Shown here one piece after another: positions 1-50,478 of a stretch of DNA of 50,478 bases (positions are counted from its first letter, which is position 1; each line of letters starts with the position of its first letter). The stretch lies in assembly GCF_017316025.1 (NCBI RefSeq), contig NZ_JAFLVT010000016.1:1-50478 (forward strand). Reading direction: 5' to 3'. The notes below the pieces were generated by a model, which did no database searches, had not been told where the DNA came from, and saw nothing but the letters and a program-made list of their open reading frames with translations. Source of the DNA: Candidatus Enterococcus myersii. GTDB lineage: Bacteria > Bacillota > Bacilli > Lactobacillales > Enterococcaceae. A program made the position numbers and the translations under genes.

Positions 1-89
1 ATAAAATCACGTACGTTAATTTCTCCTTGCCATTGTTTTCCTTTAAATCCTTGCCAAGCGTTTGTCTGTAAATCTACTGTCTTTTGCAT
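1..89 (-). CDS. pflB: Pyruvate formate-lyase, N-terminal fragment (cut by window edge)
   Basis: Only the first 29 codons lie in the window. The minus strand reads MQKTVDLQTNAWQGFKGKQW and continues with QGEINVRDFI. The W-x-GFKG-x-x-W-x-x-x-I-x-V-R-D-F pattern is typical of the N-terminus of formate C-acetyltransferase, the oxygen-sensitive glycyl-radical enzyme that splits pyruvate to formate and acetyl-CoA in anaerobic mixed-acid fermentation. The start is an ATG at 87-89 with AAAGGAG a few bases upstream. The start codon is only 20 bp beyond the lrgB stop, with no terminator between, so it may be read from the lrgAB transcript as well as from any promoter inside lrgB. The identification rests on this short N-terminus only. 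Confidence 0.75.
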   Translation of the reverse strand, partial: MQKTVDLQTNAWQGFKGKQWQGEINVRDF

Positions 90-109
90 TTGTCAATACT
101 CCTTTATTT

Positions 110-796
110 TTAAATAATTCCCATTACACTTGCGACAATTGGAACTACCGCGGCTGTTGTAATTCCGACAACGACAACGGAAATACTTGCCATCGCTGTT
201 TCTGTTTCCCCCATCTCCATACTAACGGCAACCCCTAAAGCATGACCCGCCGCGCCGAGTGCTAAGCCTTTAGCGATTGGATTTTTAACTTTAAACCATT
301 TCAAAGCAATAGCACCTAATGCATAAACTAAAACACCATTAAAGATAACCGAAAAAGCTGCGATAGAAGCGATACCACCAACTGAAGTAGCAACAGGAAC
401 CGCAATTGCTGTTGTTGCCGCTTGGGGAAGTAAAGAGGCAATGAGTTGGGGATGCATCTTAATTATGTAACCAGCTAAAACCACAGAACCGGCTGAAACG
501 ACCGACCCAATTGTAATGGCTACCATAATTTCCATAAAGTATTTTTTTAAGATATCGCGTTTTTTATATAAGGGAATGGCAAAGGCGATTGTGGCAGGTT
601 CTAAAAAGAACATGATAATTTTGCCACCTTCATTGTAGTCGTCATAGCTGATACCTGTGATTTCTAGAACTATAACACCTAATATCATCGCGACAAACAA
701 CGGAGTAAATAAGAAGAAGCCTTTGCTTTTTTTAAATAAAAATGTACCGATACCAAAAACGACTAGAGAAATGATAATACCAACATATGGTGTCAT
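110..796 (-). CDS. lrgB: LrgB/PftB-family membrane protein, pyruvate facilitator subunit
   Basis: This 228-residue, very hydrophobic protein has about six membrane segments and matches the LrgB family in length and pattern: the central [19 protein letters not shown] stretch and the later [21 protein letters not shown] stretch. The family was first described as an antiholin-like murein hydrolase regulator. In Bacillus subtilis (PftAB) and Streptococcus mutans the pair carries pyruvate across the membrane. The start ATG (794-796) lies one base beyond the lrgA stop, with AAAGGAGGT inside the end of lrgA, so the two are translationally linked. The lytSR genes upstream and pflB downstream favour the pyruvate role here; that is inference. 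Confidence 0.9.
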
Positions 797-797
797 A

Positions 798-1217
798 TTA
801 AGAAACCTCCTTTAAACCTTTGTTAAGTGATTTTTCTTCATCTGCTTGTGCATGGCGATCTTTAATACCCAATAATAAACTTGAGCCCCAACCTGTCGCT
901 GCCATTAAAGCTAAAGTTGCAATGAGAATGACCACTAGAATTTGGATGCCAGAGCTTTTCATAATCCCTAATGAATTAACAAGCGAAATACCTGATGGCA
1001 CAAATAAGAAAGTAATCACACTTGATAAGCTGTTAGCTAATCCTTCAATTTGTTCTAATTTAACAATGCCCGTACATAAAGCACCAAATAAAAGTAGCAT
1101 CCCGATTAATGAAGGTGGAATTGCAAGAGGTAATACTTTAGCAATACCATTTGAAATGAGCATAATTAGTGCAAATACGAAAGCCTGTTGTAAGAATGAA
1201 TAAACTTTTTTTTCCAT
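798..1217 (-). CDS. lrgA: LrgA/PftA-family membrane protein, pyruvate facilitator subunit
   Basis: This 139-residue protein has four predicted membrane segments, the small holin-like size typical of LrgA/CidA, and the family stretch [18 protein letters not shown]. The charged C-terminal tail ([15 protein letters not shown]) should be cytoplasmic. LrgA works with LrgB in one membrane complex. The start ATG (1215-1217) is preceded by AAAGGAG. It is the first gene of lrgA-lrgB(-pflB). A -10 box and a cre-like sequence lie just upstream, so both LytR and CcpA control is likely. The family is not in doubt; the transported substrate is taken from characterised relatives. Confidence 0.9.
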
Positions 1218-1250
1218 GTTTTTTCGCTCCTTTGTTTTGTTTACATGCTT

Positions 1251-1287
1251 AGTATACGAGAATTCCCAACTTTGTTACCGCTTTCTT
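1251..1287 (-). promoter_or_regulatory. lrgA promoter with cre-like CcpA site
   Basis: On the minus strand a -10 box TATACT lies at 1251-1256, about 34 bases before the lrgA start. The -35 region has no TTGACA, as expected for a promoter needing an activator such as LytR. The minus-strand sequence AAGAAAGCGGTAACA at 1273-1287 matches the cre consensus WTGNAARCGNWWWCA at 14 of 15 positions and covers the -35 region. CcpA control of lrgAB/pftAB is known in other Firmicutes; here it is predicted from sequence only. Confidence 0.6.
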
Positions 1288-1317
1288 CATAAGTTGCGTC
1301 ATTTGAATCATGAAATG

Positions 1318-1355
1318 CAAAAAAAGGCACATGACTTACACCGTCATGTGTCCTC
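1318..1355 (-). terminator. Rho-independent terminator of lytS-lytR
   Basis: Read on the minus strand, GGACACATGAC, a short loop, and GTCATGTGCC form a hairpin followed by seven T residues. It begins about 65 bases beyond the lytR stop and separates lytSR from the lrgA promoter. Confidence 0.8.
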
Positions 1356-1417
1356 TTTACAAATGCACCGCGTTTCATCAGTTTCTACAACCTTTTATCG
1401 CGATTTTTCACACCTAT

Positions 1418-2143
1418 TTATTCTAAGTTTAACCGCTCTTTAAACGCTTTTAAATAGGAGCGGCTAACAGGAACTTTTTCCCCATTTTCCATCGTAACTT
1501 GCAATGTATGATTAAACCAAGGCTGGATTTCCTTTACCTTTGTCACATTAATAATAAAACTACGCTGCGTTTTAATAAAAAGGGCTGGCGGTAATTTTTG
1601 TTCAATCCCACTTAAGGTTCCTGTTGTCACGTACTGTTTTTCATCGGTAAAAATGCTGAGACTGCGTTCATCCACTGAAACCATTTGAACAGTTTCAGGA
1701 TTAATTAAAAAAATACGATCGTCGCTATGAATGGGGAACGTTGAAAATTGTTCTACGCTTTTGGTTGTTGTTCTTTGGTTTTTATTCACCTGTTTTTTTG
1801 CTTTATCAATAATTTCCATCACTCTTTTTTCTTCAAAGGGCTTTAATAAATAGTCACTCGCGTTGACTTGAAACGCCTGCAATGCGTAATCATCATAGGC
1901 TGTGGCAAAAACCAAGTAAGGTGGATCACTGAGGGTGACGAGTTTTTCTGCTAATTCAAAACCACTTTCGTCAGTTAAATGAATATCTAAAAATAGAATA
2001 TCTGGTTTTTGTTCCATCATTTTAGTCATCGCCTCTAACACACTTTCTGCCTGCGCCACACTGGTCACAGCAGGATGTTGACTGACCAAATAATTTAACT
2101 CTTCTCTTGCTAAGGGTTCATCATCAACTAAAAGCACATGCAT
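1418..2143 (-). CDS. lytR: LytTR-family response regulator of the LytS-LytR system
   Basis: This 241-residue response regulator has an N-terminal receiver domain (acidic DDE near residues 7-9, phospho-acceptor Asp53 in FLDIHL, conserved Lys in LLKPFEEKRV near 100). A C-terminal LytTR DNA-binding domain follows from about residue 135, ending in VSRSYLKAFKERL. LytTR regulators bind paired direct repeats upstream of target promoters; the divergence-free neighbour lrgAB is the expected target. Its ATG shares one base with the lytS stop (TAATG), indicating translational coupling. A terminator follows. In related bacteria this system responds to pyruvate or membrane potential; which applies here cannot be read from the sequence. 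Confidence 0.92.
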   Translation of the reverse strand: MHVLLVDDEPLAREELNYLVSQHPAVTSVAQAESVLEAMTKMMEQKPDILFLDIHLTDESGFELAEKLVTLSDPPYLVFATAYDDYALQAFQVNASDYLLKPFEEKRVMEIIDKAKKQVNKNQRTTTKSVEQFSTFPIHSDDRIFLINPETVQMVSVDERSLSIFTDEKQYVTTGTLSGIEQKLPPALFIKTQRSFIINVTKVKEIQPWFNHTLQVTMENGEKVPVSRSYLKAFKERLNLE

Positions 2144-3885
2144 TATTCATTTCCTCCTTCAAGCTCCAATGGTAGGCTAATGGTAAAGACCGCACCATCA
2201 GCTGCTTTATTTTCCGCTTTTAACTGACCGGCATCGCCATATAAGCTGTGTAAACGTCGATTCAAATTTTCCAACGCTGTCCCCGTTCCTTTTTCAGAAA
2301 CAACAGCTTGTTTGCCTAATTGCGACAATAACGCAGCTTTTATTCCCACACCATTGTCTTCCACTTGTAAAATTAAAACATCTTTTTTACTGGTAATGGT
2401 TACGTGAACATGATTATTTTCTTTACGATTAGAAAAAGCATGTTTAATCGCATTTTCAACCAAAATCTGGACAGCATATGACGGAATCAAAGCTGATTGA
2501 AGCTCGTCTTTTATTTTCACATCGATTTGGTAACGATTAGGAAATCGAGCTTGTTCTAATTGTAAATAGGCTGCTAAATGTTGCAATTCTTGGCTTAAAA
2601 GTAGCTTTGTTTGGCGTGCACCAGTCAAATTCCCCCGAAAATACGTACTCAGCTGTAATAATAAACTGCGAGCCTGATTGGTATCACGGCGCATTAAAGC
2701 GGAAATTGTATTAATGGCGTTAAAGAAAAAGTGGGGATTTACTTGAGCTTGCAGCGATTTAATTTCGGCATCCTTTAACAGTTGACTTCTTTCTTCTGCT
2801 TCCCCTAGCTCGATTTGAGAAGAAAAAATCGTTGCTAGACCCTCTGCCAGCTCTTCTTCCACATAAGTCAATTTTGTTTCATCGGTAAAGTACATTTTCA
2901 GAGTGCCCACAACTTTTTCATGAGCAAAAAGTGGAATAACAATCGCAGCAGCCAAAGGACAATTAGGATTTTTACACCCAATTTGTTCTTTACTATGGGC
3001 AATTAGCATACTTCCAGATTGCAAAACTTTTTTAGAAAGTTCAGTAATCACTTCAATTTCTGGAATATGGTGATCGCTGCCTGCCCCCACATGGGCTAGA
3101 ATTTGATGTTTATCGGTAATACTGATTGCGGCTAATTTGGTATAGCGTTGAATAATTTCTGCTGCTGCTTGGCTGGACTCCCGCTTTAACCCTGCCCGAA
3201 AATACGGTAAAGTTTGAGCTGCTAAATTTAATACATCATGAGTTTGAACCGCTTTGGCTTGTTCTTCTTGTTTTAGGGTGATATTAATAATGGACATGAA
3301 AATAAACGTCCCAATGCCATTAATCATAATCATTGGTCCAGCAATCATTTGCGCTAATGCTGGTCCGCTAAAAAAAGCCACGAAGACCATTTGAATGGAT
3401 TCCATCAAAATACCCACCATCGCATAGACCCAAGCTTTATTTTGCCACTGCTTTTTAATTAGTAGTAATCGGATTAAGCCTGAAACAAGACCAATCAAAA
3501 AAGAAGAAAAGATATAAAAGCTACCTTGCCCGCTACCTTGGAAAAAGCGATGAATCCCTGCAATCCCACCCACGGTTGCGCCAACACTTGGGCCGCCCAC
3601 TAAACCGGCAACACTGATCACTAGCGTACGGGCGTTGGCGATGGAGGTGTTCTCTGAAATATGGGTTAAAAAATTGCTTGGTACAATCTTATTACCCGCA
3701 ATTTCAATTCCGGTAAAATTCGTTAAAATGGCAAACAGCCCGAAAACAACAATCAAAATGACTTTAGAAGAAAACTGTTCCCGATTTTCTAGTAGGCGCT
3801 TAAAATAGGAGACATTTACTAATAAAAAGGCTAATAAAATAATTAAGCCTACTCGCTCCATCATCAAAATAAATAAATCCAACAT
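2143..3885 (-). CDS. lytS: LytS-family sensor histidine kinase
   Basis: This is a 580-residue membrane kinase. The order is 5TMR-LYT sensor (about residues 1-205, with the conserved NARTLVISVAGLVGGPSVGA stretch), GAF domain (about 215-365, with the GCKNPNCP cysteine pair), the dimerisation/phosphotransfer helix with QVNPHFFFN (His385 the expected phospho-acceptor), and a HATPase domain with VENAIKH, EDNGVGI and GTGTALENL. An in-frame ATG 23 codons upstream exists, but it lies on top of the -35 box. The chosen start MLDLFILMMERVG has AGAGGG seven bases ahead and matches the usual LytS N-terminus. Relatives such as BtsS and LytS of B. subtilis sense extracellular pyruvate; that role fits the lrgAB and pflB neighbours. 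Confidence 0.92.
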   Translation of the reverse strand: MLDLFILMMERVGLIILLAFLLVNVSYFKRLLENREQFSSKVILIVVFGLFAILTNFTGIEIAGNKIVPSNFLTHISENTSIANARTLVISVAGLVGGPSVGATVGGIAGIHRFFQGSGQGSFYIFSSFLIGLVSGLIRLLLIKKQWQNKAWVYAMVGILMESIQMVFVAFFSGPALAQMIAGPMIMINGIGTFIFMSIINITLKQEEQAKAVQTHDVLNLAAQTLPYFRAGLKRESSQAAAEIIQRYTKLAAISITDKHQILAHVGAGSDHHIPEIEVITELSKKVLQSGSMLIAHSKEQIGCKNPNCPLAAAIVIPLFAHEKVVGTLKMYFTDETKLTYVEEELAEGLATIFSSQIELGEAEERSQLLKDAEIKSLQAQVNPHFFFNAINTISALMRRDTNQARSLLLQLSTYFRGNLTGARQTKLLLSQELQHLAAYLQLEQARFPNRYQIDVKIKDELQSALIPSYAVQILVENAIKHAFSNRKENNHVHVTITSKKDVLILQVEDNGVGIKAALLSQLGKQAVVSEKGTGTALENLNRRLHSLYGDAGQLKAENKAADGAVFTISLPLELEGGNE

Positions 3886-3917
3886 ATGTATGCCCTCTTT
3901 TATTTTCCATTTTCCTA

Positions 3918-3947
3918 ATAGTAGTGGTGAAGGACCCTGATTGTCAA
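3918..3947 (-). promoter_or_regulatory. lytS-lytR promoter
   Basis: The minus strand has a consensus -35 TTGACA (3942-3947), an 18-base spacer and -10 TACTAT (3918-3923). Transcription would start about 25 bases before the chosen lytS start, which supports that start over the longer reading frame. Confidence 0.7.
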
Positions 3948-4000
3948 TTTTCAATAAAATAAAAATAGCCCATTAGCTCGCATCAATTTCAGAAAAACAC

Positions 4001-4042
4001 AAAACAAACCGCCCTAAGCCGTAGCTCAAAGCGGTTTGTTTT
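4001..4042 (-). terminator. glnA terminator
   Basis: The minus strand has AAACAAACCGC paired with GCGGTTTGTTT around a loop, followed by a T-rich stretch. It lies directly after the glnA stop and ends the glnR-glnA operon. Confidence 0.85.
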
Positions 4043-4049
4043 CCTGTTT

Positions 4050-5390
4050 TTAATACAACTCTAAATATTGTTCTCTTTCCCATTCAGAAACAGTTTGACG
4101 GAACGATGCCCATTCCAAACGTTTTGCTTCGACAAAATTTTGGTAGATATGATTCCCTAAAGCATCAACCATTACTTCATCTTTGCGTAACGCTTTAATC
4201 GCGTTGTGTAATGTTGAAGGTAAATCTTTAATTTGCGCTTCTTCTCTTTCTGTTTCATTCATGACATAAATATTGCGATCAACTGCTGGTGGCGGCGTCA
4301 ATTCACGACGAATACCGTCAAGACCGGCTTCTAATAATACTGCCATTGCTAAATATGGATTAGCTGACGGATCAACTGAACGTAACTCCAAACGTGTTGA
4401 TAGACCACGAGATTCTGGCACACGAATTAACGGTGAACGATTGCGACCAGACCAAGCTACGTAAACCGGAGCTTCATAGCCGGGAACAAGACGTTTGTAT
4501 GAATTGACGATTGGATTGCAGACAGCTGTATAGGCCCGGGCATGTTCAATTAATCCGCCTAAGAAATGATATGCAGTTTGGCTCAAGCCCATTTCTCCAG
4601 CTTCATCATAAAAAGCATTTTCTTTACCTTTAAACAAGGACATATTACAGTGCATCCCTGAACCATTAATCCCAAATAATGGTTTTGGCATGAAGGTCGC
4701 GTGTAGACCGTGTTTGCGGGCAATTGTTTTTACTACTAATTTAAAGGTTTGGATATTATCACAGGCATCGACAACGTCGGCATATTTAAAGTCGATTTCA
4801 TGTTGTCCAGGAGCCACTTCATGGTGAGATGCTTCCACTTCAAAGCCTAGACTTTCTAATTCCAACACAATATCCCGGCGGCAATTTTCACCTAAGTCTG
4901 TCGGGGCAAAATCAAAATAACCACCAGCATCATTTAATTCCGTTGTAATTTCACCATCTTCATCTAGTTTGAATAAGAAGAATTCTGGCTCTGGCCCTAA
5001 ATTAAACGAAGTGAAACCTAATTGTCTCATGTTTTCCATAGCGCGCTTCAAGTTACCACGGGGATCGCCAGCAAACGGTGTACCATCAGGATTATAAATA
5101 TCACAAATCAAACGTGCGACTTTACCATGTTCACTTTCCCAAGGGAAGATCATCCAAGTAGATAAATCTGGATACAAATACATATCGCTTTCTTCGATGC
5201 GGACAAAACCTTCAATCGAAGAACCATCAAACATCATTTTGTTATCCAAAACTTTTTCCAATTGACTTACTGGAACTTCAACATTTTTGATTGTTCCCAT
5301 AATGTCTGTGAACATTAGACGTAAGAAACGAACATTTTCTTCTTCGACAATACGTTTGATATCTGTTGCTGTGTAATTTACGCGAGGCAT
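4050..5390 (-). CDS. glnA: Glutamine synthetase, type I
   Basis: This 446-residue enzyme makes glutamine from glutamate, ammonia and ATP. It shows the family signatures in order: [10 protein letters not shown] (residues 53-62), the ATP-site stretch [14 protein letters not shown] near 243, PGYEAPVY, and NRSPLIRVP with [13 protein letters not shown]. The length fits the Gram-positive GSI-alpha type, which is controlled by glutamine feedback and by GlnR binding rather than by adenylylation. Arg64 in GFVRIEESD matches the arginine implicated in feedback inhibition in Bacillus. It is the second gene of glnR-glnA, 42 bp behind glnR, and is followed by a strong terminator. Confidence 0.97.
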
Positions 5391-5432
5391 ATAATCCCAC
5401 CCTTAATTAGTTTTTTTATTTTCAAACAACGC

Positions 5433-5810
5433 CTACATTCGTGGACCCTGCTTAAATGGATTTTGTTGTGTTAAACCACCTTGGCTTAGTAGTTCATCAT
5501 AAAAAATTTGTCGAACATCTTGGTCAGTCAGCGGTTTTTTATTTTTTGCAATTTTTTCCTGCTGCTTTTGCATTTCATAGGCATGTTTGATCCCTGCCAT
5601 ATTTAAACCTTCAGACAAGTAATCCTTGATTTCAAGTAAAATGTCAATATCATTCAAAGAATACATACGACGATTGCCTTCACTTCTTTCGGGATGAATT
5701 AAATCTTGCTCTTCGTAATAACGAATTTGTCGCGCAGTAAGATCTGTTAGCTTCATTACCGTCCCAATCGGAAAAACTGACATTGATCGGCGCAACTCTT
5801 TTTCTCGCAT
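5433..5810 (-). CDS. glnR: GlnR, MerR-family nitrogen repressor
   Basis: This 125-residue regulator has an N-terminal MerR-type winged helix (FPIGTVMKLTDLTARQIRYYEEQ, then RRMYSLNDIDILLEIKDYL). Its short C-terminal tail (NPFKQGPRM) is the part that in relatives contacts feedback-inhibited glutamine synthetase. The reading frame is open further upstream, but the start MREKELRRSM at 5810 is chosen because AAAGGAG lies seven bases before it and it matches known GlnR N-termini; the longer frame would cover the promoter and operator. GlnR represses glnRA when glutamine is plentiful. A GlnR box lies just upstream. Confidence 0.95.
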   Translation of the reverse strand: MREKELRRSMSVFPIGTVMKLTDLTARQIRYYEEQDLIHPERSEGNRRMYSLNDIDILLEIKDYLSEGLNMAGIKHAYEMQKQQEKIAKNKKPLTDQDVRQIFYDELLSQGGLTQQNPFKQGPRM

Positions 5811-5849
5811 GAAACTACTCCTTTCCGGTTGGTTTTTTAACTTGGGATA

Positions 5850-5926
5850 ACTATACCAATCCCATTTTTGAAAGTCAAGGCTATATGTTAGCTTTTCTGA
5901 CATAAATAATAAAAAATTTTCTGACA
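5850..5926 (-). promoter_or_regulatory. glnRA promoter with GlnR operator
   Basis: On the minus strand the -35 is TTGACT (5873-5878), the spacer 17 bases and the -10 TATAGT (5850-5855). Upstream, TGTCAGAAAAGCTAACA at 5886-5902 is a perfect fit to the GlnR/TnrA box TGTNAN7TNACA. The ten bases TGTCAGAAAA occur a second time at 5917-5926, 24 bases further up, as a half-site. This resembles the arrangement used for GlnR autorepression in Bacillus. Confidence 0.85.
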
Positions 5927-5927
5927 A

Positions 5928-5956
5928 ATAAAAAGAACCTTGAATTAACAAGGTTC
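5928..5956 (-). terminator. Terminator of the operon ending in ynbB
   Basis: A perfect stem GAACCTTG/CAAGGTTC (5935-5956, six-base loop) is followed on the minus strand by TTTTTATTT. It lies 23 bases after the ynbB stop and just upstream of the glnR operator, so it insulates glnRA from the upstream operon. Confidence 0.85.
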
Positions 5957-5979
5957 AGTTGAAATTAAAAAAACTAAAA

Positions 5980-7242
5980 TTATTTTTTATTTTGATGAAA
6001 AACAGCATTTACTGCGTTAGCGACTGCAATTTTAACATGTTCATAAGTTAGACCACCTTGAACGTACAATGAAAACGGTTCCCGCAAAGGACCATCTGCA
6101 CTTAACTCAATACTCGCACCTTGAACAAAAGTTCCTGCTGCCATAATAATATCGTCTTCATAACCCGGCATATAAGAAGGTACCGGGGCAACAAAGGCAT
6201 CTACTGGTGAAAAACGTTGAATAGCTTGTGCGAAGGTAATCATCGCATCTTTTTCTTTAAGTTCGACTAATTGAATCAAATCTGTTCTAGGATCGTCCCA
6301 CTTAGGGGTTGACGCAATAGCATATTCTGCTAATAACGCTGATGTGAAAACTGCACCTTGAATAGCCTGGCTAACGACATGAGGGGCTAAGAAAAAACCT
6401 TGGAGCATATCGTATACATTGCCTAACATGGCGCCGCCTTCTGCCCCTACACCTGGTGTAGTTAAACGATAAGCACACTTTTCAATTAAATCTTTTTTCC
6501 CAACTAAGTAGCCACCCGTTTTGGCAATACCACCGCCAGGATTTTTAATCAAAGAGCCTGCCATTAAATCAGCTCCTACTTGTGTTGGTTCTAATAATTC
6601 AGCAAATTCGCCATAACAATTATCAACAAAGATAGTGACATCTGGCGCAATTGTTTTAACAAAATCACACATTTCCTTAATTTTTGCAATGGTAAATGAA
6701 GGTCTGGCAGCATAGCCACGGGAACGCTGAATAGCAACCACTTTGGTTTTTTGATTAATTTTTGCTTTTACAGCATCAAAGTCGACTTCCCCTGAGTCTG
6801 TCAAATCAGCTTGACGGTATGAAATGTCATACTCTTTCATTGAACCAATTCCATTTCCGGCTAAACCGATTACCTCAAGCAAGGTATCATAAGGTGTCCC
6901 CGTAATATAAAGTAGTTCATCCCCAGGACGTAACACCCCAAATAAAGCCGTAGCAATTGCGTGGGTTCCCGAAACAATTTGTGGGCGCACTAATGCTGCC
7001 TGTGTACCAAACGTTTCTGCATAAACGGCTTCTAAAGCACCCCGTCCCATATCATCATTTCCATATCCTGTTGAAGGTAAAAAATGCGTTTCTGAAATAT
7101 GCTGATTTGAAAATGCGCGTAAAACTTTATTTTGATTGCTCAAAGCAATTTGCCGTAACTCTTCTTGTCGTGGCGCAATTTTTTGCTCAACTCGCTCAAT
7201 TGCGGCTACCAAAGACGGATCAAATTCATCTGTCCAATTCAT
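5980..7242 (-). CDS. ynbB: PLP-dependent methionine gamma-lyase-family protein (YnbB)
   Basis: This 420-residue protein belongs to the Cys/Met-metabolism PLP enzyme family often annotated as aluminium resistance protein. Visible features are the PLP-phosphate region SGTHAIATALFGVLRPGDE, an aspartate in VTIFVDNCYGEF, and the lysine-bearing loop MAGSLIKNPGGGIAKTGGY, which should hold the Schiff-base lysine. It overlaps the end of hflX by 17 bp and has AAGGAG before its ATG. The order hflX-ynbB-glnR-glnA is the same as in Bacillus subtilis. The family is clear; its physiological substrate is not established. Confidence 0.9.
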   Translation of the reverse strand: MNWTDEFDPSLVAAIERVEQKIAPRQEELRQIALSNQNKVLRAFSNQHISETHFLPSTGYGNDDMGRGALEAVYAETFGTQAALVRPQIVSGTHAIATALFGVLRPGDELLYITGTPYDTLLEVIGLAGNGIGSMKEYDISYRQADLTDSGEVDFDAVKAKINQKTKVVAIQRSRGYAARPSFTIAKIKEMCDFVKTIAPDVTIFVDNCYGEFAELLEPTQVGADLMAGSLIKNPGGGIAKTGGYLVGKKDLIEKCAYRLTTPGVGAEGGAMLGNVYDMLQGFFLAPHVVSQAIQGAVFTSALLAEYAIASTPKWDDPRTDLIQLVELKEKDAMITFAQAIQRFSPVDAFVAPVPSYMPGYEDDIIMAAGTFVQGASIELSADGPLREPFSLYVQGGLTYEHVKIAVANAVNAVFHQNKK

Positions 7243-8470
7243 CTTCCATTCTCCTTATCACACTGGCTTCAGGTAATGCAAAACCTTTGACCAAGTATTT
7301 TTCTGATTCTGGCAAAAACTCTTCGTGCACCAGTAACGTTTCACTTTTCAGTTGTGCCAGTAATTTTCCTTCATTTTGTTTTAAATAAACATTGTAAGGT
7401 TCTAAGTTTTCCATCAGTTGCAAGCGCACAGCCGCAGTCAATTCAGCTTTACTGCGGCTACTCTTAGCTGAAATTAATACGTTGGGAAATAGGGTTGGCA
7501 CAAATTGTGCTTTATCAATTTTATCAGCCTTATTGTAGACCGTTAAAATCGGGGTTTTATCAAAATCCAATTCTTTCATCAGCTCTAAAACCGTCTGCTC
7601 TTGTTGGGTACGATCAGGTGAACTGGCATCAACAACGTGCAACAACAAGTCCATATCGCGACTTTCCTCTAACGTAGAGTGAAAAGCATCAATCAACTGC
7701 GTTGGTAAATCTTGAATAAAACCAACCGTATCCGTTAACGTAACCTCAAAACCTTCCGGCAGTTTCCAGCGTTTTGTCAAAGGATCTAATGTTGCAAAAA
7801 GTTCATCTTGTTCATAAGTTTTTGCTTCTGTTAATACATTCATAATCGTGGATTTGCCAGCGTTGGTATAACCAATTAAACCAATTTGAAAGCGATTGTT
7901 TTTTCTTCTTTGACGCGTACGTTCCCGATGGGCCGCCACGTCTTTTAATTCTCGCTTAATCGCTGTTATCTTATTACGAATATGGCGTCGATCTGTTTCT
8001 AACTTGGTTTCACCAGGCCCTCTTGTACCAATCCCTCCACCTAAGCGAGATAAATATTTACCTTGGCCCACTAAACGGGGCAATAAATATTCTAATTGCG
8101 CTAATTCTACTTGCAGTTTTCCCGCCTTAGACCGTGCCCGCAAAGCAAAAATATCTAAAATTAACTGCACGCGGTCAATAACTGGCACTGCCACAAAATC
8201 GGCAATGGTTTGGCTTTGACGTGGTGTCAGTTCATGGTTAAAAATTACCAAATCTGCTTCATAACTTTCGACTAAATTTTTTAATTCCGTCAATTTTCCT
8301 TTTCCGATAATTGTTTGACGATCCACTTGGGGCCTTTTTTGAATTAACGAAAAACAAACTTCTCCTTTAGCCGTTTTGGTCAAACCTTTTAATTCTTGCA
8401 TAGATTCACCAAAATTTTTCCAAGTCTCTTCGGTTTCTACCCCGACTAAAATAACTTTTTCTTGTTCCAT
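7226..8470 (-). CDS. hflX: Ribosome-associated GTPase HflX
   Basis: This 414-residue GTPase binds 50S subunits and in relatives rescues or splits stalled or heat-damaged ribosomes. The N-terminal HflX domain includes TIIGKGKLTEL and VIDRVQLILDIFALRA, followed by GGGIGTRGPGETKLE. The G domain has the P-loop GYTNAGKST, DTVGFIQDLP (G3) and NKAD (G4). A longer open frame exists, but the start MEQEKVILVGV at 8470 is one base after the miaA stop and has GGAGGAG six bases ahead. It sits in the operon phosphodiesterase-miaA-hflX-ynbB. Confidence 0.96.
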   Translation of the reverse strand: MEQEKVILVGVETEETWKNFGESMQELKGLTKTAKGEVCFSLIQKRPQVDRQTIIGKGKLTELKNLVESYEADLVIFNHELTPRQSQTIADFVAVPVIDRVQLILDIFALRARSKAGKLQVELAQLEYLLPRLVGQGKYLSRLGGGIGTRGPGETKLETDRRHIRNKITAIKRELKDVAAHRERTRQRRKNNRFQIGLIGYTNAGKSTIMNVLTEAKTYEQDELFATLDPLTKRWKLPEGFEVTLTDTVGFIQDLPTQLIDAFHSTLEESRDMDLLLHVVDASSPDRTQQEQTVLELMKELDFDKTPILTVYNKADKIDKAQFVPTLFPNVLISAKSSRSKAELTAAVRLQLMENLEPYNVYLKQNEGKLLAQLKSETLLVHEEFLPESEKYLVKGFALPEASVIRRMEDELDR

Positions 8471-8471
8471 G

Positions 8472-9395
8472 CTACTCCTCCAACCACGCTTGTATTTTCT
8501 GCTGCAAAGCTTCAATTGCTTCAGGTTGCGTAATCAAATCGACCCAAGTTGTCACTTCCATTCGGTTACGAAACCACGTTAATTGTCGTTTTGCGTAACG
8601 TCTTGAATCTAATTTAATTGCCTCTTTCACCTCATCCAGACTAATTTCACCTTTAAAATAAGGGAAAAATTCGCGGTAACCAATCCCTTTTGCCGCTTGG
8701 ACATCTTCATAATCTTCTAAAAGGGTTGCTTCTTTTGCTAATCCAGCAGCAAACATCAACTCTACCCGCTGATTAATACGCTCATAAAGTACCTCTCGCT
8801 CTGTGGTTAAAGCGATTAAAAAATCATCGTAAAGCTTTTGCGGTTCATCTTTAGGTTTTGTAATGCTATGACCGGTTAAATCAAAGACTTCTAATGCACG
8901 GATGACTTTTCGCTCATTATTAAAATGAATTTTTTCAGCGGCTAGTGGATCTTTTTTTAAAAGCAGCTGCCACAAAGCCACTCTCCCCTCTTTTTGGGCG
9001 TAAGCCTGATATTTTTGTCGCAAATGCTCCCCTTGTTGCCCGAAATCTTCTGACGCGCCTAATTTATAATCATAAAGCAGTGCCTGGATATAAAGACCTG
9101 TTCCGCCAACAACAATGGGCAGTTTACCTTTGGCTGAGATTGCCGCAATTTTTGCTCGCGCTTGTTTTTGAAAATCAGCAGCTGAATACGCTGCCGTAAA
9201 ATCACAAATATCAATCAGGTGATGGGGAATGTCCGCGGCTTCTTTTTTGGTTACTTTGGCTGTCCCAATATCCAATTGACGATAAACTTGTAATGAATCC
9301 CCGCTAATAATCTCACCATTGAATTTTTGGGCTAGCTTAATACTTAGTGCTGTTTTTCCCACACCAGTTGGCCCTGCAATCACTAATACTTTCAT
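8472..9395 (-). CDS. miaA: tRNA dimethylallyltransferase MiaA
   Basis: This 307-residue enzyme transfers an isopentenyl group to A37 of tRNAs reading UNN codons. Landmarks are the P-loop GPTGVGKT near residue 8, DSLQVYRQLDIGTAK, HHLIDI, VGGTGLYIQALLY and the tRNA-binding C-terminal YAKRQLTWFRN. Two starts are possible: an ATG four codons upstream that overlaps the previous gene's stop (ATGA), and MKVLVI at 9395, which has GAGGAT five bases ahead. The latter is chosen. The close packing with hflX matches the miaA-hflX pairing seen in many bacteria. Confidence 0.95.
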   Translation of the reverse strand: MKVLVIAGPTGVGKTALSIKLAQKFNGEIISGDSLQVYRQLDIGTAKVTKKEAADIPHHLIDICDFTAAYSAADFQKQARAKIAAISAKGKLPIVVGGTGLYIQALLYDYKLGASEDFGQQGEHLRQKYQAYAQKEGRVALWQLLLKKDPLAAEKIHFNNERKVIRALEVFDLTGHSITKPKDEPQKLYDDFLIALTTEREVLYERINQRVELMFAAGLAKEATLLEDYEDVQAAKGIGYREFFPYFKGEISLDEVKEAIKLDSRRYAKRQLTWFRNRMEVTTWVDLITQPEAIEALQQKIQAWLEE

Positions 9396-9403
9396 TTTTA
9401 TCC

Positions 9404-10150
9404 TCATTTATTTGGCTTATTTCGTGCATTTTTTACATATTGCTGTACTTTTTCTGGAAAATTGGTAATAATTCCTGCCGTATTTAACGCAACACATTCT
9501 TTCACTAGGGTTTCATCATCAATCGTCCAAGGACGCACAGCTAATGGTAAATCAGGTAATGTTGCTTTGTTTTTCAAAACCCAGTCGATTTTAGGATGGA
9601 TACCTTCAATATATGGCCGATCCAGTGCTTGAAGTACCTTTTTATCACTGGTGCTTAAAATCAAATCCAGTTGTGTGTCAGGTTCTAATTTATGAATAAT
9701 ATCTAAGGAATCAATATTAAAACTACAATACCAATGTTTAAAAGGCCAAAGACGACTTGTCATTAAAGTAGCTGTTTTCATTTCGATTTCAGGATAATGG
9801 TAGTGATCGGTTTTTAGTTCAATTAACAATACTCCTCGGAAATTGCGCATGACTAATAAATCCAACACTTCTTTTAAGGTTGGTACTTTAGTATTTTGAT
9901 AGCTTTCAGAAAACCAACTACCGGCATTTAATTTTTTTATTTCAGCCAGGTTTTTTTCTCGAATCAAGCCTTTTCCATTTGTCGTTCGCTCAACGTCTTC
10001 ATCATGCATCACAATTAAGTGACCGTCTTTTGACAAATGAACATCTAACTCAATCACGTCACTATCTACCCGCACTGCTTCGGCAAAAGAAGGTAGTGTA
10101 TTTTCCGGTCGGCTACCACTGGCACCGCGATGGGCTACGATTTGTGTCAT
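9404..10150 (-). CDS. Glycerophosphodiester phosphodiesterase family protein
   Basis: This 248-residue protein without signal peptide fits the short cytoplasmic GDPD type. It carries HRGASGSRPENTLPSF at the N-terminus (catalytic His, Arg and Glu), ELDVHLSKDGHLIVMHD (metal ligands and second catalytic His) and RTTNGKG. It would hydrolyse glycerophosphodiesters to glycerol 3-phosphate and an alcohol. AAGGAGG precedes adjacent GTG and ATG codons; the ATG is chosen for its better spacing. It is the first gene of the operon leading to miaA, hflX and ynbB. The exact substrate is not known. Confidence 0.9.
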   Translation of the reverse strand: MTQIVAHRGASGSRPENTLPSFAEAVRVDSDVIELDVHLSKDGHLIVMHDEDVERTTNGKGLIREKNLAEIKKLNAGSWFSESYQNTKVPTLKEVLDLLVMRNFRGVLLIELKTDHYHYPEIEMKTATLMTSRLWPFKHWYCSFNIDSLDIIHKLEPDTQLDLILSTSDKKVLQALDRPYIEGIHPKIDWVLKNKATLPDLPLAVRPWTIDDETLVKECVALNTAGIITNFPEKVQQYVKNARNKPNK

Positions 10151-10184
10151 CACCGTTGCCTCCTTATCTTTTTCTTCATTAGTA

Positions 10185-10193
10185 ATTGTACCA
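10185..10193 (-). promoter_or_regulatory. Extended -10 promoter of the phosphodiesterase-miaA-hflX-ynbB operon
   Basis: The minus strand has TGGTACAAT, an extended -10, about 35 bases before the start. No good -35 is seen, which is normal for extended -10 promoters. Confidence 0.5.
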
Positions 10194-10250
10194 CTTCTAT
10201 CTGTATTTTATGTACCAGACAGCTACTCTAACATGAAAGAAATACCGCAA

Positions 10251-10292
10251 AAAAGATGAGAAGACACCTTGCATCAGCTTCTCATCTTTTTT
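10251..10292. terminator. Strong hairpin terminator
   Basis: AAAAAAGATGAGAAG and CTTCTCATCTTTTTT form a long stem around a 14-base loop, with T runs in both directions. On the minus strand it follows the gene ending at 10301 by a few bases and shields the next operon. Confidence 0.9.
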
Positions 10293-10300
10293 TAAAATTA

Positions 10301-10816
10301 TTACGCGCTAAAATAGGTCAACGTACTATCTGAAAGTCGCTTTAACTCTGTTTTTCTTTCATTGATCAATTCTGTTAAATCGTCGGAAAAATGCTCCATA
10401 ATCACACGACCACCCTTATAAGCGTAACCTCCAACTTTAATCGTTTCATCTGGTGACAAAATAACTTTTCGTTGCGCAATATTTTTGAAAAATTCTTCTA
10501 AAATGTAGTTTGGTAAATAAAAATTATTTTGAGCTGCAAATGATTGCAAGTAAGCATAGTCATCAATTGTGATATAACAATCATCAAAGGCATCAAAGCT
10601 GACATATTCTTCCATTAAGACGCTACGCTTTTGTAAAATTTCATTGATTTTTTTATTTAATTGGTTTAAGGTTTCAATTTCTTTTACTTTGTGTTCCAAA
10701 GTTCGTCTTTTTTGCTCTTTTTTCTCGTCATAACGAATACGTAAATTAAAAGCAATGGTAACGATTAAAGCACCCACCAAAACACCAAAAAAACCGGCTG
10801 CTGCTACTGCTATCAT
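10301..10816 (-). CDS. Membrane-anchored coiled-coil protein of unknown function
   Basis: This 171-residue protein has a single N-terminal membrane helix (IAVAAAGFFGVLVGALIVTIAF). A basic, coiled-coil-like stretch follows (about residues 25-75, RIRYDEKKEQKRRTLEHKVKE), then a soluble acidic C-terminal part with many Tyr and Phe. The N-terminus has no cleavage site, so the protein should stay anchored with its bulk in the cytoplasm. The start ATG has AAGGAGG six bases ahead, and a strong terminator follows, so it is a single-gene unit. I do not recognise a named family, and nothing nearby indicates a role. Confidence 0.8.
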   Translation of the reverse strand: MIAVAAAGFFGVLVGALIVTIAFNLRIRYDEKKEQKRRTLEHKVKEIETLNQLNKKINEILQKRSVLMEEYVSFDAFDDCYITIDDYAYLQSFAAQNNFYLPNYILEEFFKNIAQRKVILSPDETIKVGGYAYKGGRVIMEHFSDDLTELINERKTELKRLSDSTLTYFSA

Positions 10817-10964
10817 ATTTTTCCTCCTTAAATTCTCTTGTCTTTTATTTTAGCATAACTTCTGTGGGATTCGCATTTTTTAACTGTTTTTAGCCACCCT
10901 TTTGTTATCTATTTTGATCTGCTATTTTTGTTAGCAAAAAAATATTCATTCTCCGAGTTTTTCA

Positions 10965-10994
10965 TTTGACCTATTTTGACCTATTGGTTATACT
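10965..10994 (+). promoter_or_regulatory. clpP promoter with CtsR operator
   Basis: TTTGACC-TAT-TTTGACC at 10965-10981 is the reverse complement of the CtsR heptamer direct repeat GGTCAAA-N3-GGTCAAA. The first copy provides a -35 TTGACC (10966-10971), followed after 17 bases by the -10 TATACT (10989-10994). CtsR bound here would block RNA polymerase until heat or protein stress inactivates it. Confidence 0.9.
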
Positions 10995-11079
10995 TCTTTT
11001 TAGAGGTTATCGCTTAAATGTGCTAAACTTGAGACGTACAATAATTAACGTCGATTTGATTAAAGGAGGACTTTACATT

Positions 11080-11661
11080 ATGAATTTAATTCCAACAGTC
11101 ATTGAACAATCATCCCGCGGCGAAAGAGCGTATGACATCTACTCACGTTTATTAAAAGACCGCATTATTATGCTAAGCGGTCAAGTTACTGACGACTTAG
11201 CAAACTCAATCATCGCCCAATTACTTTTCTTGGACGCACAAGATTCTGAAAAAGATATCTATGTATACATCAACTCACCAGGTGGTAGCGTAACAGCTGG
11301 GATGGCAATTTACGATACAATGAACTTTGTTAAAGCCGATGTGCAAACAATTGTAATGGGCATGGCTGCTTCAATGGGCTCATTTTTATTAACAGCTGGC
11401 GAAAAAGGCAAACGTTTTGCTTTGCCAAATGCCGAAATCATGATTCACCAACCATTAGGTGGTGCACAAGGCCAAGCAACTGAAATCGAAATTGCAGCGC
11501 GTCACATCTTACAAACCCGTGATCGTTTGAACCATATCTTAGCCGAACGCACAGGTCAACCACTAGAAGTCATTGAAAAAGATACTGATCGTGATAACTT
11601 TATGACCGCTGAACAAGCGAAAGAATACGGTTTGATTGACGAAATTATGGTGACAAAATAA
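11080..11661 (+). CDS. clpP: ATP-dependent Clp protease proteolytic subunit
   Basis: This 193-residue serine protease subunit forms the tetradecameric barrel that works with ClpX, ClpC or ClpE. The catalytic triad is Ser98 (GMAASMGS), His123 (MIHQPLGG) and Asp172 (DRDNF). The N-terminal [20 protein letters not shown] is typical. Although the frame is open further upstream through the promoter, the ATG at 11080 is chosen for AAAGGAGG ten bases ahead and for the family N-terminus. A CtsR operator controls it and a strong terminator follows, so it is monocistronic. Confidence 0.98.
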
Positions 11662-11672
11662 TTGATAAAAAA

Positions 11673-11706
11673 AAGAATTGAGACTTTTGTCTCAATTCTT
11701 TTTTTG
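11673..11706 (+). terminator. clpP terminator
   Basis: A perfect stem AAGAATTGAGAC/GTCTCAATTCTT with a four-base loop is followed by eight T residues, 11 bases after the clpP stop. Confidence 0.95.
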
Positions 11707-11796
11707 TTTACCTTTTATTATAGTCACCAAAAATTCAATTTGTTAGATTACTTGTGCTGTTTTCTTTTTTTAATTAAAAGAGTGCCCTTTTATCAT

Positions 11797-12735
11797 TTAG
11801 GATTGGGCGATAACAATTTTGCCAGCAGCTGGATGACCCGCAATTTTTTCGTGAGCCAAAATGACGCTGCGCAATTCAAAAGGCAAAACTTCTGCAATAT
11901 TAACAACCAATTTGCCATCCCCATAAGCATTTAGCAAATATTCAAAAGCAGTTTGGTCCTGGTATTCTTTTTTAGGGGCAAAACTTAAATACGTCCCATC
12001 TTTACGATCTGCTGGATTTGGCAGCTCATTTAAAGCAACGTATGTTCCGCCAGGTTTTAAAATTTTCAGACCTAGATCTGCACTTTTACTCCCTTTTGTC
12101 GCGTCAATTACAATATCCGCCTGTTCAAAAAATGTTTTTGCCGGACTCGCTGTATCATAGGCAACAAACTCATCTGCTCCCCAGTTTTTAATTTTCGCTT
12201 CATTTTTTTGGGCCGCACTTGCTAGAATATGATTTTTATTTTGATGCAACATTTGTACAAGTAAAGACCCCACTCCACCAGAAGCACCTAACACCATCAC
12301 GGTTTGACTACTATCAACCTGTAGGAGTTCAAAAAGTAAATTGTACGCTGTGATTCCGGTTGTAACTATGCTTGCTGCTTTGGGAAAACTCATTGTCTCA
12401 GGGATTTTTGCCGCTTTTTTATTTGGCAAAACGACCTCTTGCCCATAGGTTCCGCTAATTGGGTGAATCACTACGCGATCGCCAACAGCAAAATCTGTTT
12501 CACCAGGAAAAATTTCTGTCACGATTCCAGCCGCATCATTGCCCATTACATAAGGAAATTTCAAACTGCGAAATTCTTGCTGCGCCCCACTTCGCAAAGA
12601 AATATCGTAAGGATTAACGGCAAAAGCCTGCACTGCTACTCGGATATGGCCTGGGGTAATTTCTCTTGGTTGGTCTGTAATTGTTTCAAATACATCATGG
12701 GGCTTTCCATAACCAGTTATAGCAAAACGTTTCAT
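11797..12735 (-). CDS. Zinc-independent NAD(P)H quinone oxidoreductase-like MDR enzyme
   Basis: This 312-residue medium-chain dehydrogenase/reductase has an N-terminal GroES-like fold (MKRFAITGYGKPHDVFE) with NPYDISLRSG and MGNDAAGIV, then a Rossmann domain with GASGGVGSLLVQM. The cysteines and histidines that bind zinc in alcohol dehydrogenases are missing, which points to the quinone or enone reductase branch. The start at 12735 has AAGGAGG seven bases ahead; the longer open frame runs through the upstream terminator and promoter. It is a single-gene unit. The substrate cannot be told from the sequence. Confidence 0.85.
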   Translation of the reverse strand: MKRFAITGYGKPHDVFETITDQPREITPGHIRVAVQAFAVNPYDISLRSGAQQEFRSLKFPYVMGNDAAGIVTEIFPGETDFAVGDRVVIHPISGTYGQEVVLPNKKAAKIPETMSFPKAASIVTTGITAYNLLFELLQVDSSQTVMVLGASGGVGSLLVQMLHQNKNHILASAAQKNEAKIKNWGADEFVAYDTASPAKTFFEQADIVIDATKGSKSADLGLKILKPGGTYVALNELPNPADRKDGTYLSFAPKKEYQDQTAFEYLLNAYGDGKLVVNIAEVLPFELRSVILAHEKIAGHPAAGKIVIAQS

Positions 12736-12765
12736 CAAAAATTCCTCCTTTTTACCTTTGTCTAA

Positions 12766-12807
12766 AGTGTAGCGAGGAAAGAAAAAAAGCGCAACGATTT
12801 GCGCTTT
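12766..12807 (-). promoter_or_regulatory. Overlapping terminator and promoter between the carbonic-anhydrase-like gene and the MDR gene
   Basis: On the minus strand AAAGCGCAA-ATCG-TTGCGCTTT (12786-12807) is followed by a T run and would end transcription from the gene upstream. The same right arm contains TTGCGC (12789-12794), which is 17 bases from a -10-like TACACT (12766-12771), so the MDR promoter's -35 lies inside the terminator stem. Confidence 0.6.
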
Positions 12808-12908
12808 AACTGCTTTCACAAAAGATGAGTCAAATTTGATCTCCAAACTTGCAATAAGATCTCAGCTTTCGTTTAAATATTGAAACTTTGTTAAAAGAGC
12901 CCTTATCT

Positions 12909-13397
12909 TTACTGACTTACCTCTGAATATTTTCCTGCTTGAAATTCTTGGCCCAATTGACAATAGTGGGTGATATTGGCTTTATTTTTAGCAATTTCAG
13001 CTTGTGTTAAAGGGCGGATAACTTTGGCTGGTCGTCCAAAAGCCAAAACATTTGGTGGGATAACCATACCTTGTGTTACCAAAGAACCTGCGCCGATTAA
13101 ACTATTTTCACCGATAACGGCGTGATTTAATACAATCGAACTCATGCCAATTAGTGCACCTTGCTCAATTTTGCAGCCATGAAGCATGCATTGATGTCCC
13201 ACTGTAACATCCTTTGCAATTTCTGTCGGTGCGTCATGGTCAACATGAATAATCGTACCGTCTTGAATATTGGTGCGATCACCAATCTTGATAAAATTAC
13301 TATCCCCACGAATCACGCTGTTAAACCAAACAGTGACATCATTGCCCAAGGTTACATCCCCAATGACAACAGCATTTTTTGCGATAAAGTTTTTCAT
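12909..13397 (-). CDS. Gamma-carbonic anhydrase-like hexapeptide-repeat protein
   Basis: This 162-residue left-handed beta-helix protein of the YrdA/PaaY group carries repeats such as NAVVIGDVTLGNDVTVWFNSVIRGD. The metal-binding histidines can be seen in IIHVDHDAP, VGHQCMLHGC. Such proteins form trimers with zinc or iron between subunits; most have no proven reaction. The ATG is poorly served: the nearest GGAG is about 14 bases upstream. A TATAAT extended -10 lies at 13430. A terminator that overlaps the next gene's promoter follows it. Confidence 0.88.
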   Translation of the reverse strand: MKNFIAKNAVVIGDVTLGNDVTVWFNSVIRGDSNFIKIGDRTNIQDGTIIHVDHDAPTEIAKDVTVGHQCMLHGCKIEQGALIGMSSIVLNHAVIGENSLIGAGSLVTQGMVIPPNVLAFGRPAKVIRPLTQAEIAKNKANITHYCQLGQEFQAGKYSEVSQ

Positions 13398-13429
13398 AAT
13401 TTTCTTGTCATCTCCAAAAATTTTTCTAC

Positions 13430-13438
13430 ATTATATCA
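13430..13438 (-). promoter_or_regulatory. Promoter of the carbonic-anhydrase-like gene
   Basis: The minus strand has TGATATAAT, an extended consensus -10, about 33 bases before the start; there is no clear -35. Confidence 0.6.
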
Positions 13439-13544
13439 TAAGCAACTCCCGCTAACGCGAAAGATAATGAAAGCTTATATAAACCAAAATAAGAGCAGGT
13501 CTACTTGCTTTACTTTTCAAATGACGCGGTGAAAATCTATACAT

Positions 13545-13582
13545 TTTTTATAAAAATACCGACCGGATTTCTCCAGTCGGTA
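13545..13582 (-). terminator. Terminator of the ABC exporter operon
   Basis: The minus strand has TACCGACTGGA-GAAA-TCCGGTCGGTA (13557-13582), a near-perfect stem with a GNRA tetraloop, followed by TTTTTATAAAAA. It lies about 44 bases after the exporter stop. Confidence 0.9.
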
Positions 13583-13625
13583 GTGATCTAACGATGAGCA
13601 TTCACTTCATGCTCTCATTTTTTAT

Positions 13626-15389
13626 TTAATCGTAATCTCCATCTTCAGCAAACTGACTTTGATAGAGCTTGCTATAAAAGCCGCCTTCAGCTAATAAGCT
13701 TTCATGGGTGCCTTTTTCAATAATTGAACCTTGGTTCATCACTAAAATTAAATCAGCATCACGAATAGTAGATAGACGGTGGGCAATAACAAAACTTGTG
13801 CGCCCTTCCATGACTTTGTCCATTGCCTTTTGAATTAAAGCTTCCAAACGGGTATCGACAGAACTTGTCGCTTCATCCAAAATTAAAATCTTCGGATCTG
13901 AAATAACTGCCCGCGCGATGGTCAACAATTGTTTTTGCCCCAAGGAAACATTATTTCCTTCTGCATTAATCATCATTTCATAACCGTCTGGCATCGTGCG
14001 GATAAAATGATCCACGTTAGCCGTCTTAGCGGCATCCACTATTTCATAATCCGTTGCATCTAATTTCCCAAAACGAATGTTTTCACCGATAGTTCCTTCA
14101 TAAAGCCAAGCATCTTGCAATACCATCCCAAAAACCGAACGGACATCGCTACGCTTCATTTTTTGCGTATCGACACCGTCAATTTTGATGGCACCAGCAT
14201 TTACATCATAAAAACGCATCAATAAATTAATTAGCGTTGTTTTCCCAGCTCCGGTTGGCCCAACAATTGCCACCGTTTGCCCTGCTTTTACAGTAAAATT
14301 CAAATCTTTAATCAACGGTTTATCTAACGCGTAACTAAATGAAACATGGTCAAATTCCACATCACCTTTTACCACTGCTGGTAAAGGAATATCAGCATCA
14401 TTTAATACTTCTTCTGCTTCATCTAAAATTTCAAAAACGCGGGTTGAAGCAGCTGATGCGCTTTGTAAAACAGAAGAAAGCTGTGTGATATTACCTAAAG
14501 GCTGACTGATTTGCCAAATATATTGAATAAAGGCTTGCAGTTGTCCAACAACAATTACACCGCCAATAACGTAATAGCTTCCTAAGACCGCCATTACAAT
14601 ATACGTGATATACGCAGTCAGCGAAACAAGCGGCATCATAAGCCCCGAAATAAAGGACGCTTTAAACCCAAAATGTTTTAATCGGTGATTGACCGTTTTA
14701 AATCCGTCTAAGGTTTCTTTTTCCCGACCGTATACTTTTAGCACACTAAAACCGGTCATATTTTCTTGGACGTAACCATTTAAATCTCCCAAAGCATTTT
14801 GCATTCCTTGGAAATATTTTTGGGACATTTTAATAATTCCTCGTGAAATCAGCATTGAAGCCGGAATCATAATAATCGATATCAAGGCCATTGGAACGTT
14901 GATGTAAAACATCATTGCAAGTGCCATAATAATTCCCAAAACCGCGTTGACAATTCCGATTAAGGCTTGTTGCATCGCACCACTAACCGCATCGACGTCA
15001 TTGGTTACACGGGATAAAATATTTCCTTGTTGATTTTTATCAAAGTATGAAACTGGCAGACGATTAATTTTTTCATCAATATCTTGCCGCAGGTCATACA
15101 TTGCACTTTGGACCACATTGGTTATCAGCAATCCTGACAGCAATTGGGCGATACAATAGCCCACCCCCACTGCAGTAATCCAAATCAAACATTTAAAGAC
15201 ATAATCAAAGTTAATCTTTTGTCCCTCTGCAATATTTTTAGCAACTTCTGTTGTGGGCAAACCTGCAACATAGGGCATTGCCGCATTTAAGGCCACCGTC
15301 AAGACGACAAAAAATAAAACGAAAAGAGCCGTAATTTTATAAGGGCTCAAGTAACGAGCCAAACGTTTTAAAGAAGAGAATGATTTCAT
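13626..15389 (-). CDS. efrB: Heterodimeric multidrug ABC exporter, second subunit (EfrB/BmrD-like)
   Basis: This 587-residue half-transporter has six membrane helices (about 15-315) fused to an ABC domain. Walker A is GPTGAGKT (377-384), Walker B ends in LDE with catalytic Glu506, and the switch His537 is in VIAHRLST. Its signature motif is VSLGQ (481-485) instead of LSGGQ. That deviation, with the changes in its partner, makes one of the two ATP sites degenerate, as in BmrCD, LmrCD and EfrAB. The ATG overlaps the partner's stop (ATGA). The gene order near RNase J resembles the position of efrAB in Enterococcus faecalis, hence the symbol; drug range is not shown. Confidence 0.8.
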   Translation of the reverse strand: MKSFSSLKRLARYLSPYKITALFVLFFVVLTVALNAAMPYVAGLPTTEVAKNIAEGQKINFDYVFKCLIWITAVGVGYCIAQLLSGLLITNVVQSAMYDLRQDIDEKINRLPVSYFDKNQQGNILSRVTNDVDAVSGAMQQALIGIVNAVLGIIMALAMMFYINVPMALISIIMIPASMLISRGIIKMSQKYFQGMQNALGDLNGYVQENMTGFSVLKVYGREKETLDGFKTVNHRLKHFGFKASFISGLMMPLVSLTAYITYIVMAVLGSYYVIGGVIVVGQLQAFIQYIWQISQPLGNITQLSSVLQSASAASTRVFEILDEAEEVLNDADIPLPAVVKGDVEFDHVSFSYALDKPLIKDLNFTVKAGQTVAIVGPTGAGKTTLINLLMRFYDVNAGAIKIDGVDTQKMKRSDVRSVFGMVLQDAWLYEGTIGENIRFGKLDATDYEIVDAAKTANVDHFIRTMPDGYEMMINAEGNNVSLGQKQLLTIARAVISDPKILILDEATSSVDTRLEALIQKAMDKVMEGRTSFVIAHRLSTIRDADLILVMNQGSIIEKGTHESLLAEGGFYSKLYQSQFAEDGDYD

Positions 15390-17119
15390 TGTGCCAATTC
15401 CTCCTCTGACAGCTGAGAAGCTGCAATATCATAATAAATACTGCAATTTTTCAGAAGTTCTTGGTGCGTTCCCATTCCAACAACATTGCCTTCATCTAAA
15501 ACAATGATTTTGTCAGCATGCATAATTGTCCCAACTCGTTGCGCAACAATTAGAACTGTCGCGTGGGTCGTTTCTTTTTTCAAACGAGCCCGTAATTTGG
15601 CATCTGTTTGATAGTCCAGTGCCGAGAAACTATCGTCAAAAATATAAATTTCTGGATCGCGAATAATCGCGCGGGCAATCGCTAAACGTTGCTTTTGACC
15701 ACCAGAAAAATTAGTGCCGCCTTCTGACAATTCGGCATCAAAGCCCTTTGGTGTTTGGCTAATAAAATCGGCAGCTTGCGCAATATCAACTGCCCGCTGC
15801 ATATCAGCTTGGGTAGCGTCTAATTTTCCATAACGTAAGTTTTCAGCAATCGTTCCAGTAAATAAGAGCGCCTTTTGGGGAATGTAACCAATTTTTTGCC
15901 GTAAACTTTTTAAGCGGTAATCCTTTACATTGACCCCATCAATGACCACTTCTCCTTCACTTACATCGTAAAAACGCGGAATTAATTGAATTAAAGTGGA
16001 TTTACCAGAACCAGTACTGCCGATAAAAGCAACTGTTTCACCGGGTTGTGCGGTAAAACTCACATTACGAATCACTGGGCTTTGGGCATGCCCCGGATAA
16101 GCAAAGGTAACATTTTTAAATTCGACATAACCCTTTGTTGCTGTTGTAGTGACGCCATCTTCTTTTTCAACAATTTCAGAAGTTGCATCTAACGCTTCTT
16201 GAATACGGCGAGCAGAGACAGCTGCTCTTGGATACATCATAAAGACAGAAGCAAACAGCATGAAAGAAAATAAGGCATGGAAAATATATTCGATAAAAGC
16301 AATTAAGTCCCCAATTTGCAGACTGCCTTGGTCAATTTTGATTGTCCCATTCCAAATAATTAAAACCATCACGATATTAAATAAGAAGAAAAATCCTGGT
16401 TGTGCTACTGCCATTAAGCGAAACAAACTTTTTGAGCTAGATGCATAAGCCTTATTTACTTTTTCAAATCGATTTTCTTCAAATTTTTCATTAACAAAAG
16501 CACGAATTACCCGCAAACCAGACAAATTTTCTCGTAAAATAGCGTTGATTTTATCCAAATTTCCTTGTTGTTTTGTCGATAAAGGATCAGAGAATTTAGC
16601 AATTGCAATCACCGCTAAAAGTAAAATCGGTAAAGCCGCTAACACGTACCAGCTTAAAGATGGGCTCGTTCGAAAAATCATATATAAACTGACAATAAAC
16701 ATCATAGGTGTCATAAAACCAGTTCGCAAAATATTTTGCATGAATAACATAATTTGATAAGCGTCATTAGTCACTCTGGTAATTAAAGAAGACACCCCGA
16801 TTTGTTCGTATTCATAATGGGAATATCCTTGTGTTTTTTCAAATAGATCATCGCGAATATCCGCCGTAATGTTGGTTGTAATACGGGTCGTGAAGTAGCC
16901 CAAGAGAATATTCATCACCACTCCCAACACAGTAATAATAACCATTAACAGCCCCAACTGCTGTACTTGACTAAAACTTTTGGCTGGAATAGCTGCATCA
17001 ATCATCCGCGCTAAAATAGTTGGTAAACCCAGCTCAATGATAATAAAACCAAAGACACAGATGAAATCAAAAAGTAATAGTTTTTTGTAGCGCATTGTAT
17101 AATGCCACATCAATTTCAT
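15386..17119 (-). CDS. efrA: Heterodimeric multidrug ABC exporter, first subunit (EfrA/BmrC-like)
   Basis: This 577-residue half-transporter has six membrane helices and an ABC domain with Walker A GSTGSGKS (367-374) and a canonical signature FSGGQ (471-475). Two catalytic positions are altered: Walker B reads FDDS, with Asp496 in place of the usual glutamate, and the switch histidine is Gln527 (VAQRVGT). Its own ATP site, completed by the VSLGQ motif of the partner, should therefore be non-hydrolytic while the other site works. AAAGGGGG precedes the ATG. The start overlaps the stop of a 47-codon leader frame, suggesting coupled or attenuated expression. Confidence 0.8.
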   Translation of the reverse strand: MKLMWHYTMRYKKLLLFDFICVFGFIIIELGLPTILARMIDAAIPAKSFSQVQQLGLLMVIITVLGVVMNILLGYFTTRITTNITADIRDDLFEKTQGYSHYEYEQIGVSSLITRVTNDAYQIMLFMQNILRTGFMTPMMFIVSLYMIFRTSPSLSWYVLAALPILLLAVIAIAKFSDPLSTKQQGNLDKINAILRENLSGLRVIRAFVNEKFEENRFEKVNKAYASSSKSLFRLMAVAQPGFFFLFNIVMVLIIWNGTIKIDQGSLQIGDLIAFIEYIFHALFSFMLFASVFMMYPRAAVSARRIQEALDATSEIVEKEDGVTTTATKGYVEFKNVTFAYPGHAQSPVIRNVSFTAQPGETVAFIGSTGSGKSTLIQLIPRFYDVSEGEVVIDGVNVKDYRLKSLRQKIGYIPQKALLFTGTIAENLRYGKLDATQADMQRAVDIAQAADFISQTPKGFDAELSEGGTNFSGGQKQRLAIARAIIRDPEIYIFDDSFSALDYQTDAKLRARLKKETTHATVLIVAQRVGTIMHADKIIVLDEGNVVGMGTHQELLKNCSIYYDIAASQLSEEELAQ

Positions 17120-17259
17120 TTCTTTTCCCCCTTTATTAAAATGAAGACAGGCACTGCCTGTAAACGCGTAAAATTAAAACAGATAGCTAATGAAAGAAAA
17201 ATGGACACCCCTTTTAAAAACCTCAAAGGGTGTACCTGAGCATGAATAAATTTTCGCAT
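17116..17259 (-). CDS. Putative leader peptide of the ABC exporter operon
   Basis: The minus strand reads an uninterrupted 47-codon frame starting MRKFIHAQVHPLRFLKG and ending IKGEKK, whose TGA overlaps the ATG of the exporter gene (ATGA). A hairpin followed by a T-rich stretch lies within codons 9-23. The layout recalls bmrB upstream of bmrCD in Bacillus subtilis, where translation of a leader peptide controls read-through into the exporter. Weak points: AAGG is only two bases before the ATG, and if the 17267-17272 box is the -10, the ATG would be almost at the 5' end of the RNA. A 47-codon frame can arise by chance a few percent of the time. Confidence 0.45.
   Translation of the reverse strand: MRKFIHAQVHPLRFLKGVSIFLSLAICFNFTRLQAVPVFILIKGEKK
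17195..17236 (-). terminator. Attenuator-like hairpin in the exporter leader
   Basis: On the minus strand GGTACACCCTTT and AAAAGGGGTGTCC pair around a short loop (17203-17236; one G bulged) and are followed by ATTTTTCTTT. It lies between the promoter and the exporter start, inside the leader frame, so it could stop transcription conditionally. Confidence 0.5.
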
Positions 17260-17266
17260 TACCTTC

Positions 17267-17295
17267 ACTATACCACAGTGAAATTTTTAATTGTA
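17267..17295 (-). promoter_or_regulatory. Promoter region of the ABC exporter operon
   Basis: Two -10 candidates are visible on the minus strand: extended TGGTATAGT with its hexamer at 17267-17272, and TACAAT at 17290-17295. The first lies inside a small dyad, TTCACT-N7-AGTGAA, that could be an operator. If the second is used, the leader peptide start would have a normal 5' leader of about 25 bases. Confidence 0.4.
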
Positions 17296-17370
17296 GATAA
17301 AATCAGCAGAAATTTACTGAATGTAACCCCTTTATGCCCTTTGCCTTTTCTATACTTATTGAAAAATCTA

Positions 17371-17658
17371 TGCTAAAATATCAGTAATTGGGCGCAAAAA
17401 ACGCCAAAGGAACGGTTGAATTAAAAAATAAGCGGAAAGTAAAGACGAGACTTTCTCTTTTTGAAAATCAGCTGATTTTCAAAAAGCATCCAAAATTTAG
17501 CGGAGAATTTGCTGACAATAAAAAGTTATTTGCTTTATCTATGCAAAAATTTTTTTCAAAAGTTGCTCCCCTATTTTTTGATTGCCATAATTCTCGTATT
17601 TGCCATCATTTAGATGCCATTTTTATACCGTTTAATTAATAATAAAGGAGTCAAACAG
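17371..17658 (+). promoter_or_regulatory. rpoY-rnjA promoter and long leader
   Basis: TGCTAAAAT (17371-17379) is an extended -10. The RNA would carry about 270 bases before rpoY. The leader has a GGCG/CGCC mini-hairpin at about 17390 and a perfect 30-bp palindrome at 17457-17486, but no convincing gene. An open frame beginning with TTG runs through it; it has no ribosome binding site. Confidence 0.5.
17457..17486. repeat. Perfect 30-bp palindrome in the rnjA leader
   Basis: CTTTTTGAAAATCAG is followed directly by its exact reverse complement CTGATTTTCAAAAAG. No T run follows, so it is not a normal terminator. In RNA it would form a 13-bp or longer hairpin about 70 bases from the predicted 5' end of the rpoY-rnjA message. 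Confidence 0.9.
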
Positions 17659-17871
17659 ATGATCTACAAAATTTATTATCAAGAAACAAAAGTACGCAAT
17701 CCAAAAAGAGAACAAACCCTATCGATTTACGTAGAGGCAGCCGATGAAGTCACTGCCCGCGCATTAGTTGAAGAACATACCCCATACAACATCGAATTTA
17801 TTCAAGGACTAGACGAAAATCATCTAGCTTATGAAAAAGAAAATGCCGACTTCAAATTGACGGAGTTTTAA
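17659..17871 (+). CDS. rpoY: RNA polymerase epsilon subunit RpoY
   Basis: This 70-residue protein ([20 protein letters not shown] at the start, then [27 protein letters not shown]) matches the DUF1447/YkzG family, the small epsilon subunit of Firmicutes RNA polymerase. It binds near the secondary channel region of beta-prime and has been related to phage Gp2-like proteins. AAAGGAG lies ten bases before the ATG, which is preferred over an earlier in-frame ATG. It is one base ahead of the RNase J gene, the same two-gene operon as in Bacillus subtilis. Confidence 0.93.
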
Positions 17872-17872
17872 A

Positions 17873-19549
17873 ATGAAAGTCTCTTTAAAGAACAACGAAA
17901 CCGGCGTCTTCGGAATCGGTGGTCTCGGTGAGATTGGAAAAAACTGTTATGGGGTACAATTCCAAGATGAAATCATCATCATTGACGCTGGGATCAAATT
18001 TCCAGAAGATGAATTACTTGGAATTGACTATGTCATTTCCGATTATAGTTACATCGTGCAAAACTTGCCAAAAGTTAAAGCCCTTGTAATTACTCACGGT
18101 CACGAAGACCATATTGGGGGAATCCCCTACTTATTGCGCCAAGCCAATATTCCAATATACGCTGGCCCACTTGCTTTAGCTTTAATTACCAACAAATTGG
18201 ATGAACACGGACTACTGCGTGATGCCAAACTTCATGAAATTAATGAAGATACGATCATTCGTTTCCGTAAAACTTCCGTTAGCTTTTTCCGCACGACACA
18301 TAGCATTCCAGATGCTTTAGGGATTGTGGTAAAAACACCATCTGGTAATATCGTTCAAACGGGTGATTTTAAGTTTGACTTTACACCCGTAGGAGAACCT
18401 GCAAACTTGCACAAAATGGCACGAATTGGGGAAGAAGGCGTTTTATGCCTTTTATCTGATAGTACCAATGCGGAAATTCCAACTTTTACCAAATCAGAGA
18501 AAATTATTGGTACGTCAATTTTAAAAATCTTTGAAAAAATTGAAGGACGAATCATTTTCGCCTCTTTTGCTTCCAACATTTTTCGACTGCAACAAGCTGC
18601 TGATGCTGCCGTTGCAACCGGACGCAAAATTGCAGTCTTTGGTCGGAGTATGGAAAATGCCATGATTAACGGTCAGAAATTAGGCTATATAAAAGTTCCC
18701 GATGGCACTTTTATTGATGCCCATGAAGTTAATCGCTTGCCAGCAAATGAAGTTTTAATTTTATGTACCGGCTCCCAAGGTGAACCCATGGCAGCTTTAA
18801 GTCGCATTGCCAATGGTACTCACCGACAAATTCAAATTCAGCCAGAGGATACCGTGATTTTTTCAAGTTCACCAATTCCAGGAAATACAACGAGTGTTAA
18901 CCACTTAATCAACTTGTTGATGGAAGCTGGCGCAGAAGTAATTCATGGTAAAATCAACAACATTCATACTTCTGGTCATGGCGGCCAAGAAGAACAAAAA
19001 TTAATGTTACGTTTAATGAAACCAAAATACTTCATGCCTATTCATGGGGAATATCGGATGTTAAAAATCCATACGCAATTGGCCCAAGATACTGGTGTAC
19101 CAAAAGAAAATTGTTTCTTAATGGAAAATGGTGATATGCTAGCTTTAACTGCAGACAGTGCCCGTATTTGTGGTCATTTCAATGCTGGAGATGTCTATGT
19201 TGACGGTAGTGGTATCGGTGATATCGGAAATGTTGTCTTGCGCGATCGCCATATCTTATCAGAAGAAGGATTAGTTTTAGCCGTTGCAACGGTTGATCTT
19301 GCTAAAAAAGAAATTTTAGCTGGTCCAGATATTTTATCCCGCGGTTTTGTTTATATGCGGGAATCCGGTGAAATGATTAACGAAGGTCAAACACTGCTTT
19401 TCAAAGCCTTAAGAGAAGCCATGAATCAGCCTGATTGTAATGAGTTCAAATTAAGAGAAGCAATGTCGAATGCTTTGCAACCTTATTTATTTGAAAAAAC
19501 CGAGCGTCATCCGATGATTTTATCCATGATTATGACACCGGAAAATTAA
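17873..19549 (+). CDS. rnjA: Ribonuclease J1
   Basis: This 558-residue metallo-beta-lactamase/beta-CASP nuclease has the zinc motif HGHEDHIGG near residue 74, GDFKFD, and DSTNAE. The beta-CASP region includes [16 protein letters not shown] and [13 protein letters not shown], and late histidines are in [10 protein letters not shown] and PIHGEYRM. RNase J1 combines 5'-3' exonuclease and endonuclease action in mRNA decay and rRNA maturation. It follows rpoY with a one-base gap and ends with a strong terminator. The start [24 protein letters not shown] has no strong ribosome binding site apart from bases within the end of rpoY, suggesting coupling. Confidence 0.97.
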
Positions 19550-19584
19550 TTTAAAGTAACGACTACGGCACAGTTTAATATTTA

Positions 19585-19656
19585 AAATACCCCAGTACAA
19601 AAGAAAGAGCAAAGCTTAACACAGCTTATTCTTCTTTTAGTACTGGGGTATTTTTA
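19585..19656 (+). terminator. rnjA terminator
   Basis: AAATACCCCAGTAC and GTACTGGGGTATTT form a perfect 14-bp stem around a loop that itself can pair (AAAAGAA/TTCTTTT), followed by TTTTTATTT. Confidence 0.92.
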
Positions 19657-19695
19657 TTTAGCCTTAAAATAAGCCCTCCAACTCACCATTATTAA

Positions 19696-19727
19696 ATAAA
19701 AAAATCCTCAGAATAAATTCTGAGGAT
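19696..19727 (-). terminator. Cold-shock gene terminator
   Basis: The minus strand has ATCCTCAGAAT-TT-ATTCTGAGGAT followed by TTTTTTATTT, 23 bases after the cold-shock gene stop. Confidence 0.95.
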
Positions 19728-19749
19728 AAAATGCCTATTTAAAAATAGT

Positions 19750-19950
19750 TTAGGCTTTTTCTACGTTAGTAGCTTGAGGACCGCGGTCTGATTCTTCAAC
19801 GTCGAAAGTCACTGCTTGACCTTCTTCTAAAGTTTTGAAACCGTCGCCTTGGATTGCAGAGAAATGTACGAATACATCGCTGCCATCTTCACGTGAAATG
19901 AAGCCAAAACCTTTTTCTGCGTTAAACCATTTTACTGTACCATGTTCCAT
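19750..19950 (-). CDS. Cold-shock protein (CspA family)
   Basis: This 66-residue OB-fold RNA chaperone starts [18 protein letters not shown] and carries both nucleic-acid-binding motifs, KGFGFI (RNP1) and VFVHF (RNP2). It binds single-stranded RNA and prevents unwanted structure. The start has AAGGAGG ten bases ahead; the upstream open frame is part of the leader. The promoter at 20068-20096 gives a leader of about 110 bases, as is usual for cold-shock genes whose mRNA folding is temperature dependent. The promoter begins just after radC. Confidence 0.96.
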
Positions 19951-20067
19951 GGGTGAAAACCTCCTTGTGCTTTGCACGAATTGATGTGTAACGTTGTTGG
20001 CAAAGAATAGAGGTGACCCAAATGTTTCAACTTCTATCGCTAAACCGCTAAACAAAATTACACTAAT

Positions 20068-20096
20068 ATTTTACACTTGCCCGATTTTTTTTGCAA
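20068..20096 (-). promoter_or_regulatory. Cold-shock gene promoter
   Basis: The minus strand has -35 TTGCAA (20091-20096), a 17-base spacer and -10 TAAAAT (20068-20073). It lies in the short gap after radC. Confidence 0.75.
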
Positions 20097-20101
20097 GCCT
20101 G

Positions 20102-20779
20102 CTAATTCCATAAACCTTCTTCCCGCAAGCTAATGTATTCGCTACCACCAATCACCAAATGATCCAATAATTCAATTCCCATCATTTCACCACATTCCTT
20201 TAGTCTTTTAGTAAAAACGATATCATTATGAGAAGGGGTTGGACTACCAGAAGGATGATTGTGGCAAATCACTATCCGGGCAGCCGCAATTTTAACTGCT
20301 ATTTTAAAAATCTCACGGGGATGGGCAATCGATTGATTTAACGATCCAATAAAAATTGTCTTTTTTTGTAAAATTTGATTTTTTGTATTTAAATAAATAC
20401 ACAATAAATGTTCCTGCTCGTAATCTTTCATCTCCTCGGCTAACATACAACCCAATTCATAACTTGAAGAAACATGCCCGATTTTAGGACATGACGCCTT
20501 TCCTATTCGCTGTCCCAATTCAATTGCAGCCAGTAATTCTGCTGCCTTTGCTTCTCCAATTCCTGAAATTTTAGTTAATTCCTGTAGTTCTGCTCTTTTA
20601 AATTGATATAAATCACCAAAGTAATGCAATATTTCTGCAGCAAGCTCTCCTGCAGTGGCGCCTTTATAACCTGTTCGCAAAATAATAGCTAATAATTCTT
20701 GTTCTGAAAGCACTTTTGCTCCTTTTTCCTTTAAACGTTCTCGTGGACGCATACTAAGTGGTAATACTTTTTTTCCCAT
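20102..20779 (-). CDS. radC: RadC-family JAB domain protein
   Basis: This 225-residue protein has an N-terminal helix-hairpin-helix part (MRPRERLKEKGAKVLSEQELLAIILRTG and KISGIGEAKAAELLAA). The C-terminal JAB/MPN+ metal domain has the signature HNHPSGSPTPSHNDIVFTKR. Despite the name, no DNA-repair activity is proven for the family. The start MGKKVLPLSMRPRE at 20779 has AAAGGAG ahead of it; this site is the right arm of a hairpin that also looks like a terminator for the upstream HAD gene. It is the third gene after folC and the HAD gene. Confidence 0.93.
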   Translation of the reverse strand: MGKKVLPLSMRPRERLKEKGAKVLSEQELLAIILRTGYKGATAGELAAEILHYFGDLYQFKRAELQELTKISGIGEAKAAELLAAIELGQRIGKASCPKIGHVSSSYELGCMLAEEMKDYEQEHLLCIYLNTKNQILQKKTIFIGSLNQSIAHPREIFKIAVKIAAARIVICHNHPSGSPTPSHNDIVFTKRLKECGEMMGIELLDHLVIGGSEYISLREEGLWN

Positions 20780-20825
20780 CAAAAAACTCCTTTGCACTCT
20801 TTTAAATAAGATACGCAAAGGAGTT
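20780..20825 (-). terminator. Terminator-like hairpin that covers the radC ribosome binding site
   Basis: On the minus strand AACTCCTTTGC (20815-20825) pairs with GCAAAGGAGTT (20785-20795), followed by TTTTTTG. The right arm contains AAAGGAG, the radC ribosome binding site. The structure could both terminate and block translation of radC. Confidence 0.6.
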
Positions 20826-20836
20826 GTTATTCATTT

Positions 20837-21493
20837 TTAACTTAGATAGTTTTTTACTTCATGTAAAGAAGGTAAAACAGCGCGTGTCTTTGCTGCTAAC
20901 ACTTCATCTGGAGGAAGTAAATCCGGAATCATAATTACCGGAATATTCGCTTGAAATGCGGCTAAAACGCCATTTTGTGAATCTTCTAAAACTAATGTTT
21001 CTGCCTTTTTGGTCCCTAGAATAGCTTGTGCTGCTAAAAAAATTGCCGGATCAGGTTTAGCCCGCAGTACATCTTCACACGAGACAATCTTAGGAAAATG
21101 CTTGCTTAAATCGGCTCGAAACAATAATTCATCGATTACTTTACGTTGATTACTAGAAGCGATGATCCAGTCTATTTTTGCCGCTTGCAGATAAGCTAAC
21201 AGCTCCATGACCCCCGGCTTTAAAACCGCCTGACCACTAGCAAACATCATTTTCGTATTCTCATAGGAAGCTGCAATAAAATCTGACACTTTTGTTTTAC
21301 CGAATTTGTGATCAAACATTTCGTGATAGCGTTTTATTACTTCTTCATCTGAAATGCCGAGTAAATCTAGATACAAGTCTTTATCATAGGGAATGCCAAA
21401 TTTATCAGCCGCTTTTTGGGCACCGGCATAATAAAGTTGCTCTGTATCAAAAATTAATCCGTCCATATCAAAGATAACACCTTTAACTTGCAT
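20837..21493 (-). CDS. HAD-family phosphatase, beta-phosphoglucomutase-like
   Basis: This 218-residue HAD hydrolase has motif I FDMDGLIFDTE (nucleophile Asp9, acid/base Asp11), motif II IASSNQRK, the conserved lysine in AKPDPAIFLAA, and motif IV VLEDSQNGVLAA. A helical cap lies between residues 16 and 80, so it belongs to the subfamily I beta-phosphoglucomutase/phosphatase group. The substrate is unknown. Its start overlaps the folC stop by 11 bp, and only a GGGGGG run serves as ribosome binding site, so it is probably translated by coupling to folC. Confidence 0.9.
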   Translation of the reverse strand: MQVKGVIFDMDGLIFDTEQLYYAGAQKAADKFGIPYDKDLYLDLLGISDEEVIKRYHEMFDHKFGKTKVSDFIAASYENTKMMFASGQAVLKPGVMELLAYLQAAKIDWIIASSNQRKVIDELLFRADLSKHFPKIVSCEDVLRAKPDPAIFLAAQAILGTKKAETLVLEDSQNGVLAAFQANIPVIMIPDLLPPDEVLAAKTRAVLPSLHEVKNYLS

Positions 21494-22802
21494 GTGCGCC
21501 CCCCATTTCTAGCAATAAGCTTCTTACCTCTGAAACAAAATACAATGAGCCAGTTACAAGTAACAACGATTCATCATCCATTTTTTCTAAAATCTCGGCC
21601 AAGCCAAATTGCCATAAAGAAACAATCGACACCCGCTTATCATCGATATTGACAAAATCATCATCTAATTTGATTGCTCTGGGGTAATCAAATGTCGTTA
21701 AATAAATATGACCATTTTTTAGTTTTAGTAATTCTTGTAGCATTTCAGTGACATTTTTTGTCTCTAAAGCTGAAAACAAAATTTGCAATTTGCGACCTTT
21801 GAATTCATCTTGCATGGATTCAACTAAGCGCTTCATAGCATGGGTATTATGTGCGCCATCTAAAATAATTAATGGTTCTGAGCTAAGTCGCTCCATGCGA
21901 GCTGGCCAAAACGTCTGTTGCAAAGCTTTTTTAATTTCTTTTTCCTGCCAATTAATCTTGTTTAATGCACAATACAATTCAAATAACTGAATTGCAACCC
22001 CCGCATTTTCCGGCTGATGACGTCCAATTAGCGCTGTTTTTAAATTTTTTAATTTTCCGTTTTGATTACGAAAATCAAACCATTCGCCCCATTTATCATC
22101 TGGATGCAAATAAGTGACCGCGTATTCTTTACCAAAGCGATAAATTTCGGCATTATTTTTTGTGGCGGTATCTATAATGACACCTAATGCATTATCTGCA
22201 ATATTCCCTGTTACAACTGGAATGTTTGGTTTAATAATCCCGGCTTTTTGCGCTGCAATCTCCTCTAAGGTGTCTCCTAGGATTTCGGTATGGTCATAAC
22301 CAATCGTCGTTATCCCAGTCAACATCGGCTCCACGATATTGGTAGAATCTAACAATCCGCCTAGACCTACTTCAATAATTGCAACATCGACTTTACCGAC
22401 AAAGTAATCCAAAGCCAGCGCTGTTAATACTTCAAATTCCGTAATGCCGCTAACTGCCTCTTGCTGATCTAATTTTTCAACTAATGGTTGGTACTTATTT
22501 ACCAATGTGACCAATTCTTCATCCGTGATAAATTTGCCATTAATGGCAATTCTTTCGTGGAAACTTTCAATATAAGGTGACGTGAAAGTGCCAACGACAA
22601 TCCCTGCTTCTTGTAACATTTCTTTTAAATAGCTAACAGTTGAACCTTTCCCATTGGTACCGGCAATATGAATTGTTGGTACTTTTTTTTCAGGATGATC
22701 AACTAAAGCTAATAATGCTTTAACGCGCTCTAACCCTGGTCTTTGGCCAAAGGGTCTGCGACTGTGAATCCATTCAATTGCTTTACTTCCCGTTTCTACC
22801 AT
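21483..22802 (-). CDS. folC: Folylpolyglutamate synthase / dihydrofolate synthase
   Basis: This 439-residue Mur-ligase-family enzyme adds glutamate to folates. Landmarks are the P-loop HIAGTNGKGST near residue 45, FTSPYIESFHERIAING (omega loop region), EVGLGGLLDSTNI, TTIGYDHTEILGDTLEEIAAQKAGIIK and DGAHNTHAM. The ATG at 22802 has GAGGTGG ahead; a GTG three codons upstream is part of that site. An extended -10 lies about 20 bases upstream, so the leader is very short. It starts the folC-HAD-radC operon. Confidence 0.95.
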   Translation of the reverse strand: MVETGSKAIEWIHSRRPFGQRPGLERVKALLALVDHPEKKVPTIHIAGTNGKGSTVSYLKEMLQEAGIVVGTFTSPYIESFHERIAINGKFITDEELVTLVNKYQPLVEKLDQQEAVSGITEFEVLTALALDYFVGKVDVAIIEVGLGGLLDSTNIVEPMLTGITTIGYDHTEILGDTLEEIAAQKAGIIKPNIPVVTGNIADNALGVIIDTATKNNAEIYRFGKEYAVTYLHPDDKWGEWFDFRNQNGKLKNLKTALIGRHQPENAGVAIQLFELYCALNKINWQEKEIKKALQQTFWPARMERLSSEPLIILDGAHNTHAMKRLVESMQDEFKGRKLQILFSALETKNVTEMLQELLKLKNGHIYLTTFDYPRAIKLDDDFVNIDDKRVSIVSLWQFGLAEILEKMDDESLLLVTGSLYFVSEVRSLLLEMGGAHAS

Positions 22803-23163
22803 TTTTCCCACCTCACCGCTTCATTATAACAAACTCCTAGGTAAAGAAAAAAACAAATCGTTGCCATTAGAAAATACAGCTTAGTTTCATCTCACATTTT
22901 TACAACTAAAACCATTGCATCACCAGACACTTATTTTGTCTAATTTCATCACTGAACTTTCATTGACCATAGTGCTACTCCTTTTTAATCTCGATAAAAA
23001 GAGAGTAAGGACCTGTGCCCTTACTCTCTTATTTATTTGACGCCGTATTTTTCGTTCTTTTAAAAATAAGCGATTTATTCAAATAGGTATAAAAATCACC
23101 TTAGCTTTTTTATTGCTAAAACAAAACACCCATTTCTAATTTAGCTTGATAATACCAAGTGCT
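22803..23163. other. Intergenic region between valS and folC
   Basis: This gap holds the folC promoter, the minus-strand extended -10 TGTTATAAT (hexamer at 22823-22828), and the valS terminator at 22997-23031. The rest is AT-rich and I see no gene or further element in it. Confidence 0.6.
22997..23031 (-). terminator. valS terminator
   Basis: The minus strand has AAGAGAGTAAGG, an eight-base loop and CCTTACTCTCTT, followed by TTTAT. It is about 130 bases beyond the valS stop. Confidence 0.85.
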
Positions 23164-25803
23164 TTACTTAATCGTCCGCAATTGTTCAATTCGTTCACTA
23201 ACTGCCTTTTGTTTATCCAAATAATCGGCTTCTTTGGCCCGCTCTTCTGCTACGACAGCCTCAGGAGCATTTGAAACAAAACGTTCGTTAGCAAGTTTAC
23301 CTTGGACGCGTTTTACTTCATTGTTCCATTTTGACAATTCTTTTTCTAAACGTTGCAATTCTTCATCAATATTGATTAGACCTGTTAGTGGCAAGTAGAT
23401 TTTTGCTCCCGTTAAAACAGCAGACATCGCAAGTTCTGGCGCGTCAACTTCCCCTGAGATCACCAACTCTTCTGGGTTGCAGAAGCGTTCAATATAGTTT
23501 TTATTGGCAACTAGAAATTCATCAATTTCAGCATCTGTGGTATGAATTAACAAAGTAATTGGTTTAGATAATGGTGTATTCACCTCGGCGCGAATATTTC
23601 GTACCGCACGAATCAATTCAATTAAGAATTCCATGCCTTTTACAGCTGCTGCATCGTTAAATTCTGGTTGAACAACTGGATAAGCTGCTGTTACTAGTGA
23701 CGTTCCTTCATGAGGTAATTTGCTCCAAATCTCTTCTGTTACAAATGGCATGATTGGGTGCAACAAACGCAAGATTTGATCTAGTGTGTAGACCAAAATA
23801 CTCTTGTTCATTTGTTTAGAACCTTCATCTTCTCCGTATAAAACTTCTTTACTCATTTCAATATACCAATCACAGAAATCATCCCAAATGAAATTGTATA
23901 ATTGACGACCAGCTTCACCAAATTCAAAGCGATCAAACAAGTCGGTTACTTTTTCAACTGTCTCATTTAAACGGGTTAAAATCCAGCGGTCTGCCACTGT
24001 TTTTTCCCCATTTAGATTAATATCTGCAGCGGTCATGCCTTCGACATTCATCAAAACAAAACGAGCAGCATTCCAAATTTTATTGATAAAATTCCAGGCA
24101 GCATCCATTTTTTCATAACTAAAACGCACATCTTGACCAGGAGCAGAACCATTGGATAAGAACCAACGCAGGGCATCTGCCCCATATTTGTCAATGACAT
24201 CCATTGGATCAATCCCGTTACCAAGCGACTTACTCATCTTCCGCCCTTGTTCATCCCGAATTAGCCCATGAATTAAAACGTTGTTAAATGGACGTTCACC
24301 AGTAAATTCCAAACTTTGGAAAATCATCCGGCTAACCCAGAAAAAGATAATATCATATCCGGTAACTAATGTATTGGTTGGGAAATAGCGCTTGTAATCT
24401 TCACTATCTGTATTAGGCCAACCCATAGTTGAAAATGGCCACAAAGCAGAAGAGAACCACGTGTCCAATACATCTGGATCTTGAACCCAGTTTTCACTAT
24501 CGCTAGGTTCTTGCATACCGACATACATTTCTCCGGTTTCTTTGTGATACCAGGCTGGGATTTGATGTCCCCACCACAATTGGCGCGAAATTACCCAGTC
24601 ATGAACATTATCCATCCAACGCAAGAATGTTTGATTAAAGCGGGGTGGGTAAAATTCAACGGCATCTTCTGTTGCTTGGTTTTCAATTGCTTCTTTGGCA
24701 AGAGGTGCCATCTTCACAAACCATTGTGTTGATAAGCGGGGTTCCACCACTACGCCGGTCCGTTCTGAATGCCCAACATTATGATTCATTTTTTCAATTT
24801 TAACCAAGCGACCGATTTCTTCTAAATCTGAAACGATTAATTTTCGAGCAGCAAAACGATCCATACCAGCATATTTTCCTGCTAAGTCATTCATCGTCCC
24901 GTCATCGTTCATGACATTTACCCGTGGCAAGTCGTGACGATTTCCTACTTCAAAGTCATTGGGATCATGAGCTGGCGTAATTTTTACAACCCCAGTTCCA
25001 AATTCACGGTCAACATATTCATCGGCGATAATTGGAATTTCTTTATTCACTAATGGCAAAATAACGGTTTTGCCAATATATTGTTGGTACCGCTCATCTT
25101 CTGGGTGAACCGCAACCGCAGTGTCTCCTAACATAGTTTCAGGACGGGTTGTCGCAATTTCCAATTCACCGGTTCCATCACTTAAAGGATACGTCATATG
25201 ATAAAAAGCACCTTCAATATCTTTATGAATCACTTCAATATCTGATAAGGCAGTGCGGGCTTGCGGGTCCCAGTTGATAATATATTCACCACGATAAATC
25301 AAATCTTTTTCGTATAAGGTAACAAAAACTTTGCGGACTGCTTCTGACAATCCTTCATCTAAAGTAAAACGTTCCCGAGAATAATCTAAAGAAAGACCCA
25401 TTTTAGCCCATTGCTCACGAATATGATCGGCATATTCATCTTTCCATTCCCAAACGTTATCAATAAATTTTTCCCGACCCAAATCATAACGAGAGATTCC
25501 TTGTTCCCGCAATTTTTCTTCTACTTTGGCCTGCGTTGCAATACCGGCATGATCCATTCCTGGTAGCCATAACGTATCAAAACCTTGCATCCGTTTTTGG
25601 CGAATAATCATATCTTGCAAGGTTGTATCCCAAGCATGACCTAAGTGTAATTTTCCGGTAACATTTGGTGGTGGGATCACAATAGAATAAGGTTTTGCTT
25701 TTTTATCCCCACTTGGTTTAAATAAATCTTCGTCCAACCATTTTTGATAACGGCCTGCTTCCACTTCTTGTGGATTATACTTTGTTGATAAATTATCAGA
25801 CAT
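23164..25803 (-). CDS. valS: Valyl-tRNA synthetase
   Basis: This 879-residue class I synthetase has the HIGH motif in [14 protein letters not shown] (residues 47-59) and KMSKS in [11 protein letters not shown]. The large CP1 editing domain includes [20 protein letters not shown] and the [19 protein letters not shown] stretch that clears mischarged threonine. The C-terminus is a coiled coil ([25 protein letters not shown]) that contacts tRNA. The length is usual. A T-box leader upstream reads uncharged tRNA-Val. The start [22 protein letters not shown] has AAGGGGGC ahead. Confidence 0.98.
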
Positions 25804-25910
25804 TTTTTTGCCCCCTTAAATTTTAAAAATTAACTAGCCTTTGCAAATCAAAACTTTAATCTCAACCGCCTGTAAACTAAACAATAAAAATTCAGCGCTT
25901 GATTTCTCGT

Positions 25911-25929
25911 ATGAAAAATAATTTTTCAT
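25911..25929. repeat. 19-bp palindrome between the valS T-box and valS
   Basis: ATGAAAAAT-A-ATTTTTCAT is a perfect inverted repeat in the 213 bases separating the T-box terminator from the valS start. No T run follows on the minus strand. Confidence 0.6.
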
Positions 25930-26016
25930 GCTAAAACATCTTCGCTATAAAATGAATCCTTGCTACTTTAATAAACCAATAAAAATTATTCTTAAAACTT
26001 AAATCTGTTTAACAAT

Positions 26017-26248
26017 AAAAAAAGTCCTAAGATGCCAAGCATCTTAGGACGTAAATTTACGCGGTACCACCTAATTTGTAGATCACTCTACCTCTTAAGC
26101 GTGAGTTAACGGTCACGAAACGTTTGATTTTACTAAAATTTCCAATCAAAGACTCCCAAGCTACCTTCACAAAACTTACGTGGAAATCTCTCAGCTGTGA
26201 TTTCCTCTCTCAAACGCAGTCTTCTGCTACTCCTCTTGTTCAACGTCT
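26017..26248 (-). promoter_or_regulatory. T-box riboswitch for valS
   Basis: The minus strand carries AGGTGGTACCGCG (26060-26072), the T-box that pairs with the tRNA acceptor end. It is followed by the terminator ACGTCCTAAGATGC-TTG-GCATCTTAGGAC and a T run (26017-26053). Upstream is a typical Stem I; near its 3' side the loop AAGGTAGC offers GTA, a valine codon, as specifier. Uncharged tRNA-Val would stabilise the antiterminator and switch valS on. An unusually long 213-base stretch separates it from valS. Confidence 0.93.
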
Positions 26249-26254
26249 TGGCTT

Positions 26255-26283
26255 ATTCTACAATGAAGCATACCAAGTGTCAA
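26255..26283 (-). promoter_or_regulatory. valS promoter
   Basis: The minus strand has a consensus -35 TTGACA (26278-26283), 17 bases, and -10 TAGAAT (26255-26260), placing the RNA start at the head of the T-box. Confidence 0.85.
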
Positions 26284-26293
26284 ATCAGAATTT

Positions 26294-26785
26294 TTAAATT
26301 AAACTTTTCGCCGCTGCTAGCGCTTTTTCATAATCTGGCTCTTGACTAATTTCTGGTACGATTTCCCGATATTGAATCACGCCTTCTTTATCCAAAACAA
26401 AAATAACGCGGGCATAGTGATCGGTTGCTGGAATTAATAAATGATAGTTTTCATCCATCGTATTATCCGGATCATGAAGCATTAACATATCTACGCCTTC
26501 TTGCCCACACCAAGCAGCTTGTTCTACTTTGGTATTATTTGAAATAGTGGCAAAATTAAGCTCTTTTATTTGGCTTGCTTCCATATTAAAACGTTTGGTT
26601 TGAATAGCACAAACACGGGTATCAATATCTGGCACAACACTTAAAATTGTTGGTTTATCTAAAAAATCGGTAACCGTATGTTTAACATCTTGTAAATCTG
26701 CTAAAGTAAAAGCTGGCGCTTTTTCACCAACGGCTGGTTGTTCACCGGGTAATGTTACGGGTTGACCTTTTTTTGTTAATTTCAT
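26294..26785 (-). CDS. tpx: Thiol peroxidase, atypical 2-Cys peroxiredoxin
   Basis: This 163-residue peroxiredoxin reduces hydrogen peroxide and organic peroxides using thioredoxin. The peroxidatic Cys59 is in PDIDTRVCAIQTKRFN and the resolving Cys93 in AAWCGQEG; both positions and the N-terminal LTKKGQPVTL are typical of Tpx. No signal peptide is present, so it is cytoplasmic. AAAGGAG precedes the chosen ATG. A promoter TTGGTT-17-TATACT lies at 26832-26860, between rex and tpx, so tpx has its own transcript downstream of rex. Confidence 0.95.
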   Translation of the reverse strand: MKLTKKGQPVTLPGEQPAVGEKAPAFTLADLQDVKHTVTDFLDKPTILSVVPDIDTRVCAIQTKRFNMEASQIKELNFATISNNTKVEQAAWCGQEGVDMLMLHDPDNTMDENYHLLIPATDHYARVIFVLDKEGVIQYREIVPEISQEPDYEKALAAAKSLI

Positions 26786-26831
26786 TTTATCTTCTCCTTT
26801 TACTGATGTTGTAAAATATCTTGCTACATTC

Positions 26832-26860
26832 AGTATAGATAAGGATCGGTAAAAAACCAA
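26832..26860 (-). promoter_or_regulatory. tpx promoter
   Basis: The minus strand has TTGGTT (26855-26860), 17 bases, and TATACT (26832-26837). Confidence 0.6.
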
Positions 26861-26869
26861 AAATACTGC

Positions 26870-27535
26870 TTAACTATTTGCCACCGCTGTTTTATCTTGA
26901 TACGTTTGATCAAAGAAAATCAATGTCTGTAATTCTGTCGTTAAGTCAATGTATTGCACATGCACATTTCCTGGTACGTCCACACGGTCTGGTGCAAAAT
27001 TTAAAATCGCCGTAATCCCAGCTTTTACAATCACATTTACTGCTTCTTGCGAGAACTGACTTGGCACAGTTGAAATTGCAACCGTCACACACTTTTCCTT
27101 TGCAATTGTGTCAAATTCGGCCATGCTATAAATTTCATGACCATCAATCACTTTTCCGACTAAATCTGGATTATTATCAAAAACCGCAACAATATTCAAA
27201 TTACTGTTACGCCGAAAATTGTTGTTTGCTAATGCTTTCCCTAGATTTCCAAAGCCAACTAAAGCAATTCTTTTTTCTTCATTGGTATCTAAAATACTAT
27301 TAAAAACCTCAATCAAATAACTAACATCATAGCCATAACCACTTCGACCCAATTCCCCTAAATGGGAAAAATCGCGTCGAATAGTAGCAGAAGGAACTTG
27401 TGTGATCTCTGCAAATTCTTTTGATTTAATTCGTTTAATACCGGAGTCTTGTAACATATTTAAATAGCGTAAATATAAAGGCAAACGTTTCGCTGTTGCC
27501 TTAGGAATCTGTTTTAACTTACTATCTTCGACCAT
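26870..27535 (-). CDS. rex: Redox-sensing transcriptional repressor Rex
   Basis: This 221-residue regulator has an N-terminal winged helix (IPKATAKRLPLYLRYLNMLQ, then EITQVPSATIRRDFSHLGELGRSGYGYDV). A Rossmann domain with the NADH-binding GFGNLGKAL near residue 90 and a C-terminal swapped helix follow. Rex leaves its operators when the NADH/NAD ratio rises and controls fermentation genes. The start MVEDSKLKQ has AAAGGAG ahead and is preferred over a longer frame beginning nine codons earlier. A promoter TTGCGA-17-TACACT with extended -10 lies close upstream. It is next to tpx, which ties NADH sensing to peroxide defence. Confidence 0.95.
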   Translation of the reverse strand: MVEDSKLKQIPKATAKRLPLYLRYLNMLQDSGIKRIKSKEFAEITQVPSATIRRDFSHLGELGRSGYGYDVSYLIEVFNSILDTNEEKRIALVGFGNLGKALANNNFRRNSNLNIVAVFDNNPDLVGKVIDGHEIYSMAEFDTIAKEKCVTVAISTVPSQFSQEAVNVIVKAGITAILNFAPDRVDVPGNVHVQYIDLTTELQTLIFFDQTYQDKTAVANS

Positions 27536-27743
27536 GATTGGCTCCTTTGTTCGTTTTTTCACATAGTCAGTGTATCATGCCACAGACATCCTCGCAAGTT
27601 ATTTTGATAGCAAAACAAATTCACAAAATTTTTTTAATAACAAAAAATGATAGATCTATCTGTTGGTCACAAAATTTAAAAAAAATATCAATTCAATTTG
27701 CCTCATATTTTTGCCATAATCTCGCAGCAAGGCTTTTTTACGC

Positions 27744-27774
27744 AAAAAAAGGAAAGCCGCAGCTTTCCTTTTTC
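27744..27774 (-). terminator. Terminator of the pilin gene
   Basis: AAAAGGAAAGC and GCTTTCCTTTT pair around a four-base loop, with T runs on both strands. On the minus strand it follows the pilin stop by a few bases. Confidence 0.9.
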
Positions 27775-27786
27775 AAGTATTAAATT

Positions 27787-29349
27787 TTATACTTCTTCGT
27801 TCACTTTAGATTTGCGGTACCAGATGAATGCACCTGCCATCAATGCCGCACCTACTGCTAGGAATGCGATGATACCAGTGCCACCAGTTGAAGGTAAAAT
27901 ACCCTCTTCGATATTTTCCACTTTTGTCGGAACTACTGTTTTACCTTTAGCATGTGCAACGGTAAATTTAACAGGTTCAGTCAATGGAACATAGCCACCT
28001 TTGGCTTTAGTTTCATGGAAGTCGTAGTCACCATAAGATAGCCCCTTGACTTCAATGCCACCTTTTTCATCAGTTACTAATTCTGTCGTAGCACCTTCTA
28101 CACCCTTACTAGATAAAGACCAAATACCAGTAGTATCGTCTTTCTTAAAGTAAAGTGCATCTTCAGGTTTGCCATCGCGAGCTGTAATGGCAAATTCTAC
28201 TCCAGCTAATGCTTCACCTGTATTTTTGTCAACTTTTTCAAATTTATGACCGCCATAGACTAAGTTAGGTGTGTTATACTCAAAAGATTCATCCCCAACT
28301 TTAACAGTAGCCTTATTGGTAAATGTTTGATCTGTTTCAGCTTTATCCGTAACTTTCATTTTGTAGGTAATTGTTAATTGTTTCCCACGATTTGCAAAGA
28401 GTGCAGCAGAATCAACCTTGAAATCAATTTTAAAACCACCTGTAGCATTATCCTTGGTCACAACATAATCTTTATCTTTGCCCTCTTCCAGAGTAACTCC
28501 TGAAATAGCAAGAGATCCTTCTTGGAAATCTAAGCTTCCAGCAGGTTTTGGTGTATCGGTAACTACATAATCACTAGCATCAGCAATACCTGCAGGAATA
28601 GTCGTTGTAATTGTATAGTCGTGAATTGCCCCTACTTGTGTACCATAAGTTTTATTTCCATTACCAGCATCTGACACTGTTACTTCGGCTAAACCTTCTG
28701 TCTTTAATTCTTTCTTGCCTTCTTCAGCAATTTTATTTTTCGGATACAAACTAATATCGTCTAAATATTGGTAAACGCCACTTCCTTTTTGTGTTTCAAC
28801 TCGTACAGGCATCGAAACAATTAAAGGTGCAGCACTTTGAGTAACATTTGCAGGTTTAAAGCTTTCAATAAACATATAAACCTTATACTTGCCATCTGCT
28901 CCTTTAGTTGGAAGACTGTCCCAAGTAGCTTTCCCTTTATCATCAGTTACCTTTTCAGCATCCACTAAAGTACCGATTTTTTCTAAAGTATCGTAACCTG
29001 TTTGAGGTGTTTTCTCCTCAATAGCATTCGCCATGCCTTGAATTTTTTGAATAGTAGCTGTAGCTGATAATTTTTCTTCTTTCTGAATCTTATAGAACGT
29101 ATCTGAAATATCATAGGCTTTGAACTTAACGTCTTTTAACGCTTCTCCTGGGAAAACCATTGGTTCCCCAGTATTCTGAATGTCTTCTGCAGGATAACCA
29201 GCTTTAAACGCTTTTTTGAATAAAGAAACCTTAACATTTTCAGGTACCTCATCAACTCGGTCAGCCCCTCCAACAATTCCGCCAACAAACAATGGTACTA
29301 ACATCGTAATAATTGCCAACAGTCCAAACAACTTCGATTTGTGTTTCAT
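27787..29349 (-). CDS. LPXTG-anchored backbone-type pilin
   Basis: This 520-residue surface protein has an N-terminal signal peptide (hydrophobic core about residues 8-28). A pilin N-terminal domain ends in the pilin motif YPKN (202-205, Lys204), used by class C sortases to link subunits. A central isopeptide-forming domain (about 235-365) is followed by a C-terminal SpaA/Cna-B domain (370-475) with E-box YDFHETKAKGGY. A sorting signal LPSTG (485-489), a hydrophobic helix and a charged tail close the protein. These are features of a major pilus subunit. Normally it sits in a cluster with a class C sortase and accessory pilins; none is present here, so the polymerising enzyme must be elsewhere or the protein stays monomeric. 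Confidence 0.88.
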   Translation of the reverse strand: MKHKSKLFGLLAIITMLVPLFVGGIVGGADRVDEVPENVKVSLFKKAFKAGYPAEDIQNTGEPMVFPGEALKDVKFKAYDISDTFYKIQKEEKLSATATIQKIQGMANAIEEKTPQTGYDTLEKIGTLVDAEKVTDDKGKATWDSLPTKGADGKYKVYMFIESFKPANVTQSAAPLIVSMPVRVETQKGSGVYQYLDDISLYPKNKIAEEGKKELKTEGLAEVTVSDAGNGNKTYGTQVGAIHDYTITTTIPAGIADASDYVVTDTPKPAGSLDFQEGSLAISGVTLEEGKDKDYVVTKDNATGGFKIDFKVDSAALFANRGKQLTITYKMKVTDKAETDQTFTNKATVKVGDESFEYNTPNLVYGGHKFEKVDKNTGEALAGVEFAITARDGKPEDALYFKKDDTTGIWSLSSKGVEGATTELVTDEKGGIEVKGLSYGDYDFHETKAKGGYVPLTEPVKFTVAHAKGKTVVPTKVENIEEGILPSTGGTGIIAFLAVGAALMAGAFIWYRKSKVNEEV

Positions 29350-29693
29350 TTTGTTTCCCTCCCTCTTTCTTTTAGCTAGACTTCATCATTTTTTTTTGGA
29401 TTTCTAACCTAAATTAATCATATCAGAGGATTTTATAGGGGGCAAAGTTTAGCCAAATGGTGATTCATCAACTGTTTTAAGCGCTTGCGTGTTTTTTTAC
29501 AAAGAAAAAAAGAGGCGGGATGCCTCTTTCATCATTTTCTAATTGTTATTTAATTTTAGATAAATATCATTTCAAGCAAAATCAAGGAAAAATATTTCTA
29601 ACTTTGATTGAAAATAACGTCATTTTTGCTGACATATTTTTTTATTATTTCAAATAAAAATCACGCATTAACGCACTTTTTCGTACTTTTTAC
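29350..29693. other. Intergenic region between pilin and thiI genes
   Basis: It holds a minus-strand extended -10 TGATATGAT (hexamer 29417-29422) for the pilin gene. A cre-like sequence lies at 29476-29490 (13 of 15 on the minus strand, core AAGCGCTT), and a terminator at 29502-29529. The remaining 160 bases beside thiI are AT-rich with nothing recognisable. Confidence 0.5.
29502..29529 (-). terminator. Terminator downstream of thiI
   Basis: The minus strand has AAAGAGGC-ATCCC-GCCTCTTT followed by a T run, about 165 bases beyond the thiI stop. Confidence 0.85.
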
Positions 29694-30905
29694 CTATAAT
29701 AGATCAGCAAATTCTGCTTCTTTTTCACGGGTGGCATTGGAGGTGATTTCTTCAATTTTAAGACCGTTTAATGCGCGTAGAATCATACCATCAATATCTA
29801 ATGCTTTCTCATAATGATGAACTTTGTCTAAATTCGGGCGTGTTTTCGGTTGGGGTGGGGCAAAAATTGTACAGCAGTCTTCAAAAGGTTGAATCGCCAA
29901 TTCAAAGGTGTCGATTGCTTGTGCGATTTCAATGATCTCTAATTTATCCATTGTAACAACTGGACGAATAATCGGCGTTGTGGAGACTTCATTAATAGCC
30001 ACCATACTTTGTAATGTTTGAGAAGCAACTTGTCCCAATGACTCACCATTTATAATGACTAACCCTTTACGCACCTCACGAATTGCATCGGTTAAGCGTA
30101 ACATCATTCGCCGCGTTAAAGTCATCCAGTAACCTTGTGGCACTTTTTTCTTGATTTCTTCTTGAATTTCAGTAAATGGTACTTCGATAAATTGAATATT
30201 GCCGACATAAGGTGTCAATTTTTCGGTTAAGTCTTTGGCTTTTTGCAATGCCTGCTCACTTGTATAAGGCGGACTAGCAAAATGTACTGCTTCGATTTCA
30301 ACGCCGCGTTTCATAGCTAGATAACCCGCCACTGGTGAATCAATTCCGCCAGAAAGCATCAACATTCCTTTGCCACTGGTTCCAACCGGTAAGCCGCCAG
30401 CACCTTTTATGGTTTCATAAGACAAGTAGACACCATCTAAGCGAATTTCCACCCGCAAATTAATATCTGGCATTTTCATTTGGACTTTAATATCCGGATA
30501 TAATGAAAAAACATAGCTACCTAATGTTTGATTTAACTCATTACTTGTCAATTCAAAATCATGGTCTGAACGTTTGGCGTTAATTTTAAAAGTTTCACTG
30601 CCAGTGTAGGCATAGGCCATAATTTGCGCGATACCTGCTTTAATTGCAGCGATATTTTTTTCAACCCGCAAGCTCGGTGAAAAATTTTGAATGCCAAAAA
30701 CTTTTTGCAACCGCTCAATTACAGGTTGACTATCTTCGCCATTTAATAAAATGTGCATCCGGTCTCGTTGGGCGTCAATTTTTAAATTGGGATAAGCAGC
30801 CAGTGCGCTTTTTACATTGTCTGCTAATTGCCGAATAAAGCTGCGGCGGTTTTTCCCTTTTGTGGAAAGTTCCCCGTACCGCACCATGATTTCTGTGTAG
30901 TTCAC
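29694..30905 (-). CDS. thiI: tRNA 4-thiouridine synthetase ThiI
   Basis: This 403-residue enzyme makes 4-thiouridine at position 8 of tRNA. An N-terminal ferredoxin-like and THUMP region (1-165) precedes the PP-loop [17 protein letters not shown] (PP motif at 185-191), which adenylates the uracil. The C-terminal rhodanese domain of the E. coli protein is absent, as is usual in Firmicutes. The start is GTG with AGGAG seven bases ahead. It follows the cysteine desulfurase gene by 18 bases, which should supply its sulfur. Confidence 0.95.
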
Positions 30906-30923
30906 CTTAAAACTCCTGTTCTA

Positions 30924-32066
30924 TTAATTGATTTTACTGAATTTTTGATAAAGCTGATGGAAAACAATTAAAAATTGTTCCACTTCAGCCATTGTGTTGC
31001 TTTCATCTAGACTAACGCGAATCGCAGTAGTTGCCAAATTAGCAGGTACATTCATCGCGTGTAAGGTACTGCTTTCAACATGTTTAGGACTTGAGCAGGC
31101 ACTTGTAGTAGAAACAAAAATTTGTTTTTCTTCTAAAGCATGAACTAAAACTTCGCCACGAATGTCTTTAATTCCAAAACATAAGATATGCGGTGCGTAA
31201 TTTTCTTCCCCGCTAAAAATCGTTACCTTCTCATATTTTACTAAAGCTTCATATAAGTATTTACGTAATGTTGGCACATGATCAGGCCGCTTAGCTTTTT
31301 GCTCCAATGTTAAGCGCAATGCTTTTGAAGCCGCAACAATCCCTGGCACGTTTTCTGTACCACTCCGTTGATTATTTTCTTGGCCGCCTCCTGTTAATAG
31401 CGGAGCGATTCTGCGACCTTTGCGCCAAAAGATAAAGCCTACGCCACGAGGACCGTGAAATTTATGTGCCGAAAAAGTGGCGAAATCTACTCTTGGTGTT
31501 AACCACTCTTCTTGAGAAACTTTTCCAATAGCCTGCACGGCATCTACATGAAAGTGAATTTTCGGATAATCTTTTAAAACTTCACTAATTGCTTGAATTG
31601 GCTGTAGGGCACCAACTTCATTATTAACCGCCATAACAGAAACTAAAATTGTATCTTTGCGAATTAAATCTTTTAATTTTGTAACATCAACTAGTCCATC
31701 TTTTCCTACGGGAGCTACACTAACTTCAAACCCATTTTCTGCTAATTGAGCGGCCGTTTCACTAACTGCCGGATGTTCAACACTGGAAATAATAATATGG
31801 CGTCCAAAGTCCTTTTTATCCAAAGCGGTACCTTTTAAAACCCAGTTATCTCCTTCTGTTCCCCCAGAAGTGAAATATATTTCATTAGCCTGCACTGCTA
31901 GTAGCTCAGCGATTTGCTTACGAGCTTGTTGCAGTAAACGATTTGCCTGATTGCCTAAATCGTGAAGACTAGAAGGATTTCCAATAATCCGTTGACTCGT
32001 CTTCAGATAGGCATCCAGCGCAAGTGGTGCGATGGCTGTCGTCGCACTGTTGTCAAAATATATCAT
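30924..32066 (-). CDS. Cysteine desulfurase (NifS/IscS family) partnered with ThiI
   Basis: This 380-residue PLP enzyme takes sulfur from cysteine. The Schiff-base lysine is Lys202 in FSAHKFHGPRGVG, the catalytic Cys324 lies in TTSACSSPKHVESSTLH, and HVDAVQAIGK holds the PLP-binding aspartate and glutamine. The start MIYFDNSATT is the family N-terminus and is preferred over an upstream frame. A promoter TTGAAA-17-TATAAT lies at 32098-32126. The partnership with thiI, as in the nifZ-thiI operon of Bacillus, points to tRNA thiolation rather than Fe-S assembly. Confidence 0.94.
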   Translation of the reverse strand: MIYFDNSATTAIAPLALDAYLKTSQRIIGNPSSLHDLGNQANRLLQQARKQIAELLAVQANEIYFTSGGTEGDNWVLKGTALDKKDFGRHIIISSVEHPAVSETAAQLAENGFEVSVAPVGKDGLVDVTKLKDLIRKDTILVSVMAVNNEVGALQPIQAISEVLKDYPKIHFHVDAVQAIGKVSQEEWLTPRVDFATFSAHKFHGPRGVGFIFWRKGRRIAPLLTGGGQENNQRSGTENVPGIVAASKALRLTLEQKAKRPDHVPTLRKYLYEALVKYEKVTIFSGEENYAPHILCFGIKDIRGEVLVHALEEKQIFVSTTSACSSPKHVESSTLHAMNVPANLATTAIRVSLDESNTMAEVEQFLIVFHQLYQKFSKIN

Positions 32067-32097
32067 GAAAAAAACTTCCCTTCTCAAATTCTTTCCT

Positions 32098-32126
32098 ATT
32101 ATAAACGGACATTCGTCTGGTTTCAA
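32098..32126 (-). promoter_or_regulatory. Promoter of the cysteine desulfurase-thiI operon
   Basis: The minus strand has TTGAAA (32121-32126), 17 bases and consensus TATAAT (32098-32103). Confidence 0.8.
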
Positions 32127-32218
32127 GGTAACGTACTTTATCTTTTCCTAAAGAAAGTAGTTTCGCTGTGCATGTTGCCATTTTTAATCGTTACTTTTTT
32201 ATAAATATCTGATAAAAC

Positions 32219-33028
32219 TTACTTTTTGCGCCAAGCCGTTGGTGTCATGCCCGTTTTTTGTCGGAATACATTGGAAAAATAATGCTCATCAGAAAAATTT
32301 AACCGCGCAGCAATTTCTTGGACACTTAATAGTGTTTCTTTTAGCAATAATTGCGCAGACTCAATTTTTTTACTTAGATAATAGGCATACGGCGTCTGCT
32401 GAAAGTAGCGCTTAAATTGCCGTGTAAGCTGTGATGGCGATAAACTGGCTACATTTGCTAACTCGTCTAAGGTAACATTTTCTTGCAGATGATTATCTAA
32501 ATATTCTTTGACTGCTTGTATGTTGCTTGGTACCAAATGGTGTTGCTGTGGTTGCCCTTCAGCTAAAATAAGTAGAATTTCATGAAATAGTAGTGCGCAT
32601 GTAGCACTGCGTTCTTGTGTCGTGCCTTTTTTTTCGCAGGCAGTGAGCATTCTTTGCAAAACATTAAAAGTATCCGTTTGAAAGAAAACATATTGTCTTT
32701 GTAATTGATAGGTTTGCATCAATTGCTGGCACAACGCTCCAGAAACATTCACCCAGATTTTATGAAAAGGTTCCTTATCATCAGACCAATAGCGATGTTG
32801 GTGCCCCAGTGGTAATAAAAAGCTATCCCCGGCTTTGACTTCGTGTAAAAGCCCATCTACTTCGATCATTCCCTTGCCGGCGATAACATATTCCAAGCTA
32901 TAGAGTTTTGAATCAACGCGATTCACAAAATAGCCTTTAAAAGGAAAAGTAATGCCAGCCAGTTCAACTCGAAATTGATCAGGGTTGGAAAACTGACTGG
33001 GTAAAAAGCTCAAAATATATTCTTTCAT
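32219..33028 (-). CDS. AraC-family transcriptional regulator with cupin sensor
   Basis: This 269-residue regulator has an N-terminal cupin-like ligand domain (about 20-150, with KGYFVNRVDSKLYSLEYVIAGKG and GDSFLLPLGHQHRYW). The C-terminal pair of helix-turn-helix motifs (about 170-269) includes VTLDELANVASLSPSQLTRQFKRY and LNFSDEHYFSNVFRQKTGMTPTAWR. It is transcribed divergently from the family 2 glycosidase gene with 101 bp between the starts, so it most likely senses the sugar released by, or imported for, that enzyme and activates its gene. The ligand is unknown. The ribosome binding site (GAGG about 11 bases ahead) is weak. Confidence 0.9.
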   Translation of the reverse strand: MKEYILSFLPSQFSNPDQFRVELAGITFPFKGYFVNRVDSKLYSLEYVIAGKGMIEVDGLLHEVKAGDSFLLPLGHQHRYWSDDKEPFHKIWVNVSGALCQQLMQTYQLQRQYVFFQTDTFNVLQRMLTACEKKGTTQERSATCALLFHEILLILAEGQPQQHHLVPSNIQAVKEYLDNHLQENVTLDELANVASLSPSQLTRQFKRYFQQTPYAYYLSKKIESAQLLLKETLLSVQEIAARLNFSDEHYFSNVFRQKTGMTPTAWRKK

Positions 33029-33087
33029 TTGCGTGTATTCCTCACTTAATTAGCTCTATTCTGCATTTTTTTAAATCCTTATGATTG

Positions 33088-33117
33088 TATACTATACATA
33101 ACACAATAAATCGTCAA
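33088..33117. promoter_or_regulatory. Divergent promoter region of the AraC/glycosidase pair
   Basis: Minus strand: TTGACG (33112-33117), 17 bases, TAGTAT (33089-33094) for the regulator. Plus strand: TATACT (33088-33093) for the glycosidase. The two -10 boxes coincide in the palindrome GTATA-C-TATAC (33087-33097), so the genes would compete for polymerase or share an operator. Confidence 0.5.
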
Positions 33118-33129
33118 TGGAGGAAAAAA

Positions 33130-34926
33130 ATGACTACAACAATCCCTAGACCAGAACATCCCAATCCACAAAAAATGCGGGAAAATTGGCGCAATCTAAA
33201 CGGAACTTGGAATTTTGCCTTTGATTTTGGCCGCAGTGGCCGCGATCGTAATTGGCACAAAGTCACTAATGATACGAAAAATACCGTCTTAAATACAAAT
33301 GAAAATATTTTTGAGAATTGGCAAAGTGCGCCAAATGAAAATCCTTTTACGCAGCAGATTACCGTTCCTTTTTGCCCTGAAAGTAGCCTTTCTGGCATTG
33401 GCTACCAAGATTTTATTCCTGCTTGCTGGTACCAACGAGAAATTATTTTAACGAAAGAAGAAGTCACAAAATGCTGTCATTTACATTTTGGTGCTGTCGA
33501 TTATTTTTGCGAAGTATTCGTTAACGGACACTCAGTTGGAACCCATCAAGGCGGCTACGCTTCTTTTTATTTTGATATTTCAAAAGTGATGCACGCTGGG
33601 AAAAATACTATCATTGTTTATGCTGAAGACAATATGAAGGAAAATCGTCAACCGGTTGGGAAACAAAGTCGCTTTTTTTACTCCCGCGGCTGTGATTACA
33701 CCCGTACAACTGGCATTTGGCAAACGGTCTGGCTCGAATTTTTGCCACCAAAACATATTAAAACATTGCGCTACTTTCCTAATATTGCTGAAGGTAAAAT
33801 TGCAATTGAAGTCATTACCAATGGCAGCGGCAAGTTAAACGCAACTGCTTTTTATCAAGGTGAAAAGATGGGAGAAGCTACTAGCGTTTTAACAGGTAAC
33901 CAGACCATGCTTGAAATTTCCTTAGCAAAAACCCACTTGTGGGAACTAGGAGCCGGTCGGTTATATGATATTACTTTTACTTTTGAAGAAGATATTTTAC
34001 AAAGTTATTTTGGACTACGAGAAGTTGCTATGTCTGGTTATCGCTTTTTGTTAAACGGGCGTTCTGTTTTCCAGCGGACTGTCTTAGATCAAGGATTTTA
34101 TCCAGCCGGAATTTATACTGCTCCTAGTGATGAGGATTTAAAAAAGGACATTGAACTTTCGCTTGCTTGTGGTTTCAACGGCGCACGTCTGCATGAGAAA
34201 GCTTTTGAATCGCGCTTTTTATATCATTGTGATCGCGCCGGTTATCTCGTCTGGGGTGAGATGGCCAATTGGGGATTAGATTTATCGGAGTCTGAAGCTG
34301 TTTTCCACTTTTTACCAGAATGGCAAGAATTACTCCAGCGCGATTTTAATCATCCAGCTATTGTAACTTGGTGTCCTATGAATGAGACTTGGGATGTCAA
34401 TGGGCGCAAACAACGTGACGAGATCGTTGAACTCATTTATCATACGACCAAACAATTTGATTCTACCCGTCCAATTGTTGACACCAGTGGAAATTATCAT
34501 GTTGTAACCGACATTTATGACCTTCATGATTATTGCCAAGACCCGGCAGTATTTAAGGAACATTTCACTGGTTCACTACAAGAAAATGGCGAGTTTTGGG
34601 ATGAGCATCACCTGCGTCAAAGTTATCAAGAAGGTCTGCCTTATTGCGTAAGTGAATACGGTGGTATCAAATGGGACCCAGATAATAAGCCAGAAAACGC
34701 TTGGGGATATGGCGACGCTCCCCAAACTGAAGAAGAATTTTTTGCACGCTATCGCGGATTAACCGATGTTTTGTTGCAACATGAAAAAATATTTGGTTTT
34801 TGTTATACCCAACTTTACGACGTTGAACAAGAACGTAACGGACTTTATTATTACGACCGAAAGCCAAAATTTGATGTACAAAAATTCAAAGAGATCAATT
34901 CCCAACACGCCAGAATTGAAGACTGA
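33130..34926 (+). CDS. Glycoside hydrolase family 2 enzyme (beta-galactosidase/glucuronidase-like)
   Basis: This 598-residue intracellular enzyme (no signal peptide) has the three-domain GH2 core. A jelly-roll sugar-binding domain with PRPEHPNPQ and RNLNGTWNFAFD (about 1-205) is followed by an Ig-like domain (205-305) and a TIM barrel (305-598). The acid/base is Glu419 in CPMNETWDVNG and the nucleophile Glu509 in CVSEYGG. It is short for GH2, lacking the extra C-terminal domains of LacZ. Substrate specificity is not readable from these motifs. GGAGG lies six bases before the ATG. It pairs with the divergent AraC gene and is followed by a strong terminator. Confidence 0.9.
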   Translation: MTTTIPRPEHPNPQKMRENWRNLNGTWNFAFDFGRSGRDRNWHKVTNDTKNTVLNTNENIFENWQSAPNENPFTQQITVPFCPESSLSGIGYQDFIPACWYQREIILTKEEVTKCCHLHFGAVDYFCEVFVNGHSVGTHQGGYASFYFDISKVMHAGKNTIIVYAEDNMKENRQPVGKQSRFFYSRGCDYTRTTGIWQTVWLEFLPPKHIKTLRYFPNIAEGKIAIEVITNGSGKLNATAFYQGEKMGEATSVLTGNQTMLEISLAKTHLWELGAGRLYDITFTFEEDILQSYFGLREVAMSGYRFLLNGRSVFQRTVLDQGFYPAGIYTAPSDEDLKKDIELSLACGFNGARLHEKAFESRFLYHCDRAGYLVWGEMANWGLDLSESEAVFHFLPEWQELLQRDFNHPAIVTWCPMNETWDVNGRKQRDEIVELIYHTTKQFDSTRPIVDTSGNYHVVTDIYDLHDYCQDPAVFKEHFTGSLQENGEFWDEHHLRQSYQEGLPYCVSEYGGIKWDPDNKPENAWGYGDAPQTEEEFFARYRGLTDVLLQHEKIFGFCYTQLYDVEQERNGLYYYDRKPKFDVQKFKEINSQHARIED

Positions 34927-35040
34927 GCTGTTATATGACACCAGTAGCTTTCTCTTATTTTACTAAAAGACTTTTTACTAATAGATTTGAAAGTGACTAA
35001 AAACAAGCGACAGGTGATTTGAATTTAATTTTATTTGTCA

Positions 35041-35081
35041 AAAAGAGCCAAGGAACAATGAAAATGTTCCTTGGCTCTTTA
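35041..35081. terminator. Terminator between the glycosidase gene and ezrA
   Basis: AAAGAGCCAAGGAACA and TGTTCCTTGGCTCTTT form a perfect 16-bp stem with a seven-base loop. The T run is better on the minus strand (TTTTTG) than the plus strand (TTTAAATAG). Confidence 0.85.
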
Positions 35082-35085
35082 AATA

Positions 35086-35122
35086 GAAAAAATGCGAGTC
35101 ACTTTTAGACTCGCATTTTTAT
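35086..35122. terminator. Bidirectional terminator at the end of ezrA
   Basis: AATGCGAGTC and GACTCGCATT pair around a seven-base loop, with T runs on both strands. It directly follows the ezrA stop on the minus strand and backs up the stem at 35041-35081 for the glycosidase gene. Confidence 0.9.
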
Positions 35123-36846
35123 TAGACTAAATCACGATTTTTAAAATAGAAGTTTTCGATTCGTTTAAAAGCACCAGGCTCAACTCGTTCTAAGGCTGCC
35201 CCGATTTCATCTAAGGCATCTTGATAACGATATTCTTTATTGAACAATTCCAAAGCACCTTCAATTGCAGCTTTAATTTCTGCATGTGAATGACGATATC
35301 TGTTTGCGTATTGCATCATTTGTTCTGTTAAAGCAGCTGCATCCACTAAATCATGAGTGTAGCTATCCAAATCTTTAATATCGGCTTCACAGTTTTTCAT
35401 GATTTTATTAACTTCTTCCATGTTCACCCGGATTTTATTTAACGCTTTACCTAAATCTTCGACCCGATCTGTTGCCATGAAGAAAGCTTCCAAGTAATCA
35501 TTAGGTAAACCTGGTAAGCGTTGTTTTTCCACGAAGCGTTTTAAATTGCGTAATTGGAATTCAAATTGTTCCACTTTTTCTTGGGCAACTTTCTCACCTT
35601 TGCGCAATTCACGTAATTCATGGTCAATTTCAACTTGTTGATTTTCCAAATCATCCAAAATTTTATAAGCATCTTTGTAGAAGGCTTGAATTTCAGAAAA
35701 TGGCATTTCATGAGCTTCCATTTTAGGTTCCAAATCTTTGTTACGACGGATCAATTCGTCGATTTCAGTTTGGAAGCCACGGACACGTCCTAATTCATTA
35801 TGATTTAAAGTATACGTTTGTGCGGTATGATCAATTTCAATCATCAATTGGTGATTGTTACGATGAGCATGGGTAATATAATCTGCAATCACTGGTTTGT
35901 TTTTCACGACATAACGACGGGCATTGATTTCTCTTTCCATTACTGCATATAAAGAATCAATTCCACTAGCTGTATCGCGATTGGCAACTTCAACTGTATC
36001 CACTTCTGTTTTTTCCAAATCACCCATTGAAGTTTCAACGCGTTTTTTCACACGATCAATTTCAGCTTGGAAGTTTTCTTCAGGGAAAACGTAATGGTCT
36101 TCTAAAAGTTTTTTATAGCCATCTTGAATTTCTTTCAACTGATCTGGGAAAGTTTTGTTTAATTCTTCGTAAGCTGCTGGAATACGTTTCATACGGTCAT
36201 CTAATTCATACGTGTGTTGTTCAGCACTTTCTAGCACTTCTCTGGCTTCAACTGGATCACCAGATGTATTTAAGGTAACAAATTGAGTAAATTCAATTTC
36301 AATGTTTTTAATTTGCTTTTGTAACTCAGAATATGCTGGACCAAACTCTTCCCCTTGCTCCCGCAATTTTTTCTTCAAGTCTTCATAGATGTCTAAAGCC
36401 TTTTGAACTTCGAGTGAATTACGTTCTTCACTTTCACGTAATTCTTTTAGACCAGCGCGAATTTCTTCAACTTCTTTTTCCATCGTATCCATAGTTTGTT
36501 CTGCATCAACAATGGCATTTTTGGCTTTGAAAAAGCGGAAAGTTTCATTTAAACTTTCAACTTCAAAAATTTGACTTTCAAGTTCGGCAAATGAAGAAGT
36601 AGAGATGTCATTCCATTTCTGGCTCCACTCACGGAAAGTATTTTGGCTTTGACCAACCAAATGCATCTTCTTAACATCATCAACTTCTTCTAAGACCGGC
36701 AAATCAAACAAGTGCTCCCTGCGGTCTTCCAGTGCTTGCAATCTTTCCTGATTTTTCTTTCTCATGAAATAACTAATCAGATACAAGATCGCTGCCACAA
36801 CGATGATGGCGATGACTATTCCAATGATTACATTACTACTTCCCAT
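35122..36846 (-). CDS. ezrA: Septation ring formation regulator EzrA
   Basis: This 574-residue division protein has an N-terminal membrane helix (about residues 5-27, NVIIGIVIAIIVVAAILYLI). It is followed by the basic MRKKNQERL anchor and then spectrin-like coiled coils for the rest. The late QYANRYR stretch corresponds to the conserved QNR-type patch needed for mid-cell placement. EzrA interacts with FtsZ and links the ring to cell-wall synthesis. The start MGSSN has GGAGG nine bases ahead; an ATG seven codons upstream lacks a ribosome binding site. Confidence 0.95.
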   Translation of the reverse strand: MGSSNVIIGIVIAIIVVAAILYLISYFMRKKNQERLQALEDRREHLFDLPVLEEVDDVKKMHLVGQSQNTFREWSQKWNDISTSSFAELESQIFEVESLNETFRFFKAKNAIVDAEQTMDTMEKEVEEIRAGLKELRESEERNSLEVQKALDIYEDLKKKLREQGEEFGPAYSELQKQIKNIEIEFTQFVTLNTSGDPVEAREVLESAEQHTYELDDRMKRIPAAYEELNKTFPDQLKEIQDGYKKLLEDHYVFPEENFQAEIDRVKKRVETSMGDLEKTEVDTVEVANRDTASGIDSLYAVMEREINARRYVVKNKPVIADYITHAHRNNHQLMIEIDHTAQTYTLNHNELGRVRGFQTEIDELIRRNKDLEPKMEAHEMPFSEIQAFYKDAYKILDDLENQQVEIDHELRELRKGEKVAQEKVEQFEFQLRNLKRFVEKQRLPGLPNDYLEAFFMATDRVEDLGKALNKIRVNMEEVNKIMKNCEADIKDLDSYTHDLVDAAALTEQMMQYANRYRHSHAEIKAAIEGALELFNKEYRYQDALDEIGAALERVEPGAFKRIENFYFKNRDLV

Positions 36847-37243
36847 TGATGGTTCCTCCACTTTCAAAAATAAATATCCGTATAATATGCTGTCTAGCAG
36901 CTTTTTTTATCCATTGAATACTATTTTTCTTCTATAGTATTTAAAATTTATCCATCGGTCCACAAGACGTCTACGCTAGATTATAACACAAAGAAAAAAG
37001 ACTGGCACTAAAGAATAGCAAAATCTTTACAATTTTTTTCAGAAGCTTATTTTCACAAGCCTTTATCAAAAAAACTCTTTATAAACTCTTAAAAAGCTTT
37101 TTACCAGCTTTGACTTTGTGATTTTTTTAATAATAACCCTTGCTTTTTTTTACAGTTTTTTGTACCCTTATAGGAAATAATCTCGGCGTAACAAAATAAA
37201 AGTAGGTTTTTCAGCCTGAAAATTGCAAAAAGGAGATACTATT
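36847..37243. other. Intergenic region between ezrA and aspartate kinase gene
   Basis: This 397-base, very AT-rich divergent gap contains a dyad AATACTAT-N9-ATAGTATT (36917-36941) upstream of ezrA. No clear promoter with both boxes was found for either gene. I looked for a lysine riboswitch before the kinase gene and did not see one. Confidence 0.5.
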
Positions 37244-38593
37244 ATGAAAGTAGTGAAGTTTGGCGGAAGCTCTCTTGCTTCAGCAACCCAAGTTCAAAAA
37301 GTCATCGATATCATTACCGATGATCCAAAAAGAAAATTCGTGGTAGTATCTGCCCCAGGTAAACGGGATAAAGAAGATACAAAGGTTACTGATCATCTGA
37401 TTGCATTTTATGAAGCAAAAATAAAAGATCAAGATGTTAGCGAGTTAATTGCAACCATTGCGGCACGTTATGCAGCTATTGCCAAAGTCTTTAATGTGGA
37501 TGCCAAAATTATTGAAGACATTACCGCCCGCTTACAAAAGCTAGCAATACTTCCTGTTGAGGGCAACGACTTTTTAAAAGATGAAATTTTGGCAAGTGGT
37601 GAAGATAACAACGCCAGACTAGTCGCTGGTATTTTACAAGCACAAGGTGTAAACGCGCGCTATGTAAATCCCAAAGACTTTGGCATCATTGTCTCAAGTG
37701 AACCTGGCAATGCCCGAATTTTATTTAAGGCTTATCAAAAAATGAAAAAATGGGCTGACACAAAAGAAGTTTTAATTATCCCTGGTTTCTTTGGTTATAC
37801 CGAAGGGGGTCAAGTTTGTACTTTTTCCCGTGGCGGTTCAGACATTACAGGTTCCATCGTTGCCGCTGGGGTGAAAGCTGAGTTATATGAAAACTTCACC
37901 GACGTCGATGGTATTTATGCCGCTCATCCAGGTTATATTCACAAACCAGAAATTATCAAGGAGCTAACTTATCGTGAAATGCGTGAACTTGCCTATGCTG
38001 GCTTTACCGTTTTCCATGATGAAGCCTTAATGCCTTCTTACCGCGCCAAAATTCCGGTGGTGATTAAAAATACAAATAATCCTCTCTGCCAAGGAACAAA
38101 AATTACGACTACTCGGGATGCAGTTGATGAACCAGTAGTGGGAATTGCTAGTGATGAAGGTTTCACTATGATTTACATTAGTAAGTACCTTATGAATAGA
38201 GAAATAGGTTTTACACGTCGCGTCTTGAGTATTTTGGAAGACTTTGGCTTGAGTTATGAACATATGCCTTCTGGAATTGACGATATTTCAATTGTTCTAC
38301 GGGCTAATCAGCTAGACAAAACATTAGAAGAAGAACTTTTGCGAACACTTGCCTATGAGATTGATCCCGATGAACTGCGCATCACCCATGATCTTTCGAT
38401 GATTATGGTAGTTGGTGAAGGCATGCGTCAACGAGTTGGTTGTACCGCAGAAAGCACTGCTGCTTTAGCCCGTAAAAAAATCAACTTGGAAATGATTAAC
38501 CAAGGTTCTTCTGAGGTCAGCATTATGTTTGGGATTCATAAAGAACAAGAAAAATTAGCGATTCGTACCCTTTATTACACATTCTTTGATTAG
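37244..38593 (+). CDS. lysC: Aspartate kinase
   Basis: This 449-residue enzyme phosphorylates aspartate, the first step to lysine, threonine, methionine and diaminopimelate. The kinase domain opens with KFGGSSLAS and contains FSRGGSDITGS (about 194-204) and ENFTDVDGIYAAHP. Two ACT domains at the C-terminus (about 300-449) indicate feedback control by an amino acid. The form is the single-chain type without the internal start of Bacillus LysC, closer to the YclM class. The ATG has AAAAAGGAG ahead. It is a one-gene unit ended by a terminator shared with the convergent gene. Confidence 0.93.
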   Translation: MKVVKFGGSSLASATQVQKVIDIITDDPKRKFVVVSAPGKRDKEDTKVTDHLIAFYEAKIKDQDVSELIATIAARYAAIAKVFNVDAKIIEDITARLQKLAILPVEGNDFLKDEILASGEDNNARLVAGILQAQGVNARYVNPKDFGIIVSSEPGNARILFKAYQKMKKWADTKEVLIIPGFFGYTEGGQVCTFSRGGSDITGSIVAAGVKAELYENFTDVDGIYAAHPGYIHKPEIIKELTYREMRELAYAGFTVFHDEALMPSYRAKIPVVIKNTNNPLCQGTKITTTRDAVDEPVVGIASDEGFTMIYISKYLMNREIGFTRRVLSILEDFGLSYEHMPSGIDDISIVLRANQLDKTLEEELLRTLAYEIDPDELRITHDLSMIMVVGEGMRQRVGCTAESTAALARKKINLEMINQGSSEVSIMFGIHKEQEKLAIRTLYYTFFD

Positions 38594-38598
38594 TAAAT

Positions 38599-38649
38599 AA
38601 AAAACGTAACCCAACAGGAATTAACTTCCTCTTTGGGTTACGTTTTTTT
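38599..38649. terminator. Bidirectional terminator between lysC and the convergent gene
   Basis: AAAACGTAACCCAA and TTGGGTTACGTTTT pair around an inner AGGAA/TTCCT hairpin, with T runs on both strands. On the minus strand it overlaps the last seven codons and the stop of the convergent gene. Confidence 0.9.
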
Positions 38650-39151
38650 GTCGTTTCAGTTCTGCTTTTATTTTTTCTTCTGGAGCATAATTTTCTTGCC
38701 AACTTGCTGGTTTTAATACCTTGTTGGTGATGGGATCATAATGGGGTTTGCCATCTGGAAAAAGTTTATTCATATTGGCGTCGTGCACAATTTCCATCAT
38801 CGGTTGCGGGTCAACTTTCATTAAAGCAAATGAGCCGTAAGTTAAATAAAGTAAATCAACCAATGCATCTACCTGGCCTACTAATGGATCTGAATCAGCT
38901 TGGGTTTTAGTAGCTCGTTTTTGCAATACTTTTTCTTGTGCCGCATCAATGGCTTCATGTAATTTCTCAATACTACTTACAAAGTCACTGGAATTATCCT
39001 TTGTACTTTCATAGAGAAATTCAACTAATTCTTCTATTTTAAAACCAGAGCGAAAAATTGCTTCCGTCGCTGTGAATGCCGTCGGTTTTGCGGGGATGCG
39101 GGGATCAAAAATTTGGTGAAATTCCGTTGCCATTTCATAGGGGTTTTTCAT
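38621..39151 (-). CDS. All-alpha NTP pyrophosphohydrolase-like protein (MazG/PRA-PH superfamily)
   Basis: This 176-residue mainly helical protein shows the two acidic helices expected of the all-alpha NTP pyrophosphatase fold: EELVEFLYE near residue 40 and VDALVDLLYLTYGSFALM near residue 95. The C-terminal part HDANMNKLFPDGKPHYDPITNKVLKPASW is typical of the Lactobacillales members annotated as HAD or phosphoribosyl-ATP pyrophosphohydrolase-like. It probably hydrolyses a nucleoside triphosphate to the monophosphate, perhaps a house-cleaning role; no histidine operon is nearby. GAGG lies ten bases before the ATG. The end of the gene is inside the shared terminator. Confidence 0.7.
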   Translation of the reverse strand: MKNPYEMATEFHQIFDPRIPAKPTAFTATEAIFRSGFKIEELVEFLYESTKDNSSDFVSSIEKLHEAIDAAQEKVLQKRATKTQADSDPLVGQVDALVDLLYLTYGSFALMKVDPQPMMEIVHDANMNKLFPDGKPHYDPITNKVLKPASWQENYAPEEKIKAELKRQKNVTQRGS

Positions 39152-39191
39152 AATTTGTCTGCCTCACTTTAGCTATCTATTAAAAATCTTC

Positions 39192-40031
39192 TTACGAAAT
39201 AATATGATAATAGCGCAATGCTTGCGCAATGCCATTGTGATTATTCGTATCAGTCACATAATTAGCAGTTTCTTTAGTAATTCGCTTGGCATTGCCCATC
39301 GCAACTCCGACTCCTGCACCTTTGATCATAGAAATATCGTTGTAATGATCACCAAAAACCATCGCTTCAGAAAGCGCAATGCCTTTATGCTGCAAGAAAA
39401 CTTCAATCCCTTTTAATTTTGAACCACCCTTTGGCACAATATCAACCGAAAAAGAATTGGAACGGTGAAAACCACAGTCAGGTAATTCTGTTTTTAAAAG
39501 TTCTGTTTCAGATTCTGGACTCAACATCATACATTGATAGATTGGCTGATTTAAGATTGTCATTTTTTCATAGTGATCATCTTTTTTATAAAAGCTTAAA
39601 ACCTGCATAACATTTTGCATCGCTTTAACGGGGAATTTGCTGGGAATAAAACGCGCCAAGCGCTGAACAACAGCTGACTGCCCCAAGCGCATAAGACGAC
39701 TGCCAGATACAACATTGCGGGTCCCAAAATTAATCGAACGATTATGAGTGTCAGCAAAACGCGTCACTTGTTCTAAAACTTCTGGTTTAAAAGACTGGGC
39801 ATAAATGGTTTGCTTCGGCGTATAAACTAATTGGCCATTATAGGTGACAAACATATCTAATCCAACATCACCTAATAATTCTTTGACTTTTACGGGATCA
39901 CGTCCCGTTGCTACGCCAACATATATATTTTTTTCTTGCGCTTTTTTTATCGCATCTTTACTACTAGCCAAAACCTTTCCATTATCTGCTAATAGTGTTC
40001 CGTCAATATCAAAAAAAATTGCTTTAATCAT
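39192..40031 (-). CDS. Cof-type HAD-IIB phosphatase
   Basis: This 279-residue HAD hydrolase has motif I FFDIDGTLLADNG (Asp8, Asp10), motif II GVATGRDP, a conserved lysine in GGSKLKGIEVFL, and motif IV VFGDHYNDISMIKGAG. A large C2-type cap lies in the middle. The pattern is that of Cof/YidA-like phosphatases that act on sugar phosphates, FMN or pyridoxal phosphate with loose specificity. AAGGAAAAA precedes the ATG. It may be co-transcribed with the downstream pyrophosphohydrolase-like gene, 40 bp away. Confidence 0.92.
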   Translation of the reverse strand: MIKAIFFDIDGTLLADNGKVLASSKDAIKKAQEKNIYVGVATGRDPVKVKELLGDVGLDMFVTYNGQLVYTPKQTIYAQSFKPEVLEQVTRFADTHNRSINFGTRNVVSGSRLMRLGQSAVVQRLARFIPSKFPVKAMQNVMQVLSFYKKDDHYEKMTILNQPIYQCMMLSPESETELLKTELPDCGFHRSNSFSVDIVPKGGSKLKGIEVFLQHKGIALSEAMVFGDHYNDISMIKGAGVGVAMGNAKRITKETANYVTDTNNHNGIAQALRYYHIIS

Positions 40032-40199
40032 CTTTTTTTCCTTTTCATTTTACTATGTTTTAGTTTACCATACTGCTTCAAAATTGCACCAATTCTTAGA
40101 AGAGGAAAATCTAATTTCTGACTAGTTTATCTCAAAACAATCAGCTACAATAAACACTGTAAATCTTTTATTACTATTTAAAGTAAGGAAGGAAAAATC

Positions 40200-41168
40200 A
40201 TGAAGAAATTACTTGTTTTGCATACAGGTGGCACCATTGCCATGAAAGAAGACCATTTAACGGGCGGCGTTAGTCCTGATGTGGCGAATCCTTTAATGGA
40301 TGCTAATTTAGAAATTCCTGCTGACGTAGAGTTAGTAGTAGAAGATATCTTTAATTTACCTAGCCCTCATGTAACACCAAATGAGATGTTGCAACTAAAA
40401 GAAAGAATCCAAGATGCCAAACTTAGCGGTTTTGATGGTGTTGTTATTACCCATGGGACAGATACATTGGAGGAAACGGCATTTTTCTTAGATACCACAA
40501 TTGGAAATTTACTACCCATTGTCATCACGGGTGCCATGCGTTCTAGTAACGAACTTGGTAGCGACGGCCTATATAATTTTTTTTCGGCTATTCGCGTAGC
40601 CGCATGCAAAGAAGCTAAAGAAAAAGGTGTCCTAGTAGTGATGAACGATGAAATTCATTCTGCTCGCTATGTTACAAAAACACATACAACCAATGTCGCT
40701 ACTTTTCGAACCCCAACATTAGGTCCTGTCGGTTTAGTAACAAAAAGTCGGATTATTTTTATGCAAGAGGTTTTACCTGCCACCCATATTGATGTGGACA
40801 GCGTCACGGGGATGATTCCAATTGTTAAAGCTTACGCCGGCATGCACGGTGACTTATTTGAAGCATTGGCCCATAGTAATATTGATGGTTTGGTCATTGA
40901 AGCTCTTGGTGCAGGAAATTTGCCTCCCGACACGATTCCCCCCCTCAAAAAATTATTGGCGCAATCAATCCCAATTATTTTAGTCTCCCGCTGCTTTAAT
41001 GGTATCGCCGAAGCGGTTTATGATTATGAAGGTGGTGGCGTTCAGTTGCAAAAAATGGGCATTATTTTTGCGAATAGTATCAATTCGCAAAAAGCCCGCT
41101 TAAAATTACTTATTGCCAAAAACCGGCAGCTTACCACTGCCGAGTTAAAAGATTTTATTGAAAACTAA
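40200..41168 (+). CDS. ansA: L-asparaginase, type I-like (cytoplasmic)
   Basis: This 322-residue enzyme hydrolyses asparagine to aspartate and ammonia. Active-site Thr is in HTGGTIAM near the N-terminus, and the second catalytic motif is VVITHGTDTLEETA. There is no signal peptide, so it acts in the cytoplasm and supplies nitrogen and aspartate. AAGGAAGG lies upstream of the ATG. A terminator about 87 bases downstream ends the transcript. Confidence 0.93.
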   Translation: MKKLLVLHTGGTIAMKEDHLTGGVSPDVANPLMDANLEIPADVELVVEDIFNLPSPHVTPNEMLQLKERIQDAKLSGFDGVVITHGTDTLEETAFFLDTTIGNLLPIVITGAMRSSNELGSDGLYNFFSAIRVAACKEAKEKGVLVVMNDEIHSARYVTKTHTTNVATFRTPTLGPVGLVTKSRIIFMQEVLPATHIDVDSVTGMIPIVKAYAGMHGDLFEALAHSNIDGLVIEALGAGNLPPDTIPPLKKLLAQSIPIILVSRCFNGIAEAVYDYEGGGVQLQKMGIIFANSINSQKARLKLLIAKNRQLTTAELKDFIEN

Positions 41169-41254
41169 TCCTCTTTAGACAATAAAATACGTCAAACTTA
41201 TTCTAGCAGTACATTTAAATAAAATTTTACTAACCCTAACTTTTACAGACACAT

Positions 41255-41294
41255 AAGACCTGTGACAAAATTATTGCCACAGGTCTTTTTTTAC
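41255..41294 (+). terminator. Asparaginase gene terminator
   Basis: AAGACCTGTG and CACAGGTCTT pair around a 13-base loop, followed by seven T residues on the plus strand. The minus strand lacks a T run. Confidence 0.88.
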
Positions 41295-41296
41295 TT

Positions 41297-42031
41297 TTAT
41301 TTTTCTATCCAACTGATATTGGCTTCACAATAAAGTTGTGTACCAATTTTAATTTCGTGACGACTTTCAATTGTGTCTTCTGCAATAATTTCATAATGAC
41401 TCATGACTTCATTGCCGTATTCTACTTCTTTGTCAAAGCGGATATTTACTACTTGTGGGACATGGGTAGTCAAAAAATCAAAGCCCAATACATCAATCAT
41501 CCAGTTAAAATACATCGCGTTATTCACGTGTTGATTACTATCGATGTCGTAAAATCTGACTCGATAAGGCAGGCTCTGGCCATTCGTTACTTTTGTAATA
41601 GCTGGGAATCGTTTAATACGTTTAATTTTTTCACTTTCAAAAGGGGCAATAATTTCCTCTGGCACGCTAGCCATTTTACGGTTTTTTATATCCATTAAGA
41701 CAAATACCGATTCAATCATTAATAATTCGTTGCCTTTTTCATCGTAAAACCAAAAATTTCGATAACAAAAATACTTGTTATACTCCATCGCCTGTGTCGC
41801 AATTTGAATAACTTCTCCAACCTTTGGTAACCGATTGATCTTAAAATGATAATTGGTAATCACCCAAGTCAGTCCAAATTGATGAACAAATTCTGCACTA
41901 CGATTCAATGTATCACTTTGTTCTTCTGATGTCTTAATCGCAACCCCAATCATTGCGGGAAATGTCATTGTTTGATTTACATCACACTCGTAATAAGCGA
42001 CTTCATGAGTGCGCGTATATTTTACTGCCAC
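41297..42031 (-). CDS. Acyl-ACP thioesterase
   Basis: This 244-residue double hot-dog protein is of the bacterial FatA-like family. The N-terminal hot-dog has the YYECDVNQTMTFPAMIGVA stretch and the second has YDIDSNQHVNNAMYFNWM, with the Asn/His typical of catalysis. It releases fatty acids from acyl carrier protein and so affects lipid composition or fatty-acid recycling. The start is GTG with GGAGG eight bases ahead. It is alone, between the asparaginase gene and the fructosamine-kinase-like gene. Confidence 0.9.
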   Translation of the reverse strand: MAVKYTRTHEVAYYECDVNQTMTFPAMIGVAIKTSEEQSDTLNRSAEFVHQFGLTWVITNYHFKINRLPKVGEVIQIATQAMEYNKYFCYRNFWFYDEKGNELLMIESVFVLMDIKNRKMASVPEEIIAPFESEKIKRIKRFPAITKVTNGQSLPYRVRFYDIDSNQHVNNAMYFNWMIDVLGFDFLTTHVPQVVNIRFDKEVEYGNEVMSHYEIIAEDTIESRHEIKIGTQLYCEANISWIEK

Positions 42032-42221
42032 AAAAAATTCCTCCTAAATTGAAACCTAGCCTTAAAAGCGATAAATTTTAGTCCAAGTTATCTTCTAAAG
42101 GGAGTAAAACTTTCCCCTCTATAAAGTAGCGCTAACTTTAAAAATATAAATTCAGCGATTACGCGATTACTTGTACCTGATTGTTGAAACTTCTAAGTCA
42201 AAATTAACTTTTTCTCCGGTT

Positions 42222-43055
42222 TTAAAAAGCTTGTAAAATTTCATCTACTTGCTCACCATAACTTTCACCAAACTGATTTAAATGAACGAGTAAATAATAT
42301 AGTTGATAAATCGGCTGCCGCTGTTGCCAGCCCTCCTCTAAGGGAAATAAATCTTCATACGTCGCGATAAACTCCTGACGAAAACCACCAAAAAGCTGGC
42401 TCATAGCAATGTCCATTTCCCTGTCTCCATAAGAGACTGCCGGATCAATAAAAACCGGCTTACCCGTGGTATCAAAAAAGTAATTGCCACTCCAAAAATC
42501 GCCATGTAATAAACTAGGCATAACCTCGCGTTTTTGCCACGCCTGGTAAATATGTTCTTTTAGGCGTAAGTAGTGCTCTTCTCGTTTGAGATTCCAAACA
42601 TTGTGCAATTTAGCCAACTCTACTTGTACATCTAACCGACAAGTTAAAAAATAATCAACCCAGTTATTTGTCTGGGCATTTACTTGTGGCAAGACGCCAA
42701 TATAATTATCTTCGTAAAAACCAAATAATTCTTGCGTATGGTGATGAATCATGCTTAAAGCAGCCGCTAATTCTTCTTGGGTACCTTCTCCTGGTTCAAT
42801 CCATTCCATGACCAAATAAGAACCTTCTGCCGTCTGTCCCCAATTGTACACTTGCGGCACACGGATGAAGTCTGTGAGTTCTTTTAAGCCATTGACTTCT
42901 GCTTGAAAAAAAGACTGGTCAACCCCAGGATGAAATTTTAAAAAGTAATTATTTTCCGCAGTAATAATCCGGTATGATTGATTGACATCCCCGCCGGCAA
43001 TCGGAATCGCTTTACCATCTAAAGCCAAGGAATCTAAGATTTCTTTTGGCAGCAT
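42222..43055 (-). CDS. Fructosamine kinase-family protein
   Basis: This roughly 277-residue protein has the aminoglycoside-phosphotransferase-like fold of the FN3K family. The N-terminal lobe contains GGDVNQSYRI and the lysine in YFLKFHPG, the catalytic loop is LLHGDFWSGNYFF and the metal motif FIDPAVSYGDREMDIAMS. Members phosphorylate fructosamines or ribulosamines so that glycated amines can be repaired. Two ATG codons are possible; the second is better spaced from AAGGGGG. It lies 16 bases after the phosphatase-like gene and is probably co-transcribed with it. Confidence 0.87.
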   Translation of the reverse strand: MLPKEILDSLALDGKAIPIAGGDVNQSYRIITAENNYFLKFHPGVDQSFFQAEVNGLKELTDFIRVPQVYNWGQTAEGSYLVMEWIEPGEGTQEELAAALSMIHHHTQELFGFYEDNYIGVLPQVNAQTNNWVDYFLTCRLDVQVELAKLHNVWNLKREEHYLRLKEHIYQAWQKREVMPSLLHGDFWSGNYFFDTTGKPVFIDPAVSYGDREMDIAMSQLFGGFRQEFIATYEDLFPLEEGWQQRQPIYQLYYLLVHLNQFGESYGEQVDEILQAF

Positions 43056-43071
43056 CTTCATCGCCCCCTTT

Positions 43072-43854
43072 TTATTTGATTAAATACAATTTTTGTAAGT
43101 CTTTTATTTCCCCTTCAGTAAAACCAAGTCCTGTTTTGACGTAATTTTTTAAACTACCGTAATGTTCTCTGGCAGCTGTATAACTTTCCTTTAAATAAAG
43201 AGCATCAGCTTTCATCAAGTCTTTAATCCCAGCTACTAATAAGTCTGGCGCCCCTTGTTCTTTGGCTTTTTTTACCATAGCAGATATCCGCTCATTTAAA
43301 TAGCGATTGGTGGCTAAATAATCTGCCATAATTGTCTGGGCATCTACTTCTAATAAATCCAATACTAATGCCGCACCAAATCCCGTCCGATCTTTACCAG
43401 CAGTACAATGAAACAAAACACTCGTATTTTCTGTGTCGTTTTCTAATAGAATTTGCAAAAACTTGCGGTATGCTGCTTGGGCATGCTCATCTTCAATAAA
43501 ATGACGATAAACTTTAATCATTTGCGCTTTGGCGGTCATTCCCTGTTCCAATTGCTTTAATAACTCTTTGGGTGAAATGGAGACTTTGGTTTCATCATGA
43601 CCAAAAACCGGTAAAAAATATTCTGCTGCTTGGGGAATTGTTTTATCCGGTGCTTTGGTGGCTTCACTCGGTGAGCGAAAATCCACGACATCTTTTACGC
43701 CGTATTGTTGCAATTTTTCTTGATCGTTGAATGACAATTCAGATAAACTTGCACTTCTGATGACCTTGTTCATTCGGACAATACCATTAATAGCCTTATA
43801 ACCACCTAAATCGCGGACATTGGCTGCTTTTTCTAATTGAATAATCTGTTCCAT
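43072..43854 (-). CDS. Tyrosine/serine protein phosphatase-like protein
   Basis: This 260-residue protein of the PtpB/LipA-like dual-specificity group has NVRDLGGY near residue 12, DFRSPSEA near 58, and the CX5R loop FHCTAGKDRTG with Cys150 and Arg156. The lysine in the loop (AGKDRTG) is the form associated in relatives with lipid or inositol phosphate as well as phosphoprotein substrates. There is no signal peptide. AGGAGG lies ahead of the ATG and an extended -10 TGTTATACT has its hexamer at 43908-43913. It begins a two-gene unit with the fructosamine-kinase-like gene. Confidence 0.88.
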   Translation of the reverse strand: MEQIIQLEKAANVRDLGGYKAINGIVRMNKVIRSASLSELSFNDQEKLQQYGVKDVVDFRSPSEATKAPDKTIPQAAEYFLPVFGHDETKVSISPKELLKQLEQGMTAKAQMIKVYRHFIEDEHAQAAYRKFLQILLENDTENTSVLFHCTAGKDRTGFGAALVLDLLEVDAQTIMADYLATNRYLNERISAMVKKAKEQGAPDLLVAGIKDLMKADALYLKESYTAAREHYGSLKNYVKTGLGFTEGEIKDLQKLYLIK

Positions 43855-44010
43855 TTTTTTCTGCCTCCTCTAAAGACAGGGATTTCCCTTGCGTCTATTT
43901 AATAAAAAGTATAACAGAAAAATCAAAGTGGCGTATTTATTTTCCTTTCCGGTAAAAGAACTTCTGCTATAAAAGAAGTAATAAAGATTCCTTCTTCTAG
44001 CTTTCATAAC

Positions 44011-44055
44011 AAAAAGGACTTATGATTGCCAACAATTGTCCACAATCACAAGTCC
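44011..44055 (-). terminator. pepC terminator
   Basis: On the minus strand GGACTTGTGATTG and CAATCATAAGTCC pair with one mismatch, followed by TTTTTG. It lies 60 bases after the pepC stop. Confidence 0.88.
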
Positions 44056-44114
44056 TCTGCTACACTAATCGTAGCTTAGTCTTTGTTTAACACTTCTATG
44101 CAAGAAAATTACGC

Positions 44115-45443
44115 TTATGCCAAAGCGCCCATTGGGTCCCAAGGTGCCAAAACAGTTGGTGCTTTTTCATAAGCGGCCAATTGTTCTGGTGATAATAAAT
44201 CTTTACGAACGACGATTTGATACGTGTATTCGTCCATCCATTCATCACTCATTACAAAAAAGCCCTTTGTTCCAACTTTTTCACCCCAGCTATTTTCAAC
44301 TTTCCATTTTGTTGATTTGCCAGCTACTAAATCAACACCTGTTAAAACCATGGCATGCGTCATTAAGCTTTCGCCATAATCTAGGCGTTGGGCTTTTGTC
44401 ATAGTAAAATCGATATCAAATAGATCATTCACATCATAGGCATCTAGTGCCATAATTCCAGAATCTCTTGTTGAAGATTGACCTACGTCACAGCCAAACC
44501 AGACAGACTCTCCTTGCTCTAATTGAGCAATTGCCAATTTTTTAAAAGTAGCCATATCAACGTTTAAATATTTTACTTCTTTGCCTGCCACTACGTTTCC
44601 TAACATTTCCACCGTATACGACTGATTGTAGGGTTTATCTGCAGTTGGTGCATTGATAATGCTGACATAGTCATTTAAGTTAACCCCAACATATTTTTCA
44701 TAAAAACTTTGGGGCGTTAAATTTTGATCCAGATGATAATTTTTTTCTTCATCACGGTATTCAAAATCAAATGTTTCTGGTGGATTTCCTAAAGAAATCG
44801 CCAAAAAGTTATAAACTTCTTCCAACATTTTTTCTTTAACACTTTTAATTTCTGCTGCATCTTTTCCTTGGGCTACCAAGTTGCGTAGCGTCACCGCATC
44901 TTTACGTAATTTTTTGTTTAAATAATTGTTCAAATCACGAGAATTAGAAGAATTGCTGCTTTCAGGCATAGCTGTTTTAGGAACGACGCCGTATTTTTCA
45001 AAAATAGAAACGATCATATCCCATTGCCCACCATCTTGTTGCGGTGTTTGCAATAAAAAGGCCACTTTACGGCTATTTAACTCTTCTGTTGCAGTCGCTA
45101 AAATATTTTCATAAAAATAGTTTGCTTTTTCATACTTATCCCAGAAAAAAGTGTAGTTTTGGGATAATTCAAAATCTTTTAAATTAAAAGCATTCAACAT
45201 TTTATGGCGGAAAGTGTTTAGTGCAGCAAACATCCAGCAACGTCCTGATTGCATTTGATTTGCAACTTTCCCAGTGGCAAGATCAACAGAAAAGACTGGC
45301 ACGTTATTTACGTGCGCGCTCATATTTTCTGCTGAGGCGCTGATCCCATTTTTTACTACACCTCGTTGTAATGCGTTTTGCTTATTATTTTCTTTAAAGG
45401 CAGCAGCAAATTTGGCTGTCAATTCTTTTTTAATCGCTGACAT
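44115..45443 (-). CDS. pepC: Aminopeptidase C (bleomycin hydrolase family)
   Basis: This 442-residue cytoplasmic cysteine peptidase (C1B) frees N-terminal residues from peptides. The catalytic Cys69 is in QMQSGRCWMFAALN, the histidine in ESLMTHAMVLTG and the asparagine in KVENSWGEKVG. Members form hexamers with the active sites inside. The start MSAIKKELTAKF has GAGAGG nine bases ahead and is preferred to an ATG 13 codons earlier. The promoter TTGTAA-17-TAGAAT lies just upstream. Confidence 0.96.
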   Translation of the reverse strand: MSAIKKELTAKFAAAFKENNKQNALQRGVVKNGISASAENMSAHVNNVPVFSVDLATGKVANQMQSGRCWMFAALNTFRHKMLNAFNLKDFELSQNYTFFWDKYEKANYFYENILATATEELNSRKVAFLLQTPQQDGGQWDMIVSIFEKYGVVPKTAMPESSNSSNSRDLNNYLNKKLRKDAVTLRNLVAQGKDAAEIKSVKEKMLEEVYNFLAISLGNPPETFDFEYRDEEKNYHLDQNLTPQSFYEKYVGVNLNDYVSIINAPTADKPYNQSYTVEMLGNVVAGKEVKYLNVDMATFKKLAIAQLEQGESVWFGCDVGQSSTRDSGIMALDAYDVNDLFDIDFTMTKAQRLDYGESLMTHAMVLTGVDLVAGKSTKWKVENSWGEKVGTKGFFVMSDEWMDEYTYQIVVRKDLLSPEQLAAYEKAPTVLAPWDPMGALA

Positions 45444-45480
45444 TTTCTTCATCCTCTCGATTGAAATAACATACTTTTTC

Positions 45481-45509
45481 ATTCTACCCCTGACAATTGA
45501 AAATTACAA
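45481..45509 (-). promoter_or_regulatory. pepC promoter
   Basis: The minus strand has TTGTAA (45504-45509), a 17-base spacer and TAGAAT (45481-45486). Confidence 0.7.
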
Positions 45510-45549
45510 CTGATGTGAAAATTCTGACAAATCAGTTTCCTTTTATGAC

Positions 45550-45668
45550 ACAAAAAAAGACAAAAGTTTCAACCTCCCTTCATTAAACACCAAATTTAAT
45601 CCCGCGATCTTGGTCATGTACATAGAGTACTTTGGTATTTTGCAAAGTAGAAGGGTAACTTTTGTCTT
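45550..45668. other. Cloverleaf-shaped inverted-repeat element
   Basis: Outer arms AAGACAAAAGTT (45557-45568) and AACTTTTGTCTT (45657-45668) pair perfectly over 12 bp. Inside, CCCTTC (45576-45581) pairs with GAAGGG (45650-45655). That helix encloses two perfect hairpins: ATTAAA-N7-TTTAAT (45582-45600) and TACTTTG-N8-CAAAGTA (45628-45649). Between them 27 bases hold the palindrome ATGTACAT. On the minus strand a T run follows, so it can end the acyltransferase transcript; a weaker one is on the plus strand. It could be a structured RNA or a small mobile inverted-repeat element. I do not recognise the family. Confidence 0.7.
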
Positions 45669-45686
45669 ATTTTTTATTCGCACCTT

Positions 45687-46679
45687 TTAGCCGTATTTTT
45701 TTAACGCCTTCTTTTGTAGTCCTACTTTAACTTTAAGGTACAACTGCTGCCATTTAGAAGCTGCAAGTAAAAACGTTAAAAGGATACTAAAAAGAAGTAC
45801 CCCGATAAAACCCATAATTCCTAAATTAATATCCGCAATATTTAGTGCCCGCAGCCCTTTTACGATAAAACCTTGTAATAAATAGACAGTTAACGTGTTT
45901 TTCCCCAAATCTGTATAAAAGGTCCTTTGTCTTGGCACGAGTAAGAGAAAAGACAAAATCCCAACAAATCCCAATATCATTACTAATAAACGAACAAAAG
46001 CTCCTAGTTGGGGCGCACTTAAAAAATCTTCATAAGGTTTTGAACCAAAAACTAAATACTTATTAAAGGTTTCAAATTGATCGATAAAAGCAAAGATACT
46101 CCCAAAACCAATTAAAGCTATGGAATAGCGGTGGTGTTTTCGAATTGCAACTAGTTTTTCCCACGAGAAATAATGGCCGATTAAAAAGAAGGGTAAAAAA
46201 ACAAAGGTGCGCTGCATGGCAAGATTACGATCAATAAATGGTAAATATCCCACAATTAAAGCGAGCATGGTACCAATGGTAAGTGCCAACCAAGGAGGCA
46301 TTTTATTAAACAAGCCCAATGAACACTGCCAACAAAAAAGGCTGACTAAAAACCACAATGACCAATTGGGGACAAGAACATCCCAGGAAAAACGATTTTC
46401 TAATCCTATTAAGGCATAATAACTGGAATAAACCAATTGAAAAATCAGATACGGGAGTAACGTCTTTTTCATTACTTTCCCTACTTTTCCCTTTTGCAAT
46501 CCTTTCGAAAAATAGCCCGCAATCAAAATAAAGGCAGGCATATGAAACATAAAAATAAAATAGTACAGATTGTGATAACCTTGCCAATCTTCAATAAAAG
46601 GTTCCAATAAATGGCTAAATACCACCAAAACCATCAAGATAAACTTCGCATTATCAAAAAAAGCCATACGCTGCTTCAT
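45687..46679 (-). CDS. Membrane acyltransferase, family 3
   Basis: This 330-residue polytopic protein has about ten membrane helices and the acyltransferase-3 pattern: RMAFFDNAKFILMVLVVFSHLLEP at the start and FMFHMPAFILIAGYFSKG with conserved His and Gly. Such proteins O-acetylate cell-surface sugars; the fold is close to fucose 4-O-acetylase. The target here is unknown and no polysaccharide genes are near. The start MKQRMAFFDNAK has AAGGAG seven bases ahead. The promoter TTGCAT-18-TACAAT is at 46707-46736. Confidence 0.87.
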   Translation of the reverse strand: MKQRMAFFDNAKFILMVLVVFSHLLEPFIEDWQGYHNLYYFIFMFHMPAFILIAGYFSKGLQKGKVGKVMKKTLLPYLIFQLVYSSYYALIGLENRFSWDVLVPNWSLWFLVSLFCWQCSLGLFNKMPPWLALTIGTMLALIVGYLPFIDRNLAMQRTFVFLPFFLIGHYFSWEKLVAIRKHHRYSIALIGFGSIFAFIDQFETFNKYLVFGSKPYEDFLSAPQLGAFVRLLVMILGFVGILSFLLLVPRQRTFYTDLGKNTLTVYLLQGFIVKGLRALNIADINLGIMGFIGVLLFSILLTFLLAASKWQQLYLKVKVGLQKKALKKYG

Positions 46680-46706
46680 AACGCTCTCCTTTTTTTTCAT
46701 AGCTTA

Positions 46707-46736
46707 ATTGTAATCAAAACTTGATTTGTGATGCAA
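46707..46736 (-). promoter_or_regulatory. Acyltransferase gene promoter
   Basis: The minus strand has TTGCAT (46731-46736), 18 bases and TACAAT (46707-46712). Confidence 0.6.
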
Positions 46737-46872
46737 TTAAAAGGATAGCAGAGAAAACTTAAAGTTATCTTCAATTTGAATATCATTTACTTAACAGCTT
46801 TTTTACGAAAAAGACAAATACTTTACCTATGTTTTCAACTGTGCCAACAGACAGAAATTAGCCAATGAAGAA

Positions 46873-46904
46873 CAAAAAAACTCTCGATTAAAAAATCGAG
46901 AGTT
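46873..46904 (-). terminator. tRNA-Asn terminator
   Basis: The minus strand has AACTCTCGATT paired with AATCGAGAGTT around a short T loop, followed by seven T residues, immediately after the tRNA. Confidence 0.93.
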
Positions 46905-46907
46905 AAA

Positions 46908-46981
46908 CTCCGGCAGTAGGACTCGAACCTACGACATCATGATTAACAGTCATGCGCTACTACCAACTGAGCTATGCCGGA
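46908..46981 (-). tRNA. tRNA-Asn (anticodon GTT)
   Basis: This 74-nt cloverleaf starts TCCGGCATAGCTCAG and ends with TGCCGGA plus discriminator G. The acceptor stem is fully paired, the D and T arms are canonical (GGTTCGAGTCC), and the anticodon loop CTGTTAA gives GTT for asparagine. CCA is not encoded. Its promoter TTGCGC-17-TATCAT is at 46995-47023. Confidence 0.97.
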
Positions 46982-46994
46982 ATAATGTAATATT

Positions 46995-47023
46995 ATGATA
47001 GCAATACTTTTAAATTTGCGCAA
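46995..47023 (-). promoter_or_regulatory. tRNA-Asn promoter
   Basis: The minus strand has TTGCGC (47018-47023), 17 bases and TATCAT (46995-47000). Confidence 0.65.
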
Positions 47024-47114
47024 GATAATTTTAAAAAATTTCTCCAGTTTTTTTAAAATACTTTTCTTTTCGCTCAAAGACGAGTAAAATGAATTGAATT
47101 TTGGAGGTTGAATT

Positions 47115-48335
47115 ATGCGCGGACGTCATTTTAAGAATAAGAAAAAAAGATTGATTTATCCTATATTATTTTTGTTAATCTTCACTTTATTAGGCTACTG
47201 GCTGTACGGCAATCGACACAATCTCTTTTTTGCTACGGCTAGTACCACCGAGGCTAGTAAAGAAGCAACAATTGAAAGTAGCACCACAGAGCAGCCTGAC
47301 GCTGAAAATAATCCGACGATCACCACGCCTCTTGCTGCGAATGATTATCAAAACCTAGATAAAGATGTTTTACTTGCCAGCAGCGATAACTATGATAATA
47401 GTTTAAAACTGGGCAACTTTGTCGGGACGGCGCTGATTGTAAAAAATGGGCAGATTATCTTGCACCAAGGATATGGTTATCAAAACTTTGCTGAACAAAA
47501 ACGAAATAGTATTCACTCACTTTACCAAATTGGTTCTGTTCAAAAAAGTTTTACCGCTACTCTGATTTATAAGCAAATTGAAGCGGGCCGCTTAAGTCTA
47601 GAGACACCTTTAAGTCAGTTTTTCCCGCAGGTTTTTGGCAGTGAAAATATCACAATTCGTCAAATGCTACATATGACGTCAGGACTTACATTGTCAGAAA
47701 TTCCTTTGACTGTGACCAATGAAGCTGAAGTTGTAAATTTTGCTGTCAATAATGCACAGTTAAAATACAGTGGCCGTTTCTTCTATTCTCCGGTCAATTA
47801 TGTCTTATTAGCTGGTATTTTACGCCAAATTACCCATACTAGTTATGCACAACTTGTTGAAAATACTTTTAAGAGTCAATTAGGCCTTAGACAACTAGTC
47901 ACCTATCCAAACTGGTATCAAAATGCTAATCATACCGTTTCTTATGGCGGTAAAGATGCAGCTGATTATAATCAAGTCGTGACAGAAAAGACTGGGCAAT
48001 TTGTCCGTGAATTAGGTACAGGTAATCTGGGCATGACAGCTGGAGATTTATATTGGTACTATCATCAGTTACTATCCGGAAATTTAGTAACGCCAGATGT
48101 TTTGAATGCAGCATGGCAGAGAGAAACCAAAGCAACTTATACTGGTGGACAGTATGATAAGGGCATGTACCTGCGAGCAAATGGCATGATTGCCTCCCAA
48201 CATTGCATGGTACTTATTAGTAAAGATGGCAATGATGCCGTTTTTCTTTTGAGTAATCACGGGAATGTAACAAATTATCAAACCTTGATCGCTAACCTCT
48301 ACACTGACTTAACCGGCGTATCGGCTAAGTTTTAA
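47115..48335 (+). CDS. Membrane-anchored serine hydrolase of the beta-lactamase/PBP4* family
   Basis: This 406-residue protein has a basic N-terminus and one membrane helix (about 13-31), a Ser/Thr/Glu-rich linker (41-75), and an extracellular class C beta-lactamase fold. The active serine is Ser141 with Lys144 in SVQKSFT. The second motif is Tyr224 in YSPVNYVLLAG, where the usual YxN third residue is Pro226. A late SNHGN may stand in for the KTG motif. Relatives are D-aminopeptidases, esterases or PBP4-like proteins. GGAGG lies seven bases before the ATG. The reaction is unknown; cell-wall peptide or ester trimming is possible. Confidence 0.85.
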   Translation: MRGRHFKNKKKRLIYPILFLLIFTLLGYWLYGNRHNLFFATASTTEASKEATIESSTTEQPDAENNPTITTPLAANDYQNLDKDVLLASSDNYDNSLKLGNFVGTALIVKNGQIILHQGYGYQNFAEQKRNSIHSLYQIGSVQKSFTATLIYKQIEAGRLSLETPLSQFFPQVFGSENITIRQMLHMTSGLTLSEIPLTVTNEAEVVNFAVNNAQLKYSGRFFYSPVNYVLLAGILRQITHTSYAQLVENTFKSQLGLRQLVTYPNWYQNANHTVSYGGKDAADYNQVVTEKTGQFVRELGTGNLGMTAGDLYWYYHQLLSGNLVTPDVLNAAWQRETKATYTGGQYDKGMYLRANGMIASQHCMVLISKDGNDAVFLLSNHGNVTNYQTLIANLYTDLTGVSAKF

Positions 48336-48351
48336 AAATCTTATTTTTAAT

Positions 48352-48398
48352 AGCTAACAGCAACTCTTCTACTTCATGAGTTGCTGTTAGCTTTTCTA
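48352..48398 (+). terminator. Terminator of the beta-lactamase-like gene
   Basis: AGCTAACAGCAACTC and GAGTTGCTGTTAGCT form a perfect 15-bp stem with an 11-base loop, followed by TTTTC. Confidence 0.9.
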
Positions 48399-48479
48399 AT
48401 TTAGAAACATGTCATGACTTAATAAACTTTATCGATTATACCCAATCACGTAGCGTGACTAATTTATCAGCAAAAATTA

Positions 48480-48508
48480 TTGACTTTATGATTTTGCTTA
48501 GCTATAAT
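48480..48508 (+). promoter_or_regulatory. tRNA-Thr promoter
   Basis: TTGACT (48480-48485), a 17-base spacer and a consensus TATAAT (48503-48508) lie about 30 bases ahead of the tRNA. Confidence 0.9.
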
Positions 48509-48539
48509 ATTTCTTGTGCTTGAAAGAAATAACAATTTT

Positions 48540-48612
48540 GCCGCCTTAGCTCAGCTGGTAGAGCACCACCATGGTAAGGTGGGGGTCGCCGGTTCAAGCC
48601 CGGCAGGTGGCT
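48540..48612 (+). tRNA. tRNA-Thr (anticodon GGT)
   Basis: This 73-nt cloverleaf starts GCCGCCTTAGCTCAG and ends AGGTGGC plus discriminator T. The acceptor stem has one G-T wobble. The anticodon stem CCACC/GGTGG encloses ATGGTAA, giving GGT for threonine ACC/ACT codons. CCA is not encoded. A strong promoter and a terminator make it a single-gene unit. Confidence 0.97.
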
Positions 48613-48617
48613 CTTCT

Positions 48618-48649
48618 AAGAACCTTGATATATCAAGGTTCTTTTTTTA
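48618..48649 (+). terminator. tRNA-Thr terminator
   Basis: AAGAACCTTGATA is followed directly by its exact reverse complement and a T run. It begins six bases after the tRNA. Confidence 0.93.
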
Positions 48650-48852
48650 TTTACAACTCCTTCAAGTTAGATAAAATGACATAAACTAATAATAATTTAT
48701 CCCGCAGAAAAATATAGTCTGTTAACTTTTTAATTTTTTTAGTTTTTATATAGTTAAATTGTCGCTATATTCACAATACTATTACAATTATAAAGCCTAA
48801 TCATTGTCAGCTAATCTATTTGCTTTTTCTTTCACAAAGGCTTCGATTTTCA

Positions 48853-48881
48853 TTGTAAGCGCATACAGTTATTGTTATGCT
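48853..48881 (+). promoter_or_regulatory. C69 dipeptidase promoter with perfect cre site
   Basis: TTGTAAGCGCATACA (48853-48867) matches the cre consensus WTGNAARCGNWWWCA at all 15 positions. Its first six bases are also the -35 TTGTAA, 17 bases from an extended -10 TGTTATGCT (hexamer 48876-48881). CcpA binding would block polymerase, so the gene should be repressed on preferred sugars. Confidence 0.8.
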
Positions 48882-48915
48882 CAATTCGTAAAAAAGAATA
48901 AGAGGAGTGAAAAAA

Positions 48916-50391
48916 ATGTTCAAAACAAAATCGTTGAAGAAATTGGGAATAACTTTGGCAATAACGGCCGCATCCTTAGCCATCTCTTCAACAGCAAATG
49001 CTTGTACAACGGTGTTAGTAGGAAAAGATGCCAGTAACGATGGCTCAACAATGATCGCCCGCAATGAAGATATGGGGACTGCTTGGGCCAAACACTTTGT
49101 CATTCGTCAAGCTAACACAAATCCGACTAATTATGTTTCTAAGGGAAATAAAGTTGCCCTTACACTACCAAGCAAACAATTAAAATATAGTGCTACACCA
49201 GAATGGGATACTAGTGAGGGCCTTTACGAGGAAGCTGGAATTAACAGTGCTAACGTTGCCATGAGTGGTACAGAATCTGCTACCACAAAAGAAAAAGTAT
49301 TAAAACTAGACCCGTTAGTTGAAAACGGCATTGCAGAAGATTCAATTGTAACCGTTGTCTTGCCTTATATTACTTCTCCTAAAGAAGGTGTTGCACGCTT
49401 AGGGAAAATCGTTGAAGAAAAAGGCGCTGCTGAGGTAAATGGGGTAATTTTTTCAAATAAAGAAGAAATTTGGTATATGGAGATTGTCTCTGGACATCAT
49501 TGGGTAGCCGTTCGCGTACCAGATAATCAGTATGCTGTCATTGCCAATACCCTGACGATTGGGGACATCGATACAACAGATCAAGGAAACGTTCAAGTTT
49601 CAACCGGCTTAAAAAACTTTGTTGAGACGAATAAACTCGCAAAAAATTCCGAAAAATTCTCTGTCCGGGATATTTTTGCAGATACAAAAGAAGATGCTCA
49701 GTACAATTTACCACGAATGTGGGACGGACAACGGATGCTGACACCATCTAAAAAGAAAAAAATCACCGATACTGATTTCAATCTATTTGAGAAACCAGAT
49801 GAACCAATATCTTTTGCAAAAGTTGCATATATCCTAACCCTTCATTTCAACGGGACAAAATACGACACCATGACAGGATCAAAAGCTGATAAATATCGGC
49901 CGATTTCAGTACCGAATACGATGGAGTCTCATATTTTACAATTTCGTAGTGACGTTCCTGAAGAATTAAGTGGTATTCATTGGTTGGCATTAGGTGTGAC
50001 AGATACAAGTAATTATGTCCCATTTTATAGTGGTATTACCAAAACGCCTGCCTATTATCAAGCAGGGACTGATCTTCCAGATGTAAATTCTGCTTACTGG
50101 ACTTATCGCGTAACAAATATTTTAACAAAAACAAACTATCAAGAATTTAAAACAAAAGAAACATTACCGCTACGCCAAGAAGTACGTGACTATTTGGCAA
50201 AACAGGTAGCAAAAACCGATACAGAAGCTAAACAAATTATAAAAGATACTCCTGATAATCTTCCAACTTATTTAAATGAGCAAACTGAAAAATTTGCGAA
50301 GTACTCTTTGGAGAAATACAAAGAATTAAACAAACAACTACTTGTTAAAATGACCGAACTAACCCCAACAAAACACAATGACAATCTCTAA
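48916..50391 (+). CDS. Secreted C69-family dipeptidase (PepD-like)
   Basis: This 491-residue protein has an N-terminal signal peptide (MFKTKSLKKLG, hydrophobic core, then STANA) directly followed by CTTVLVGKDASNDGS. In C69/U34 peptidases the N-terminal Cys is the nucleophile; here cleavage after Ala29 would expose it as residue 1 of the mature enzyme. Other family features are IARNEDMG and the VNGVIFSNKEEIWYMEIVSGHHW region. The residue before the Cys pattern is not a lipobox. A GTG three codons upstream is possible, but the ATG has AGGAG eight bases ahead. A perfect cre site controls it. It likely frees dipeptides outside the cell. Confidence 0.9.
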   Translation: MFKTKSLKKLGITLAITAASLAISSTANACTTVLVGKDASNDGSTMIARNEDMGTAWAKHFVIRQANTNPTNYVSKGNKVALTLPSKQLKYSATPEWDTSEGLYEEAGINSANVAMSGTESATTKEKVLKLDPLVENGIAEDSIVTVVLPYITSPKEGVARLGKIVEEKGAAEVNGVIFSNKEEIWYMEIVSGHHWVAVRVPDNQYAVIANTLTIGDIDTTDQGNVQVSTGLKNFVETNKLAKNSEKFSVRDIFADTKEDAQYNLPRMWDGQRMLTPSKKKKITDTDFNLFEKPDEPISFAKVAYILTLHFNGTKYDTMTGSKADKYRPISVPNTMESHILQFRSDVPEELSGIHWLALGVTDTSNYVPFYSGITKTPAYYQAGTDLPDVNSAYWTYRVTNILTKTNYQEFKTKETLPLRQEVRDYLAKQVAKTDTEAKQIIKDTPDNLPTYLNEQTEKFAKYSLEKYKELNKQLLVKMTELTPTKHNDNL

Positions 50392-50424
50392 TGCCAGATA
50401 GTTGTTTCTATTTACAATTTTACT

Positions 50425-50456
50425 ATAAAAAAAGCCAAGTCAAACTGACTTGGCTT
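50425..50456 (-). terminator. Terminator for a minus-strand gene beyond the window
   Basis: AAGCCAAGTCA and TGACTTGGCTT pair around a three-base loop. The T run is on the minus strand, so it best serves a convergent gene to the right of the window; it may also stop the dipeptidase transcript. Confidence 0.8.
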
Positions 50457-50478
50457 AACATTTGCGTGGCGACGTCCT

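Follow-up and report, generated by a model that had tools for sequence, protein, structure and literature searches.

The window, which is the whole 50,478-nt stretch of Candidatus Enterococcus myersii DNA that was analysed, carries on its minus strand two half-transporter genes that overlap each other and that both gave ABC exporter matches (Table 1). Read by motif, the pair corresponds to a heterodimeric ABC exporter in which one of the ATP sites is degenerate, the Walker B region being IYIFDDS in the first gene and ILILDEA in the second. Since none of the NCBIfam models listed for either half-transporter reached its curated cut-off, the pump is not named by NCBIfam. The first-pass annotation had called it an EfrAB-type pump, and from its sequence this holds only if the term is taken broadly, for any heterodimeric ABC exporter. 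Seven such heterodimeric pumps are reported for E. faecalis, EfrAB (EF2920/EF2919) among them, and with four of the seven none of three test dyes was transported and there was no marked change in MIC (PMC4997860). Given these four pumps, it is uncertain whether the term "multidrug" applies to the exporter described here.

Table 1. Features of the exporter operon and of the region upstream of it, in the order of transcription. Positions are those of the window.
Feature	Position	Strand	Basis
Predicted promoter: extended -10 TGG-TATAGT (17275-17267), weak -35 CTACAA (17296-17291), 18-nt spacer	17267..17296	-	Sequence reading
P1, 5' strand AAUGCGAAAAUU; possible long-range stem at the predicted transcript 5' end	17249..17260	-	Folding; invariant in five leaders
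47-codon frame; ATG 17259-17257, TGA 17118-17116 overlapping the exporter ATG (17119)	17116..17259	-	ORF reading
Predicted terminator hairpin, 11 pairs; arms 17236-17225 and 17213-17203	17203..17236	-	Folding; present in five leaders from four species
U-rich tail AUUUUUCUUU of the predicted terminator	17193..17202	-	CCAUUUUUCU identical across five leaders
P1, 3' strand AAUUUUACGCGUU	17163..17175	-	Invariant in five leaders; no covariation
Hairpin P3, ACAGGC-AGU-GCCUGU	17147..17161	-	No change in the stem; loop differs in length and sequence (AGU, AGAA, GCU)
Small hairpin P4 adjoining the exporter RBS	17126..17146	-	Predicted folds
First half-transporter gene of the ABC exporter, 577 aa	15386..17119	-	ORF and ABC exporter matches; Walker B followed by D (IYIFDDS), motif read by eye
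Second half-transporter gene, 587 aa	13626..15389	-	ORF and ABC exporter matches; Walker B followed by E (ILILDEA), signature VSLGQ, motifs read by eye

Upstream of the first gene, the extended -10 sequence TATAGT (17272-17267) with TG in front of it places the predicted transcription start at 17260/17259, which is either the ATG (17259) of the 47-codon frame or one base ahead of it. A sigma-70 promoter scan did not include the extended -10 site at 17275-17267 in its list. The GAAGG that might be taken for the ribosome binding site (RBS) of the frame (17266-17262) is located upstream of this predicted start and 2 nt from the ATG (17259-17257). Were transcription to begin at 17260/17259, GAAGG would sit within the promoter and would stay untranscribed. 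The first-pass annotation had itself cautioned that the RBS is too near the ATG, the gap being 2 nt even with an upstream start, and that one of two promoter candidates would leave almost no 5' leader.

Between the predicted promoter and the exporter, and inside the frame, lies the hairpin with a T-rich tail that had already been recognized as terminator-like. In the window it folds with -15 kcal/mol (z of -2.6, with 2 of 200 shuffles folding as well), and it recurs in five leaders of four species, these being the window itself, a second genome of the window's species (G007), G008, E. dispar and E. canintestini. A scan for a hairpin plus U-tract gave, in this order, -15.2, -12.2, -15.5, -11.5 and -11.7 kcal/mol, scores that were equalled by 0, 4, 0, 5 and 3 of 100 shuffles, respectively. 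A simple terminator scan did not list this hairpin (17236-17203), listing a smaller one at 17161-17145 instead, since the loop is 11 nt long and the range of the scan is 3-8. The best fold of the 5' stretch includes the terminator hairpin in three of the species; for nt 1-60 of the E. canintestini leader, U-tract included, a different fold comes out best, with GAAAA paired to the U-tract at -13.8 kcal/mol.

The stem has changed in sequence among these leaders. With the arms aligned on their structure, E. dispar and E. canintestini have CACUUCAA/UUGAGGUG where the window has CACCCUUU/AAGGGGUG, and of the 8 stem pairs that were compared across the five leaders, 3 are altered on both sides, 2 on one side and 3 are unchanged, with none broken, a count that rests on structure-anchored matching of the arms by hand. 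This was done by hand since in the E. dispar and E. canintestini sequences MAFFT puts the arms two columns out of place. One of the two pairs changed on one side passes through U-G, U-A and C-G. The loop and the flanks diverge while the stem pairs hold, and the fold is conserved in 5/5 of the leaders. Compensatory change in the hairpin among relatives, which the first-pass annotation had named as a check of its proposal, is present. Since the changes on both sides rest mainly on one split, with the window species and G008 on one side and E. dispar and E. canintestini on the other, they amount to few events. Within this comparison of leader sequences, compensatory change shows selection for the hairpin fold, and a putative intrinsic terminator between the predicted promoter and the exporter is supported.

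The leader has a narrow distribution. In a DNA search of 10 genomes of the genus, nearly the whole region was matched in the two genomes of the window species and in G008 (90%), G004 (80%) and G002 (79%), the leader of G004 being the same as that of the E. dispar record. For the remaining five genomes the best match was confined to the exporter gene (query 211-423 at most), with G009 giving an additional weak match to the promoter. A covariance model of the leader was then run on two sets, the first comprising 59 of 80 loci (the best 80 of 243 from a protein search of named genomes for the exporter) together with the window and nine genome loci, and the second comprising, under stricter filters, 105 genomes of the window's family, 5 of which matched at E below 1e-14. 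One model alignment (A4) holds one chance match and was left out of the counts. Matches ranking below the leader set, one at 46784-46920 of the window (E 0.059) and one each in G022, G056, G064 and G066 (E 0.025-0.044), were taken as chance. A repeat or mobile insert was rejected, the window's own genome having one BLAST match at E 0.001 and one covariance match, with weak, short matches at E 0.02 and above in the search of the genus, and the leader gave no Rfam match at gathering score to a known RNA family. As far as these searches reach, the leader is restricted to one clade, the E. dispar group.

Most relatives appear to place the same promoter much closer to the exporter. By a single pattern, TG-N-TA(T/C)NNT, which was picked after the sequences had been read, a box lies 20-60 nt ahead of the exporter start codon in 58 of 85 upstream regions, only farther off in 12 and nowhere within 200 nt in 15. 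Among the Enterococcus sequences, with G007 (L003) omitted as the second genome of the window's species, the box is found at 20-60 nt in 47 of 58, only at 134-188 nt in 8, and not within 200 nt in 3. Four of the 8 have the terminator leader and the other four (L057, L058, L060, L070) have other long leaders. The proportion of 47/58 is in line with the same promoter being used, minus the terminator leader, in most of these Enterococcus sequences. Apparent leaders of ~90-180 nt precede the exporter gene in several other lineages (the four just named, L086, L089 and L095), and a run of 6-7 U occurs near the predicted start in several of these seven. No clear terminator was found in them or in two shorter leaders (L087, L098), the best of these nine being that of L057, for which 10 of 100 shuffles were as good.

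We think it probable that this clade-specific 5' leader with its premature terminator acts as a transcription attenuator before the exporter operon, since the stem is kept in all five leaders, the leader is found in 5/105 genomes and 47/58 of the Enterococcus sequences have a near box instead. The exporter operon would then be transcribed from the extended -10 promoter (17296-17267), giving the E. dispar group a transcript 5' end of ~140 nt as against ~25-45 nt in most relatives, and the long form would be the derived one. The putative terminator would end part of the transcripts ~65-70 nt after the start, and read-through would be regulated, or at least a low basal level of the exporter would be set by the terminator. 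In the read-through RNA the 5' end could pair with 17175-17163 (P1), and two more hairpins would form before or over the RBS; together these may affect mRNA stability or translation. If correct, one enterococcal group would control an ABC exporter through a premature terminator placed ahead of its genes, and since the relatives have the same promoter without the leader, a clean comparison with and without it would be available.

The terminator may alternatively be unregulated, producing either a fixed drop in expression or a short RNA of ~65-70 nt, an explanation that overlaps with the attenuator in everything save regulation. In favour of this explanation, the leader has no evident sensing domain: in the window species the hairpin is preceded by only 24 nt, and the first 13 of these are invariant. 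The compensatory change indicates selection for the fold, yet it does not tell a fixed use of the terminator from a regulated one, and overall we regard an unregulated terminator as unlikely.

The first-pass annotation had proposed a different form of regulation, by ribosome behaviour on a leader peptide, as in bmrB-bmrCD of Bacillus subtilis; read-through would then follow when ribosomes translating the frame slow down or stall. The 47-codon frame is indeed present, and its TGA (17118-17116) overlaps the exporter's ATG (17119) as had been described. In that system a small frame likewise lies directly before a heterodimeric ABC exporter and holds a terminator-like hairpin, and bmrB is reported to start at an annotated GTG behind a 5' UTR, to have a predicted antiterminator and to require translation for induction (Reilman 2014, PMC4191407). 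The enterococcal frame differs in that it starts at the predicted +1, would lack a transcribed RBS and is not conserved. Three of the four species (that of the window, G008 and E. dispar) keep it open, and it is closed after 20 codons by a stop at codon 21 in E. canintestini. Frame-shifting indels occur in both close species pairs, of 4 nt and 1 nt between the window and G008 and of 1 nt and 1 nt between E. dispar and E. canintestini. In favour of a coding role, the former (-4, +1) sum to -3 so that G008 is back in frame ahead of the stop, in the three species with an open frame the leader length is kept modulo 3, and in E. canintestini an ATG at +21 opens the same end frame. An open frame of such length is only mildly unusual, appearing by chance in 263 of 5,000 dinucleotide shuffles. 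A terminator within a short frame abutting the exporter is found in the window species, G008 and E. dispar, and the +2 ATG frame of E. canintestini does not have this layout. From these four species, with indels in both close pairs and the stop in E. canintestini, we read this as an absence of peptide conservation, with a small residue of doubt.

Folding of the RNA ahead of closure of the terminator also revealed no antiterminator conserved across the four species. The pre-terminator hairpins have ~ -3 to -6 kcal/mol and none is common to all four; those overlapping the 5' arm have -3.1 to -3.4 kcal/mol in three of the species, with an extra fold of -6.0 in E. canintestini and none at the arm in E. 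dispar. By geometry, a stall within the first ~8 codons would cover the 5' arm of the hairpin, and this, like the position of the terminator inside an open frame that runs into the exporter, speaks for control by translating ribosomes. Against it stand the predicted +1 at the ATG, which would leave GAAGG in the promoter, the indels of 1 and 4 nt, the E. canintestini stop and the want of a common antiterminator, so that ribosome-mediated attenuation of this kind is also unlikely and a bmrB-type sensing peptide is most probably not what the 47-codon frame represents. What stands of the earlier "leader peptide and attenuator" is therefore the premature terminator, which is likely an attenuator (5/5 leaders, with 3/8 pairs covarying), while the antibiotic-sensing peptide finds no support in the relatives. 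A quite improbable variant is that the transcript begins on the AUG of the frame and is translated as a leaderless message, a 70S ribosome loading at its extreme 5' end, slowing within the first few codons and, seated on the 5' arm, blocking termination directly without any antiterminator. If this were so, the state of the ribosome would be coupled to exporter expression by a leader of only ~65-70 nt, and with a ribosome inhibitor as the trigger the leaderless frame would make a drug-sensing switch of very small size.

The remaining structures of the leader concern the read-through RNA. P1 forms between the first 12 nt and 17175-17163 in all five predicted folds, followed by P3 and a hairpin at P4, and the 3' strand of P1 is fixed whereas most of the preceding 17 nt vary. 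The pairing energy of P1 is not significant, being matched by 148 (window), 158, 353 and 233 of 2,000 shuffles, and among seven unrelated control leaders that of L089 pairs its own 5' end more convincingly (1 of 500 shuffles). The whole 143-nt leader is likewise not unusually structured (z of -1.10, with 26 of 200 shuffles as good). Since the second strand of P1 is transcribed only after the terminator, P1 is unable to control termination. The register of P4 differs among the predicted folds, so that the RBS is covered in the window species and G008 and free in E. dispar and E. canintestini. A DNA operator at ACAGGC-n3-GCCTGT was considered for P3 and set aside as less likely, since G008 has a spacer of 4 and an RNA loop agrees better with that. 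Control at the level of translation or mRNA stability, in which the 5' end and the RBS would take their form from P1, P3 and P4 and the terminator hairpin would be only a part of that fold, would account for the invariance of the P1 strands and the P3 stem and for their presence in every predicted fold, but it is very improbable given the shuffle results for P1, the low z of the whole leader, the variable register of P4 and the lack of covariation in invariant pairs.

A putative attenuator before the exporter has parallels elsewhere. Premature terminators before ABC transporter operons, called ABC-leaders, were predicted on a large scale in 2010 (Naville and Gautheret, PMC2965389), and one of them, in Lactobacillus gasseri and L. 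johnsonii, precedes an operon for multidrug export. The present leader, which belongs to other species, resembles them in its putative premature terminator ahead of ABC exporter genes. The vmlR leader of B. subtilis likewise has a terminator before an antibiotic-resistance ABC gene, which differs in being an ABCF gene acting on the ribosome and no exporter (PMC9226507; PMC4191407). Among the titles and abstract openings searched, nothing was found on such an enterococcal leader before an exporter, and efrAB, Enterococcus and "leader peptide" were not found together in any paper searched.

Divergent from the exporter, on the plus strand, an apparent 5' leader (~17378-17658) precedes a gene beginning at ~17659 (NCBIfam NF010188), which is followed by another at 17873-19549; we take these to be rpoY-like and RNase J-like, respectively. 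A hairpin in this leader, GGAAAGU-n9-ACUUUC at 17434-17455, covaries, with 6 of its 7 predicted pairs changed on both sides in at least one of 24 aligned relatives, these being 24 of 69 sequences taken from the best 80 of 243 loci, with the window itself outside the alignment. Further hairpins and a possible pseudoknot (ACGAGG/CCUCGU) were seen by eye only. The leader had no Rfam match at gathering score, and titles and abstract openings of the papers listed contained no such autoregulatory leader of RNase J; it could be such an element. The same apparent leader contains a perfect 30-nt palindrome (17486-17457), whose arms are largely kept in G008 and E. canintestini while the letters of its loop differ. 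Two further leaders in the window were recognized by Rfam, both on the minus strand, a cspA-type leader at 19700-20057 and a T-box leader at 26042-26252, the latter followed by a gene that is presumably valyl-tRNA synthetase-like.
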